Notes under the pieces: model-generated
The model's input: only the letters and a program-made list of their open reading frames with translations
The model's database searches: none
Told to the model about the DNA's origin: nothing
Assembly: GCF_025506355.1 (NCBI RefSeq)
Contig: NZ_JANZYP010000077.1
Span: 336 to 44,750, forward strand
DNA: 44,415 bases
Reading direction: 5' to 3'
Source: Sphaerisporangium corydalis
Lineage (GTDB): Bacteria > Actinomycetota > Actinomycetes > Streptosporangiales > Streptosporangiaceae
In this document: positions 1 to 44,415 of the stretch, piece after piece
Layout of the letters: every line of letters starts with the position of its first letter
Numbering within the stretch: the first letter of the stretch is position 1
Program-made: the position numbers and the translations under genes

Positions 1-34
1 TCTTGCTCGCGTCCACTATGTGACTCAGAGACAG

Positions 35-60
35 CAACCAGGGGTTTTCGCCTGTGGTTG
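35..60 (+). other. 23S-5S spacer processing stem
   Basis: Arms CAACCA (35-40) and TGGTTG (55-60) can pair around a 14-nt loop just before the 5S rRNA. Such stems occur in rRNA internal spacers. The 23S gene is expected to lie just left of the window. Nothing else is visible in bases 1-70. Confidence 0.4.
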
Positions 61-72
61 TGTGTTTCATGG

Positions 73-192
73 GGTTACGGCGGTCATGGCGGAAGGGAAA
101 CACCCGGTTACATTCCGAACCCGGAAGTTAAGCCTTCCAGCGCCGATGGTACTGCACCGGGGACGGTGTGGGAGAGTAGGACGCCGCCGGAC
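73..192 (+). rRNA. rrf: 5S ribosomal RNA
   Basis: The roughly 120-nt sequence has the complementary 5S ends (TTACGGCGG near 74 and CGCCGCCGG near 182) and the conserved internal blocks CATTCCGAACCCGGAAG and GATGGTACTGC. It is the large-subunit 5S rRNA, here the last gene of an rRNA operon whose other members are outside the window. Ends are set by pairing and may be off by a few bases. Confidence 0.95.
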
Positions 193-227
193 AAAACTTG
201 ATATATGTGTTTGTTGTTCGTTGGTAG

Positions 228-252
228 GGGCCGTCCACGGTGTGGGCGGCCC
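228..252 (+). terminator. first hairpin after the rRNA operon
   Basis: GGGCCGTCCAC (228-238) and GTGGGCGGCCC (242-252) form an 11-bp stem with one G-T pair and a 3-nt loop. It lies 35 nt after the 5S rRNA and precedes a second, related hairpin, making a tandem terminator. Confidence 0.7.
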
Positions 253-268
253 TTCCTGCGTTCATCGG

Positions 269-294
269 GCCATCCACGATGTGGGTGGCTTTTT
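269..294 (+). terminator. second hairpin with T tract: rRNA operon terminator
   Basis: GCCATCCAC and GTGGGTGGC pair around GAT and are followed directly by TTTTT (290-294), the classical intrinsic terminator form. The stem resembles the hairpin at 228-252, suggesting duplication. Bases 295-433 show no gene I can support. Confidence 0.8.
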
Positions 295-433
295 CGCGTT
301 CACGGGGCGATTCGCCGTGGGAGAAGGGGCTCATGGCGAGGGGTCGAGGGGTGTGGGGGGTGCGTAACGTGGGTGATATGCAGGGGGTGGGGCGTGACTG
401 GGATGGGCGGGATGAGCTGTGGGGATGCTGGGT

Positions 434-461
434 TTGACAACCGAGTCCGGTCCGTTATTCA
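434..461 (+). promoter_or_regulatory. candidate promoter of the vWA gene
   Basis: A consensus -35 TTGACA (434-439) is followed after 16 nt by TATTCA (456-461). Transcription would begin near 468, about 100 nt before the next start codon. This is a sequence match only. Confidence 0.45.
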
Positions 462-565
462 AGCGCTTGGTTAAATCGCGCGTCGGTACTGGTGTGACGC
501 GCTACTCTTCCCGATACTCAGGGGCAGATCTCCGCTAAGTGTGGCTGACTGGCGCTAAGGGTGTG

Positions 566-2356
566 GTGTCGTTGTCCGGCAGGCATCGTAATCCGGATCC
601 CCTCGGTTATGACGCCTGGGGAGATGACCCCTCCTCCAGACGGGAACGTATCAAGCGTTCCGTCCGGCTGAGGAGCCGCTCGGTCAGGGCCATGGGCGTG
701 GTCGCGAACGCTCGCAGGCGCGCCGTGACGGCCGTCGCGCTGGGCGCGGTCCTGCTGGTCGCGCTCGCCGGCGCGTCGTACGCGCTGATCACCAGGTCGG
801 CCTGCGCCGAACGCCCGGAGCTCCGGGTGATGGCCTCACCGGATCTCGGCCCGGCGCTGGTACGGATCGCCCGCCAGTACACCCAGGACGGTGGTTGCGC
901 CGCGGTCCAGGTGAGCACCAGGAGCTCCGCGGAGGCGGCGGACGAACTCGGCGTGCGCAAGGACGTCGCGGACGTGTGGATCCCCGAAGCGTCGGTTTGG
1001 ACCGATCTCGCGCGGGTGGAGGGCGCGGACAGGACGTCGCTGCCGCCGGGCACCTCCATCGCCCGCTCCCCCGTCATCATGGCCGTGACCCAGGAGACGG
1101 CCACCAAACTCGACGCCCACGAGCCGTCCTGGACACTCCTGGTCCCGACAGCGAAGACCAAGAAGCGGCTGCCCAAGGCGTTCACCACGTTGCTCTCGCC
1201 GGGCAGGTTCGCCTCGGGCCTGGCGGCGCTCAACGTGCTGAACACCGTCGTCGCGGACCGCCCGGACATGCTGAAGATCGTGCAGGGCATCACGGTGAAC
1301 CTGAGACGGTCGGTCGTCCCCACAGAGGACGCGCTGTTCGCCCTGGTCGACAAGGCGAGCGGTGGCGGGGACCCCGTCATCGTGGCCAGCGAGCAGTCCA
1401 TCTGGCGGTACAACGCCGCGCACGTCGACCGCCGGGCGGTCGGGCTCTACCCCACCGAGGGGACGATCGCCCTCGACTACCCGTACGTGTCGATGTCGAA
1501 GGACCCGGCCAAGCGCAGGGCGGCGGAGGCGTTCCGCAGGTCGGTGACCTCCGCGCCGGGCCGCGCGCTCCTCCAGGCCGCGGGCTTCCGCGATCCGTCC
1601 GGGGCCGCGGGGCCCGCGATGGACTCCAAGCACGGGGTGCGGATGCAGCCCCCGAAGGACATCCCCTCGCCGGACACCCGGACGACGCTGCGCGGCCTGC
1701 TGTCGATGAGGCTGCTCCTCGCCGACACCCGTGCCCTGCTCCTGCTGGACGTCAGCGGGTCCATGGCCGAGAAGGTCCCGGGGTCGAAGGACACCCGCAT
1801 GCGGGCGACGGCGGAGTTCGCCGAGGAGGGCGTCCGTACGCTGCCCAAGGGAAGCGACGTCGGCCTGTGGGTCTTCTCGACCGAGCTGGACGGGGACAAG
1901 GACTACAAGGAGGTCGTGCCGGTCGGCCCGATGGACGAGCGCGGCCCTGAGGTCATCAAGGAGCTCGGCAAGCTGCCCGGTCACACCAAGGGCGACACGG
2001 GGCTGTACGACTCGGTGCTGGCGGCGTTCCGGTCGGCGTCGCAGCACCAGGTCAAGGGCATGCTCAGCTCGGTGGTCGTGTTCACCGACGGCGGGAACGA
2101 CGACCCGCACGGCATATCCCTGAGCAACCTCCTCGCCACGCTGCAGAAGGAGTTCGACCCCGCCCGGCCGGTCACGATCACGCTGATCGGGTACGGGCAG
2201 GGCGCCGACGCCAAGGAGCTCCGGCAGATCGCCGGGGTCACCAACGGGGTGGCCATGGTCGCCCAGACGTTCGACCAGGCCCGGCAGATCTTCATGCAGG
2301 TCATCGCCAACCGCGTCTGCGTCGTCCGCGAGAGGTGCGCGTCCCAGCAGGGCTGA
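566..2356 (+). CDS. membrane-anchored substrate-binding and von Willebrand factor A domain protein
   Basis: The product is about 596 residues. A basic, Arg-rich N-terminus is followed by one hydrophobic segment (about residues 50-75), so most of the protein should be outside the membrane. The middle resembles a periplasmic solute-binding fold (ELRVMASPDLG onward). The C-terminal third is a vWA domain with the metal-site motif DVSGS (Asp near residue 395), GDTGLYDS and VVVFTDGG. Such fusions are common in actinomycetes, but their ligand is unknown. The start is uncertain: GTG 566 follows AAGGG at 557-561, while GTG 539 or 563 would lengthen the product slightly. It stands alone, convergent with the AsnC gene, and ends 32 nt from it. 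Confidence 0.8.
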   Translation: MSLSGRHRNPDPLGYDAWGDDPSSRRERIKRSVRLRSRSVRAMGVVANARRRAVTAVALGAVLLVALAGASYALITRSACAERPELRVMASPDLGPALVRIARQYTQDGGCAAVQVSTRSSAEAADELGVRKDVADVWIPEASVWTDLARVEGADRTSLPPGTSIARSPVIMAVTQETATKLDAHEPSWTLLVPTAKTKKRLPKAFTTLLSPGRFASGLAALNVLNTVVADRPDMLKIVQGITVNLRRSVVPTEDALFALVDKASGGGDPVIVASEQSIWRYNAAHVDRRAVGLYPTEGTIALDYPYVSMSKDPAKRRAAEAFRRSVTSAPGRALLQAAGFRDPSGAAGPAMDSKHGVRMQPPKDIPSPDTRTTLRGLLSMRLLLADTRALLLLDVSGSMAEKVPGSKDTRMRATAEFAEEGVRTLPKGSDVGLWVFSTELDGDKDYKEVVPVGPMDERGPEVIKELGKLPGHTKGDTGLYDSVLAAFRSASQHQVKGMLSSVVVFTDGGNDDPHGISLSNLLATLQKEFDPARPVTITLIGYGQGADAKELRQIAGVTNGVAMVAQTFDQARQIFMQVIANRVCVVRERCASQQG

Positions 2357-2388
2357 CCTCCCTCGGGACCGGTCGCGAGCGCGGCGGG

Positions 2389-2877
2389 TCAGGGTGCCGG
2401 TCGGGAGGCCGCGCGGATCAGGGGTTCGATGCGGTAGGGGACCTGGGTGGACAGGGCGATGGTCGTGTCGGTCCGCTGGACCGCCGGCGACGCCAGCACC
2501 CTGGCGATGATCTCCTGAAGGTCCGCGGTGCTGCGCGCGACGACCCGGCACAGCAGGTCGGCCTGGCCGCTCGTGCCGTACACCTCGATGATCTCCGGGA
2601 CCGACTCCAGCGCCCGCACGGCCTCGGTCAGCCTGCCCTGGGAGATCTGCAGGGACACGAAGGCGAGGATCGGGTACCCCATCTCGGCCGGGACGATCGT
2701 CGGCCCGAAGTCGTCGATCACACCGCGCGCGATGAGCTTGTCGACGCGCGCCTGGACGGTGCCCCGGGCGACGCCGAGCATCCGTGCCAGTTCGGTGAGG
2801 CCGATGCGCGGGTGGGCCCGCATGGTGACCAGGAGCCGGCTGTCCAAGGGGTCGACGGGACCGTGGGCCGTAGGCAT
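2389..2877 (-). CDS. Lrp/AsnC family transcriptional regulator
   Basis: The 162-residue protein matches the family length. An N-terminal winged helix-turn-helix (about residues 8-60; LARMLGVARGTVQARVDKL) is followed by the RAM ligand-binding domain (about 70-145). Members usually sense amino acids. It is divergent from the phenylalanine hydroxylase gene with 232 bp between, so it probably regulates that gene in response to an aromatic amino acid; this is inference from context. The ATG at 2877 sits 6 nt after the -10-like TAGTCT (2884-2889 on the reverse strand) with no Shine-Dalgarno sequence, so the mRNA may be leaderless. Confidence 0.9.
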   Translation of the reverse strand: MPTAHGPVDPLDSRLLVTMRAHPRIGLTELARMLGVARGTVQARVDKLIARGVIDDFGPTIVPAEMGYPILAFVSLQISQGRLTEAVRALESVPEIIEVYGTSGQADLLCRVVARSTADLQEIIARVLASPAVQRTDTTIALSTQVPYRIEPLIRAASRPAP

Positions 2878-2883
2878 GGCCGA

Positions 2884-2889
2884 AGACTA
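2884..2889 (-). promoter_or_regulatory. -10 element of leaderless AsnC gene
   Basis: TAGTCT on the reverse strand ends 6 nt before the ATG at 2877, placing the transcription start on the start codon. No convincing -35 is visible. Confidence 0.4.
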
Positions 2890-3051
2890 CGGGTGCGCCG
2901 CCGTCCGGCGCAGGGAACCCCGGCGCCCACAGGGGTCATGGTCACGCGGCATTGCCGGGTGCGGCAGGGGGTCGCCCGGTGGCATAGGGGTGGCGGGACT
3001 GTACGGAACGACCAGCGCGTCAACGGAAGGGATGGGGGTATTTGGCAGTTC

Positions 3052-3069
3052 CGTCCACGAAAACTGGTC
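3052..3069. promoter_or_regulatory. possible operator upstream of phenylalanine hydroxylase
   Basis: In the span of roughly 3040-3070, TTGGCAGTT and a nearby AACTGGTC form an imperfect inverted repeat just before the -35. This is a plausible binding site for the divergent AsnC regulator. The symmetry is weak and the call is tentative. Confidence 0.25.
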
Positions 3070-3073
3070 GCTC

Positions 3074-3103
3074 TTGCCAGGAGAGGCCGGTATTGCTGAT
3101 AGT
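3074..3103 (+). promoter_or_regulatory. promoter of leaderless phenylalanine hydroxylase gene
   Basis: TTGCCA (3074-3079) and GATAGT (3098-3103) are separated by 18 nt. The ATG follows 6 nt later at 3110, and no Shine-Dalgarno sequence precedes it. Transcription should start at or next to the A of the start codon. Confidence 0.6.
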
Positions 3104-3109
3104 TCTGTC

Positions 3110-4015
3110 ATGTTCGAGGAAGCTCAGTACTTCGCTCCGGTGGCGACCCGGGGAGACGGTTCCATCGTGGTCGAGCTGGCCGCGAACCACCCCGGGGTGG
3201 CCGACCGCGTCTACCGCGAGCGCCGCAACGCGATCGCGGCCCTGGCACTGAACCACACCGCCGGTGAGCCGGTCCCCGAGGCCGCCTACACCGAGCAGGA
3301 ACACCAGGTGTGGGCTCTGGTGACGCGTGAGCTGACGGCCAAGCACCGCCGGTACGCGGCGAGTGAGTACCTCGCGGGAACCGAGCGACTGGGCCTGCCC
3401 GCCGACCGCGTCCCGCAGCTCCAGGAGGTCGGTGACCTGCTGGAGCCGCTGACCAGGTTCCGCTACCTCCCGGCCGCCGGTCTGGTGCCCCTGCGTGAGT
3501 TCTACGGCGTTCTGGCGGACGGCCTGTTCCACTCGACGCAGTACATCCGCCACCATTCCGTGCCGTTCTACACGCCGGAGCCCGACGTGATCCACGAGGT
3601 CATCGGGCACGCCAACGCGCTGGCGTCCGACCGGTTCGCCCGGCTGTACCGGCTGGCCGGCGCCGCCGCCCGGCGGGTGGAGACCAGCGAGGCGCTGGAG
3701 TTCATCTCCAAGGTCTTCTGGTTCACCATGGAGTTCGGCGTGCTCGTGGAGGACGGCGAGGACCGCGCGTACGGCGCGGGCATCCTGTCGTCCTACGGGG
3801 AGATCGAGGAGTTCCGCGGGATGCGCATCCTCCCGCTGGACCTGGCCGTGATGGGCACCACCAAGTACGACATCACCCGCTACCAGGACGTGCTCTTCCG
3901 CGCGGAGTCGTTCGCCCACCTGGAGGACGTCGTCGGCGGCTTCTGGGCGACCTGCGACGACGAGTCCATCTCCCGGATCGTCACCGGCGGCGCGAGGACG
4001 AAGACCGCGGTCTGA
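3110..4015 (+). CDS. phhA: phenylalanine 4-monooxygenase
   Basis: The 301-residue protein is a pterin-dependent aromatic amino acid hydroxylase converting phenylalanine to tyrosine with O2 and tetrahydrobiopterin. The iron ligands are visible: His162 and His167 in VIHEVIGHAN and Glu208 in FTMEFGV, with the family spacing of about 40 residues to the Glu. Length fits the single-domain bacterial enzymes, with no regulatory ACT domain. Start ATG 3110 was chosen because the conserved protein begins there and the promoter abuts it; the upstream reading frame lies in intergenic DNA. The divergent AsnC-type regulator is the likely controller of phenylalanine catabolism. Confidence 0.95.
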   Translation: MFEEAQYFAPVATRGDGSIVVELAANHPGVADRVYRERRNAIAALALNHTAGEPVPEAAYTEQEHQVWALVTRELTAKHRRYAASEYLAGTERLGLPADRVPQLQEVGDLLEPLTRFRYLPAAGLVPLREFYGVLADGLFHSTQYIRHHSVPFYTPEPDVIHEVIGHANALASDRFARLYRLAGAAARRVETSEALEFISKVFWFTMEFGVLVEDGEDRAYGAGILSSYGEIEEFRGMRILPLDLAVMGTTKYDITRYQDVLFRAESFAHLEDVVGGFWATCDDESISRIVTGGARTKTAV

Positions 4016-4068
4016 ACACGCGGCTCCTGCCGGGAGTCCGCAGAGGGCTCGTGGAGTCGACGGCGGCG

Positions 4069-4785
4069 TCAGCTCGGGGTGACGAGGCGGTAGCCGACGC
4101 CGCGTACGGTCTGGATCAGCCGGTCGTCGACGTCGCCGAGCCGGGCGCGCAGGCGTTTGACGTGGACGGCGATGGTGTTGGTCGACATGCCCTGCGCGGC
4201 GTGCCACACGTGCCGCATGATCTGCTCGCGCGTCACCGTGCGGTCGGCGTTGCGCATCAGGTAGTGCAGCAGCTCGAACTCGCGGAGCGGCAGGTGGACG
4301 GGTGCCCCCGCGACCCGCACCTGGTACGCCCCCGCGTCGAGTTCGACGCCGCCCACGGCGAGCACGCCGCGCGAGCCCGCCGACCCCGGGAACGCCGCCT
4401 GGACGAGCGGCAGCAGCTCCGGTACGCGGTACGGCCTGGCCACGCACGCCGTGGCCCCGGCGGCCAGCGCCTGCACGGCCTGCTCGGCGTGTCCGTCGCC
4501 GACGCCGAGCAGCACCGGTACGGCGCGCGCCAGGCGGAGCGCGCGGATGAAGTCCACCGGCCCGATGACGGGCAGGGACGCGCTGACGAGGACGACGTCG
4601 GGCCGCAGGGCGCCGGCCTGGAGGAGCGCCTGCGCGCCGTCGGAGACGCCCGCGACGAAGACGCCTTCGCGCTCCAGCGCCGCCGACAGCTCCCGGACCA
4701 TGTCGGCGTCTGGATCGGCGACCAGCAGCATGGGCGCCGGCCGAGTGTCCCCGTCCACTTCAGGTGCCGTCTGCTGCTGGGTCAC
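4069..4785 (-). CDS. OmpR-type regulator with degenerate receiver, last gene of the pst operon
   Basis: The 238-residue protein has a receiver-like N-terminal domain (about residues 18-130) and an OmpR/PhoB winged-helix DNA-binding domain (about 140-236; GVGYRLV end). The receiver lacks the phosphorylation machinery: the phospho-Asp position in the strand ending SASLP is Ser68, the conserved Lys is Arg in VARPY, the Thr/Ser is Gly, and the acidic pair is reduced to ADPD. It is therefore expected to work without classical phosphotransfer. It follows pstB by 56 nt on the same strand. GTG 4785 has AAGGAG five nt upstream. A role in phosphate control is inferred only from position. Confidence 0.9.
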   Translation of the reverse strand: MTQQQTAPEVDGDTRPAPMLLVADPDADMVRELSAALEREGVFVAGVSDGAQALLQAGALRPDVVLVSASLPVIGPVDFIRALRLARAVPVLLGVGDGHAEQAVQALAAGATACVARPYRVPELLPLVQAAFPGSAGSRGVLAVGGVELDAGAYQVRVAGAPVHLPLREFELLHYLMRNADRTVTREQIMRHVWHAAQGMSTNTIAVHVKRLRARLGDVDDRLIQTVRGVGYRLVTPS

Positions 4786-4841
4786 ACCATCTCCTTAGAA
4801 ACCGGATAGGCCGGGAATCGTCGGCACCGATCAGGAGCCGA

Positions 4842-5618
4842 TCATCCGAAGCGCCCGGTGATGTAGTCCTCGGTCGCCTTCTGCGTGGGGTTGGTGAAGA
4901 TCTTGGGCGTGTCGTCCATCTCGACGAGCTTGCCCGGCTGGCCCTGCCCGGCCAGGTTGAAGAAGGCCGTACGGTCGCTGACCCGCGCGGCCTGCTGCAT
5001 GTTGTGGGTCACGATCACGATCGTGTAGTCGTTCTTCAGCTTGGAGATCAGGTCCTCGATGGCCAGCGTCGAGATCGGGTCGAGGGCCGAGCAGGGCTCG
5101 TCCATGAGCAGGACCGCGGGGCTGACGGCGATGGCCCTGGCGATGCACAGGCGCTGCTGCTGCCCGCCGGACAGGCCCGCGCCCGGCTTGGTCAGCCGGT
5201 CCTTGACCTCGTTCCAGAGGTTGGCGTCCTTGAGCGAGCTCTCGACGACGCCCTCGGCCTCGGACTTGGAGATCCGGCCGTTGAGACGCAGCCCGGCGGC
5301 GACGTTGTCGAAGATCGACATCGTCGGGAACGGGTTCGGCCGCTGGAAGACCATGCCGACGGTGCGGCGTACCGACACCGGGTCGACGTCGGACCCGTAG
5401 AGGTCCTGGTCCTCCAGCATGATCTTGCCCTCGACGCGGGCGCCGGGGATGACCTCGTGCATGCGGTTCAGCGTGCGCAGGAACGTCGACTTGCCGCATC
5501 CGGACGGACCGATGAAGGCGGTGACCGAGCGGGGCTCGATCGTCATCGTGATGCCTTCGATCGCCTTGTGCGATCCGTAGTACGCGTCGAGGTCGGCGAT
5601 CTCGATCTGCTTGGCCAT
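4842..5618 (-). CDS. pstB: phosphate ABC transporter ATP-binding protein
   Basis: The 258-residue cytoplasmic ATPase energises PstSCA phosphate import. The Walker [10 protein letters not shown] (residues about 37-45), Q-loop VFQRPNPFP, signature LSGGQQQRL and Walker B VLLMDEP are all intact, followed by the switch His in THNM. Length and motifs are typical of PstB. It begins 13 nt after the pstA stop, within the pstS-C-A-B run. Confidence 0.97.
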
Positions 5619-5631
5619 TGTCGAAAACCCC

Positions 5632-6519
5632 TTATCGGCCCTTGGCGGGCGAACGCCACCACGAGATGAGGCGTGCCACCAGGTTGAGCAGCATGACGAT
5701 CAGGATGAGGGTGAGCGCTCCGGCCCACGCCCGGTCGACCGCGGTCACGTTCGGCCGCTGCGCCTGGTCGAAGACGTACAGCGGCAGGCCCATCTGCGGT
5801 CCCTTGAACGGGTCCGTGTTGATGGAGTCGGTGATGAACACCGTCAGCAGCAGCGGGGCAGTCTCACCGGCCACGCGGGCGATGGCCAGCATGACGCCGG
5901 TGACGATGCCGGTGAGCGCCGTCGGGAGCACGATGCGGGTGATCGTCTTCCACTTCGGCACGCCGAGCGCGTACGAGGCCTCGCGGAGCTCGTTCGGCAC
6001 CAGGCGGAGCATCTCCTCGGCGGACCGCACCACGGTGGGCATCATCAGGATCGAGAGCGCCAGGGCGCCCGCGATGCCGGAGTAGCCGAGGCCGAGCACG
6101 AGCACCCAGAACGCGAGCACGAACAGGCCGGCGACCACCGAGGGGATGCCGGTCATGACGTCCACGAAGAAGCTGATGGAGCGGGAGAGCCGGCGGCCCT
6201 GGCCGTACTCGACCAGGTAGATCGCGGTGAGCAGGCCGACGGGCACCGAGATGAGCGTGGCCACCCCGACCTGCTCCAGCGTGCCGAGGATGGCGTGGTA
6301 CGCGCCGCCGCCGGCGTCGCGGGCGCCGATGTTGCGCATGGAGTGCGTCAGGAACTCGGTGTCGAAGCGGGCGGCGCCGTTCTTCACCACCAGCCACAGC
6401 ACCGAGATCAGCGGTACGACGGCGACGGCGAAGGCGAGCCAGACCAGGCCCTGGACGACGCGGTTCTTCAGGCGCCGGTTGAAGGAGACCGGCACAATGA
6501 CGCTGGGGGACAAGGTCAT
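5632..6519 (-). CDS. pstA: phosphate ABC transporter permease subunit
   Basis: The 295-residue integral membrane protein has about six hydrophobic segments. The first is near residues 20-43, and the inner-membrane permease EAA-type loop ([15 protein letters not shown]) lies in the second half. It pairs with PstC to form the phosphate channel. Its ATG overlaps the pstC stop (ATGA at 6516-6519), showing translational coupling. Confidence 0.95.
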
Positions 6520-7496
6520 GCGGCGGCCCTCGAGTACTCCTTGCGGCGGGAGATGATCAGCCGGGCCGCCATGTTGACGACCAGCGTGATCACGAACAGC
6601 ACGAGGCCGGACGCGATCAGCGCGCCCTGCCCGATCGGGGTCGCCTCACCGAACCCGTTGGCGATGTTCGCCGCGATGCTGTTGCCGTTGGCCGACAGCA
6701 CCTGGAACGTGATCGTGAAGGTCGCGGGGAAGATGAGCGCGACCGCGATCGTCTCGCCCATGGCCCGCCCGAGGCCGAGCATGGCCGCGCTGATGACCCC
6801 GGGACGCCCGAACGGGAGCACCGCCATCCGGATCATCTCCCAGCGCGTGGCGCCGAGGGCGAGCGAGGCCTCTTCCAGCATCGTGGGGGCCTGGAGGAAC
6901 ACCTCACGGGAGATCGCCGCGATGATCGGGAGGATCATGATGGCGAGGACGATCGAGCCGGTGAGGATCGACTTCCCGTACACCGCGTCGCCCGCGAACA
7001 GCGGGATCCACCCGAAGTAGGTGTTGAGGAACGTCGAGGGGCCCTTCATGAACGGGATGAGGAAGATCACACCCCACAGGCCGTACACGACGCTGGGGAC
7101 GGCCGCCAGCAGGTCGATGACGTAGCCGAGGACGCCGGCGAGCCGGCGCGGCGCGTAGTGCGAGATGAAGAGCGCGACCCCGATGGCCACCGGCAGCGCC
7201 ATGATCAGCGCCAGGAAGGAGCTGATCACCGTGCCGAACGCCAGCGCGGCGATGCCGAAGACCGGCTTCGTCGCGTTCGGGGTCCAGATCTTCTCGGTGA
7301 GGAAGTGTGAGGTGTTGGCCTGGAGGGCGGGAACGGCCTTCACGATGAGGAAGACCGCGATTGCCGCCATGATCGCGAGCAGCAGGATGCCGGCGCCGGT
7401 CGTCGCGAAGCGGAAGGGGCCCTCACCGCGGCTGCGCCGGAAGGCGGACCGGCCCATGGCCGGCCCGCCCTCGCGTGTACGAAGTGGCGTGGCCAT
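6516..7496 (-). CDS. pstC: phosphate ABC transporter permease subunit
   Basis: The 326-residue membrane protein is the second half of the phosphate channel. It shows an N-terminal transmembrane helix (about residues 33-55), a periplasmic loop, and further helices with the permease loop EEASLALGATRWEMI. It starts 4 nt after the pstS stop and overlaps pstA by 4 nt. A second in-frame ATG, 13 codons in, is an alternative start. Confidence 0.95.
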   Translation of the reverse strand: MATPLRTREGGPAMGRSAFRRSRGEGPFRFATTGAGILLLAIMAAIAVFLIVKAVPALQANTSHFLTEKIWTPNATKPVFGIAALAFGTVISSFLALIMALPVAIGVALFISHYAPRRLAGVLGYVIDLLAAVPSVVYGLWGVIFLIPFMKGPSTFLNTYFGWIPLFAGDAVYGKSILTGSIVLAIMILPIIAAISREVFLQAPTMLEEASLALGATRWEMIRMAVLPFGRPGVISAAMLGLGRAMGETIAVALIFPATFTITFQVLSANGNSIAANIANGFGEATPIGQGALIASGLVLFVITLVVNMAARLIISRRKEYSRAAA

Positions 7497-7500
7497 TGAG

Positions 7501-8610
7501 TTAGGCGATCGCCTCGACGGCCGTGCGCACCTTGGCGACCAGCGAGGCCGGCAGGGGCGCGTAGCCGAGCTGGGTCAGCGCCGACTGGCCGGCGTCGCTG
7601 GCGGTGTAGGTGAGGAAGGACTTCACGAGCTTGGAGTCCTCGGCGGAGAGCCCCTTCTCACAGGTGATCTCGTAGGTGACCAGGACGATCGGGTACGCGC
7701 CCGCCGCCTTGGTGGTGTAATCGATCGACAGCTTCAGGTCGTTGCCGGTGCCCTTGACCTCGGCGGCCTCGACGGTCTTGCCGGCGCTCTCGGGCGTCAG
7801 CTCGACGAACTCGCCGGCGCCGTTGGCGACCTTGGCCTTGCTCAGGCCCGAGTTCTCGGCGAAGGAGAGCTCGACGTAGCTGATGCCGCCCTCAGCGCCC
7901 TTGACGGCCTGCGCGATGCCGTCGGAGCCCTTGGCGCCCTGGCCCTTGGCCTCGGCGGGGAACGCCTTGGCGGGCTCGTACGGCCAGCCGGCCGTGGCCT
8001 TGAGGAACTTGGTGAAGTTGTCACTGGTGCCCGACTCGTCCGAGCGGTGGAACGCCTGGATGGGGGTCGAGGGCAGCTTGGCGTCAGGGTTGTCCTTCTT
8101 GATGGCCGCGTCGTCCCACTTGGTGATCTTGCTGCTGAAGATGTCACCGATGGTCTGCGGGGAGAGCTGCAGGTTGTCCACGCCCGCGAGGTTGTAGACG
8201 ACCGCGACAGGACCGATCACCATGGGGAGGTTGATGGCCTTGCCGGTCTTGCAACGCGCGTCGGCCTTGGCCGGCTCGCCGGCGTCGTCCTTGAGCGCGG
8301 AGTCGGATCCGGCGAACGCGATGGTGCCCTGGATGAACGACTGGACACCCGCTCCGGAACCGCTGGGCTGGTAGTTGATGCTCACACCAGGGTTCGACGT
8401 CTGGAACGACTTCTTCCACTCGGCGATCGCGTTGGCCTGGGCCGAGGAGCCGGCGGCGTTGATCGTGCCGCTGAGGCCGCCGTCACCCGCGTTGCTCGCG
8501 GCGGGAGCCGACGCGGTGTCGGTGCCGCCGTTGTTGTTATCAGTGCCGCACGCTGCGAGCGAAAGCACGCCGGCGATAGCGGCCGCGGCAAGCCGGCCTG
8601 CATACTTCAC
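7501..8610 (-). CDS. pstS: phosphate-binding lipoprotein of the Pst transporter
   Basis: The 369-residue protein has a signal peptide ending in the lipobox LSLAAC, so it is a membrane-anchored lipoprotein. A low-complexity Asn/Ala/Ser linker follows, then the phosphate-binding fold with GSSAQANAI and RSDESGTSDNF. It captures phosphate outside the cell and passes it to PstCA. Start GTG 8610 was chosen because GGGAG (complement of 8621-8625) lies at proper spacing and the signal peptide begins there; the longer reading frame to 8640 adds no signal-peptide features. PHO boxes lie about 50-95 nt upstream. Confidence 0.95.
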   Translation of the reverse strand: MKYAGRLAAAAIAGVLSLAACGTDNNNGGTDTASAPAASNAGDGGLSGTINAAGSSAQANAIAEWKKSFQTSNPGVSINYQPSGSGAGVQSFIQGTIAFAGSDSALKDDAGEPAKADARCKTGKAINLPMVIGPVAVVYNLAGVDNLQLSPQTIGDIFSSKITKWDDAAIKKDNPDAKLPSTPIQAFHRSDESGTSDNFTKFLKATAGWPYEPAKAFPAEAKGQGAKGSDGIAQAVKGAEGGISYVELSFAENSGLSKAKVANGAGEFVELTPESAGKTVEAAEVKGTGNDLKLSIDYTTKAAGAYPIVLVTYEITCEKGLSAEDSKLVKSFLTYTASDAGQSALTQLGYAPLPASLVAKVRTAVEAIA

Positions 8611-8659
8611 GGTTCTTGTCCTCCCACGTTGGTCTCTCAACGGTTGAGACGCTAGGCAG

Positions 8660-8703
8660 CCAAGGTGACCGAATCCCCGGTTAAAGGTGAACGAGGAATG
8701 AAC
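8660..8703 (-). promoter_or_regulatory. PHO box: four 11-nt PhoP-type direct repeat units
   Basis: On the reverse strand the units read GTTCATTCCTC, GTTCACCTTTA, ACCGGGGATTC and GGTCACCTTGG, in exact 11-nt register. Units 1, 2 and 4 match the Streptomyces PhoP direct-repeat consensus, and unit 3 is degenerate. Position just upstream of pstS supports phosphate-starvation control of the whole operon. Confidence 0.75.
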
Positions 8704-8772
8704 GGCCTCGGTCGCTCTCGTTTTGAACGGTCCAAGTGACTTTGCGCGCTCATGGGCCGGCGTCCGGGCGGA

Positions 8773-8800
8773 ACGTGACTGTGCCCTCGCGGGGAGTCAC
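8773..8800. repeat. inverted repeat upstream of small ORF
   Basis: CGTGACT and AGTCACG face each other across 14 nt, about 55 nt before the small ORF at 8854. It may be an operator. No protein is known to bind it from this sequence alone. Confidence 0.3.
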
Positions 8801-8853
8801 GCGGGCCGGGATGTGCCGTAGCGTCGATGCCACCACGGGCGAGGAGGATCGGC

Positions 8854-8928
8854 GTGCTTCCAGGATGCGGTAACTGCAGTTGCTACCTCGATGACCGGGT
8901 CATCTCCCGGCCGCCGGACGAGCGTTGA
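8854..8928 (+). CDS. 24-residue Cys-rich small ORF
   Basis: GTG 8854 has GAGGAGG at 8841-8847 with good spacing. The 24-residue product is rich in Cys near its start (CGNCSC), followed by a charged tail ending PPDER. A TAGCGT -10-like hexamer at 8818-8823 lies just upstream. A perfect 14-bp hairpin follows 22 nt after the stop. This gives a complete small transcription unit between the pst operon and hisN, both on the other strand. A CxxCxC motif could bind metal or react with thiols, but no function can be assigned. It could also be the 5' part of a small RNA. Confidence 0.45.
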   Translation: MLPGCGNCSCYLDDRVISRPPDER

Positions 8929-8950
8929 CGTCCGGAGCCGCGAGGCACTG

Positions 8951-8981
8951 AAGGGCGCCGGGCCGACGGCCCGGCGCCCTT
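8951..8981. terminator. perfect 14-bp hairpin between small ORF and hisN
   Basis: AAGGGCGCCGGGCC (8951-8964) and its exact complement (8968-8981) flank a 3-nt loop. It lies between converging transcripts and ends in TT in one direction and the complement of AA in the other, so it can stop both. Confidence 0.8.
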
Positions 8982-9039
8982 CGCACCGCTCGGGGCTCCG
9001 GCACGGCCCCGCGCTTTTCGCATGTCCCGCGGCGGTGGG

Positions 9040-9825
9040 TCAGTCGCCGAGGCGCTTGAGCACCTCGGGGTGCAGCAGGGGGTTGGCGCAGACGATGCTG
9101 CCGCCGTCCACGTCCGGCGTCCCCGACAGGTCGCTCCATACCCCGCCCGCTTCCTCGACGATGACGGTGAGCGCGGCCATGTCCCAGGCGGAGAGCTCGG
9201 GTTCCGCGGAGATGTCGACCGCGCCCTCGGCCACCATCACGTGCGACCAGAAGTCGCCGTACGCGCGGGTGCGCCAGACGGTACGGGTCAGGTCGATGAA
9301 CGCGTCCAGGCGGCCGCGCTCCTCCCAGCCGCCGAAGCTGGAGTAGGAGAACGAGGCGTCCCGCAGCCGGCTGACCGAGGAGACGTTGCAGCGGGTGGCC
9401 TTCGTCAGGCTGCGCCCGGTCCACGCGCCGCCGTCGCGGGCCGCCCACCAGCGGCGGCCGAGCGCGGGGGCAGAGACCACGCCGACCACGACCCGGTCGT
9501 GCTCCATGAGCGCGATGAGCGTGGCCCACACGGGGACGCCCCGCACGTAGTTCTTGGTGCCGTCGATCGGGTCGACGACCCAGCAGCGCGAGCCGTACCC
9601 GCTGGTCCTGCCGGTCTCCTCGCCCACGACCGCGTCGCGGGGCCGGGCGCGCCGCAGCGTGCCGCGGATCGCGTCCTCGACCGCGCGGTCGGCGTCGCTC
9701 ACCGGCGTGAGGTCAGGTTTGGTGTCGACCCGCAGGTCGACGGCCTTGAACCGGCGCATGGTCAGGTCGTCGGCGCTGTCGGCCATCATGTGCGCCAGGC
9801 GCAGGTCGTCGCTATAGCCCGTCAC
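9040..9825 (-). CDS. hisN: histidinol-phosphatase, inositol monophosphatase family
   Basis: The 261-residue protein has the inositol-monophosphatase metal motifs: GEETG (about residues 65-70), DPIDGTKNY (about 81-90) and SAWDMAAL near the end. Actinobacterial members of this kind dephosphorylate histidinol phosphate in histidine synthesis; a general inositol-phosphate phosphatase is the alternative. GTG 9825 was chosen because homologous sequence starts at VTGYSDDL and a TAGCGT -10 lies 8 nt upstream; the longer frame runs into rsgA. The neighbours rsgA and aroA on the same strand match the order I recall in Streptomyces. Confidence 0.9.
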   Translation of the reverse strand: MTGYSDDLRLAHMMADSADDLTMRRFKAVDLRVDTKPDLTPVSDADRAVEDAIRGTLRRARPRDAVVGEETGRTSGYGSRCWVVDPIDGTKNYVRGVPVWATLIALMEHDRVVVGVVSAPALGRRWWAARDGGAWTGRSLTKATRCNVSSVSRLRDASFSYSSFGGWEERGRLDAFIDLTRTVWRTRAYGDFWSHVMVAEGAVDISAEPELSAWDMAALTVIVEEAGGVWSDLSGTPDVDGGSIVCANPLLHPEVLKRLGD

Positions 9826-9833
9826 AGGCACAG

Positions 9834-9839
9834 ACGCTA
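9834..9839 (-). promoter_or_regulatory. -10 element of hisN
   Basis: TAGCGT on the reverse strand lies 8 nt before GTG 9825. No Shine-Dalgarno sequence is present, suggesting a leaderless or near-leaderless mRNA. Confidence 0.4.
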
Positions 9840-9881
9840 CCGTGCCGGCGCCGTTTTCAGCATGCCCTGGATCATGCCCGT

Positions 9882-10952
9882 TCAGTCGTCGTCGGGGGCG
9901 CCGTCGCGGCTGGCGAGCAGGCGGCGCAGGGACGCCAGGCTCAGCGGGTCGGCGTGCCCCTCGGCAACCCATTTGTCGAGCGAGCACTCCTCGCCGCGGT
10001 GGCTGCACCCCTTCGGGCAGTGGACGGTGCCCTCGGACAGCGCGGGGAAGGCGGCCAGCACGTTGTCGATCGAGACGTGCCCGAGCCCGAAGCTGCGCAC
10101 CCCCGGCGTGTCGATGATCCAGCCGCCGCCGGGCAGCTCAAGGGCCACCGCCGAGCTGGAGGTGTGCCGGCCACGGCCGGTCACGGCGTTCACGTGGGAG
10201 ACCGCGCGCCCGGCGTCCGGCACCAGCGCGTTGACGAGCGTGGACTTGCCGACCCCTGAATGGCCGACGAGCACGCTCAGCCGGTCGGTCAGCCTCGACC
10301 GCACCTCGTCCAGCTCGCCGCCCTTGCGCACCACCAGGTAGGGCACGCCGAGCGGTTCGTAGCGGGCGACCAGGTCGTCGGGGGCGGCGAGGTCGGCCTT
10401 GGTGAGGCACAGCAGCGGCTCGATGTCGGCGTCGAAGGCGGCGACCAGCATGCGGTCGATCATCCTCGGCCTCGGCGGCGGGTCGGCGAGCGCGGTGACG
10501 ATCACGAGCTGGTCGGCGTTGGCGACGATGGGGCGCTCCACCTCGTCGGTGTCGTCGGCGCTGCGCCGCAGCATCGAGATGCGCGGTTCCAGGCGCACGA
10601 TGCGCGACAGCGTGTCGGTGCGGCCCGAGGTGTCGCCGACCAGGCTGACCCGGTCGCCCACCACGATGCCCTTGCGGCCGAGCTCGCGGGCCCGCATCGC
10701 CATCACCGGCCGCGCCTCCTCCTGGCGCTGCCTGCGCTCCTTGCGCTCGCGGGCGCTCAGGCCGTCCTCCCCGTCCTCGCCCGGCACCTCGGCGATCGGG
10801 TCGCCCACCAGGCAGGTGTACCGGCCGCGGTCGACCGCCACGACGAACGCCGCGACGGCGTCGTCGTGCGCGGGGCGGCGCCGCGTCCTCGGCCGGGAAC
10901 CCTTCCCCGGCCTGACGCGTACGTCCTCCTCGTCGTACTCGCGCTTTCTCAG
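9882..10952 (-). CDS. rsgA: ribosome small subunit-dependent GTPase A
   Basis: The roughly 356-residue GTPase helps late 30S maturation. Its motifs are in the circularly permuted order of this family: an OB-like N-domain, then G4 TKAD, G1 [10 protein letters not shown]3 DTPG, and a C-terminal zinc site (CPKGCSH and downstream Cys). Compared with Streptomyces RsgA as I remember it, there is an extra stretch of about 30 acidic and basic residues (PGEDGEDG to QEEAR, near residues 50-80) in the OB domain. No ATG or GTG sits at the expected N-terminus. A CTG overlapping the aroA stop (CTGA at 10949-10952), with GGAGAGGG upstream, is the best start and implies coupling. Confidence 0.9.
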
Positions 10953-12226
10953 CTGCCCTCTCCCAGCATCCGCGCCCACATGCGGGCGAACTCGGGAAGG
11001 GTCTTGGCGGTGGTCGAGATGTCCTCCACCTGGATCCCCGGGACGACCAGGCCGATCACCGCGCCGGCCGTGGCCATCCGGTGGTCGGCGTAGCTGTGCC
11101 AGGTGCCGGCGCCGAGCGGGCGCGGCCTGATCACCAGGCCGTCGGCGGTCTCGGTCACGTCCCCGCCGAGCCGGTTGATCTCGGTGGCCAGCGCGGCGAG
11201 CCGGTCGGTCTCGTGCCCCCGGAGGTGCGCGACGCCGCGCAGCGTGCTCGGCGAGCGCGCGAGGGCCGCGAGCGCGGCGATGGTCGGCGTCAGCTCGCCC
11301 ACGTCGTGCAGGTCGGCGTCGACGCCCTCGATGTGCCCGCCGCCGGTGACCCGCAGGTCGCCGGAGACGCGCGTGACGCCGGCGCCCATGCGCGGCAGCA
11401 GCTCGCGCAGCGCGTCGCCGCCCTGGGTGGTCTCCTCCGGCCAGCCGGGGATCGTGACGGTGCCCCCGGTCACCAGGGCGGCCGCCAGGAACGGGGCGGC
11501 GTTGGACAGGTCGGGCTCGACGGTGAGGTCGCCGGCCGCGATCGGGCCGGGCTCGACCCGCCAGACGTCCGGCTCGGAGTCGTCGACGCGGACCCCGGCG
11601 GCGCGGAGCATGCGGACGGTCATCTCGATGTGCGGCATGGACGGCACCGACGGCCCGCTGTGGCGCACGGTCACGCCCTTGTCGTAGCGCGGCGCGGCCA
11701 GCAGCAGCCCGGAGACGAGCTGGGAGGAGGCGGAGGCGTCCAGGGTGACCTCGCCGCCCGACAGCGGCCCCCGGATCGTGAACGGCAGCGCGTCGCCGGT
11801 GACCTCGGCGCCGAGGGCGCGCAGCGCCGCGAGGATCGGACCCATCGGGCGCGTGCGGGCGTGCGGGTCGCCGTCGAAGGCGACCTCGCGGGTGGCGAGC
11901 GCGGCCATCGGGGGGACGAACCGCATGACCGTGCCGGCCAGGCCGACGTCGATCGACACGCCCCCGCGCACCGGCCCTGGCACGATGTGCCAGTCGTGGC
12001 CGGACACGGTCTCCTCCGAGGAGGTCAGCGTGGCCCCGAGCGACCTCAGGGCGGCGGCCATCAGGTCGGTGTCCCGGCTGCGCAGCGCCAGCCGTACCGT
12101 GCCGGGGCCGTCGGCGAGCGCGGCGAGCAGGAGGGCGCGGTTGGTCACCGACTTGGACCCGGGAAGGCGGACGGCCGCCTCGACGGGCGCGGTCGCCTCG
12201 GGCGCGGGCCACAGGGGAACGGGCAT
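10949..12226 (-). CDS. aroA: 3-phosphoshikimate 1-carboxyvinyltransferase (EPSP synthase)
   Basis: The 425-residue enzyme joins shikimate 3-phosphate and phosphoenolpyruvate in the shikimate pathway. The conserved [12 protein letters not shown] block (about residues 20-31), [16 protein letters not shown] and the terminal ADHRMATA motif are all present. Length matches the family. ATG 12226 was chosen because a TAGGCT -10 lies 7 nt before it and homology begins there; upstream sequence is a tandem repeat in an otherwise open frame. It is coupled to rsgA. Confidence 0.96.
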
Positions 12227-12233
12227 GGGTCCG

Positions 12234-12239
12234 AGCCTA
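12234..12239 (-). promoter_or_regulatory. -10 element of leaderless aroA
   Basis: TAGGCT on the reverse strand ends 7 nt before the aroA ATG. There is no Shine-Dalgarno sequence. Confidence 0.45.
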
Positions 12240-12318
12240 CCGGGAGCCTCACCCGCGCAGGAGGTGACGCTCGCGCGTGATCCGGAAGGCGGGGAAGGCC
12301 GTCCGCCCGGTGGGCCGG

Positions 12319-12416
12319 GTGCCTTGTCCGGAGCGATGCCGGGCGCTTGTTTCCGGGGCCGGGCCGCGTGCCTTGTCCGGAGCGGTGCCGGGGACTTGTT
12401 CCCGGGGCCGGGCCGC
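12319..12416. repeat. 49-bp tandem direct repeat, two copies
   Basis: Copies 12319-12367 and 12368-12416 match at nearly every position (GTGCCTTGTCCGGAGC start, CCGGGGCCGGGCCGC end). They fill the space between the divergent aroA and SRAP genes. Function unknown; copy number may vary between strains. Confidence 0.85.
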
Positions 12417-12435
12417 ATGCTTCGCGGGTGTGGGG

Positions 12436-12441
12436 CAGGCT
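12436..12441 (+). promoter_or_regulatory. -10-like element of SRAP gene
   Basis: CAGGCT lies 6 nt before ATG 12448, the same geometry as other leaderless genes in this window. No Shine-Dalgarno sequence is seen. Confidence 0.35.
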
Positions 12442-12447
12442 ATGGGC

Positions 12448-13194
12448 ATGTGCGGGAGATACGCGTCGACGCGGAAGCGCCAGGAGTTGCTGGAGGAGTT
12501 CCAGGTCGGGCTGGACGAGACGCCTGAGGAGCTCCCCGCGGACTACAACGTCGCGCCCACGAAGCTCGTCTACGCCGTGCTGACCCGTCCGGGGGAGACG
12601 GAGAAGGGCGCGGGCAAGGCGGATCCGGTCAGGCGGCTCAGGGTGCTCAAGTGGGGGCTGGTGCCGAGCTGGGCCAAGGACCCCTCCATCGGCTCCAGGA
12701 TGATCAACGCCCGGATGGAGACGCTGGGCGAGAAGCCGGCGTTCCGCAGGGCCTTCGCGCACCGCAGGTGCCTGCTTCCCGCCGACGGCTACTACGAGTG
12801 GCAGAAGACCGAGGGCAAGAACAAGCAGCCCTATTTCATTCACCCCTCCGACGGCGGGGTGATGGCGATGGCGGGGCTCTACGAATACTGGAAGGACCCC
12901 TCGCGCGGGGATGACGACCCGCTCAAGTGGCTGGTCACCTGCACGGTCATCACGACCACGGCCGAGGACGATCTAGGGCGCGTCCATGACCGGATGCCGG
13001 TGATCATCGAACGCGACAGGTGGGCCGACTGGCTCGACCCGGGGCGCACTGATCCGGACGCGGTGCGCGAGCTGTTCTCCACCACCAGGCCGGGCGGGCT
13101 GGCCCTCTATCCGGTGTCGAGCGAGGTCAACAGCGTACGGAACAACGGGCCCCGGCTCGTCGAGCCGGAGGAGCCGGAGTCGGCCCTCTTCTGA
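12448..13194 (+). CDS. SRAP-domain abasic-site protein (HMCES/YedK family)
   Basis: The 248-residue protein begins MCGRY; after Met removal Cys2 forms a covalent link with abasic sites in single-stranded DNA, protecting them. Other family motifs follow: YNVAPT (about residues 31-36), WGLVPSW, INARMET, RRCLLPADGYYEW and the catalytic His in RVHDRMPVI. The family mechanism requires Cys at position 2, which fixes the start at ATG 12448 rather than ATG 12442 six bases upstream. The gene is single and divergent from aroA. Confidence 0.93.
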   Translation: MCGRYASTRKRQELLEEFQVGLDETPEELPADYNVAPTKLVYAVLTRPGETEKGAGKADPVRRLRVLKWGLVPSWAKDPSIGSRMINARMETLGEKPAFRRAFAHRRCLLPADGYYEWQKTEGKNKQPYFIHPSDGGVMAMAGLYEYWKDPSRGDDDPLKWLVTCTVITTTAEDDLGRVHDRMPVIIERDRWADWLDPGRTDPDAVRELFSTTRPGGLALYPVSSEVNSVRNNGPRLVEPEEPESALF

Positions 13195-13459
13195 GAATCC
13201 GAGGAATGCTCGCCTTTATTGGTTCTTCGCGGGGTTCCCGGACTGGGAGTCGGCGAAATTGGATAAATGCCATGAATCGGTCAGGATTGTCAAAAGGCCG
13301 AGCCATGGCGGTGTAAAGTCCCGGCCGAATGGGCATCCGGTGAGGAAAGCGATGCCTCCCCAGGGAGAGCCACCGCCAAAAGGTTTCTGAGAGCCAGGCG
13401 GGATTTCCGGGGGATCCCGGCCCAGGCCGTGCCCGATTTCTTCCCGGAGGTGCGGATCC
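13195..13459 (+). promoter_or_regulatory. long structured upstream region of the DksA-like gene
   Basis: This 265-nt gene-free stretch is richer in A and T than its surroundings. It holds nested complementary arms: GGCGGTG near 13306 with CACCGCC near 13371, inside it GGCATC near 13331 with GATGCC near 13350, and CGGGAT with ATCCCG near 13400-13425. This could be a folded 5' leader. I compared it by eye with common riboswitch motifs and could not assign it. Confidence 0.35.
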
Positions 13460-13792
13460 GTGGACGACGCGACCGCTCGGGTCCAACTGGAGAGCATGCT
13501 GGCCGAACTCGATCGGTCGATCACGGTGCTGCGGGGTGATCCCGTCGCCGTGGGCGACAGGTCCGCGGCCGACGCGGGATCCGACCTCACCGACGCCGAC
13601 CGCGCGCAGGCGATGATCGAGGTGGCCACGCGCCAGCGCACGGCCGTCGTGGACGCGCTCAAGCGGCTCGACGCCGGCGAGTACGGCAGGTGCGTGGACT
13701 GCGGGAAGCCGGTTCCCGAGGGCCGCCTCGTGGCGCGGCCCGAGGCCTCACGCTGCGTCCACTGCCAGGGCGTGCGCGAGCGCCGCCGCTGA
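13460..13792 (+). CDS. TraR/DksA-type zinc-finger protein
   Basis: The 110-residue protein has an N-terminal helical region and a C4 zinc finger (CVDCGKP and CVHC, residues about 77-100). The family binds the RNA polymerase secondary channel or acts in stress responses. GTG 13460 has GGAGG nine nt upstream. The coiled-coil tip acidic residues of true DksA are not clearly present, so the exact role is open. Confidence 0.85.
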   Translation: MDDATARVQLESMLAELDRSITVLRGDPVAVGDRSAADAGSDLTDADRAQAMIEVATRQRTAVVDALKRLDAGEYGRCVDCGKPVPEGRLVARPEASRCVHCQGVRERRR

Positions 13793-13851
13793 GGGGACGG
13801 CGACCCGCCGCCGCTGACGGACGGCGAGCGCCACCGCTGACGGGACGGCCG
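13781..13851. repeat. three imperfect 24-nt tandem repeats
   Basis: Units at 13781-13804, 13805-13828 and 13829-13851 share the pattern CGCC(G/A)CCGCTGA plus GGACGGC. The first unit includes the end of the DksA-like gene, so the repeats arose from its 3' end. Each copy carries a TGA. Confidence 0.7.
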
Positions 13852-13861
13852 CCCGCCCCGG

Positions 13862-14608
13862 TCAGTCCGGCCTGCGGGCGCTGGCGACCAGGTGGATGCC
13901 CACGGTGTCGTCGTCGTCAGGGTGCGCGTCCAGCTCGGTGCGGACCAGCCAGTTCAGCGCCCGAGTGTCGGCGGCCAGGACGTGGTCCACGGTCGAGGGG
14001 GACAGCACCGTGCGCGGCCGTACCCACTCCACCTCCAGACCGGCGTCGGTCAGCAGCTCGCGGAGCTGCACGCTGGTGAAACAGCGGGTGATGCTGCCGT
14101 CAGGCCACGGCACCAGCATCACCTCGCCGGTCCCGGTCTGGCACAGGTGGGCCCAGTAGTTCTGCTCGGCCATGATCGCCATGCCGAGCACCAGAGAGTC
14201 GACGCAGGCGAGCACGCGCCCGCCGGGCTTCAGTACGCGGACGACGTCCTCCATCGTCGACTCGGCCATCAGCTCCAGCGACAGCACGCGCTCCTCGGCC
14301 ACCACGGCGTCGACGGAGGCGTCGGGCAGGAAGCCGAGATCGTCGGCGCGCACCCTGCGGATCCTGTTGGAGGCGTCACGCAGCCAGGGATCGGCCGGGC
14401 GCCGGAAGTCGATCACCTCGATGATGTGGTGCCCGGCGCCGGCCGCCTGGACCGGCCAGCGCCCGCGCCCGCCCGACAGATCGAGCAGCAGGCAGGGCCG
14501 CTCAGGGAGCCAACGGCGAAGCTGCTCGGCCACGACGGCGTGGTAGAAGGTCCAGTACGGCCCGAGTGCGCCTGAGCCGTTCAGTTCGTTGGCTGGGATG
14601 GGCAGCAC
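13862..14608 (-). CDS. class I SAM-dependent methyltransferase
   Basis: The 248-residue protein has the Rossmann-type cofactor motif [12 protein letters not shown] (about residues 40-52), an acidic loop-2 residue, and the post-motif segment [14 protein letters not shown] (about 127-140). The substrate is unknown. GTG 14608 has CAGGAG seven nt upstream. It is divergent from sigR, with a palindrome between them. Confidence 0.8.
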
Positions 14609-14651
14609 GAGTGGCTCCTGGACGGTCGGGGCTCCGGGGAATCGCTACCAG

Positions 14652-14679
14652 CCGGTACGTATCTTTTTCCCCGTACCGG
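14652..14679. repeat. 8-bp inverted repeat between methyltransferase and sigR
   Basis: CCGGTACG (14652-14659) and CGTACCGG (14672-14679) are exact complements across 12 nt that include a T-rich run. It may be an operator for either divergent gene, or a terminator of an upstream transcript. Confidence 0.4.
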
Positions 14680-14703
14680 GTCGTTCGTCACCTTCTAGTT
14701 ACC

Positions 14704-14730
14704 GGGAACAGATGCTATGCCTCGCGTGTT
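14704..14730 (+). promoter_or_regulatory. SigR-type promoter of sigR
   Basis: GGGAAC (14704-14709), 18 nt, then GTT (14728-14730) matches the SigR consensus GGGAAT-N18-GTT. It would make sigR autoregulated, as is known in Streptomyces. Confidence 0.7.
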
Positions 14731-14735
14731 GCAGA

Positions 14736-14751
14736 CGCGTGTAAACACGCG
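14736..14751 (+). promoter_or_regulatory. leader hairpin abutting the sigR ribosome binding site
   Basis: CGCGTGT and ACACGCG pair around AA, and the last stem base is the first base of the Shine-Dalgarno GAGGAGG (14751-14757). It could affect translation of the long SigR isoform. Confidence 0.5.
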
Positions 14752-14766
14752 AGGAGGTTCCGTCCC

Positions 14767-15450
14767 ATGCTCATGACCGAGGTCGGTGATCGGGCGGTCG
14801 TACACAAGCCGGTATTCTCGGCGGTGTACGGCGCGTATAAGGGGGTGGGTCCGGTCTCCAAGACAGCAGAGGAGACTCTGGAGCAACGCAGCGAGCGGTT
14901 CGAACGGGACGCCATGCCGTACCTCGACCAGCTCTATTCAGCCGCGCTCCGGATGACCAGGAACCCCGCGGACGCGGAGGACCTGCTCCAGGACACCTTC
15001 GCCAAGGCCTTCGGCTCGTTCCACCAGTTCCAGGAGGGGACGAACCTTAAGGCCTGGCTCTACCGCATCCTGACCAACACCTTCATCAACAGCTATCGCA
15101 AGAAGCAGCGTGAGCCCAAGCAGTCCGGCACCGAGGAGATCGAGGACTGGCAGCTCGCGCGCGCCGAGTCCCACACCTCGGCCGGTCTGAAGTCGGCGGA
15201 GGTCGAGGCGCTCGAACATCTGCCCGACAGCGATATCAAGGACGCGCTGGCCGCGCTGCCGGAGGATTTCCGGATGGCGGTCTATCTGGCCGATGTCGAG
15301 GGGTTCCCTTACAAGGAGATCGCCGACATCATGGGCACCCCGATAGGGACCGTGATGTCCCGCCTGCACCGGGGGCGCCGCCAACTGCGGACGCAACTGG
15401 AGGACTACGCACGCGGACGCGGGCTTGTGCGATCGGAGGACCCGTCGTGA
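14767..15450 (+). CDS. sigR: ECF RNA polymerase sigma factor of the thiol-oxidative stress response
   Basis: Region 2 ([26 protein letters not shown]), [12 protein letters not shown] and region 4 ([27 protein letters not shown]) closely match Streptomyces SigR and mycobacterial SigH. ATG 14767 with GAGGAGG gives a 227-residue form. A second start, GTG 14845, begins VGPVSK, like the classical SigR N-terminus, and gives 201 residues. This resembles the two SigR isoforms known in Streptomyces, where the longer, induced form is unstable. The partner anti-sigma gene rsrA follows after 82 nt. Confidence 0.95.
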
Positions 15451-15532
15451 TCGAGCGCGACGAGATTGATCGATCATCGATGGTCGCGGGTGAGCGCGGG
15501 CTCGGCGCCGGCGCCCTGGTGAGGTGTTGGGC

Positions 15533-15814
15533 ATGAGCTGTGGGAAGCCGCACGACACCGACTGCGGGGAAGTGCTGGACAAGGTCTACACCTTCCTCGA
15601 CGGCGAGCTGGACGAGCGCTGGCGCTCCGACATCAGGCAGCACCTCGACGAGTGCGGGCCCTGCCTTGAGGAGTACGGCCTGGAGAAGGTCGTCAAGCAG
15701 CTCGTCGCCAAGCACTGCGGGTGCGACACCGTGCCCGAGGACCTGCGGTCCAAGGTCCTGCTGCGCATCGAGGCCGTCCGCGCCGAGATCGCGGCCGAAC
15801 GCCCCACCGGATGA
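15533..15814 (+). CDS. rsrA: redox-sensing zinc anti-sigma factor of SigR
   Basis: The 93-residue protein binds SigR in reducing conditions and releases it when Cys residues form a disulfide. The zinc anti-sigma motif is visible: Cys3, His7 and Cys11 at the N-terminus, and CGPC in HLDECGPC (about residues 36-43), followed by KHCGC. Its order and length match RsrA/RshA. ATG 15533 was chosen because family members begin MSCG. It is co-directional with sigR. Confidence 0.93.
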   Translation: MSCGKPHDTDCGEVLDKVYTFLDGELDERWRSDIRQHLDECGPCLEEYGLEKVVKQLVAKHCGCDTVPEDLRSKVLLRIEAVRAEIAAERPTG

Positions 15815-15852
15815 TCGTCCTGCGCCGGCCGGATGAGCGGTGTTTCTCGGAC

Positions 15853-15858
15853 TAGGAT
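15853..15858 (+). promoter_or_regulatory. -10 element of leaderless epimerase gene
   Basis: TAGGAT lies 6 nt before ATG 15865, and no ribosome binding site is present. Confidence 0.45.
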
Positions 15859-15864
15859 GCCGGG

Positions 15865-16797
15865 ATGCGGCTACTTGTGACCGGCGGTGCCGGGTTCATC
15901 GGATCGACCCTCGTGGACCGGCTGCTCTCCGACGGGCACGAGGTCGCCGTGGTGGACGACATGTCATCGGGCGAGCGCGGCAACCTCGCCGCCGCCCTCG
16001 CGAACCCGCTGTTCCGGCTGTGCGAGATGGACATCAGGGATCCCGCGCTGAGCGGCCTGATGGCCGAGTGGCGGCCCGAGGTCGTCTGCCATCTCGCGGC
16101 CCAGATCAGCGTGCGCGCCAGCGTGGCCGACCCGGTGTTCGACGCCCGGCTCAACGTCGAGGGCACGGTCAACGTGCTGGAGGCAGCGCGGGTGGCCGGC
16201 GCGCGCAAGGTCCTGTACGCCTCGTCCGTCGCGGTGTACGGCCGGCCGGCCACGATCCCGGTCCCCGGCGACGCGGCGACCGACGCCCGCTCGCCGTACG
16301 CCGCCTCCAAGCTCAGCGGTGAGACCTACCTGTCGATGTTCCGGGCGCTGCACGGCCTTGACTACACCACCCTGGTCCTGTCGAACGTCTACGGCCCGCG
16401 CCAGTCGCCGGTCGGCGAGGCGGGGGTCGTCTCGATCTTCACCGACGCGTTGCTGCGCGGGGCGCCGACCGTCGTCTACGGCGACGGCTCCCAGACCCGC
16501 GACTACATCTTCGTGGACGACGTCGTGGACGGGTTCGTCCGCGCCTGCGGGCCGAGGGGCGGCGGCGGCCGGTTCAACCTCGGCACCGGCGTGCAGACCA
16601 CCGACCGTGAGCTGCACACCCTGATCGCCGGCGCCGCCGGGGCGGCCGACGAGCCGAGGTCGGAACCGGCCCGGCTGGGCGACCTGCCCGCCATGGCGGT
16701 CGACCCCGTCCCGGCGCTCGACGGCCTCGGCTGGCACCCCAGGACCGACCTTCTGACCGGTCTCAAGGCCACGGTCGAATGGGCGAGAACGCGTTAG
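15865..16797 (+). CDS. NAD-dependent epimerase/dehydratase (UDP-glucose 4-epimerase-like)
   Basis: The 310-residue extended short-chain dehydrogenase has the NAD motif TGGAGFIG (residues 6-13), an acidic end to the second strand (VVDD), the catalytic Ser in ASSVAVYG and the YAASK active site (about residues 144-148). It likely acts on a nucleotide sugar for cell wall or polysaccharide; the sugar cannot be read from sequence. It stands alone after rsrA. Confidence 0.9.
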   Translation: MRLLVTGGAGFIGSTLVDRLLSDGHEVAVVDDMSSGERGNLAAALANPLFRLCEMDIRDPALSGLMAEWRPEVVCHLAAQISVRASVADPVFDARLNVEGTVNVLEAARVAGARKVLYASSVAVYGRPATIPVPGDAATDARSPYAASKLSGETYLSMFRALHGLDYTTLVLSNVYGPRQSPVGEAGVVSIFTDALLRGAPTVVYGDGSQTRDYIFVDDVVDGFVRACGPRGGGGRFNLGTGVQTTDRELHTLIAGAAGAADEPRSEPARLGDLPAMAVDPVPALDGLGWHPRTDLLTGLKATVEWARTR

Positions 16798-16868
16798 CTG
16801 CGGGTAGTGGTTTGATTACGCTTTGGATGCGATTCTTCGACTTCCCTCACGGGTCACCTCGGTTTCTG

Positions 16869-16886
16869 TAGCCTGAATCCGGATTC
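16869..16886 (+). promoter_or_regulatory. candidate promoter with palindromic start region for the HD-domain operon
   Basis: A TAGCCT -10 (16869-16874) is followed at once by the perfect 12-bp palindrome GAATCCGGATTC (16875-16886), which would cover the transcription start. It may be an operator for the three genes downstream. Confidence 0.4.
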
Positions 16887-16902
16887 GATGGGGAGGCGAC
16901 GC

Positions 16903-17037
16903 ATGGTGAAGGCAATGGCCACACGCACGGTGGCGGCCATGAGGGCCAATGGTCCGATCTGGGCCGTCGGCCTGCTCGCACTGGCGGCTCTCCTGGGGGC
17001 CATGGTCGACGTGCCCTCGGGGATCACCTGGACCTGA
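16903..17037 (+). CDS. 44-residue single-span membrane peptide
   Basis: ATG 16903 has GGGGAGG seven nt upstream. The product has a basic N-terminus and one hydrophobic helix (about residues 18-36, IWAVGLLALAALLGAM). It ends 32 nt before the HD-GYP gene on the same strand and is probably co-transcribed. It may assist or regulate the membrane HD proteins; this rests on position only. Confidence 0.6.
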   Translation: MVKAMATRTVAAMRANGPIWAVGLLALAALLGAMVDVPSGITWT

Positions 17038-17069
17038 GCGTGAGCCCGTGACTGCCCGAGGCGGCGCCA

Positions 17070-18425
17070 GTGCGTGAACTCCCCTGGCCGGCGAAGGCCT
17101 ATCTCATTGTGATCATCGGGGTGGCCGCGGCACTGATCGGGAGGGGCCTGATCGCCCCCGAGCACCTCAGCGAGCGCGAGTGGCCGACCCTGCTCGTCCT
17201 GGCGCTGCTGTTCCTGGTCTGCGAGTCGGTGCCCACGCTGCTCAACGTGGAGCAGGCGGCGATGTCGGTCAGCTTCTCCGCCGCCCTCGCCGCGGTGGTG
17301 CTGGTGGGCGACGTGGGCGCGGCCATGGTCGGCGCGACCGCCGTGCTGAGCGTGCGGCCCGGCCTGGCGCTGCACAAACGGCTGTTCAACGGCGCCCAGT
17401 TCGCCATCTGCGGTTACGCGGCCGGGTGGGCGTTCGAGCGGCTCGGCGGCCACCAGGACGTGCCCAGTGTGGAGCGTTTCACCGACCTGATCGGCCCCTT
17501 CATGGGCGCCGCCGCGGTGTTCGTGCCGCTCAACTTCGTGCTGTTCGCCGTCATGCTGTCGCTGGCCGGGCAACTGCGCGCCGACGAGGTCCCGCTGCGC
17601 GGGCTCGTCCAGTTCTTCGTGTCCTACCTCGGGTACGCCACGTTCGGGCTGCTGATCGCCGGGCTGTGGGCCACGGTGCAGTCGATCTCGGCGGTGCTGG
17701 TGCTGCTGCCGCTGTTCATCGCGCGATGGGCGTTCGGGCAGTACCTGGCCCAGCAGCGCTCCTACGACGCGACCATCGCGGCCCTGTGCCAGGCGGTGGA
17801 GACCAAGGACTACTACACCCGGGGGCACTGCACCCGTGTCTCCAGCGCCTCGACGATGATCGCCCAGGAGATCGGCATGGGTCCCGAGCGCATGCGCGCC
17901 ATCGGGTACGCGGGGATGCTCCACGACGTCGGCAAGCTCGGCGTCCCCACCAAGGTCCTGCAGAAGGAGGGCCGGCTGACCGAGGAGGAGCTCGCCGCGA
18001 TCCAGCTCCACCCGATGCGCGGGCTGGAGATCGTGCGGGGCATCGACTTCCTCGACGAGGCCTTCGCCGGCATCATGCACCACCACGAGCGCCAGGACGG
18101 CAAGGGCTACCCCATGGGGCTGGCCGGCGCCGAGATCCCCGAGTTCGCCCGCATCATCGCGGTGGCCGACGCCTTCGACTCCATGACCTCCGACCGCGCC
18201 TACCGCAAGGCCAAGTCGATCGAGGAGGCCGTGGCCGAGCTGCGCAAGCAGTCCGGCACGCAGTTCGACCCCGTCATGGTCGGCGCCTTCATCCGTGCCG
18301 TCGACCGGCGGGGCTGGGATCCCCCCGGCAAGGTCTCCGCCCCCGAAGCCGACGAGGTCGTAGAGACCATGGCCAAGGACCACGACGACCCCACCACGCC
18401 GATCGAAGTGGTGTCCGAGCGGTGA
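17070..18425 (+). CDS. membrane HD-GYP domain protein
   Basis: The 451-residue protein has about six to seven hydrophobic segments in residues 1-225, followed by a cytoplasmic HD-GYP domain. His285-Asp286 (HDVGKLG), the HHHE cluster at 337-340 and GKGYP (about 344-348) are intact, as expected for a metal-dependent cyclic-di-GMP phosphodiesterase. The N-terminal membrane region may be a sensor. GTG 17070 follows GAGGCGG. Its last bases overlap the next gene's start (GTGA at 18422-18425). Confidence 0.88.
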   Translation: MRELPWPAKAYLIVIIGVAAALIGRGLIAPEHLSEREWPTLLVLALLFLVCESVPTLLNVEQAAMSVSFSAALAAVVLVGDVGAAMVGATAVLSVRPGLALHKRLFNGAQFAICGYAAGWAFERLGGHQDVPSVERFTDLIGPFMGAAAVFVPLNFVLFAVMLSLAGQLRADEVPLRGLVQFFVSYLGYATFGLLIAGLWATVQSISAVLVLLPLFIARWAFGQYLAQQRSYDATIAALCQAVETKDYYTRGHCTRVSSASTMIAQEIGMGPERMRAIGYAGMLHDVGKLGVPTKVLQKEGRLTEEELAAIQLHPMRGLEIVRGIDFLDEAFAGIMHHHERQDGKGYPMGLAGAEIPEFARIIAVADAFDSMTSDRAYRKAKSIEEAVAELRKQSGTQFDPVMVGAFIRAVDRRGWDPPGKVSAPEADEVVETMAKDHDDPTTPIEVVSER

Positions 18426-19702
18426 CCATCGCCACGCGCCCCCTGCAGGGACTCGACTCCGGCCAGCTCCTGCTCATCTGCGCGGCCGGCATGGTGACCG
18501 TCGCCGGGGTCGCCCACACCGCCGCCGTCGGGCTGTCGGACCCCGAGATCGCCATCGCCTTCGGCGTGCTCGTCGCGGCCGGCGAGCTGGCCCGGCTCAC
18601 CATGCCGGGCAACCGTGAGGTCGCCCCCATCGGCGCCGCCGCCGCGCTCGGGTACACCCTGCTGCTCGACGTCGGAGGCGTGCCGACGCGGCACTCCGCG
18701 CTCCAGGTGGTCGCCGTGATGTCGGCCGGCATGACCATCGGCGCGCTGCCGCACCTCGCCGTCGGCAGGCCGCCGCAACTCGACGGCCTCGCGCGGCGGC
18801 TGCTGTCCGGAGCCCTGCTCGCCTTCGCCTACCGGCCGCTGGCCCCGGCGCTGTACGCCACCACCAGCCGGCCCGGCGGCACCTGGTGGGTGGTGCTGGG
18901 CGTGATGGCCGTGCTCATCCTCGCCATGCTGACCGCCGACGTGATCATCGCCGCCGTGCTCAGGGCCGAACAGATGCGCTCGGCCTTCCGGGTGACCCTC
19001 CGCGACGAGCTGCGCATGGCCGCGCCGCTCGGCGCCGCCGTCGCCGCCTCCGGCACCCTGCTGGCCCTGGCCTCCCACAGCATGCACCTCACCGCCCTGG
19101 TGGTGTTCGCGGCCCCGCTGCTCGTCACCCAGGTCGCGTTCCGCAAGTACGCGGGGATCCGCGCCACCTACCTCCAGACCGTACGGGCGCTCGCCCGGGT
19201 GACCGAGGTCGGCGGGTACGTCGAACCCGGGCACTCCCGCAGGGTTAGCCGCCTGTCCCTGGCGGTCGGCAGGGAGCTCGGCATGGCCGAGCCCGAGCTG
19301 CTGGAGCTGGAGTACGCCGCGCTGATGCACGACATCGGCCAGCTGTCCCTGCGCGACCCGATCCCCGGCGGCGCCACCGTGCTCACCGACCCCGAGCAGG
19401 CGCGCAGCATCGCCGAGCTCGGGGCGGAGGTCATCAAGAAGACGGGCGTGCTGGACCGGGTGGCCGAGATCGTGCGCAGGCAGGGCGACGGGTTCACCGG
19501 GCCCGACATGCCACCGCTGGCCAGCCGCATCATCAAGGCCGCCAACGCCTACGACGACCTGGTGGGCAGCTCGACCGACCGCGACCGGCAGGCGGCGGCC
19601 CTGGAGCGGCTGCGGCTCGACGGCGGAGACGAGTACGACCCGGCCGTGGTGGAGTCGATGTCCAAGGTCATCGACCGGACCCCGCCGGCCCACCGTCTCT
19701 GA
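18422..19702 (+). CDS. membrane protein with degenerate HD domain, coupled to the HD-GYP gene
   Basis: The 426-residue product has the same layout: several hydrophobic segments in residues 1-215, then an HD domain. The first His (EPGHSRRVS) and His303-Asp304 (MHDIGQLS) remain. The His of the next helix is lost, and the HHE..GYP block is replaced by RRQGDGFTGPDMP, so metal binding and diesterase activity are doubtful. The GTG start overlaps the upstream stop by 4 nt. A regulatory partner of the HD-GYP protein, perhaps a heterodimer, is the likely role. Confidence 0.85.
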   Translation: MTIATRPLQGLDSGQLLLICAAGMVTVAGVAHTAAVGLSDPEIAIAFGVLVAAGELARLTMPGNREVAPIGAAAALGYTLLLDVGGVPTRHSALQVVAVMSAGMTIGALPHLAVGRPPQLDGLARRLLSGALLAFAYRPLAPALYATTSRPGGTWWVVLGVMAVLILAMLTADVIIAAVLRAEQMRSAFRVTLRDELRMAAPLGAAVAASGTLLALASHSMHLTALVVFAAPLLVTQVAFRKYAGIRATYLQTVRALARVTEVGGYVEPGHSRRVSRLSLAVGRELGMAEPELLELEYAALMHDIGQLSLRDPIPGGATVLTDPEQARSIAELGAEVIKKTGVLDRVAEIVRRQGDGFTGPDMPPLASRIIKAANAYDDLVGSSTDRDRQAAALERLRLDGGDEYDPAVVESMSKVIDRTPPAHRL

Positions 19703-19874
19703 ATCGCCTTCCGTCCCGCGTGACCGGCCGTCCCGCGAGCTTGTCGTGCCCGCGCGGGTGCGTGGCGCGGCGACCGGGGAACGCTTTCCCTGTGGCGCCC
19801 GGTTGTGGACTTCCTACATACGGGACACAGGCGTTCGGTGGTTTCGCGAGAAGGGTGCGGCCCCGGGCCGGGCC

Positions 19875-19880
19875 ATAAGG
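19875..19880 (+). promoter_or_regulatory. possible -10 of biotin carboxylase gene
   Basis: TAAGGT lies about 28 nt before the GTG at 19909, with GAAGGGAG between as ribosome binding site. No clear -35 is seen. The gene-free stretch 19703-19908 shows no other feature. Confidence 0.35.
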
Positions 19881-19908
19881 TGGTGAACCGTCGAAGGGAG
19901 TCTGGCCG

Positions 19909-21267
19909 GTGTTCGAGAGTGTTCTGGTGGCCAACCGCGGGGAGATAGCGCGGCGGATCGTCCGCACGGTGAGGTCCATGGGCCTGCGTGCGATCGTGGT
20001 GCATTCCGAGGCCGACAGCGACCTCCCCTTCGTCCGGGAGGCCGACGAGGCGTTCCTGCTCGGTGGCTCGGCCCCGGCGCACAGCTATCTCGACACCGCG
20101 AGGGTGCTCGAGGCGTGCCGCCTCACCGGGGCGCAGGCCGTTCACCCCGGTTACGGGTTCCTCGCGGAGAACGCCGTCTTCGCCCAGGCCGTCATGGACG
20201 CGGGCCTGGTGTGGATCGGTCCCTCGCCCAGCGCGATCGAGCGCCTTGGCGACAAGATCAACGCCCGCAACCTCATGGAACGGGCCGGGGTGCCGGTGGC
20301 CGCGGGCACGCGTGAGCCGGTCACCGTCCTGGCGCAGGCACTGGAGGCGGCGGCCGGCATCGGGTACCCCGTCATGGTCAAGGCGGCGGCCGGCGGCGGG
20401 GGCATCGGCATGGGCGTGGCCCGCGACGAGGCCGGGCTCGCCAAGGCGTTCGAGACGGCGTCACGGGCGGCCGAGCGCTTCGGCGGCGGTGGCGGGCCCG
20501 CGATCCTGCTGGAGCGTTACATCGAGCGTGCGCGGCACGTCGAGGTGCAGATCCTCGGGCTGGCGGACGGCACCGTCCTCGCGCTGGGCGAGCGGGACTG
20601 CTCGGTCCAGCGGCGCCACCAGAAGGTCGTGGAGGAGACGCCGTCCCCGGGCATCACGCCCGAGCTGCGCGAGCGCATGCTGGCCGCGGCCGTGCGGGCC
20701 GGGGAGGCCGTCGGCTACCGCGGCGCCGGCACCGTGGAGTGCCTGGTGGACGCCGCCGCGCAGGACTTCGTGTTCCTCGAGATGAACACGCGGCTCCAGG
20801 TGGAGCATCCGGTGACCGAGCTCGTCACGGGCATCGACCTGGTCGAGCAGCAGTTGCTGATCGCGGCGGGGGAGCCGGTGTCGTTCCCGGTGGCCCCGGG
20901 CGGTCAGGCGGTCGCGCCGGTCGGGCACGCCATCGAGCTGCGGGTGTACGCCGAGGACCCCAAGCGGTTTTTCCCCGGCCCCGGGAAGATCGACGTCTGG
21001 GAGGAACCGGCTGGTCCCGGTATTCGCCTCGATTCCGGATATGTCGTAGGAAACACCGTCACGCCGTTCTACGATCCGCTGATGGCGAAGTTGTGCGTTC
21101 ACGGTGCCGATCGGGCCGAGGCGCTGTCCAGGGCCCGCGCGGCCGTGGCCGCCTTCCGCGTCGAAGGACCCAAGAACAACCTGCCGTTCTGCGCCGAGCT
21201 GCTGGACGACGCCGAGTTCGTCAGCGGCGACTACGACACGGGATTGGTCACCCGCATGCGTTCGTGA
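19909..21267 (+). CDS. accC: biotin carboxylase subunit of an acyl-CoA carboxylase
   Basis: The 452-residue protein matches the stand-alone biotin carboxylase. It has N-terminal VLVANRGEIA, the ATP-grasp glycine loop KAAAGGGGIGMG (about residues 160-170), the EMNTRLQVEHPVTE active-site block (about 288-301) and the C-terminal FYDPLMAKL. It carboxylates biotin on a carrier protein using ATP and bicarbonate. No carboxyltransferase gene is in the window; a 70-residue biotin carrier follows after 102 nt. GTG 19909 has GAAGGGAG at good spacing. Confidence 0.93.
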   Translation: MFESVLVANRGEIARRIVRTVRSMGLRAIVVHSEADSDLPFVREADEAFLLGGSAPAHSYLDTARVLEACRLTGAQAVHPGYGFLAENAVFAQAVMDAGLVWIGPSPSAIERLGDKINARNLMERAGVPVAAGTREPVTVLAQALEAAAGIGYPVMVKAAAGGGGIGMGVARDEAGLAKAFETASRAAERFGGGGGPAILLERYIERARHVEVQILGLADGTVLALGERDCSVQRRHQKVVEETPSPGITPELRERMLAAAVRAGEAVGYRGAGTVECLVDAAAQDFVFLEMNTRLQVEHPVTELVTGIDLVEQQLLIAAGEPVSFPVAPGGQAVAPVGHAIELRVYAEDPKRFFPGPGKIDVWEEPAGPGIRLDSGYVVGNTVTPFYDPLMAKLCVHGADRAEALSRARAAVAAFRVEGPKNNLPFCAELLDDAEFVSGDYDTGLVTRMRS

Positions 21268-21369
21268 CGCCGAGGAGGCCGCGCACCCGTCGCCGCCGGG
21301 CATCGGCCCTGGTGCGACGATGTGCACAGCCCTCTGACACAGTCGGATCAATGATGAAGGGGAGTTCCG

Positions 21370-21582
21370 GTGGCAGAAGTACGCGCCGAGATGGTGGCGA
21401 ACGTGTGGAAGATCGTCGCGGCCGAGGGGGACAGCGTCAACGAGGGCGACACGCTGGTCATCCTTGAGTCCATGAAGATGGAGATCCCGGTACTCGCCGA
21501 GGACGCCGGCGTCCTCAGCTCGATCAAGGTCTCCGAAGGCGACGTCATCCAGGAAGGCGACCTGATCGCCATCATCGAGTGA
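21370..21582 (+). CDS. 70-residue biotin carrier protein (TB7.3-like)
   Basis: The whole protein is one biotinyl domain with the modified Lys in ESMKMEIPV (about residues 34-42). It closely resembles mycobacterial TB7.3 as I remember it, which lies beside pdtaS, sigH and rshA. GTG 21370 follows GGGGAG. It is probably the carrier for the biotin carboxylase just upstream. Confidence 0.93.
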   Translation: MAEVRAEMVANVWKIVAAEGDSVNEGDTLVILESMKMEIPVLAEDAGVLSSIKVSEGDVIQEGDLIAIIE

Positions 21583-21673
21583 CACCCTGACGCCCGGTGG
21601 TGTCCTCGTCGTGAGGGGATGACGCCTTGGCCGCCGCGTGCCGGTCAGGATCGGGCGAGAGGCCCGTGGCGGG

Positions 21674-22054
21674 TCAGCGGGCGAGGCCCGCGAGGAAGCG
21701 CTCGCGGTCGACGACGACGCGCTCGATGGTGGCGGTCGCCACGATCCGGTGCCGGTCCCTGGCGATCACCTCGAACACCAGGCGCCGCCCGTCCACCTCG
21801 ACCAGCTCGGCGACCACCTCGACGTGCGACCCGACCGGGCTCGCGGCGCGGTGTTCCAAGGTGACCTTCGTGCCGACGGACGTCTGCCCGGGCGCCAGGT
21901 GGTCGCGGACCGCCTGGACGGTGGCCGCCTCGGCGATGGCCAGGAGGCGGGGCGTGCCGAGCACGGGGACGTCGCCGCTGCCCATCTTGATCGCGGTGTC
22001 CGACCGCTCGACCATGATGAGCATCTCGGCACGCAGCCCGGCATCGACCGTCAT
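21674..22054 (-). CDS. hot-dog fold thioesterase (FlK-like)
   Basis: The 126-residue protein matches the small thioesterase group related to fluoroacetyl-CoA thioesterase. It has GTPRLLAIAEAATVQAV, with an active-site Glu on the helix (about residue 40), and VTLEHRAASPVGSHV with a conserved His (about residue 68). It probably hydrolyses an acyl-CoA; the substrate is unknown. ATG 22054 was chosen because TAGGGT lies 7 nt upstream and homology starts there. Confidence 0.85.
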   Translation of the reverse strand: MTVDAGLRAEMLIMVERSDTAIKMGSGDVPVLGTPRLLAIAEAATVQAVRDHLAPGQTSVGTKVTLEHRAASPVGSHVEVVAELVEVDGRRLVFEVIARDRHRIVATATIERVVVDRERFLAGLAR

Positions 22055-22061
22055 GCGCCTC

Positions 22062-22067
22062 ACCCTA
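22062..22067 (-). promoter_or_regulatory. -10 element of thioesterase gene
   Basis: TAGGGT on the reverse strand lies 7 nt before the ATG. The stretch between also contains GAGG, so leaderless status is less certain here. Confidence 0.35.
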
Positions 22068-22146
22068 TTGCGCCCCCGGCGCAGCCTTCGGGGGCGGGTT
22101 CGGTGGTTGTCGGGAATGGTGGGGAACGATGGATTACGCTCTTGGC

Positions 22147-22302
22147 GTGAGCCCCAACTTCGACCACCGCGGGCGTCTCGCGGGAGACGTGGACCACTCC
22201 GCGTGTCAGGCCGCCGGCTCATGGAACCGCCCCGCCACCGCACGGCTGGTGGTACAGGTGATGCTCCGGAGGTGGTCCTCCGGTGCGTCGAACACGGTGT
22301 GA
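22147..22302 (+). CDS. possible 51-residue small ORF
   Basis: GTG 22147 lies 6 nt after TACGCT (22135-22140), the same geometry as other leaderless genes here. The 51 codons are mostly G or C in third position. The product is basic, with no membrane segment or known motif. It fills part of the 388-bp gap between the thioesterase and kinase genes. It may be chance coding. Confidence 0.3.
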   Translation: MSPNFDHRGRLAGDVDHSACQAAGSWNRPATARLVVQVMLRRWSSGASNTV

Positions 22303-22364
22303 CGGATCGCTGACAGCCTGACGCTGATCGTACGACCACAGGGTTTTGTGACGTCGGCGTGACC

Positions 22365-22386
22365 TTGTCGCGATACAAATCCGCTT
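22365..22386. promoter_or_regulatory. short palindrome upstream of the kinase gene
   Basis: ACAAA and TTTGT flank TCCGC in an AT-rich pocket about 60 nt before the kinase start. A promoter or operator is likely in this region, but I cannot define hexamers. Confidence 0.25.
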
Positions 22387-22442
22387 TGTTAAAGAGTTCT
22401 GGGGCACGTCGGGTTGGATGGATTGGGGTTAGCGGGGGAAAA

Positions 22443-24203
22443 ATGGTGGCCCAAGGGACCACGCTGGCGGGACGTTACCGGTTGGACGTCCGCCTCGGCG
22501 CCGGTGGTATGGGCGAGGTGTGGCGAGGTGAGGACACCGTCCTGGCCCGCACCGTCGCCGTGAAAGTGCTGTTACCAGGCCGGATGGACGACCCGGGCTT
22601 CGCCGCGCGCTTCCAGGGGGAGGCCCGCGCGATGGCCACGATCAACCACCCGGGTGTCGTCGACGTCTACGACTACGGCGTCAGCGACGTGCCGGGAGAC
22701 GGCCCGACCGCCTACCTCGTCATGCGCTTCGTCGACGGCGAACCGCTGGACCGGTTGCTCACCCGCCTCACCCGCATCTCGCCCGAGCCCGCCATGGAGC
22801 TCATCGCCCAGGCGGCCTCGGCCCTCCAGGCGGTGCACGACCGGGGAATCGTGCACCGCGACGTCAAGCCGGGCAACCTGCTGGTCCGTCCCGACGGCAC
22901 GCTCGTGCTCACCGACTTCGGCATCGCCCGCGCCGACATGGGCCACCGCCTGACCGACGCGGGGATGGTGCTCGGCACCGCCGCGTACTGCGCGCCCGAG
23001 CAGGCCGAGGGCCAGCCGGTGACCCCCGCCGTCGACCTGTACGCCCTCGGCGTGGTCGCCTACGAGTGCCTGGCCGGGTACCGGCCGTTCGACGGCGACA
23101 CCCCCGTCACCATCGCGCTGAAGCACATCCGCGAGGATCCGCCCCCGCTGCCCCCGGACGTGCCGCCGGCCGTGCGGCACCTTGTGGAGCGTGCCCTGGT
23201 GAAGGATCCGGCGCGGCGGTGGCGCAGCGCCGCCGAGATGAGCGCTGCCGCGCGCCAGACGATGCGGGACGACACCGGCGCGTCGCTCGCGGTGTCCGGC
23301 ATGGCGGGCCTGACCGGTCTGACCGGCATGGTGTCGTCCGCGCGGACGACGTCGGGCGGCGGTCACCACCAGCTCGCCTCCCCCGAGACCGGGACGCACA
23401 CCGCTCAGCCCTCGTGGTACGAGGGGGACGCCGTACGGCCCTCAACGCCGACGCCCCCGCCGTACATCCTGGCCACCTCCCCTTCCCAGGGGACCGGCCC
23501 TCCGCCGCTCACAGGGGCCACTCAGAGCCCGCCAGTGCCCCTCGGGCAGCGCGTGACCATGTCTCCGGGGCAGCACGCCGGGTCAAGGGGAAGCCGCAGG
23601 GCCGCCGCCAGGCGCGGCAAGACCGGCCTGATCGTCGGAGTCATCGCCGCGGGAGCCCTGCTGGGCGGTGGCGGGGCGGTGGCCTTCAACCAGATGGCCG
23701 GCAGCGGTGCCTCGGCCGAGGTCACCGAGGCGCCCCCGGTCACCCCCTCCGCCAGCCAGCCGACGCGCTCCCGTTCCACGCCGCGCACCCCCCGCTCGAC
23801 CGCCCCCGCTCCGCACGCCACGACGGGCGGCTCCCGGCAGACCGCCGAGCCGTCCCCCTCGCCGACCCCGACGGACAGGACCCGGTCCCCGAGCCCGTCC
23901 CCCACGCCCACCCCGTCGCCCACGCCCACGAAGAAGCCGGCGATCAAGAAGACGGTGCCGGCGGTCATCAACCTGCCGCAGGCCCAGGCGGTGGCGCGGC
24001 TCCGGGCCGCGGGCTTCAAGACCGACGTGAACCTCAGCGGGGACCCGAGCGACGAGGGCTGCACCCGCGTGCTCGACCAGGACCCGCAGCCCAGCACGTC
24101 GTGGCCGGTCGACCACCACGTGACCATCGTGGTGGAGCAGGGCATCCCCTGCGACGATCCCGGCGACGACCCGGAATCCACCCCGACCCCGACGCAGAGC
24201 TGA
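22443..24203 (+). CDS. membrane Ser/Thr protein kinase with one PASTA domain
   Basis: The 586-residue protein has a Hanks-type kinase domain (about residues 11-275) with GAGGMGEV, Lys41, HRDVKPGN (His138-Asp140) and DFG (158-160). A Pro/Ser/Thr-rich linker, one transmembrane helix (about 396-415), a second Pro/Thr-rich extracellular linker and one PASTA-like domain (about 505-570) follow. PknB has four PASTA repeats, so this is a different paralog sensing a cell-wall or small ligand. A GCGGGGGA ribosome site precedes ATG 22443. It stands alone. Confidence 0.92.
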   Translation: MVAQGTTLAGRYRLDVRLGAGGMGEVWRGEDTVLARTVAVKVLLPGRMDDPGFAARFQGEARAMATINHPGVVDVYDYGVSDVPGDGPTAYLVMRFVDGEPLDRLLTRLTRISPEPAMELIAQAASALQAVHDRGIVHRDVKPGNLLVRPDGTLVLTDFGIARADMGHRLTDAGMVLGTAAYCAPEQAEGQPVTPAVDLYALGVVAYECLAGYRPFDGDTPVTIALKHIREDPPPLPPDVPPAVRHLVERALVKDPARRWRSAAEMSAAARQTMRDDTGASLAVSGMAGLTGLTGMVSSARTTSGGGHHQLASPETGTHTAQPSWYEGDAVRPSTPTPPPYILATSPSQGTGPPPLTGATQSPPVPLGQRVTMSPGQHAGSRGSRRAAARRGKTGLIVGVIAAGALLGGGGAVAFNQMAGSGASAEVTEAPPVTPSASQPTRSRSTPRTPRSTAPAPHATTGGSRQTAEPSPSPTPTDRTRSPSPSPTPTPSPTPTKKPAIKKTVPAVINLPQAQAVARLRAAGFKTDVNLSGDPSDEGCTRVLDQDPQPSTSWPVDHHVTIVVEQGIPCDDPGDDPESTPTPTQS

Positions 24204-24217
24204 ACCCGGGCCCGGAC

Positions 24218-24239
24218 CCGGCGCCGGTCAGGGCGCCGG
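24218..24239. terminator. hairpin between converging kinase and ilvG genes
   Basis: CCGGCGCC and GGCGCCGG pair exactly around a 6-nt loop just after the kinase stop. There is no T run, as is common in high-GC genomes. Confidence 0.45.
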
Positions 24240-24285
24240 GGCGGTGGCGGCCCCGGCGGGCCGAGGCGCCGCCGGGGCGGGCAGG

Positions 24286-25932
24286 TCAGATGCCCGTGGT
24301 GGTGCGGGGGTAGGCGATCTCCGGGTCGGTGGCGATGTTGACCATGTACGGCACGCCCGAGTCGAACGCGCGGCGCAGCGCGGGCCCGATCTCCTTGGGC
24401 GAGGTCACCAGCTCGCCGCCGCCGCCGAGCGCGGTCACGACCTGGTCGTACCTGCACTGCGGCTGCAGCTCGGCGGCCACGTCGTACCCGTAGAGCATCT
24501 GCATGGGGTGCTTCTCCAGGCCCCACATGCCGTTGTTGCCGCAGATCATCACGACCGGCAGCTTGTGGCGGACCAGGGTGTCCACGTCCATCAGCGAGAA
24601 GCCGGCGGCGCCGTCGCCCAGAAGGAGCGCGACCTGCGAGGAGGGCCGGGCGATGCGAGCGGCGATGGCGTACCCGAGGCCGGTGCCGAGGCAGCCGTAG
24701 GGCCCGGGGTCGAGCCAGCCGCCGGGCCTGCGCGGCTCGACGTACTTGCCGGCGTACGACACGAAGTCGCCGCCGTCGCCGATGATCACGGCGTCGTCGT
24801 CCAGGACGCGGTTGAGCTCGCCGTAGATGCGCATCGGGTGGATCGGGTCGGCGTCGGACTCCAGCAGCTCGGCGTCGTCGGCGACGGCCGCCGCGGACGC
24901 CTCCGCCAGCCGGGTGACCCAGGCGTCGTGCCCGGCGGGCGACACCCCGGCCTCGGCGCAGGCGGACCTGAGCCCCCAGAACAGCAGGGAGAGGTCTCCC
25001 GCGGTCGCGGCGGCGGTCTCGACGTGGGTGGCGAGCTGGGACGGCGCGTCGGCGAGGTGCACGACCTTGGCCAGCGGGGCGCCGTCCCTGCCGCCGAAGA
25101 AGCCGTAGCCGAGGCGGAAGTCGAGCGGGGTGCCGGCGACGATGACCAGGTCGGCCTGGGAGAACGCGATGCCCCGCGCCCGGGTGGCGAGCAGTTCGTG
25201 CCCGGCCGGCAGGATGCCGCGCCCCTGCCCGTTCGGGATGACCGGCAGCCGGTAGGCCTCGGCGAAGTCGCGGGCCACCTCCTCGGCGCGGTCCATCCAC
25301 ACGTCCGAGCCCAGCACCAGCACCGGGCGCTCCGCCTCGGAGATCAGCCGGGCGATCGAGGCCAGCGTCTCGGCGTCCGGCTCAAGGGGGGACGGCGTCA
25401 GCGTCTCGGCCTGGTGCGCGGGGGAGGGCGAGAAGAGATGGTCCATGTAGAAGTCGAGGAACACCGGGCCGCGGTGCGGGGCGATCGCCGTGCGGAACGC
25501 CATCTCGACATCCTGGCCGATCGAGTCGGCGCCGCCGGCGGTGAAGGCCAGCTTGGTGATCGTCTCGAACAGCGGGGGGTGGTCCATCTCCTGGAGCGCG
25601 CCCGACCCCCAGCGGGACGCCGGGGCGCGCCCGCCCATCACCACCACGGGCGACCCGTTGAAGTGGGCGGTCGCGACACCGCTGACACCGTTGGTGATGC
25701 CGGGGCCGGCGGTGAGCACCGCGAGGCCCGGTTGTCGCGTCAGCCGAGCCGTGGCCTCCGCGGCGAAGACCGCGCTTTGCTCGTGCCGCACATCGACGAT
25801 GCGCATGCCCTCGTGGACGGCCCCGTCGTAGAGGGGGAAGACGTGCCCGCCCGACAAGGTGAACATGACTTCGGCACCATAGGCTCGTGAGACGGCGACC
25901 GCGATGTCACCGGCGTGCTTTGCAGACTCCAT
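24286..25932 (-). CDS. ilvG: ThDP-dependent acetolactate synthase-like enzyme
   Basis: The 548-residue protein has the three domains of this family. The catalytic Glu51 is in RHEQSA, a GPG-type turn follows in AGPGITNG, and the cofactor motif GDGAAGF through CGNN lies near residues 438-468. It matches mycobacterial IlvG as I recall it, including GLEKHPM. IlvG-type proteins are annotated as acetolactate synthases; oxalyl-CoA decarboxylase-like activity is the main alternative. TAAGTT lies 6 nt before ATG 25932 with no Shine-Dalgarno sequence. Confidence 0.88.
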   Translation of the reverse strand: MESAKHAGDIAVAVSRAYGAEVMFTLSGGHVFPLYDGAVHEGMRIVDVRHEQSAVFAAEATARLTRQPGLAVLTAGPGITNGVSGVATAHFNGSPVVVMGGRAPASRWGSGALQEMDHPPLFETITKLAFTAGGADSIGQDVEMAFRTAIAPHRGPVFLDFYMDHLFSPSPAHQAETLTPSPLEPDAETLASIARLISEAERPVLVLGSDVWMDRAEEVARDFAEAYRLPVIPNGQGRGILPAGHELLATRARGIAFSQADLVIVAGTPLDFRLGYGFFGGRDGAPLAKVVHLADAPSQLATHVETAAATAGDLSLLFWGLRSACAEAGVSPAGHDAWVTRLAEASAAAVADDAELLESDADPIHPMRIYGELNRVLDDDAVIIGDGGDFVSYAGKYVEPRRPGGWLDPGPYGCLGTGLGYAIAARIARPSSQVALLLGDGAAGFSLMDVDTLVRHKLPVVMICGNNGMWGLEKHPMQMLYGYDVAAELQPQCRYDQVVTALGGGGELVTSPKEIGPALRRAFDSGVPYMVNIATDPEIAYPRTTTGI

Positions 25933-25938
25933 GACGTG

Positions 25939-25944
25939 AACTTA
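25939..25944 (-). promoter_or_regulatory. -10 element of leaderless ilvG-like gene
   Basis: TAAGTT on the reverse strand is 6 nt before the ATG. A TTGACC on the same strand lies 14 nt upstream, closer than a normal -35. Confidence 0.45.
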
Positions 25945-25967
25945 CCTTTTCTGTCCCCGGTCAATCC

Positions 25968-25992
25968 TTGAGCGGGCATATGCGCTGCTCAA
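25968..25992. promoter_or_regulatory. inverted repeat upstream of ilvG-like gene
   Basis: TTGAGC (25968-25973) and GCTCAA (25987-25992) flank 13 nt containing CATATG. This is a plausible operator just upstream of the promoter. Confidence 0.35.
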
Positions 25993-26085
25993 AGGGCGAC
26001 TCTAGGGTCACAGCACCGGCTGGAGAGCCTTGATGGCCATCTTCGGGCCGTCCGGGAGCTCCAATTCGGGCCCGGTCCGGTCGGT

Positions 26086-26802
26086 TCACAGGCTGAGGGT
26101 CGTCCGGAACCGGGCCGGGTCGAACTCGCCGCCGAGCAGGGGCCCCAGCCCGCACCGGGCCACCTCGGCGAAGGCGGTGCGGCCGAGCGCTCCGGCGCCC
26201 TCGGGGAGCGCTCCGGCCAGCGGCCGGGCGGCCAGCGTCTCCAGGCCGGTCACCTCGCTCCGCTCGGCGGGACCGGGCCGGGCCGGCCAGGAGCCGAGCA
26301 CCACGCCCGCGAGCTCAAGGCCCCGCCCGGCGAGCGCCTCCAGCGTGAGCGCGGCGTGGTTCAGCGTGCCGGGCCCGGACCCGGCCACGACCAGGACGGG
26401 GGCGCCGAGCGCGCGGGCCAGGCCGGCGATGGTGGCCCCGTCCTCGTCGTAGCGGACCAGCAGCCCTCCTGCGCCCTCGACGAGCACCAGGCGGTGGGTC
26501 TCGGCGAGCGCGCCCACGCGCTCGGCCACGGCGGTCATGGACACGGGAGGCAGGCCGCAGGCGCGGGCCGCGGCGGCCGGGGAGAGCGGGCCGGGGAAGC
26601 GCGCGCACTCGAAGGTGGTGGTCACCCCCGACAGCCGGATGATCTCGTCGAGGTCGCCGGGATCGGTCGCCGTCACGCCGGTCTGCGCGGGTTTCACCAC
26701 CGCGACGGGCGCCTCGCGCCCGCGTGCCAGAGCGGCCACGGCGGCCGTGACCACGGTCGTGCCCACACCGGTGTCGGTGCCGGTGACCACCAGGATGCTC
26801 AC
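26086..26802 (-). CDS. bioD: dethiobiotin synthetase with altered P-loop
   Basis: The 238-residue protein is BioD-like: TGTDTGVG at the N-terminus, KPAQTG (about residues 37-42), LVEGAGGLLV (about 109-118) and GTLNHAALTLEAL. BioD closes the ureido ring of biotin with ATP and CO2. The P-loop Lys is missing: codon 15 is ACG (Thr) where the family has AAG (Lys), giving GVGTT. One base change would explain it, so either this copy is impaired or there is a sequence error. GTG 26802 lies 7 nt after TAGGGT. No other bio genes are adjacent. Confidence 0.88.
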   Translation of the reverse strand: MSILVVTGTDTGVGTTVVTAAVAALARGREAPVAVVKPAQTGVTATDPGDLDEIIRLSGVTTTFECARFPGPLSPAAAARACGLPPVSMTAVAERVGALAETHRLVLVEGAGGLLVRYDEDGATIAGLARALGAPVLVVAGSGPGTLNHAALTLEALAGRGLELAGVVLGSWPARPGPAERSEVTGLETLAARPLAGALPEGAGALGRTAFAEVARCGLGPLLGGEFDPARFRTTLSL

Positions 26803-26809
26803 CGGCACC

Positions 26810-26815
26810 ACCCTA
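26810..26815 (-). promoter_or_regulatory. -10 element of leaderless bioD
   Basis: TAGGGT on the reverse strand lies 7 nt before the GTG start, at the very end of dasR, only 11 nt separating the two coding regions. Confidence 0.4.
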
Positions 26816-27565
26816 GAGGCGGGGATGCCCCTGGTCGCCGGTCTCCGGCGGTCTGCGCAGGCGCGTGACGAACTTGTACCGGTCGCCCCGGTAGAGGGAC
26901 TGGGCCCACTCCACCGGGTTGCCCTCGGCGTCGAAGGCGTGCCGGGTGAGCAGCAGCATCGGCAGGCCGACGTCCACGCCGAGCACCTGGGCGTCGTACG
27001 GCGTGGCCAGCACGGTCTCGATGATCTCTTCGGCGTCGGTGAGCTGGACGTTGTAGGCGTTGTGCAGGGTCTCGTACAGCGAGGAGTGCACCTCCAGCTC
27101 CCGCCGCAGCCGTGAGAAGCGGCGGGCGGACAGGTGGGTGGTGTCGATCGACATCGGTTCGCCGTTGGCCAGGCGCAGCCGGTGGATGCGCAGCACGCGC
27201 CCGCCCGGGTTGATGCACAGGCGGCGGGCCAGGGTCTCGTCGGCGGTGATGTAGTTGATGTCGAGGATCTTGGTGTCGGGCTCCAGCCCGACGGTGCGCA
27301 GATCCCCGGTGTAGGACGTGAGCTGCAGCACCTGGGCGACCTTGGGCTGGGCGACGAACGTGCCCTTGCCCTGGATGCGCAGCAGGCGTCCCTCGACGAC
27401 CAGCTCGGTGAGCGCCTGCCGCACCGTCGTGCGTGAGGTCTCGAAGCGCACGGCGAGGGCACGCTCGGGCGGCAGGGCCGCTCCGGCGGGCAGAGACTTG
27501 GTGAGTTCCAGCAGGTTCCGTTTGACGTCGTAGTACTTGGGAATGCGGGGAGAGTCTTCTGTCAC
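26813..27565 (-). CDS. dasR: GntR/HutC-family regulator, DasR-like
   Basis: The 250-residue protein has an N-terminal winged helix (about residues 10-75; [22 protein letters not shown]) and a UbiC-type ligand domain ([22 protein letters not shown]). It matches Streptomyces DasR closely, including IPKYY, LQLTSYT and YRGDRYKFV. DasR senses amino-sugar phosphates and controls chitin and GlcNAc use. GTG 27565 overlaps the stop of a possible small upstream ORF (GTGA). I saw no clear TGGTCTAGACCA-type site in the window. Confidence 0.92.
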
Positions 27566-27864
27566 ACGTTCACCTTCATCTCGGCCACGGCGGTGAGCGC
27601 GCGTCCGATCACCGCGAGATCATCCGAACTCAGATTGACCTGTGCGGTCAATCTCCGACAAGACCGGCCAGATAGTGCGTACGGCGGGCGAAAGTACCCG
27701 CAGGCAGGGTTCCGGGCCTGTCCTGGCAGGTCAGGATGGTCGCTCACGATATCAAGAGCGGAAGGCGCCGCCACCCCGGCCGGCGAGGCGCCGACGATCA
27801 GGGGGTCCGCCACTTCGGACGCGCCCGGATCGGCCCCGCCTCGCGATCCGCCCTTATGCTCCAT
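27562..27864 (-). CDS. possible small ORF coupled to dasR
   Basis: An open frame ends in TGA overlapping the dasR GTG by 4 nt. Its last 29 codons have GC-rich third positions (ending [14 protein letters not shown]), while the upstream part looks less coding. The start is unclear: ATG 27864 gives 100 residues and TTG 27651 gives 29. No known domain is seen. The coupling argues for translation through this region. Confidence 0.35.
27632..27654. promoter_or_regulatory. perfect 9-bp palindrome upstream of dasR
   Basis: AGATTGACC (27632-27640) and GGTCAATCT (27646-27654) flank 5 nt. This symmetric site, 67 nt before dasR, is a strong operator candidate. A single half (GGTCAATC) also occurs upstream of the ilvG-like gene at 25959-25966. 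Confidence 0.55.
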
Positions 27865-27921
27865 TTCAGGAATCTTCCCAGGCCGGGTGCCGTCGATTCG
27901 CCTTCGGCGGGGGTTAGCACG

Positions 27922-27927
27922 CATGAT
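27922..27927 (+). promoter_or_regulatory. -10-like element of pdtaS
   Basis: CATGAT lies 6 nt before GTG 27934, with no ribosome binding site. Confidence 0.3.
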
Positions 27928-27933
27928 GCACTG

Positions 27934-29391
27934 GTGCCGACTCTCAGCGACCTGGTAGCCCGTCACACCACGCTCGATCCCGCCGACCTGGAGTGGATGC
28001 ATTCCCTGGTCACCGACTGGCAGTTGCTCGCCGACCTGTCCTTCGCCGACCTGATCCTGTGGATCCCCCTGCGCGACGAGTCCGGCTGGGTCGCCGTGGC
28101 GCAGATGCGCCCGACGACCGGCCCCACGGTCTACCACGACGACGTCGTCGGCTCGATCGTCGCGGCCGGGGAGCGCCCGCTGATCGACACGGCCTGGAAC
28201 GAGCACCGCATCTGCCGGGAGGGCGACCCCGACTGGTCCAGCGGTGTCCCGGTACGCGAGGAGACCATCCCGGTCAGGCGCGACGACCACTTCGTGGCGG
28301 TCATCCAGCGGTCGACGAACCTGTCGTCGGCGCGCACGCCGTCCCGGCTGGAGCTCACCTACCTCCAGAGCGCGTCCGACCTGGCGCAGATGGTCGCCGA
28401 GGGCCGCTTCCCCTTCCCGGAGGAGGCGCCGATCCTGGTCCGCTCGCCGAGGGTCGGCGACGGCCTGCTGCGGCTCGACCGCGCGGGACGGGTGACCTAC
28501 GCCTCGCCCAACGCGCTGTCGGCCTACCGCAGGCTCGGGCTCAACGCCGACCTGGTGGGCTCGGAGCTGGGCAAGACCACCGCCGCGCTCTGCTACTCCG
28601 ACGAGCCCATCAACGAGGACCTCATGCTGGTGGCGAGCGGGCGCGCGCCGAGGGAGACCGAGGTGGAGGCGGGCGCCAACGTGGTGCAGCTCCGGGCGAT
28701 CCCCCTGATCGTGGGCGGCGGCCGCATCGGCGCGCTCGTCCTCATCAGGGACGTCACCGAGCTGCGTCGCCGCGAACGCGAGCTGCTGACCAAGGACGCG
28801 ACCATCCGCGAGATCCACCACCGGGTGAAGAACAACCTGCAGACGGTCGCCGCGCTGCTGCGGCTCCAGGCGCGGCGGCTGCAGGTGCCCGAGGGCCGCG
28901 AGGCGCTGGAGGAGGCCGTACGCCGGGTGGGGTCGATAGCGATCGTGCACGAGACGCTGTCCCACACGCCCGAGGAGATCGTCGACTTCGACGACATCGC
29001 CGACCGCGTCATCCTGATGACGGGGGAGGTGTCGGCGGCGATGGTGATGCCGCGCCGGGTGGGGAGCTTCGGCATGCTCCCGGCGATGATCGCCACTCCG
29101 GTGGCCATGGTGCTGACCGAGCTGCTGCAGAACGCCGTCCAGCACGGGTTCGCGTACGGCAACGGGACGATACTGGTGAACGTGGCGCGCACCGAGGAGC
29201 GGCTCGACCTCATCGTGGCCGACGACGGCGGGGGGTTGCCCGAGGGGTTCGACCTGGAGGCGTCGACCAGCCTGGGCCTGCAGATCGTCCGCACGCTCGT
29301 CGTGGGGGAGCTGTCCGGCAGGCTGGCCGTCCGGCCACGTCAGGGCGGGGGGACGGAGGTCTCCATCACCATCCCGGTGCAGCCCGCCTAG
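27934..29391 (+). CDS. pdtaS: cytosolic sensor histidine kinase PdtaS
   Basis: The 485-residue kinase has an N-terminal GAF-like domain (about residues 1-135; WQLLADLSFADL), a PAS domain (about 170-285; YASPNALSAY), a HisKA_2 dimer region with the phospho-His in EIHHRVKNN (residues 295-296) and a HATPase domain (DDGGGLPEGF, TSLGLQIV). It matches mycobacterial PdtaS, which phosphorylates the RNA-binding ANTAR regulator PdtaR. No membrane segment is present. GTG 27934 begins the conserved PTLSDLVARH; the upstream frame is not conserved in type. Confidence 0.93.
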   Translation: MPTLSDLVARHTTLDPADLEWMHSLVTDWQLLADLSFADLILWIPLRDESGWVAVAQMRPTTGPTVYHDDVVGSIVAAGERPLIDTAWNEHRICREGDPDWSSGVPVREETIPVRRDDHFVAVIQRSTNLSSARTPSRLELTYLQSASDLAQMVAEGRFPFPEEAPILVRSPRVGDGLLRLDRAGRVTYASPNALSAYRRLGLNADLVGSELGKTTAALCYSDEPINEDLMLVASGRAPRETEVEAGANVVQLRAIPLIVGGGRIGALVLIRDVTELRRRERELLTKDATIREIHHRVKNNLQTVAALLRLQARRLQVPEGREALEEAVRRVGSIAIVHETLSHTPEEIVDFDDIADRVILMTGEVSAAMVMPRRVGSFGMLPAMIATPVAMVLTELLQNAVQHGFAYGNGTILVNVARTEERLDLIVADDGGGLPEGFDLEASTSLGLQIVRTLVVGELSGRLAVRPRQGGGTEVSITIPVQPA

Positions 29392-29427
29392 CGGGCCGGA
29401 CTAAGGTCGGCGGGCCTGGGAACTGCG

Positions 29428-29461
29428 ACGCCCGGCCATCGCGCGGGGCGATGCCGGGCGT
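29428..29461. terminator. hairpin between converging pdtaS and whiB genes
   Basis: ACGCCCGGCCATCGC (29428-29442) pairs with GCGATGCCGGGCGT (29448-29461) with one bulged C. It is followed by TGTT. The stem can serve both strands. Confidence 0.7.
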
Positions 29462-29521
29462 GTTCCGTACGCCGCGACGCTGGGGCGGTGCGGAAAGTGG
29501 TGGGGTTTCGGGGCTGCCGCT

Positions 29522-29537
29522 CGGAAACGTGTTTCCG
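29522..29537. repeat. 7-bp palindrome downstream of whiB
   Basis: CGGAAAC and GTTTCCG flank GT. It lies 38 nt after the whiB stop and may be a second terminator stem on the minus strand. Confidence 0.35.
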
Positions 29538-29575
29538 CGCGGAGACGGGAGGCGGATCGGGGGACGCGTGCGGGG

Positions 29576-29830
29576 TCAGACACTCGCGCGGGCTCGGGCG
29601 CGGGCCGTGCGGCGCTTGAGTGCGCGGCGCTCGTCCTCGCTCAGACCGCCCCACACACCGGCGTCCTGACCGGACTCGATCGCCCATTTCAGGCACGGCT
29701 CACTCACGGGGCAGGCGCGGCAGACCTGCCTGGCCTCCTCGATCTGCATGAGTGCCGGTCCGGTGTTGCCGATCGGGAAGAACAGCTCGGGGTCCACGTC
29801 ACGGCAGGCAGCGCGGTGGCGCCAGTCCAT
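29576..29830 (-). CDS. whiB1: WhiB-family iron-sulfur regulator, WhiB1/WblE type
   Basis: The 84-residue protein has the four cluster Cys residues (9, 37, 40 and 46), the GVWGG turn and a basic C-terminal tail (RRALKRRTARARARA). It matches mycobacterial WhiB1 and Streptomyces WblE through DWRHRAACRD and ELFFPIGN. WhiB1 is an NO-sensitive [4Fe-4S] protein that binds the housekeeping sigma factor. ATG 29830 has AAGGAG eight nt upstream; GTG 29839 would overlap that site. A CRP-like site lies about 55 nt upstream. Confidence 0.95.
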   Translation of the reverse strand: MDWRHRAACRDVDPELFFPIGNTGPALMQIEEARQVCRACPVSEPCLKWAIESGQDAGVWGGLSEDERRALKRRTARARARASV

Positions 29831-29883
29831 GCGTTCCACTCCTTCGTAGGTGGAGCCTGCGGCTCCGTCCGGTGACGGATGTT

Positions 29884-29899
29884 TGTGAACACTTTCACT
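29884..29899. promoter_or_regulatory. CRP-like binding site upstream of whiB
   Basis: TGTGA-N6-TCACT matches the cAMP receptor protein consensus. Mycobacterial whiB1 is known to be CRP-regulated, so a conserved link is likely. Confidence 0.6.
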
Positions 29900-30092
29900 A
29901 ACCAGGGCGAACTTTTGCCCGGGGCCATTGGTTCGGGGGGCAGGAAAGCTCGCGTGATCGCCGCCGACCTTCGAGGAATCAGGGTGGGATCCTCAAACGT
30001 CCTACGTTCCGACGTCGTGTCGAGCTTTTCAGGCATGCCCAGGTCACGCAAGAGGTTTGGGAGAACGTTTTGCCGGATATGGCTGTCGGATG

Positions 30093-30117
30093 CATCACAC
30101 TATGACGGGATGTGATG
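30093..30117. repeat. 7-bp inverted repeat after the lipid kinase gene
   Basis: CATCACA (30093-30099) and TGTGATG (30111-30117) flank 11 nt right after the kinase stop. Read toward whiB it contains CATAGT, a possible distal -10. The remaining gap 29900-30092 shows no gene. Confidence 0.35.
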
Positions 30118-30119
30118 GA

Positions 30120-31103
30120 TTAGACCAGAACTTGTAACGCGGCGGAGACCGACCGGAAAGTCACCCGCTCACGCTCACCAAGATAGTCGCCGTCGAGCTG
30201 GAAGGCCGTGGGCCGGCGGGCCCTGAGGGTGAACTCCTCCTCGTCGTGCGCATGGACGAGATGGCCCCCGCGCGGCAGGCCGACGCGCTCTCCCACGATC
30301 TGCTTGATCAGCCCGAGCATCGCGGGCAGTCCCATGCGCCGCAGGCCGAGCAGATCGAGACCGGTGTCGAACCCCGCCCACGGCGTGGGGTTGAGCGGCC
30401 GGTCGCCCGCGTAGGTCCACGGCGCGGTGTTGGAGATGATCGTCATGAAGATGCCGTCCACGGGCGGGCTGTGCGGCCGTTCGAGGCGCAGCGCCGGGCG
30501 GCGGCGGTCGGTCATGAAGTAGTGCCGCACCGCGGTGTGGATGTAGCGGCCCGGCGAGGCCTTGTATCCGGCGCCCCGCAGGCCCTCCACGGCCCGGACC
30601 ACCTCGGCGTCGTACCCCAGACCCGCGCAGAAGGTGAAATATCTGCTGTTGGAGGGCCCCGACGCGCCGGGCACCCGCTCGGGCCCCTCGCCGCCGGCCA
30701 TCGGATCGTCCCAGATGGCCTGCCCCAGGTTGACCGGGCGGCTCCGGCCCTCCCGGAGCGCCTCCAGCACCGCGCCGGTCGCCTCCACCGGATCGTTCGG
30801 CAGCCCGAGCGACCGGGCGAAGACGTTGGCGCTCCCACCGGGGATCACGATCAGCGCGGGCCTCGGGCCCTCGCCGCCGATCATGCCGTTGACGGCCTCG
30901 TTGATGGTGCCGTCACCGCCGAGGACGGCGATGATGTCGAAGCCCGCGTCCCGCGCGGCCCCCGCGAGCACCGTGGCGTGCCCTCGGTACCCGGTCTCCT
31001 CCACCGTCAGGTCGACGGCCGCGCCGAGAGCGCGGATCAGGACGTTCCTCGTACGGCGGTTGGTCGACGTCGCCGTGGGATTGATCAGGAGGAGTGCGCG
31101 CAT
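30120..31103 (-). CDS. diacylglycerol/sphingosine kinase-family lipid kinase
   Basis: The 327-residue protein has the catalytic GGDGT motif (about residues 63-67; AVLGGDGTINEAVNG), VIPGGSANVFARSLG and the C-terminal FQLDGDYLGER. It phosphorylates a lipid such as diacylglycerol for membrane turnover. ATG 31103 was preferred to ATG 31121 because the fold begins MRALLLINP and TACGCT lies 7 nt before it. Position next to the whiB gene matches Streptomyces order from memory. Confidence 0.9.
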   Translation of the reverse strand: MRALLLINPTATSTNRRTRNVLIRALGAAVDLTVEETGYRGHATVLAGAARDAGFDIIAVLGGDGTINEAVNGMIGGEGPRPALIVIPGGSANVFARSLGLPNDPVEATGAVLEALREGRSRPVNLGQAIWDDPMAGGEGPERVPGASGPSNSRYFTFCAGLGYDAEVVRAVEGLRGAGYKASPGRYIHTAVRHYFMTDRRRPALRLERPHSPPVDGIFMTIISNTAPWTYAGDRPLNPTPWAGFDTGLDLLGLRRMGLPAMLGLIKQIVGERVGLPRGGHLVHAHDEEEFTLRARRPTAFQLDGDYLGERERVTFRSVSAALQVLV

Positions 31104-31110
31104 GCCGCCC

Positions 31111-31116
31111 AGCGTA
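31111..31116 (-). promoter_or_regulatory. -10 element of leaderless lipid kinase gene
   Basis: TACGCT on the reverse strand lies 7 nt before ATG 31103. No ribosome site is seen. Confidence 0.4.
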
Positions 31117-31149
31117 TCCACCGGTCAAGCACCCGCGACGGGGGTCAAG

Positions 31150-31155
31150 TAGGGT
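31150..31155 (+). promoter_or_regulatory. -10 element of 125-residue membrane protein gene
   Basis: TAGGGT lies 8 nt before ATG 31164. The sequence GGTCAAG occurs twice just upstream (near 31122 and 31143). Confidence 0.4.
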
Positions 31156-31163
31156 GACCCGGT

Positions 31164-31541
31164 ATGTCGAACCGTCCGGCGACCCTGACCGCCGGCGCCG
31201 CCGTTCTCACGCTCGAGGGCCTCGTCGCCGTCGTGCTCGGCGGCTACGCAGGGGTGCAGACCGTGGTCGGCTCGCCGGCCGACCTCAGCAGTTCCATCGC
31301 CGTCTCGGCGTTCGGCGTCCTGATGGGCGCCGCCCTGGTCGGGGTGGCCTGGGGAGTGCTGCGGGCGGCCCGGTGGAGCCGGGCCCCCGGCGTGGTCACG
31401 CAGATCTTCGCGCTGCCGGTCGCCGTCTCGCTGGTCCAGTCGGGCCAGACGGTGCCGGGTGTCCTGCTGGTCGCCGCCGCGCTCGCCGGTCTGGCCGCGC
31501 TGCTGGCGCCGCCGACGACGCGCGCCATGATCGAGAAGTAG
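31164..31541 (+). CDS. four-helix integral membrane protein
   Basis: The 125-residue protein has about four hydrophobic segments (residues about 8-30, 45-66, 75-95, 98-115) joined by short loops. No catalytic motif or known family signature is visible. It is divergent from the lipid kinase and convergent with the sigma factor gene, so it is its own unit. Confidence 0.8.
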   Translation: MSNRPATLTAGAAVLTLEGLVAVVLGGYAGVQTVVGSPADLSSSIAVSAFGVLMGAALVGVAWGVLRAARWSRAPGVVTQIFALPVAVSLVQSGQTVPGVLLVAAALAGLAALLAPPTTRAMIEK

Positions 31542-31573
31542 CCCGGCGAGCCGGGCCCTCCCGTGAGACGTGG

Positions 31574-32374
31574 TCAGTCCTCCGCGGTGAGGCCCTCGCG
31601 GAGCTGGGCCAGGGTGCGGGCGAGCAGGCGCGAGACGTGCATCTGGGAGATGCCCAGCTCGGTGGCGATCTGCGACTGCGTCATGTTGCCGAAGAACCGC
31701 AGCAGCAGGATGCGCTTCTCGCGCGGCGGCAGCCGTTCGAGCAGCGGCTTCAGCGACTCGCGGTACTCGACGCCCTCCAGGGACTCGTCCACGATGCCGA
31801 GCGAGTCCGACACGGCCGGCGCGTCGTCGTCACCGGAGTCCGGGGCGTCCAGGGAGACCGTGGAATAGGCGTTGGCGGACTCCAGGCCCTCCAGCACCTC
31901 CTCCTCGGTCATCTGCAGGTGGGTCGCCAGCTCCGCGACGGTGGGGGCACGGCCCTGCCGCTGCGACAACTCGCTGATCGCCTTGGTCAGCGAGAGCTTG
32001 AGCTCCTGCAGGCGGCGCGGCACCCTGACCGCCCAGCCCTTGTCGCGGAAGTGCCGCTTGATCTCGCCCACGATGGTCGGGGTGGCGTACGTGGAGAACT
32101 CCACGCCACGCGCCAGGTCGAACCGGTCGATCGACTTGATCAGCCCGATGGTGGCGACCTGGGTGAGGTCGTCGAGCCACTCGCCTCGGTTGCGGAAGCG
32201 CCGCGCCAGGTATTCGACCAGGGGCAGGTGGAGCTCGACCAGTTCGTCGCGGATGCGCTGGCGGCGCGGGTCGTCGGCAGGAAGATCGGCCAGTTCACCG
32301 AAAAGCCCGCGGGCCCGTACCCTGTCGGGGACGGTGCTGTCACTGCCGGCCACGGCCCGGGTCCTCTCCGTCAC
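31574..32374 (-). CDS. SigB/SigF-family RNA polymerase sigma factor
   Basis: The 266-residue sigma factor has region 2 (LVEYLARRFRNRGEWLDDLTQVATIGLIKSID split across about residues 50-85), region 3 and region 4 (LPPREKRILLLRFFGNMTQSQIA, MHVSRLLARTLAQLR). It belongs to the stress and development group, like Streptomyces SigH/SigF. Its GTG overlaps the anti-sigma stop by 4 nt, so the two are made together and the sigma factor is likely held by that partner. Confidence 0.92.
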   Translation of the reverse strand: MTERTRAVAGSDSTVPDRVRARGLFGELADLPADDPRRQRIRDELVELHLPLVEYLARRFRNRGEWLDDLTQVATIGLIKSIDRFDLARGVEFSTYATPTIVGEIKRHFRDKGWAVRVPRRLQELKLSLTKAISELSQRQGRAPTVAELATHLQMTEEEVLEGLESANAYSTVSLDAPDSGDDDAPAVSDSLGIVDESLEGVEYRESLKPLLERLPPREKRILLLRFFGNMTQSQIATELGISQMHVSRLLARTLAQLREGLTAED

Positions 32375-32808
32375 GACAGCCTCGCAGCGCCTCGGCGCTT
32401 GTGCAGCACGATTGCCATGCGGTCGGGTGTGTCGGTCTCGGCGTCAACCTCGTCGGCCAGCGCGGTGAGCACCATCCAGGCGAAGTCGTCGCGCTTGGGC
32501 TCGGCCTGGCCGACCGTGCTGACCTCGACCCGGACGATCATCTCCTGGCCGGTCAGCTCGAACTCGGCGAGCAGGTCGGTGCCCGGCACGGCGTGGCCCA
32601 GCAGCATGGCGCACGCCTCGTCGACCGCGATGCGCAGGTCCTCGATCTCGTCCAGCGTGAAGTCCAGGCGGGCGGCCAGCCCGGCGGTGGCGGTACGGAG
32701 CACGGACAGGTAGGCACTCGCGGCGGGCAGGCGCACGCTCACCGCGTCACGAATGGCCGCGAGGCCTCCAGGAATGCCCTCAGCACGCGTCGCTGTCTCG
32801 TCGGTCAC
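32371..32808 (-). CDS. RsbW-type anti-sigma factor kinase
   Basis: The 145-residue protein has the HATPase fold of anti-sigma kinases: the N-box IEDLRIAVDEACAMLL (about residues 55-70) and a weak G-box region near the C-terminus. Members bind SigB-type sigma factors and phosphorylate an anti-anti-sigma factor. No anti-anti-sigma gene is nearby. GTG 32808 has GAGGAGG three nt upstream. TAAGTT on the reverse strand near 32843 is a possible -10. Confidence 0.88.
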   Translation of the reverse strand: MTDETATRAEGIPGGLAAIRDAVSVRLPAASAYLSVLRTATAGLAARLDFTLDEIEDLRIAVDEACAMLLGHAVPGTDLLAEFELTGQEMIVRVEVSTVGQAEPKRDDFAWMVLTALADEVDAETDTPDRMAIVLHKRRGAARLS

Positions 32809-33036
32809 GTTCCTCCTCGCACAGAGCTGCTGATTAGCAACTTACCGCCCCGTGCCCCTTGTTGCAGGACTGGGACGCGCCGATAGTCGTGATCTTGTTG
32901 AATTGCGGCTGGTTTCCCTGACGTCCGGCGGGCCCTCCGCCGGGCGCCCCGGCCGCCATGTCACCTCCGTGGCCTGGGACAAGCCTCTGGCCTCGCGCGA
33001 GGTGCACCGCACGAGGCCAGAAAGGGGCGTCAAGGC

Positions 33037-33438
33037 TCAGGCGGCCTTGGTCTCCCAGAAGATCTTCGAGATCTCGTCGATCTTCCCGAGGAGGTCGTCG
33101 GCCTTCGCGACATCGACGGTGCCCTTGCCGCCGGCGGCGCCGGCGAGCTTGGTGGCGTCCCAGAAGAGCTGGTGGAGCTGGGGGTACGTCTCAAGGTGCG
33201 GGGGCTTGAAGTAGTCGGTCCACAGCACCCAGAGGTGGTGCTTGACCAGCTCGGACCGCTCCTCCTTGATGGAAAGGGCGCGTGCGCGGAACACGGGGTC
33301 GTCGTTGTCCGCGTACTTCTGCATGATCGCCTTCACGGACTCGGCCTCGATGCGAGCCTGCGCGGGGTCGTACACCCCGCAAGGGAGGTCACAGTGCGCG
33401 GAGGCGACAAGAGCCGGCCGCAACAGTCGTGCGAGCAT
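33037..33438 (-). CDS. sodN: nickel superoxide dismutase
   Basis: The 133-residue precursor has a 14-residue propeptide followed by the nickel hook HCDLPCGVYDP. Cleavage after Ala14 frees His15 as the new N-terminus, and Cys16 and Cys20 complete the site. The rest is the four-helix bundle of NiSOD (ARIEAESVK to EISKIFWETK). It destroys superoxide in the cytoplasm. ATG 33438 follows AAGGAAGG. The maturation protease gene is divergent and 95 bp away. Confidence 0.97.
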   Translation of the reverse strand: MLARLLRPALVASAHCDLPCGVYDPAQARIEAESVKAIMQKYADNDDPVFRARALSIKEERSELVKHHLWVLWTDYFKPPHLETYPQLHQLFWDATKLAGAAGGKGTVDVAKADDLLGKIDEISKIFWETKAA

Positions 33439-33533
33439 CGGTTTCCTTCCTTGATGCTGATGACAGACAGACAGCAGTGTCCAGTGCCCAACTTACTCGC
33501 CTTGATTCGCGGAAGAGGAAGGGGATGTGGTTC

Positions 33534-33842
33534 ATGAGGGTCCGCGTCGAGGGGGAGTCGATGCTGCCCGTCCTGCGCCCAGGGGACCGGCTCGTCGTAC
33601 GCCGTGGCGCGGCGGTCCGGCCCGGTCATCTGGTGGTCGCGCGGCTGCCCGGCGAACCGGACCGGATGATCGTCAAGCGGGTGGCGTGGCGGGACGGGGA
33701 CGGCTGGTGGCTGGAGAGCGAGAACCAGCGGGCGTCCGGGCGCAAGGACAGCTGGGACTTCGGCGCGCTGCCGCCCTCGCTCCTGGTGGGCCGTGTCGTC
33801 CTGCGTTACTGGCCGCTCAGGCGCGGCGTGCTGCCCCGCTGA
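33534..33842 (+). CDS. sodX: NiSOD maturation protease (S26 signal peptidase family)
   Basis: The 102-residue soluble protein has the S26 catalytic Ser in GESMLPVLRPGD (about residues 7-18) and Lys in IVKRV (about residue 44). There is no membrane helix. It is expected to remove the SodN propeptide. ATG 33534 was preferred over ATG 33525 because the AAGGGG site is too close to the latter. Its 3' end overlaps the convergent CGNR gene by 26 bp. Confidence 0.9.
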   Translation: MRVRVEGESMLPVLRPGDRLVVRRGAAVRPGHLVVARLPGEPDRMIVKRVAWRDGDGWWLESENQRASGRKDSWDFGALPPSLLVGRVVLRYWPLRRGVLPR

Positions 33843-34377
33843 GATCGCGGCGGCGGGCGCGGTAGGCCGCCACGTTGGCCCGGCTGGCGCACCGCTCCGA
33901 GCAGTAGCGGCGCGACCGGTTGGAGGAGGTGTCGAGGTAGCCCCGCTCGCACCGGTCCGCCTGGCAGAGCCCGAGGCGGTCGACGCCCAGCTCGGTGACC
34001 AGGGCGGTCAGCCCCATGATCGCGCCCGCGGCGTACTCGTCCGAGAGCCGGCCGCCCTCGGTGAGGTGGAGGTGCCAGCGCTGCCCGTCGTGCCGGGAGA
34101 TCTGCGGGTGGACCGGGTGCCGGATCAGCAGGGCGTTGAGCCGGTCGACGGCGGACTGCTCGTCGTGGCGCGCCGCCGCCGCGAAGACGGCGATCAGCTC
34201 GTGGCGCAGGTCGCGCAGCGTCTGGAGGTCGGCGCGGGTGAGGCGCTCCGCCTGGTCCGCGCGCCCCGCCTCGACGAGGAGCCGCCGGGCGCCGTCGGGG
34301 GAGTCGAGCGCGTCGCCGCTGTTGACCAGCAGGACCGCTAGCTCGGCGTATGAGGTCAGGTCCACGTTGGGTTCCAT
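33817..34377 (-). CDS. CGNR zinc-finger family protein
   Basis: The 186-residue protein has the ABATE-type N-terminal domain (LAVLLVNSGDALDSP onward) and a C-terminal zinc finger with four Cys (CQADRC, YCSERCASRANV, about residues 143-170). The usual CGNR tetrad reads CASR here. Such proteins are likely DNA-binding regulators; the ligand is unknown. ATG 34377 was chosen because homology starts at MEPNVDL; no clear ribosome site is present. Confidence 0.85.
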   Translation of the reverse strand: MEPNVDLTSYAELAVLLVNSGDALDSPDGARRLLVEAGRADQAERLTRADLQTLRDLRHELIAVFAAAARHDEQSAVDRLNALLIRHPVHPQISRHDGQRWHLHLTEGGRLSDEYAAGAIMGLTALVTELGVDRLGLCQADRCERGYLDTSSNRSRRYCSERCASRANVAAYRARRRDLSGAARRA

Positions 34378-34460
34378 CGCTGTAAGAGACGGATCGGGAT
34401 ATCGAGTATTACACGAACGGCCGGTACGGGTCGGGTGTGCACCGTCTCGGGTGGAAGTGG

Positions 34461-34543
34461 GGGTATCAGGGTCAGACACTTCGGGTAAGAGGTATTAAGG
34501 GGGGAGAAGTGCAGATATGTCCGGTTGAACCCTTCTGATACCC
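34461..34543. repeat. 9-bp inverted repeat in the 34378-34745 gap
   Basis: GGGTATCAG (34461-34469) and CTGATACCC (34535-34543) are exact complements 65 nt apart. The 368-bp gap before the malic enzyme gene also holds two CTACCGAAG copies near 34672 and 34711. No gene is supported. Confidence 0.45.
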
Positions 34544-34745
34544 GGCCCTGGCCCACGAATCCGTGGCACCGGCGGCATCGGCAGGCGTCTCGACATGTGG
34601 CACAATCAAGCAACGGGTGACCCCCGTACCCCCCTCAAGAGACGACCGTCAACGACGACGGCCGCCGGGCGGCTACCGAAGCCTTCGGCCCTCGTTCGGC
34701 TGCGGCGTCTACCGAAGGAAGCCGTCCTTAGACACAGGGGTCGCT

Positions 34746-35936
34746 GTGGCAGTCACGCCGTTCACCACTTCTCTGGAAACCCTCGATCTCGATCCCGTCT
34801 TCGCGATGCACCGCGGCGGCAAACTCGAGGTCCGATCCACCGTCCCGGTCCGCGACGCCGATGACCTGTCCCTCGCCTACACGCCGGGCGTCGCCAGGGT
34901 CTGCACCGCCATCGCCGACCAGCCCGACCTCGTCAACGAGTACACCTGGGTCGCCAACCTCGTCGCGGTCGTGTCCGACGGCACCGCCGTCCTCGGCCTC
35001 GGCGACATCGGCCCGGCCGCCGCGATGCCGGTCATGGAGGGCAAGGCGCTGCTGTTCAAGCAGTTCGCCAACGTCGACGCCGTGCCCGTGTGCCTCGACT
35101 GCACCGACGTGGACGCCCTGGTCGAGACCGTCGTGCGGCTCGCGCCGTCCTTCGGCGGCATCAACCTGGAGGACATCAGCGCCCCCCGCTGCTTCGAGGT
35201 CGAGGACCGGCTGCGCGGCCTGCTCAGCATCCCGGTCTTCCACGACGACCAGCACGGCACCGCCATCGTCGTCCTCGCCGCCCTGCGGAACGCCGCGCGC
35301 CTCACCGGGCGCACCCTCGGCGACCTGCGCGCCGTGGTCGCCGGCGCGGGCGCCTCGGGCGTGGCCGTGACCAGGATCCTGGTCAACGCCGGTATCGGCG
35401 ACATCGCGGTCTCCGACTCCAAGGGCATGATCTACGAGGGCCGCGAAGGGCTCAACCCCTACAAGGAGGCGCTGGCCAGGGACACCAACCGCGGCGGCTT
35501 CACCGGGTCGACCGAGGAGGCGCTGGCCGGGGCCGACGTGTTCATCGGGCTGTCCGGCTCGACCCTGTCGGAGGCGGCGGTCGCCTCCATGGCGCGCGAC
35601 TCGATCGTGTTCGCCCTGTCCAACCCGACGCCCGAGATCCACCCCGAGATCGCCCGCCGGCACGCCAGGGTCGTGGCCACCGGCCGGTCCGACTTCCCGA
35701 ACCAGATCAACAACGTGCTGGCCTTCCCCGGGGTGTTCCGGGGCGCCCTGGACGTCCGGGCCTCGACGATCACCGAGAACATGAAGGTCGCCGCCGCCGA
35801 GGCGCTCGCCGCCGTCGTGGGCGACGAGATCTCCGAGGACTACGTGATCCCGAGCCCGTTCAACGAGCGGGTCGCCCCCGCCGTGGTGGCCGCCGTGTCC
35901 GCCCAGGCCCGCCTGGACGGAGTGGCCCGCAGGTAG
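34746..35936 (+). CDS. NAD-dependent malic enzyme
   Basis: The 396-residue enzyme converts malate to pyruvate and CO2. It shows the malic N-domain motifs (SLAYTPGVA; LGLGDIGPAAAMPVMEGK, with the catalytic Lys), the metal site FHDDQHGTA and the dinucleotide fold VVAGAGASGVAV (about residues 198-209). The short form without a phosphotransacetylase tail fits the NAD-type bacterial enzyme. GTG 34746 begins the conserved protein; the upstream frame is not part of it. Confidence 0.93.
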   Translation: MAVTPFTTSLETLDLDPVFAMHRGGKLEVRSTVPVRDADDLSLAYTPGVARVCTAIADQPDLVNEYTWVANLVAVVSDGTAVLGLGDIGPAAAMPVMEGKALLFKQFANVDAVPVCLDCTDVDALVETVVRLAPSFGGINLEDISAPRCFEVEDRLRGLLSIPVFHDDQHGTAIVVLAALRNAARLTGRTLGDLRAVVAGAGASGVAVTRILVNAGIGDIAVSDSKGMIYEGREGLNPYKEALARDTNRGGFTGSTEEALAGADVFIGLSGSTLSEAAVASMARDSIVFALSNPTPEIHPEIARRHARVVATGRSDFPNQINNVLAFPGVFRGALDVRASTITENMKVAAAEALAAVVGDEISEDYVIPSPFNERVAPAVVAAVSAQARLDGVARR

Positions 35937-35987
35937 CCGGCCGCGAGTCGTGCCCGCGGGCGGGATCCGTCCGGCCCGCGGTTCCTC

Positions 35988-36017
35988 CCGCCGGTGGGCG
36001 CCTTCGCGCCCCGGCGG
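35988..36017. terminator. hairpin after the malic enzyme gene
   Basis: CCGCCGG plus GGGCGC (35988-36001) pairs with GCGCCC plus CGGCGG (36006-36017) around CTTC, with a small bulge. It lies between converging genes. Confidence 0.55.
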
Positions 36018-36083
36018 ATCTCGGTGCGCGCCGATCCGCCTGAGGCTTCGGCGCGGGTCGATCCACCGGCCTCCGGCGCGCGT

Positions 36084-36491
36084 TCAACTGTCGTCAGGGA
36101 CCGGACCGCCGAAGGGGTACGGCGCGCCCGCGGGGTCGGCCGCGGCCCGGTAACCGTCCAGAAGCTCCGGTGTGACCGGGCGCCTGCGCGGGGCCGGGCG
36201 CCGCAGAGCGGTCAGGCACCATCGGGGGAGCGACCAGACGACGCCGCCGTCCCACAGCCGCACCGCCACCCGCCGCCCCTCCGGTAGTCGCTCGCGAGGC
36301 GACAGGTGAGCCGGATCGAGGCGCACCCGCGTGATCTCCGCCCACGCGCACGTCCCGTGCGGAATGGCCGCGAACGTCGTCCGCACCCGCTCGACGGCCG
36401 ACTTCTCCGAGGCCGTCACCCCGCAGGCCGTCCAGCCCGCCGGCTCGTGCCCGGTGTACACATCCCAGTCGAAAAGGCTTGCCTTTGTCAT
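36084..36491 (-). CDS. hypothetical protein
   Basis: The 135-residue protein is not recognised. It has no signal peptide or membrane helix, contains several Trp residues (FDWDVY, AWAEI, VWSLPRWC) and a Pro-rich basic C-terminal part. ATG 36491 has CAGGAG nine nt upstream, which supports translation. It is divergent from an XRE/TPR regulator, so regulator and hypothetical gene may form a pair. Confidence 0.7.
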   Translation of the reverse strand: MTKASLFDWDVYTGHEPAGWTACGVTASEKSAVERVRTTFAAIPHGTCAWAEITRVRLDPAHLSPRERLPEGRRVAVRLWDGGVVWSLPRWCLTALRRPAPRRRPVTPELLDGYRAAADPAGAPYPFGGPVPDDS

Positions 36492-36591
36492 GAGGTACCG
36501 CTCCTGGGGTCAAGTCTGGAGGAATTCCCGTCCACAGTTAACTCATCGTGCTATAACAAAAACCCTCCGTTACGTGTCGGGGCAAGGGTGT

Positions 36592-36625
36592 GCACGAAGG
36601 GCGTATGTGTGCACAGGGGGCTTGC
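36592..36625. promoter_or_regulatory. direct repeat upstream of the XRE/TPR regulator
   Basis: TGTGCAC occurs near 36590 and again near 36609 in the 185-bp divergent gap. It could be a binding site for the regulator. A TATAAC near 36554 may be a promoter element. Confidence 0.3.
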
Positions 36626-36676
36626 GGCGTGCGGACCGCCGATGACCGTCCGCGTAGTCCTCCTGAGGATAGAGCG

Positions 36677-38038
36677 ATGCAACGCGAGCCCAACCTTCTT
36701 CTGCGGCACCTCATCGCCGAGGCCGCCTTCTCCCACAAGGGGCTGGCCCGCAGGCTCAACGAGCTCGGCGCCACGCGCGGCCTCACCGCTCTGCGGTACG
36801 ACCACAGCTCGGTGCTTCGGTGGACGGCCGGGCAGCGCCCGCGCGACCCGGTGCCGGTGCTGCTGGCCGAGATCTTCGCGCTGCGGCTCGGCCGGCCGGT
36901 CACCACCGAGGACCTCGGGATGGCGGGGGGAACCACGCCGCTCGACCTCGGACAGGAGTTCACACATTCATGGCAGGAGGGTGTCGAGACCGTGACAGCA
37001 CTATGGAGGGCGGACATGGAGAGACGCAGGTTCCTGCTCGACTCCGCCTTCGCCGTCGGGGCGGGCTCGGCCGGAGCCCTGCGCTGGCTGACCCTCCCCA
37101 TGGAGGGCAGGCCCGAGACCAGTGGCCCGCACCGGGTCGGCGGCGCCGACATCGCCGCCATCCGCGAGGTCACCCGCTCATTCGGCGAGCTGGACAATCG
37201 ATTCGGCGGGGGCCGGGTGCGGTCGGCCGTCGTGAAATATCTCGACTCGGCGGTCGCCCCGCTGCTGAAGGACGGCCTGTACGGCGAGGCCACCGGCCGC
37301 GCGCTGGCCTCGGCGGCGGCGGAGGCCACCCGCCTGGCCGGCTGGATGGCCTACGACCTGGAGCAGCACGGCCTGGCGCAACGCCACCTCATCCAGGCGC
37401 TCGGCCTGGCCCGGGAGGCGGGCGACCACGGCTTCGGCGGCGAGATCCTGGCCGGCATGGCCCACCAAGCCATATATATAGGACAACCACGGCATGCCCT
37501 TGACCTCGCCAGGGCCGCCCAGCTCTCCGCGCGTGGCGCGGAGGTCCCGTCCCTGCTGGCCGAGGCGTACGTGCTGGAGGCCCACGCGCACGCGGCGCTG
37601 TCCGACGGCGCGGCGTGCGCCCTCGCGCTCCACGAGGCCGACCTCGCCTTCGACCGCCGCCGCCCGCAGGAGGAGCCGGAGTGGATCCGCTACTTCGACG
37701 AGGCCTACCTGGCGGCCAAGTACGCGCAGTGCTTCCGCGACCTCGGCGACGGGGGGCAGGCCGTGCGGTACGCGCGCCGGTCACTCGACATGGACGGGCG
37801 CTTCGTGCGCGGCCGGATGTTCAACCTGTCCCTGCTGGCCTCGGCGCACGCGTTGTGCGGGGACGTGGAGGAGGCCTGCGAGGTGGGCACCTCGGCGCTG
37901 GACCTGGCGACGGGCCTGCAGTCGGTGCGGACCAGGTCGTACGTCGCCGACCTGCGTAAACGGCTGGAGCCGCTGAGCGGGGAACCGGCGGTGGCCGAGC
38001 TGGTGCGGCGCACCAGGGAGCTGGCCCCCGCGGCGTAG
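36677..38038 (+). CDS. XRE-type regulator with TPR-like helical domain
   Basis: The 453-residue protein has an N-terminal helix-turn-helix (about residues 10-75; KGLARRLNELGATRG, SSVLRWTAGQRPRD) and a long helical C-terminal region built of TPR-like repeats (AGMAHQAIYIG, YVLEAHAHAAL, AKYAQCFRDLG, LLASAHALCG). An RRRFLLDSAF stretch near residue 118 resembles a Tat motif but is internal and common in this regulator family. Six rare codons in a row encode IYIGQP near 37471. It may respond to a peptide or small signal, as other TPR regulators do. Confidence 0.85.
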   Translation: MQREPNLLLRHLIAEAAFSHKGLARRLNELGATRGLTALRYDHSSVLRWTAGQRPRDPVPVLLAEIFALRLGRPVTTEDLGMAGGTTPLDLGQEFTHSWQEGVETVTALWRADMERRRFLLDSAFAVGAGSAGALRWLTLPMEGRPETSGPHRVGGADIAAIREVTRSFGELDNRFGGGRVRSAVVKYLDSAVAPLLKDGLYGEATGRALASAAAEATRLAGWMAYDLEQHGLAQRHLIQALGLAREAGDHGFGGEILAGMAHQAIYIGQPRHALDLARAAQLSARGAEVPSLLAEAYVLEAHAHAALSDGAACALALHEADLAFDRRRPQEEPEWIRYFDEAYLAAKYAQCFRDLGDGGQAVRYARRSLDMDGRFVRGRMFNLSLLASAHALCGDVEEACEVGTSALDLATGLQSVRTRSYVADLRKRLEPLSGEPAVAELVRRTRELAPAA

Positions 38039-38074
38039 GCCTTCCAGGCGTCGGGGTAGAGGGCCGGACATGGC

Positions 38075-38102
38075 GCGGGGCCCGGCCGAAGCCGGGCCCC
38101 GC
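38075..38102. terminator. 12-bp hairpin between regulator and protease A
   Basis: GCGGGGCCCGGC and GCCGGGCCCCGC pair exactly around CGAA. It lies between converging genes and shares its core with the hairpins after the other proteases. Confidence 0.8.
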
Positions 38103-38146
38103 GATGGTGCTGGTGTGCCGGTCCTCGCGGAACGGCGTGCGATCGA

Positions 38147-39223
38147 CTAGCGGATCGAGCCGGACCACAGGTTGGCGGCCGACTTGTAGACCGCGTAGGT
38201 CTCGCTGTCGAAGTACGCGGAGGTGCTGAAGTCGTAGCGGCCGTTGCCGTCGGAGTCGCCGATCAGGCTGGTGACACCGTTGACGTAGCCGAGACGCTTC
38301 GTGCTGCTGTACTTCGCGATCCAGGGGCCGCCGGCGGAGCCCGCGGTCATGGAGCACTTCAGGGCGATCTGCGCCTCGGCCTTGTAGGCGGCGGAGACGC
38401 CGGCGGGCTTGGTCTTGCCGTAGCACCACTTCGGCGTGACACCCGTGAACGGCTTGTCGCCGTCGGGGTGCGGGCCGGCCGGGTAGCCGAAGGCGTAGAC
38501 CGGCTCGCCGATCTTCTGGTTCCACGCGAAGCCCTGGCCGCCGACGTTGTCACCGAGGCGACCGGCGTCCTTCCAGGTCCGCACGTTGATGCCGTTGTAG
38601 ACCGTGACGAACGCGTAGTCGCTGTCGTAGTCCTCGTACACCGAGAAGTCGTAGTGCGTGTACGCCGACTTGCCGACGTAGATGCCCCACGGCGCCTTGC
38701 CCTGGTAGTAGCCGGGGACGAAGACCCAGTGGTCGAGGGTCTCGCGGTTGGCGTCGGTGTCGTAGACACAGTGCCCGGCGGTTGCCACCAGGTTGTGGTA
38801 CTTCGACTGGACCGACGACGCCGAACACCAGTACGGCTTGCCGTGGACGCGGAAGAACACCTTGCCGATGGTCTTGGGCAGGTTGACGTTCTTCACCTTG
38901 GTGGGGGTGATCTTCTCCTGCCCGATGGGCGGGACGGTGCCGGTCTTGCCGGTGGGGGCGGCGTCGCTGCCACCGAACTTGACCTTGCCCTTCACCGAGG
39001 AGTCGTTGGTGTAGCGGGTGGCGGCCCTGAACTGCTTGCCGCCGCTCGCACTCCAGAACTTCGCGGTGTCGTTCGCCTTCGCCTTGCTGGAGGCGAGGGA
39101 GACGTTCGTCGGCTTCGGCTTGGCCGTGGCCGTGGCCGACGAGGTGAGGGCGGCGCCGATCATGCCGGTGGCGGTGATGGCGGCGCCCAGAGGGAGGATG
39201 ATGCGCTTTGCTCGGGAACTCAT
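38147..39223 (-). CDS. secreted trypsin/V8-like serine protease homolog A, catalytic Ser replaced
   Basis: The 358-residue protein has a signal peptide (about residues 1-33), a propeptide ending in the conserved segment from PPIGQEKI to VFF, and a chymotrypsin-fold domain. His151 (TAGHC) and the Asp of SDYAFV are present. The nucleophile motif reads TAGSAGGPW: position 297 is Ala (GCC) where paralogs have Ser. It may be a pseudoprotease or use Ser296. ATG 39223 follows AGAGGAG. Only five residues stand where paralogs C and D have 149. Confidence 0.9.
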   Translation of the reverse strand: MSSRAKRIILPLGAAITATGMIGAALTSSATATAKPKPTNVSLASSKAKANDTAKFWSASGGKQFRAATRYTNDSSVKGKVKFGGSDAAPTGKTGTVPPIGQEKITPTKVKNVNLPKTIGKVFFRVHGKPYWCSASSVQSKYHNLVATAGHCVYDTDANRETLDHWVFVPGYYQGKAPWGIYVGKSAYTHYDFSVYEDYDSDYAFVTVYNGINVRTWKDAGRLGDNVGGQGFAWNQKIGEPVYAFGYPAGPHPDGDKPFTGVTPKWCYGKTKPAGVSAAYKAEAQIALKCSMTAGSAGGPWIAKYSSTKRLGYVNGVTSLIGDSDGNGRYDFSTSAYFDSETYAVYKSAANLWSGSIR

Positions 39224-39285
39224 ATAACTCCTCTTGTTCTGACATGGAAACATCACTTATGTCCCATGCGTCCCAAAGGGGATGT

Positions 39286-39291
39286 CTTCGA
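39286..39291 (-). promoter_or_regulatory. possible -10 of protease A
   Basis: A TAGGCT on the reverse strand in the span 39292-39300 region lies about 70 nt before the start codon. The leader after it contains CCCTTTGGGACG, shared with protease B. Exact position is approximate. Confidence 0.25.
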
Positions 39292-39375
39292 GCCTATGCG
39301 ATTTCTTTACTATCCCCATATGAACAGGTGGGCAAAACGGATATTTGGGCACTTGTAGGGATTTTTAGCAAGGGG

Positions 39376-39397
39376 AACCTCACTGTGAGGTGAGGTT
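39376..39397. promoter_or_regulatory. nested palindrome upstream of protease A
   Basis: AACCTCA (39376-39382) and TGAGGTT (39391-39397) form a 7-bp inverted repeat, and ACCTCA-CTG-TGAGGT nests inside it. It lies about 155 nt upstream of protease A and could be an operator. Confidence 0.4.
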
Positions 39398-39399
39398 GA

Positions 39400-39433
39400 A
39401 AAACGCGAAAAGGGCCCGGCCGAAGCCGGGCCC
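39400..39433 (-). terminator. intrinsic terminator of protease B
   Basis: GGGCCCGGC and GCCGGGCCC (39412-39433) pair around a 4-nt loop. On the minus strand the stem is followed by TTTTCGCGTTTTT, so it ends protease B transcription. Confidence 0.8.
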
Positions 39434-39470
39434 CTCGTCACAACGCGCTCAGACGGCGGTCATGAGGTGT

Positions 39471-40550
39471 TCACTTGCCGATCTTGCCGGACCACAGGTT
39501 CGAGGCCGACTTGTAGATCGCGTAGGTCTCGCCGTCGAAGTACGGCGAGGTGGCGAAGTCGAAGCGGCCGTTGGCGTCCGTGTCGCCCACCAGGCTGGTC
39601 ACACCGTTGATGTAACCGAGGCGCTTGGTGCTGCTGTACTGCGCGATCCACGGTCCGCCCGAGGCGCCCGCGGTCATGGAGCACTTCAGCGCGATCTGGG
39701 CCTCGGCCTTGAACCCGGAGACCGGGCCGGCGGCCGAGGTCTTGCCGTAGCAGTACTTCGGCGTCTGGCCGGTGAAGGGGTGGTCGCCGTCGGGGTGCGG
39801 GCCGGCCGGGTAGCCGAACGCGTAGACCGTCTGGCCGATCTTCTGGTTCCAGGAGAAGCCCTGGCCGCCGACGTTGTCGCCCAGGCGGCCGACGTCCTTC
39901 CAGGTCCTGGCCTCGACACCGTTGTAGACGGTGACGAAGGCGTAGTCGCTGTCGAAGTCCTCGTAGTTGGCGAAGTCGAAGTGCGTGTACGCCGACTTGC
40001 CGACGTAGATGCCCCACGGAGCCTTGCCCTGGTAGTAGCCAGGGACGAAGACCCAGCGGTCGAGGGTGTCACGGTTGGCGTCGGTGTCGTAGACACAGTG
40101 CCCGGCCGTCGCCACCAGGTTGTGGTACTTGCCCTGGATCGAGGACCCGGAGCACCAGTAGGTCTTGCCGTCGAGACGGAAGAAGACCTTGCCGATGGTC
40201 CTGGGCAGGTTGACGTTCTTCACCTTGGTGGGGGTGATCTTCTCCTGCCCGATGGGCGGGACGGTGCCGGTCTTGCCGTCGGGGGCGGCGTCGCCGCCGC
40301 CGAGCCGGATCCTGCCCTTGACGGCGGCGTCCTCGGTGAACTTGGTGGCGGCCTTGAGGGCCTTGCCGTCACTGGCCGTCCAGAACTTCACGGTCTCCTG
40401 GGCGGCGGCCTTGGTCGTGGACAGGCCGTCCGCTGCCGGGGCAGCGGCGGCGGAAGCGGCCGCGGAGGCCGTGAGGGATGCCGCGATCATGCCGGTGGCG
40501 ACGGCGACGCCACCGAGAGGGAGCATGAGGCGCTTGACTCGGGTGTTCAA
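39471..40550 (-). CDS. secreted trypsin/V8-like serine protease B
   Basis: The 359-residue paralog has a signal peptide, an Ala-rich region, the same propeptide block and an intact triad: His151, the Asp of SDYAFV, and Ser297 in TAGASGGPW. Start TTG 40550 was chosen because AAGGAG lies 5 nt upstream and the protein then begins LNTRVKR, exactly parallel to paralog C; no nearby ATG or GTG fits. It is the likely active member of the short pair A/B. Confidence 0.9.
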   Translation of the reverse strand: MNTRVKRLMLPLGGVAVATGMIAASLTASAAASAAAAPAADGLSTTKAAAQETVKFWTASDGKALKAATKFTEDAAVKGRIRLGGGDAAPDGKTGTVPPIGQEKITPTKVKNVNLPRTIGKVFFRLDGKTYWCSGSSIQGKYHNLVATAGHCVYDTDANRDTLDRWVFVPGYYQGKAPWGIYVGKSAYTHFDFANYEDFDSDYAFVTVYNGVEARTWKDVGRLGDNVGGQGFSWNQKIGQTVYAFGYPAGPHPDGDHPFTGQTPKYCYGKTSAAGPVSGFKAEAQIALKCSMTAGASGGPWIAQYSSTKRLGYINGVTSLVGDTDANGRFDFATSPYFDGETYAIYKSASNLWSGKIGK

Positions 40551-40569
40551 TGAGACTCCTTGTTCTGCC

Positions 40570-40611
40570 GCAGGAGGTGACTCCTGCCCCGCTCGTCCCA
40601 AAAGGGACGAG
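40570..40611 (-). promoter_or_regulatory. tandem hairpins in the protease B leader
   Basis: CTCGTCCC/GGGACGAG with a 4-nt loop (40592-40611) and GCAGGAG/CTCCTGC with a 4-nt loop (40570-40587) are both perfect stems. They stand just upstream of the ribosome site and may stabilise the mRNA or control translation. TAGGTT near 40620 on the reverse strand may be the -10. Confidence 0.55.
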
Positions 40612-40793
40612 GGAAACCTATCGGGCTGATCATGAGAAATGGGCCGCAAAGCTCGACGGTGCGCCGGGCCTGTGGCCCATCTGGACGTCTCGGAGGGCGC
40701 CCAAGAAGGGGGCTGCCATCCGGCCAGGCACAGGTGGAATCGGTCCAACGGACCTCTGGCACACCAGGTGGGAGGCGTGCCGGACCTGTGCTG

Positions 40794-40809
40794 TGTGACG
40801 CATATCACT
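40794..40809. promoter_or_regulatory. CRP-like site upstream of protease B
   Basis: TGTGA-N6-TCACT lies about 245 nt before the protease B start. Its centre (TGTGACGCA) equals that of the site upstream of protease C. Confidence 0.55.
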
Positions 40810-40839
40810 GTCAGCGCGAACGAGGCGGTCCTCAGCAAA

Positions 40840-40867
40840 CAGGACCCGGCACGGATGCCGGGTCCTG
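40840..40867 (-). terminator. terminator of protease C
   Basis: CAGGACCCGGC and GCCGGGTCCTG pair exactly around a 6-nt loop, 50 nt after the protease C stop. Confidence 0.75.
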
Positions 40868-40917
40868 CTGAGTGCTTGTGCGACTTCCTAGCGAGCTAGA
40901 ACGTCAGACCGAGAACG

Positions 40918-42453
40918 TCAGGCCTTGGAGACCAGGTCGCCATCGGAGGTGACGATCTTGCCGGACCACAGGTTCGAGGCCGACTTGTAGATCGCGTAGG
41001 TCTCGCTGTCGAAGTACGGCGAGGTGCTGAAGTCGATACGGCCATTGGCGTCAGCGTCACCGATGAGGCTGGTCACACCGTTGATGTAGCCGAGACGCTT
41101 CGTGCTGCTGTACTTCAGGAGCCACGGGGCGCCAGAGGAGCCGGCGGTCATGGAGCACTTCAGGCCGATCTGGGCCTCCGCCTTGAACGCGGCGGCGGGC
41201 TTGGCGGCGAAGGTCTTGCCGTAGCACCACTTCGGCGTGACACCGGTGAACGGCTTGTCACCGTCGGGGTGCGGGGCCGCGGGGTAGCCGAAGATGTAGA
41301 CCGGCTGGCCGACCTTCTGGTTCCAGGTGAAGCCCTGGCCGCCGACGTTGTCGCCCAGGCGACCCGCGTCCTTGTAGTACTCGATGTAGTACACGGTCTT
41401 GAAGTACTTGGTGGCCGAGGTCACTTCGACCTTGTAGGCCAGGAAGTACTTGGTGATCGTGAACGCGTGGTCCACGATCTTCTTGTAGCCAGGACCGGTG
41501 TACGCGTTGTACTCCTCCTCGCTGACGATGATGGTCTGCGTCAGCTCGGGGGCCTGCTGGAAGTTGACGCCCGAGTCGTTCTTCGGGGCCTTGTCGAACT
41601 CGTCCTTGGAGACTTCCTTGGTCGCGAGGGCCGCGTCCTTGGTGTTCCAGGGGACGATCTTCTGGGTGTCGGCCGGCTTGGTGAAGACGGGAGCCTTGGG
41701 GCCGAACTCGTCGAGGAGCTTGTTGTACTCCTCCTTGGAGATCTCGACGTCCTTGCCGTACTTGTAGCCCTGCCACTTGTCGAAGGTGTCCTTGGAGACA
41801 GCCTTCTCACCGGCGTACGAGATGCCGTTGTAGACCGTGACGAACGCGTAGTCGCTGTCGTAGTCCTCGTACACCGCGAAGTCGTAGTGGGTGTAGGCGG
41901 CCTTGCCGACGTAGATGCCCCAGGGAGCCTTGCCCTGGTAGTAGCCCGGGATGAACACCCAGTTGTCGAGCGCACCGTTCTGGATGCCCTCATCGAACAC
42001 GCAGTGTCCGGCGGTGGCGACCAGGTTGTGGTACTTGCTCTGCACCGAGGACGCGGAGCACCAGTACTCCTTGTCGCCCACCGTGAAGAAGACCTTGCCG
42101 ATGGTCTTCGGCAGGTTGACGTTCTTCACCTTGGTGGGGGTGATCTTCTCCTGGCCGATCGGCGGGACGGTGCCGGCCTTGCCCGACGGAGCGGCGTCGC
42201 CGCCACCGAGCTTGACCTTGCCCGAGACCGAGCTGTCGTCGGTGAGCTGCGCGGCGGCCTTCAGGTTGGCACCCGAGTTGGCCGTCCAATAGTCCGTGAT
42301 CTTCTGCGCGCTGGTCGCGGAAGCCAGGGAGACGACCTTCTTGGTGGGGGCGGTCGCGGCGGAAGCCGACGAGACCAGAGTCGCACCGATCATGCTGGTG
42401 GCGGCGATTGCTCCGCCGAGGGGGAGAACGAGGCGCTTGGCACGGGTGTTCAA
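40918..42453 (-). CDS. secreted serine protease C with 149-residue insertion
   Basis: The 511-residue paralog has a signal peptide and the same propeptide block and protease fold as A and B. Between VYNGI and KDAGRL it carries residues 212-360, where A and B have five. This insertion is Lys/Glu/Tyr-rich and holds four copies of [VI]S[KE]..[FY][DN] (at 219, 238, 281 and 310). His and Asp are present; the Ser motif reads GSSGAPW. TTG 42453 follows AAGGAG. A C-terminal tail VTSDGDLVSKA is shared with D. Confidence 0.9.
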   Translation of the reverse strand: MNTRAKRLVLPLGGAIAATSMIGATLVSSASAATAPTKKVVSLASATSAQKITDYWTANSGANLKAAAQLTDDSSVSGKVKLGGGDAAPSGKAGTVPPIGQEKITPTKVKNVNLPKTIGKVFFTVGDKEYWCSASSVQSKYHNLVATAGHCVFDEGIQNGALDNWVFIPGYYQGKAPWGIYVGKAAYTHYDFAVYEDYDSDYAFVTVYNGISYAGEKAVSKDTFDKWQGYKYGKDVEISKEEYNKLLDEFGPKAPVFTKPADTQKIVPWNTKDAALATKEVSKDEFDKAPKNDSGVNFQQAPELTQTIIVSEEEYNAYTGPGYKKIVDHAFTITKYFLAYKVEVTSATKYFKTVYYIEYYKDAGRLGDNVGGQGFTWNQKVGQPVYIFGYPAAPHPDGDKPFTGVTPKWCYGKTFAAKPAAAFKAEAQIGLKCSMTAGSSGAPWLLKYSSTKRLGYINGVTSLIGDADANGRIDFSTSPYFDSETYAIYKSASNLWSGKIVTSDGDLVSKA

Positions 42454-42727
42454 GGAAACTCCTTGGGCTGTCGTGGAACGCATCTTGCGGCCCATGCGTC
42501 AGTAAAGGGATAACCAGAAGATAGCGAGAAGATCTTGGTCTGTGGGGACGATTCCGGGGGAATTTTGACCTTCGCCCGGGCGTGACCCTTTCGTAACCCC
42601 CGCGCTAGGCGGACAGACCCTGTCAGATACGCGCAACCCATGGCCTTACTCGCAGATCAGGCCGGGTGCCAACCTTCTGGGTCCGATGTGGTCGAAGTGA
42701 ACCGCCACGGTTCCACGAACGGCCCAG

Positions 42728-42743
42728 TGTGACGCAGATCACA
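42728..42743. promoter_or_regulatory. perfect CRP-like site upstream of protease C
   Basis: TGTGA-N6-TCACA is the full consensus palindrome, about 275 nt before the protease C start. The rest of 42454-43077 holds no gene I can support; a 6-bp ACGCAT/ATGCGT repeat lies near 42480-42500. Confidence 0.6.
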
Positions 42744-43077
42744 TGGAACCAATGGAGCCGATTCGGGGTGTGGCTACGTCTAAGCGCCCCGCATCGCCCG
42801 GAATCCGGGTGAACCGGTTGTCGCACCCTCTCCCTCATGATCCAGAGAGTCGCGGTGCCCTCACTCCCAGTGGACGAGCGGCGGCGAAATTTCCGCGCGA
42901 TGCTCGAATTTTCTGTGCGGTCGGCACCCGAGGCGCGCGGAGAGCGGTGCCTCCTGGAGCCGCCGGCCCGGGTTCCCGTGTCCGCGCTCTCCACGGCCCG
43001 TCAGGGGCGGGCGCCTCCCGTACGCCGGGACGGCGGGAGCGTGTCGTCCGGGAGCGTGTCAGTACCCGGGAACGCGA

Positions 43078-43107
43078 GCAGGGCCCGGCACGAATGCCGG
43101 GCCCTGC
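43078..43107 (-). terminator. terminator of protease D
   Basis: GCAGGGCCCGGC and GCCGGGCCCTGC pair exactly around a 6-nt loop, 40 nt after the protease D stop. Confidence 0.8.
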
Positions 43108-43146
43108 CTTGATGCTGGGACTGCTGTGCTCTAGCTGGCTAGAACG

Positions 43147-44415
43147 TCAGGCCTTGGAGACGAGGTCGCCGTCCTTGGTGACGATCGAGCCGGACCAGAG
43201 GTTGGCGGCCGACTTGTAGATCGCGTAGGTCTCGGCGTCGAAGTACGGCGAGGTGCTGAAGTCGATACGGCCATTGGCGTCAGCGTCACCGATGAGGCTG
43301 GTGACACCGTTGATGTAGCCGAGACGCTTCGTGCTGCTGTACTTGAGGATCCAGGGGCCACCGGAAGAACCGGCGGTCATGGAGCACTTGAGGCCGATCT
43401 GGGCCTCCGCCTTGAACTTCGCGGCCGCGGCGGCGGCGAAGGTCTTGCCGTAGCACCACTTCGGCGTGACACCGGTGAACGGCTTGTCACCGTCGGGGTG
43501 CGGGGCCGCGGGGTAGCCGAACGCGTAGACCGGCTGGCCGACCTTCTGGTTCCAGGTGAAGCCCTGGCCACCGACGTTGTCGCCCAGGCGACCCGCGTCC
43601 TTGTAGTACTCGATGACGTAGACGAGCTTGAAGTACTTGGTCGTCGAGGACTTCTTCACCCAGTACGAAAGGTAGTAGTGGGTGATGGTGTACGCGTGGT
43701 CTTCGATCTTCTTGTAGCCGGGGCCGGTGTACGCGTTGTAGTCGGCCTCGCTGACGACGACCTTCTCGACGCGACGCGACTGGTGGAAGTTCGCGTTCCG
43801 CGGGACCGAGGCGGCCTTGTCGTACTCGTCCTTGGTGACTTCCTTGCGGGCGCGCTCGCCGTCCTTGGCACCCCAGGGCAGGATGACCTCGGTGCCGGTG
43901 GTCTCCGTGGTGACCGGGGCGTTCTCGATGCCGAACTCGTCAACCAGCTTGTCGTAAGCGGGCTTGTCGATTTCCTGCTTGTCGATGAACTTGTAGCCCT
44001 GCCACCCGTCGTAGGTCGCCTTGGAGACGGCCTTCTCGCCGGCGAAGGCGATGCCGTTGTAGACGGTGACGAACGCGTAGTCGCTGTCGTAGTCCTCGTA
44101 CACCGCGAAGTCGTAGTGGGTGTAAGCGGCCTTGCCGACGTAGATGCCCCAGGGAGCCTTGCCCTGGTAGTAGCCCGGGATGAACACCCAGTTGTCGAGC
44201 GCACCGTTCTGGACACCCTCATCGAACACGCAGTGTCCGGCGGTGGCGACCAGGTTGTGGTACTTGCTCTGCACCGAGGACGCGGAGCACCAGTACTCCT
44301 TGTCGCCCACCGTGAAGAAGACCTTGCCGATGGTCTTCGGCAGGTTGACGTTCTTCACCTTGGTGGGGGTGATCTTCTCCTGGCCGATCGGCGGGACGGT
44401 GCCGGCCTTGCCCGA
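43147..44415 (-). CDS. secreted serine protease D with 149-residue insertion, N-terminus cut by window edge
   Basis: At least 423 codons are present, and the frame runs off the right end, so signal peptide and early propeptide are missing. The triad is intact: TAGHC, SDYAFV and GSSGGPW. The insertion at 43603-44049 has exactly the same 149-codon length and place as in C but has diverged (VSKATYDG, IDKPAYDK, VTKDEYDK, VSEADYNA), while flanking protease sequence is nearly identical. Of the two long members it has the more classical Ser motif. Confidence 0.9.
   Translation of the reverse strand, partial: SGKAGTVPPIGQEKITPTKVKNVNLPKTIGKVFFTVGDKEYWCSASSVQSKYHNLVATAGHCVFDEGVQNGALDNWVFIPGYYQGKAPWGIYVGKAAYTHYDFAVYEDYDSDYAFVTVYNGIAFAGEKAVSKATYDGWQGYKFIDKQEIDKPAYDKLVDEFGIENAPVTTETTGTEVILPWGAKDGERARKEVTKDEYDKAASVPRNANFHQSRRVEKVVVSEADYNAYTGPGYKKIEDHAYTITHYYLSYWVKKSSTTKYFKLVYVIEYYKDAGRLGDNVGGQGFTWNQKVGQPVYAFGYPAAPHPDGDKPFTGVTPKWCYGKTFAAAAAAKFKAEAQIGLKCSMTAGSSGGPWILKYSSTKRLGYINGVTSLIGDADANGRIDFSTSPYFDAETYAIYKSAANLWSGSIVTKDGDLVSKA

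Follow-up and report, generated by a model that had tools for sequence, protein, structure and literature searches.

A conserved tandem array of chymotrypsin-type proteases and predicted pseudoproteases with a hypervariable insert in Sphaerisporangium

Genes and features of the array

The window, a 44,415-nucleotide stretch of the Sphaerisporangium corydalis genome, ends in four paralogous genes with a trypsin-like fold. As the original prediction described, they stand head to tail with all four open reading frames on the minus strand, two being short members and two long. The short members are gene A (38147..39256, with a likely start near 39223) and gene B (39471..40547, TTG start), the latter with an intact triad (GASGGP). 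The long members are gene C (40918..42495), which has the catalytic serine (GSSGAP), and gene D (43147..44415), which also has it (GSSGGP) and whose reading frame is open at the contig end. In gene C an internal TTG with a ribosome-binding site is, by eye, the better fit for the start.

Four is the number of genes in the window, the full array comprises at least six. An overlapping contig of the same genome (C19, locus L012) opens with an exact 127-base overlap and carries the N-terminal part of D (L012 2-436, minus strand), and after it two further genes, the short E and the long F. The signal peptide of D, which had been expected beyond the edge, was found on this contig; like those of the other array genes it was assigned by eye. 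The 127 bases lie in gene C at 42060..42186 (minus strand) and are the same as 44289-44415 in D and L012 1-127, which agrees with the near-identical DNA that had been reported between copies. This repeat is probably the reason for the assembly break inside D. The identity of C and D extends slightly past the 127-base stretch into the gene. The original prediction included neither the second contig nor the inhibitor gene and hypervariable insert described below.

The array is flanked by a gene for an SSI-type protease inhibitor at one end (L012 4184-4687; PF00720, 79.9 bits against a cut-off of 23.9) and by a conserved, convergent neighbour at the other (36590..38038, plus strand). The neighbour is weakly TPR-like, with TPR matches below the cut-off only, and is probably a regulator; of 108 loci examined, a number that includes the window and duplicates, 61 have a homologue of it. 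Each of the 11 Sphaerisporangium genomes has an SSI gene in its F- or E-side locus, and in the eight Sphaerisporangium loci measured this gene lies on the opposite strand, 124-244 bases from F. Of 83 loci examined, 33 have an SSI gene within the array or next to it. At many Nonomuraea loci no SSI gene was found near the array despite 7-8.6 kb of flank.

An exact CRP-type palindrome, TGTGA-N6-TCACA, is found at 42728..42743, 290 bases upstream of the start of C, and a second, similar site (TGTGACGCATATCAC) at 40794..40808, before B. The window has two occurrences of the pattern, where 0.23 would be expected. Each of the 20 C/D entries listed has the palindrome between -287 and -306; this tally counts same-genome loci twice and leaves out C/D genes without a pattern-found start. 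When 54-base leaders from nine genes were folded, z was -3.9 for the window's gene B, +1.0 for E and between -0.2 and -2.1 for the other seven. GC-rich hairpins were seen by eye 3' of the genes, in keeping with the suggestion that each has its own terminator, but a scan gave four terminator-like sites against 4.3 expected.

The Trypsin_2 family (PF13365, cut-off 27.6) matches A (29.1, E=1.9e-6) and B (33.6) above its cut-off and C (22.3) and D (24.7) below it, because the insert splits the domain in the long members. B also passes the cut-off of the Pfam Trypsin family, which C and D do not reach. For the model of C, the closest chymotrypsin fold is that of 3CP7 and 3WY8, the proteases AL20 and Anisep, to which gene B can also be aligned; both are assigned to the 'S1D-new' group of chymotrypsin-type proteases (PMC6524800). 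A block, GTVPPIGQEKITPTKVKNVNLP(K/R)TIGKVFF, is near-invariant in A-D. It had been described as about 27 residues of propeptide, which holds for its conservation but not for its whole length, since the structural alignment to mature Anisep starts within it (model residue 22 is aligned with chain residue 4). The block therefore seems to span the junction between the pro-region and the mature protein.

Conservation of the array and loss of the catalytic serine

Four further Sphaerisporangium genomes (G005, G007, G008 and G010) have the order A-B-C/D-E-F without a break, two more (G002 and G009) have it without A, and in others it is spread over several contigs. Related arrays adjoining the same neighbour gene are found in other genera of the same family. 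Clustering of this kind had been put forward as the check on the original prediction; since the cluster is conserved, the copies are not independent duplicates that lack conserved clustering in related genomes. Gene conversion had also been suggested, and the protease frame bears this out: median dS over the block and first protease half is 0.089 in 10 within-genome C/D pairs and 0.288 in 126 between-genome pairs. The frames are homogenised within a genome, the inserts far less so.

The His-Asp-Ser triad is complete in B, C, D and E. In A the motif reads GSAGGP, with Ala in place of the catalytic Ser (codon at about 38333-38335), and F has Thr at this position. The active sites had been said to differ between members, and they do so more strongly than was stated: residue 195 is Ala in all eight Sphaerisporangium genomes in which A was found and Thr in all ten in which F was found. 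In one genome (G001) the A gene falls in a region that contains Ns and disrupted open reading frames. In the tree, residue 195 is Ala in 7/7 distinct sequences of the A lineage (support 0.967) and Thr in 10/10 of the F lineage (0.996); it is Ser in 13/13 members of the sister group of F and in 105/105 members of the larger clade containing E. The input of this tree was reduced from 489 to 449 by removing 40 rows whose frames were identical or which contained Ns, among them a row (L045) in which a run of Ns gave a false residue.

Values of dN/dS are 0.17 for A (median of 7 sequences), 0.20 for F, 0.33 for B, 0.21 for C/D and 0.22 for E by the simple NG86 method, which includes no site test. Purifying selection acts on both A and F. 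Each gene is intact and conserved and has its nucleophile replaced, so both are predicted to be pseudoproteases; the Thr of F could retain trace activity. A and F are S1D-new members by descent, whether or not they are enzymes.

The loss of Ser extends beyond Sphaerisporangium. Across 76 named genomes 146 of 394 members have the Ser and 248 do not (158 of these have Asp), and both kinds occur together in 66 of the 76. These are a non-random sample, as the relatives were found via motifs including His57 or Asp102 and ranked by likeness to A. The 78 named loci of the 76 genomes represent the best 80 of 395 confirmed relatives, with flanks of up to 10 kb, and more distant families may sit among the others; open reading frames below 300 aa (33 of 522) were left out. 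In other genera the replacement is mostly Asp, Leu or Ile. His57 and Asp102 are both kept in 166 of 167 distinct Asp195 members, and in some lineages they too are gone. The five members in Bailinhaonella all have Ser. The complete triad is found in 136 of 156 short members against 34 of 184 long ones, so that in these raw counts, which ignore kinship, loss of Ser tracks insert length.

A phage or plasmid origin was considered and, within the sets searched, judged unlikely. No relative was found in phages, and none was confirmed in viral contigs, where 109 stretches matched one pair of patterns. Among the 10 listed of 35 plasmid records, matches are below 60% identity and all but one cover the query partially; the only one of the 35 with at least 80% cover is an 11.85 Mb Nonomuraea record, evidently a chromosome. 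A literature search, with most subscription journals outside its scope, gave no description of this array among the matches listed and no paper joining 'pseudoprotease' with 'Streptosporang'. The main text of the P. rosea multi-omics paper does not contain the word 'protease' (PMC8269224).

The hypervariable insert

The long members contain an insert of about 150 residues after the strand bearing Asp102, and it is found only in long members of this protease family. The inserts of genes C (41365..41826) and D (43594..44055) are both on the minus strand and 154 aa long. Frames are at least 95% identical in 60 cross-genome pairs, and in 40 of these the inserts fall below 60% identity. The insert is not always variable, its identity is at least 0.85 in 10 of these 60 pairs and several orthologous inserts are 0.89-0.99 alike, including those of F in two sister Sphaerisporangium (0.99). 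A 36-residue linker occupies the same place in other members and is not variable, with an identity of 0.86 at frame identities of at least 0.95 (34 pairs).

For C/D, the insert has an identity of 0.55 and a dN/dS of 0.95, against 0.93 and 0.91 with dN/dS of 0.13 and 0.30 for the two frame halves; dN in the insert is inflated by alignment error, and dS is also higher there (0.40 against 0.22-0.27). Within the window the inserts of C and D are 59% identical, while the block and first protease half have a dN of 0.004 and a dS of 0.04. Streptosporangium minutum and S. canum are 43-63% identical in DNA within the insert and 88-100% on either side. At one locus (L082) two inserts in a single genome are 0.82 alike on frames that are 0.76 alike. 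Since C and D keep their Ser, variability of the insert does not need its loss.

The insert is modelled confidently (pLDDT 89-92), its size and pattern are roughly kept, and a comparison of its fold with the PDB gave no match. The variable part seems to keep one fold.

Near-identical frames in tandem might be wrongly joined during assembly of a genome, but such errors do not account for the insert differences, since in eight locus pairs the best insert match was on the best-matching frame or was at most 0.05 better elsewhere, and none in a sister array was better by more than 0.05. G007 and G008, which form one of the compared pairs, are assembled in 4 and 2 contigs. Silent donor cassettes were also sought, by searches that are blind to very divergent donors. 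The insert of C matched three places in its own genome, all within C, D and F. Five of six genomes together gave 16 matches to the insert profile, every one within an open reading frame of 422-632 aa. In a sample of the class the profile matched seven of 296 genomes, all of the host family, at 18 places in frames of 422-592 aa.

Proposed function and relation to known systems

The anatomy of the array is well supported; as to its function, we infer a set of secreted proteases and pseudoproteases that displays a diversifying binding domain, with SSI checking the active members, and we give this reading an even chance. The genes in the window would form one edge of an inherited array whose products, secreted proteins of S1D type (AL20/Anisep-like), work together. 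The members that have the complete triad (B, E and the long C and D) may be proteases, and the Ser-less members (A, F and relatives) would be pseudoproteases maintained by selection. The frame would be held constant by purifying selection and by conversion between neighbours, and the insert diversified and swapped; we therefore propose that the frame is a carrier and the insert a variable binding surface. The set may recognise a changing partner outside the cell, which could be phage, sibling cells or competitors; cleavage would fall to the active members, and the SSI-type inhibitor encoded next to the array would restrain them.

The pseudoproteases might instead chiefly bind the SSI-type inhibitor or the active members, and so set the activity of B and E by titration or allostery. 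This corresponds to the activation or decoy role suggested in the original prediction. We regard it as possible, with a clearly smaller chance. Serine proteases with Ser changed to Ala commonly still bind canonical inhibitors, and the SSI gene lies close to F or beside the array at the loci counted above. A precedent exists in the pseudoprotease MamO, which activates its partner MamE (PMC4794232). Titration leaves the hypervariable insert unexplained, however, it does not suit the many Nonomuraea loci where ample flank contains no SSI gene that was found, and some lineages have lost His57 and Asp102 as well. It is very improbable that the residue-195 variants remain enzymes with Thr or Asp in the catalytic place: near-universal retention of His57 and Asp102 in Asp195 members fits this idea, but we know of no S1 enzyme with Asp as nucleophile, Ala, Leu and Ile cannot act, and the replacements vary by lineage.

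Plain nutritional proteases, duplicated within lineages and with some copies decaying, are an unlikely explanation, although the related AL20 and Anisep are plain extracellular proteases and tandem duplication is common. The Ser-less members are fixed by clade in intact open reading frames with dN/dS of 0.17-0.20 where measured, most genomes retain both kinds, and decay does not produce a constant frame around a variable insert. Slightly less probable still is non-adaptive variability, with a tolerant domain drifting fast or recombining without selection. The raised dS of the insert is as expected if divergent cassettes recombine in, and the alike inserts on unlike frames at L082 point the same way; the confident models, the roughly kept size and pattern, and the non-variable linker at the same place argue against it.

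Under the carrier and binding-surface proposal, the array looks more like extracellular recognition than ordinary digestion. Sister species can share a flanking protein that is 95-99% identical and yet differ at more than half the residues of the insert. In soil bacteria, and in a protein predicted to be secreted, this is a sign of strong diversification and points to an extracellular conflict or recognition process. More tentatively, the array may be a receptor-like extracellular repertoire, with a homogenised tandem (pseudo)protease frame, an internal domain whose fold has no match and which is diversified and swapped among close relatives, few active effectors and SSI as a safety catch. Such a repertoire could serve kin recognition or extracellular defence against phage or predators, and the design of frame and insert could be a natural display scaffold. 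Pseudoproteases are usually encountered singly. Here several stand beside active paralogues in many genomes, so that comparing genomes and deleting genes would put their role to a direct test.

AL20 and Anisep have the Ser in chains of about 218 residues and are without the insert of the long members, and we know of no arrays in their group. The SMIPP-S proteins of the scabies mite are a multigene family of S1 paralogues without catalytic residues, and one structure (3H7O) is at row 49 of the fold list for the C model. They resemble the array as an S1 paralogue family that has lost catalytic residues, and differ in being proteins of a eukaryotic parasite. To our knowledge they include no bacterial array, SSI neighbour or hypervariable insert, nor do MamE and MamO form a tandem array with a variable insert. 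MamE and MamO are likewise a bacterial serine protease with a degenerate partner, but are magnetosome proteins. They are found in magnetotactic bacteria, in which pseudoproteases are described as having independent origins (PMC4794232).

The Chp and Pat-1 proteins of Clavibacter are also actinobacterial families of putative secreted serine proteases, encoded on an island and a plasmid; they differ in that ChpG is argued to be an active hydrolase and unlikely to be a pseudoprotease (PMC11290698). Gene C matches four Clavibacter plasmid records, all at less than 60% identity. A secreted protease of Salinispora lowers phage titres, and is similarly an extracellular actinobacterial serine protease facing phage; it is a GDSGGP enzyme that requires its Ser, and the passages describing it include no array or variable insert (PMC13175485). 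The polymorphic toxins combine a conserved carrier with an exchangeable domain, as the array combines frame and insert; their variable toxin domain is C-terminal (PMC3482391), whereas that of the array is internal and seemingly of one fold.

Array layout and distribution

The minus strand at 38147-44415 carries four head-to-tail trypsin-fold ORFs (A-D), as in the original prediction. The window edge is the end of contig C138. Another contig of the genome, C19 (locus L012), begins with the window's last 127 bases and carries, in a single orientation, the N-terminal part of D, then E (L012 919-2148, short, 409 aa) and F (L012 2411-3916, long, 501 aa). C contains an identical copy of the 127-base stretch, probably the reason for the contig break in D; C-D-E-F would be the sole linear path seen through this repeat. 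Contig C130 carries two more distant paralogues. Outside the array, locus L013 of the genome (5629-6663 and 6715-8061, minus strand) encodes two distantly related proteins in tandem, both with Ser195.

Pattern matching identifies CRP-type palindromes at 40794-40808 and 42728-42743 of the window and at L012 668-683. The palindrome lies 287-306 bases upstream of all 20 listed C/D starts, a figure in which loci from a single genome count twice, and also upstream of five listed B starts; no listed start of A, E or F has it. The nearly fixed distance before C/D and the lack of the palindrome before these listed A, E and F genes suggest that one array perhaps contains two regulation classes. Hairpins are placed 3' of the genes and within leaders (39409-39436 and the leaders of A-F). 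The B leader has a strong fold (z -3.9), the other eight leaders examined show little or nothing notable.

B is matched at E <= 1e-25 in 61 of 120 sampled genomes of the same GTDB family, 45 of which have at least five matching pieces (counted from the table; one gene may yield two). In genomes of other families in the relatives sample C has zero, one or two distant matches (best 3.4e-17). The 78 named loci kept come from the best 80 of 395 relatives, among which Sphaerisporangium is nearest, and have genus names that we take to be Streptosporangiaceae. In Sphaerisporangium A and B come first, followed by one to three long C/D genes and then by E and F; A was not found in three of these genomes (G002, G004 and G009), nor F in G004. 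Of 108 loci, duplicates counted, 61 contain a homologue of the convergent neighbour (36590-38038). The shared order and recurring neighbour show that the clustering is conserved; independent duplicates with no clustering in any related genome, the case against the original prediction, were not what was found.

Loss of the catalytic serine

The catalytic serine position was set by alignment to solved enzymes (GGSSGGPW). In the 11 Sphaerisporangium genomes examined, A has Ala195 (8/8 genomes having A), F has Thr195 (10/10 having F) and E has Ser195 (11/11). Across the 394 genes of 76 named genomes residue 195 is Ser in 146, Asp in 158, Leu in 64, Ile in nine, Ala in six, Asn in five, Thr in four and Gly in two. 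The triads (residues 57/102/195) of 449 distinct ORFs are HDS (178), HDD (166), HDL (23), SNL (22), HNL (14), HDT (10) and HDA (10), with others rarer. Among 76 named genomes, at least one serine-less member is present in 70, at least one Ser member in 72 and both kinds in 66; in the four lacking a Ser gene (L089, L108, L109, L117) the arrays lie at contig ends. His57 and Asp102 are both retained in 166 of 167 distinct Asp195 members, which belong to Nonomuraea, Streptosporangium and relatives, whereas the Leu/Ile group differs. One might speculate that the altered Asp195 site still binds something, such as a metal.

Serine loss follows lineage. In a FastTree phylogeny the larger clade containing E is entirely HDS (105/105), and A (7/7 Ala), F (10/10 Thr), an Asp clade (162/174 HDD) and the Leu/Ile group are separate. 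Parsimony on the midpoint-rooted tree gives at least nine changes between Ser and not-Ser, or 15 losses under a model that forbids regain of Ser; support at some deep nodes is weak (0.305 or lower), so these counts are approximate. In Herbidospora arrays (L096, L098, L099, L101, L103, L104, L116) the whole triad is gone in many members, which have Ser-Asn-Leu at these positions; the inserts in these arrays are about 50-80 residues.

The serine-less members A and F are under purifying selection. For Sphaerisporangium sequences only, the protease domain has a median dN/dS (NG86) of 0.17 for A (n=7) and 0.20 for F (n=10), with 0.21 for C/D (n=16), 0.22 for E (n=11) and 0.33 for B (n=9). Constraint on A and F equals that on the other members; in Sphaerisporangium they are therefore not decaying copies.

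A hypervariable insert in a constant frame

The long members contain a hypervariable insert of about 150 residues after the Asp102 strand. In Sphaerisporangium C/D the insert has a median identity of 0.55 and dN/dS of 0.95, the frame halves on either side have identities of 0.93 and 0.91 and dN/dS of 0.13 and 0.30. The F insert is milder (identity 0.81, dN/dS 0.46). The 148 long genes give 60 cross-genome pairs with frame identity of at least 95%. Insert identity falls short of 0.6 in 40 of these pairs, with 15 of them under 0.4, and reaches 0.85 or more in 10. For Nonomuraea aridisoli and N. terrae the insert is 36% identical and the frame 99.2%; for Streptosporangium minutum and S. canum the DNA is 43-63% identical inside the insert and 88-100% either side. 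Nine pairs were scanned in 60-base steps; the drop in identity and the insert borders coincide to roughly one step, and the drop is steep in most pairs and shallow in the two sister Sphaerisporangium pairs. As a control, other Asp195 members have a 36-residue linker at this site, and in the 34 pairs with frame identity of at least 0.95 the linker identity is 0.86. The Leu-group inserts (50-80 residues) are variable too at frame identities of 0.90-0.95; above 0.95 the inserts of SNL and HNL members are mostly alike (medians 0.94 and 0.73).

Gene conversion among the copies had been suggested from near-identical DNA stretches, and for the frame this holds. Frame dS is 0.089 and 0.122 in within-genome C/D pairs (n=10) against 0.288 and 0.228 between genomes (n=126), whereas insert dS is not much lower within genomes (0.316 versus 0.404); conversion therefore keeps C/D frames alike. 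For 128 of the 148 inserts the nearest insert belongs to the same frame cluster and for the other 20 to a different one; most insert variation is therefore between alleles of one position. Similar inserts also occur on dissimilar frames within one genome (L082, L118, L108), as if cassettes had moved.

A linked inhibitor and possible function

An SSI-type protease inhibitor gene (PF00720, 79.9 bits) adjoins F on the opposite strand (L012 4184-4687, plus), and a second, about 7 kb off, encodes a long Gly/Pro-rich region followed by a C-terminal SSI domain (L012 10929-12326, plus). The genome has seven SSI places in total. The F- or E-side locus examined has an SSI match in 11/11 Sphaerisporangium genomes, and SSI lies beside or within the array in 33 of 83 loci, the flank being under 1 kb in the Herbidospora and most Microtetraspora loci. 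Assigned by the SSI scheme, the P1 residues vary, with His, Lys, Arg and Met among them. Adjoining the SSI gene is a 1643-aa ORF (L012 5029-9960, plus) whose LamG-like and CBM96 matches exceed the cut-off and whose fn3 match is weak; homologous pieces occur in 6 of 108 loci, L012 included.

These proteins would be secreted, the conserved block being where they are processed. The triad-bearing members may act as proteases restrained by SSI, and the insert may bind a changing partner. We regard the anatomy of the array as very likely correct and give such a recognition function an even chance at best. Its main rival is that the pseudoproteases titrate SSI, and the two are compatible. Titration would suit the inhibitor linkage in Sphaerisporangium; many Nonomuraea loci among the 83 have no SSI despite a flank of 7-8.6 kb.

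Pfam assigns A and B to Trypsin_2, and the nearest solved structures are Anisep and AL20, which a structural study places in a group named 'S1D-new' (PMC6524800).
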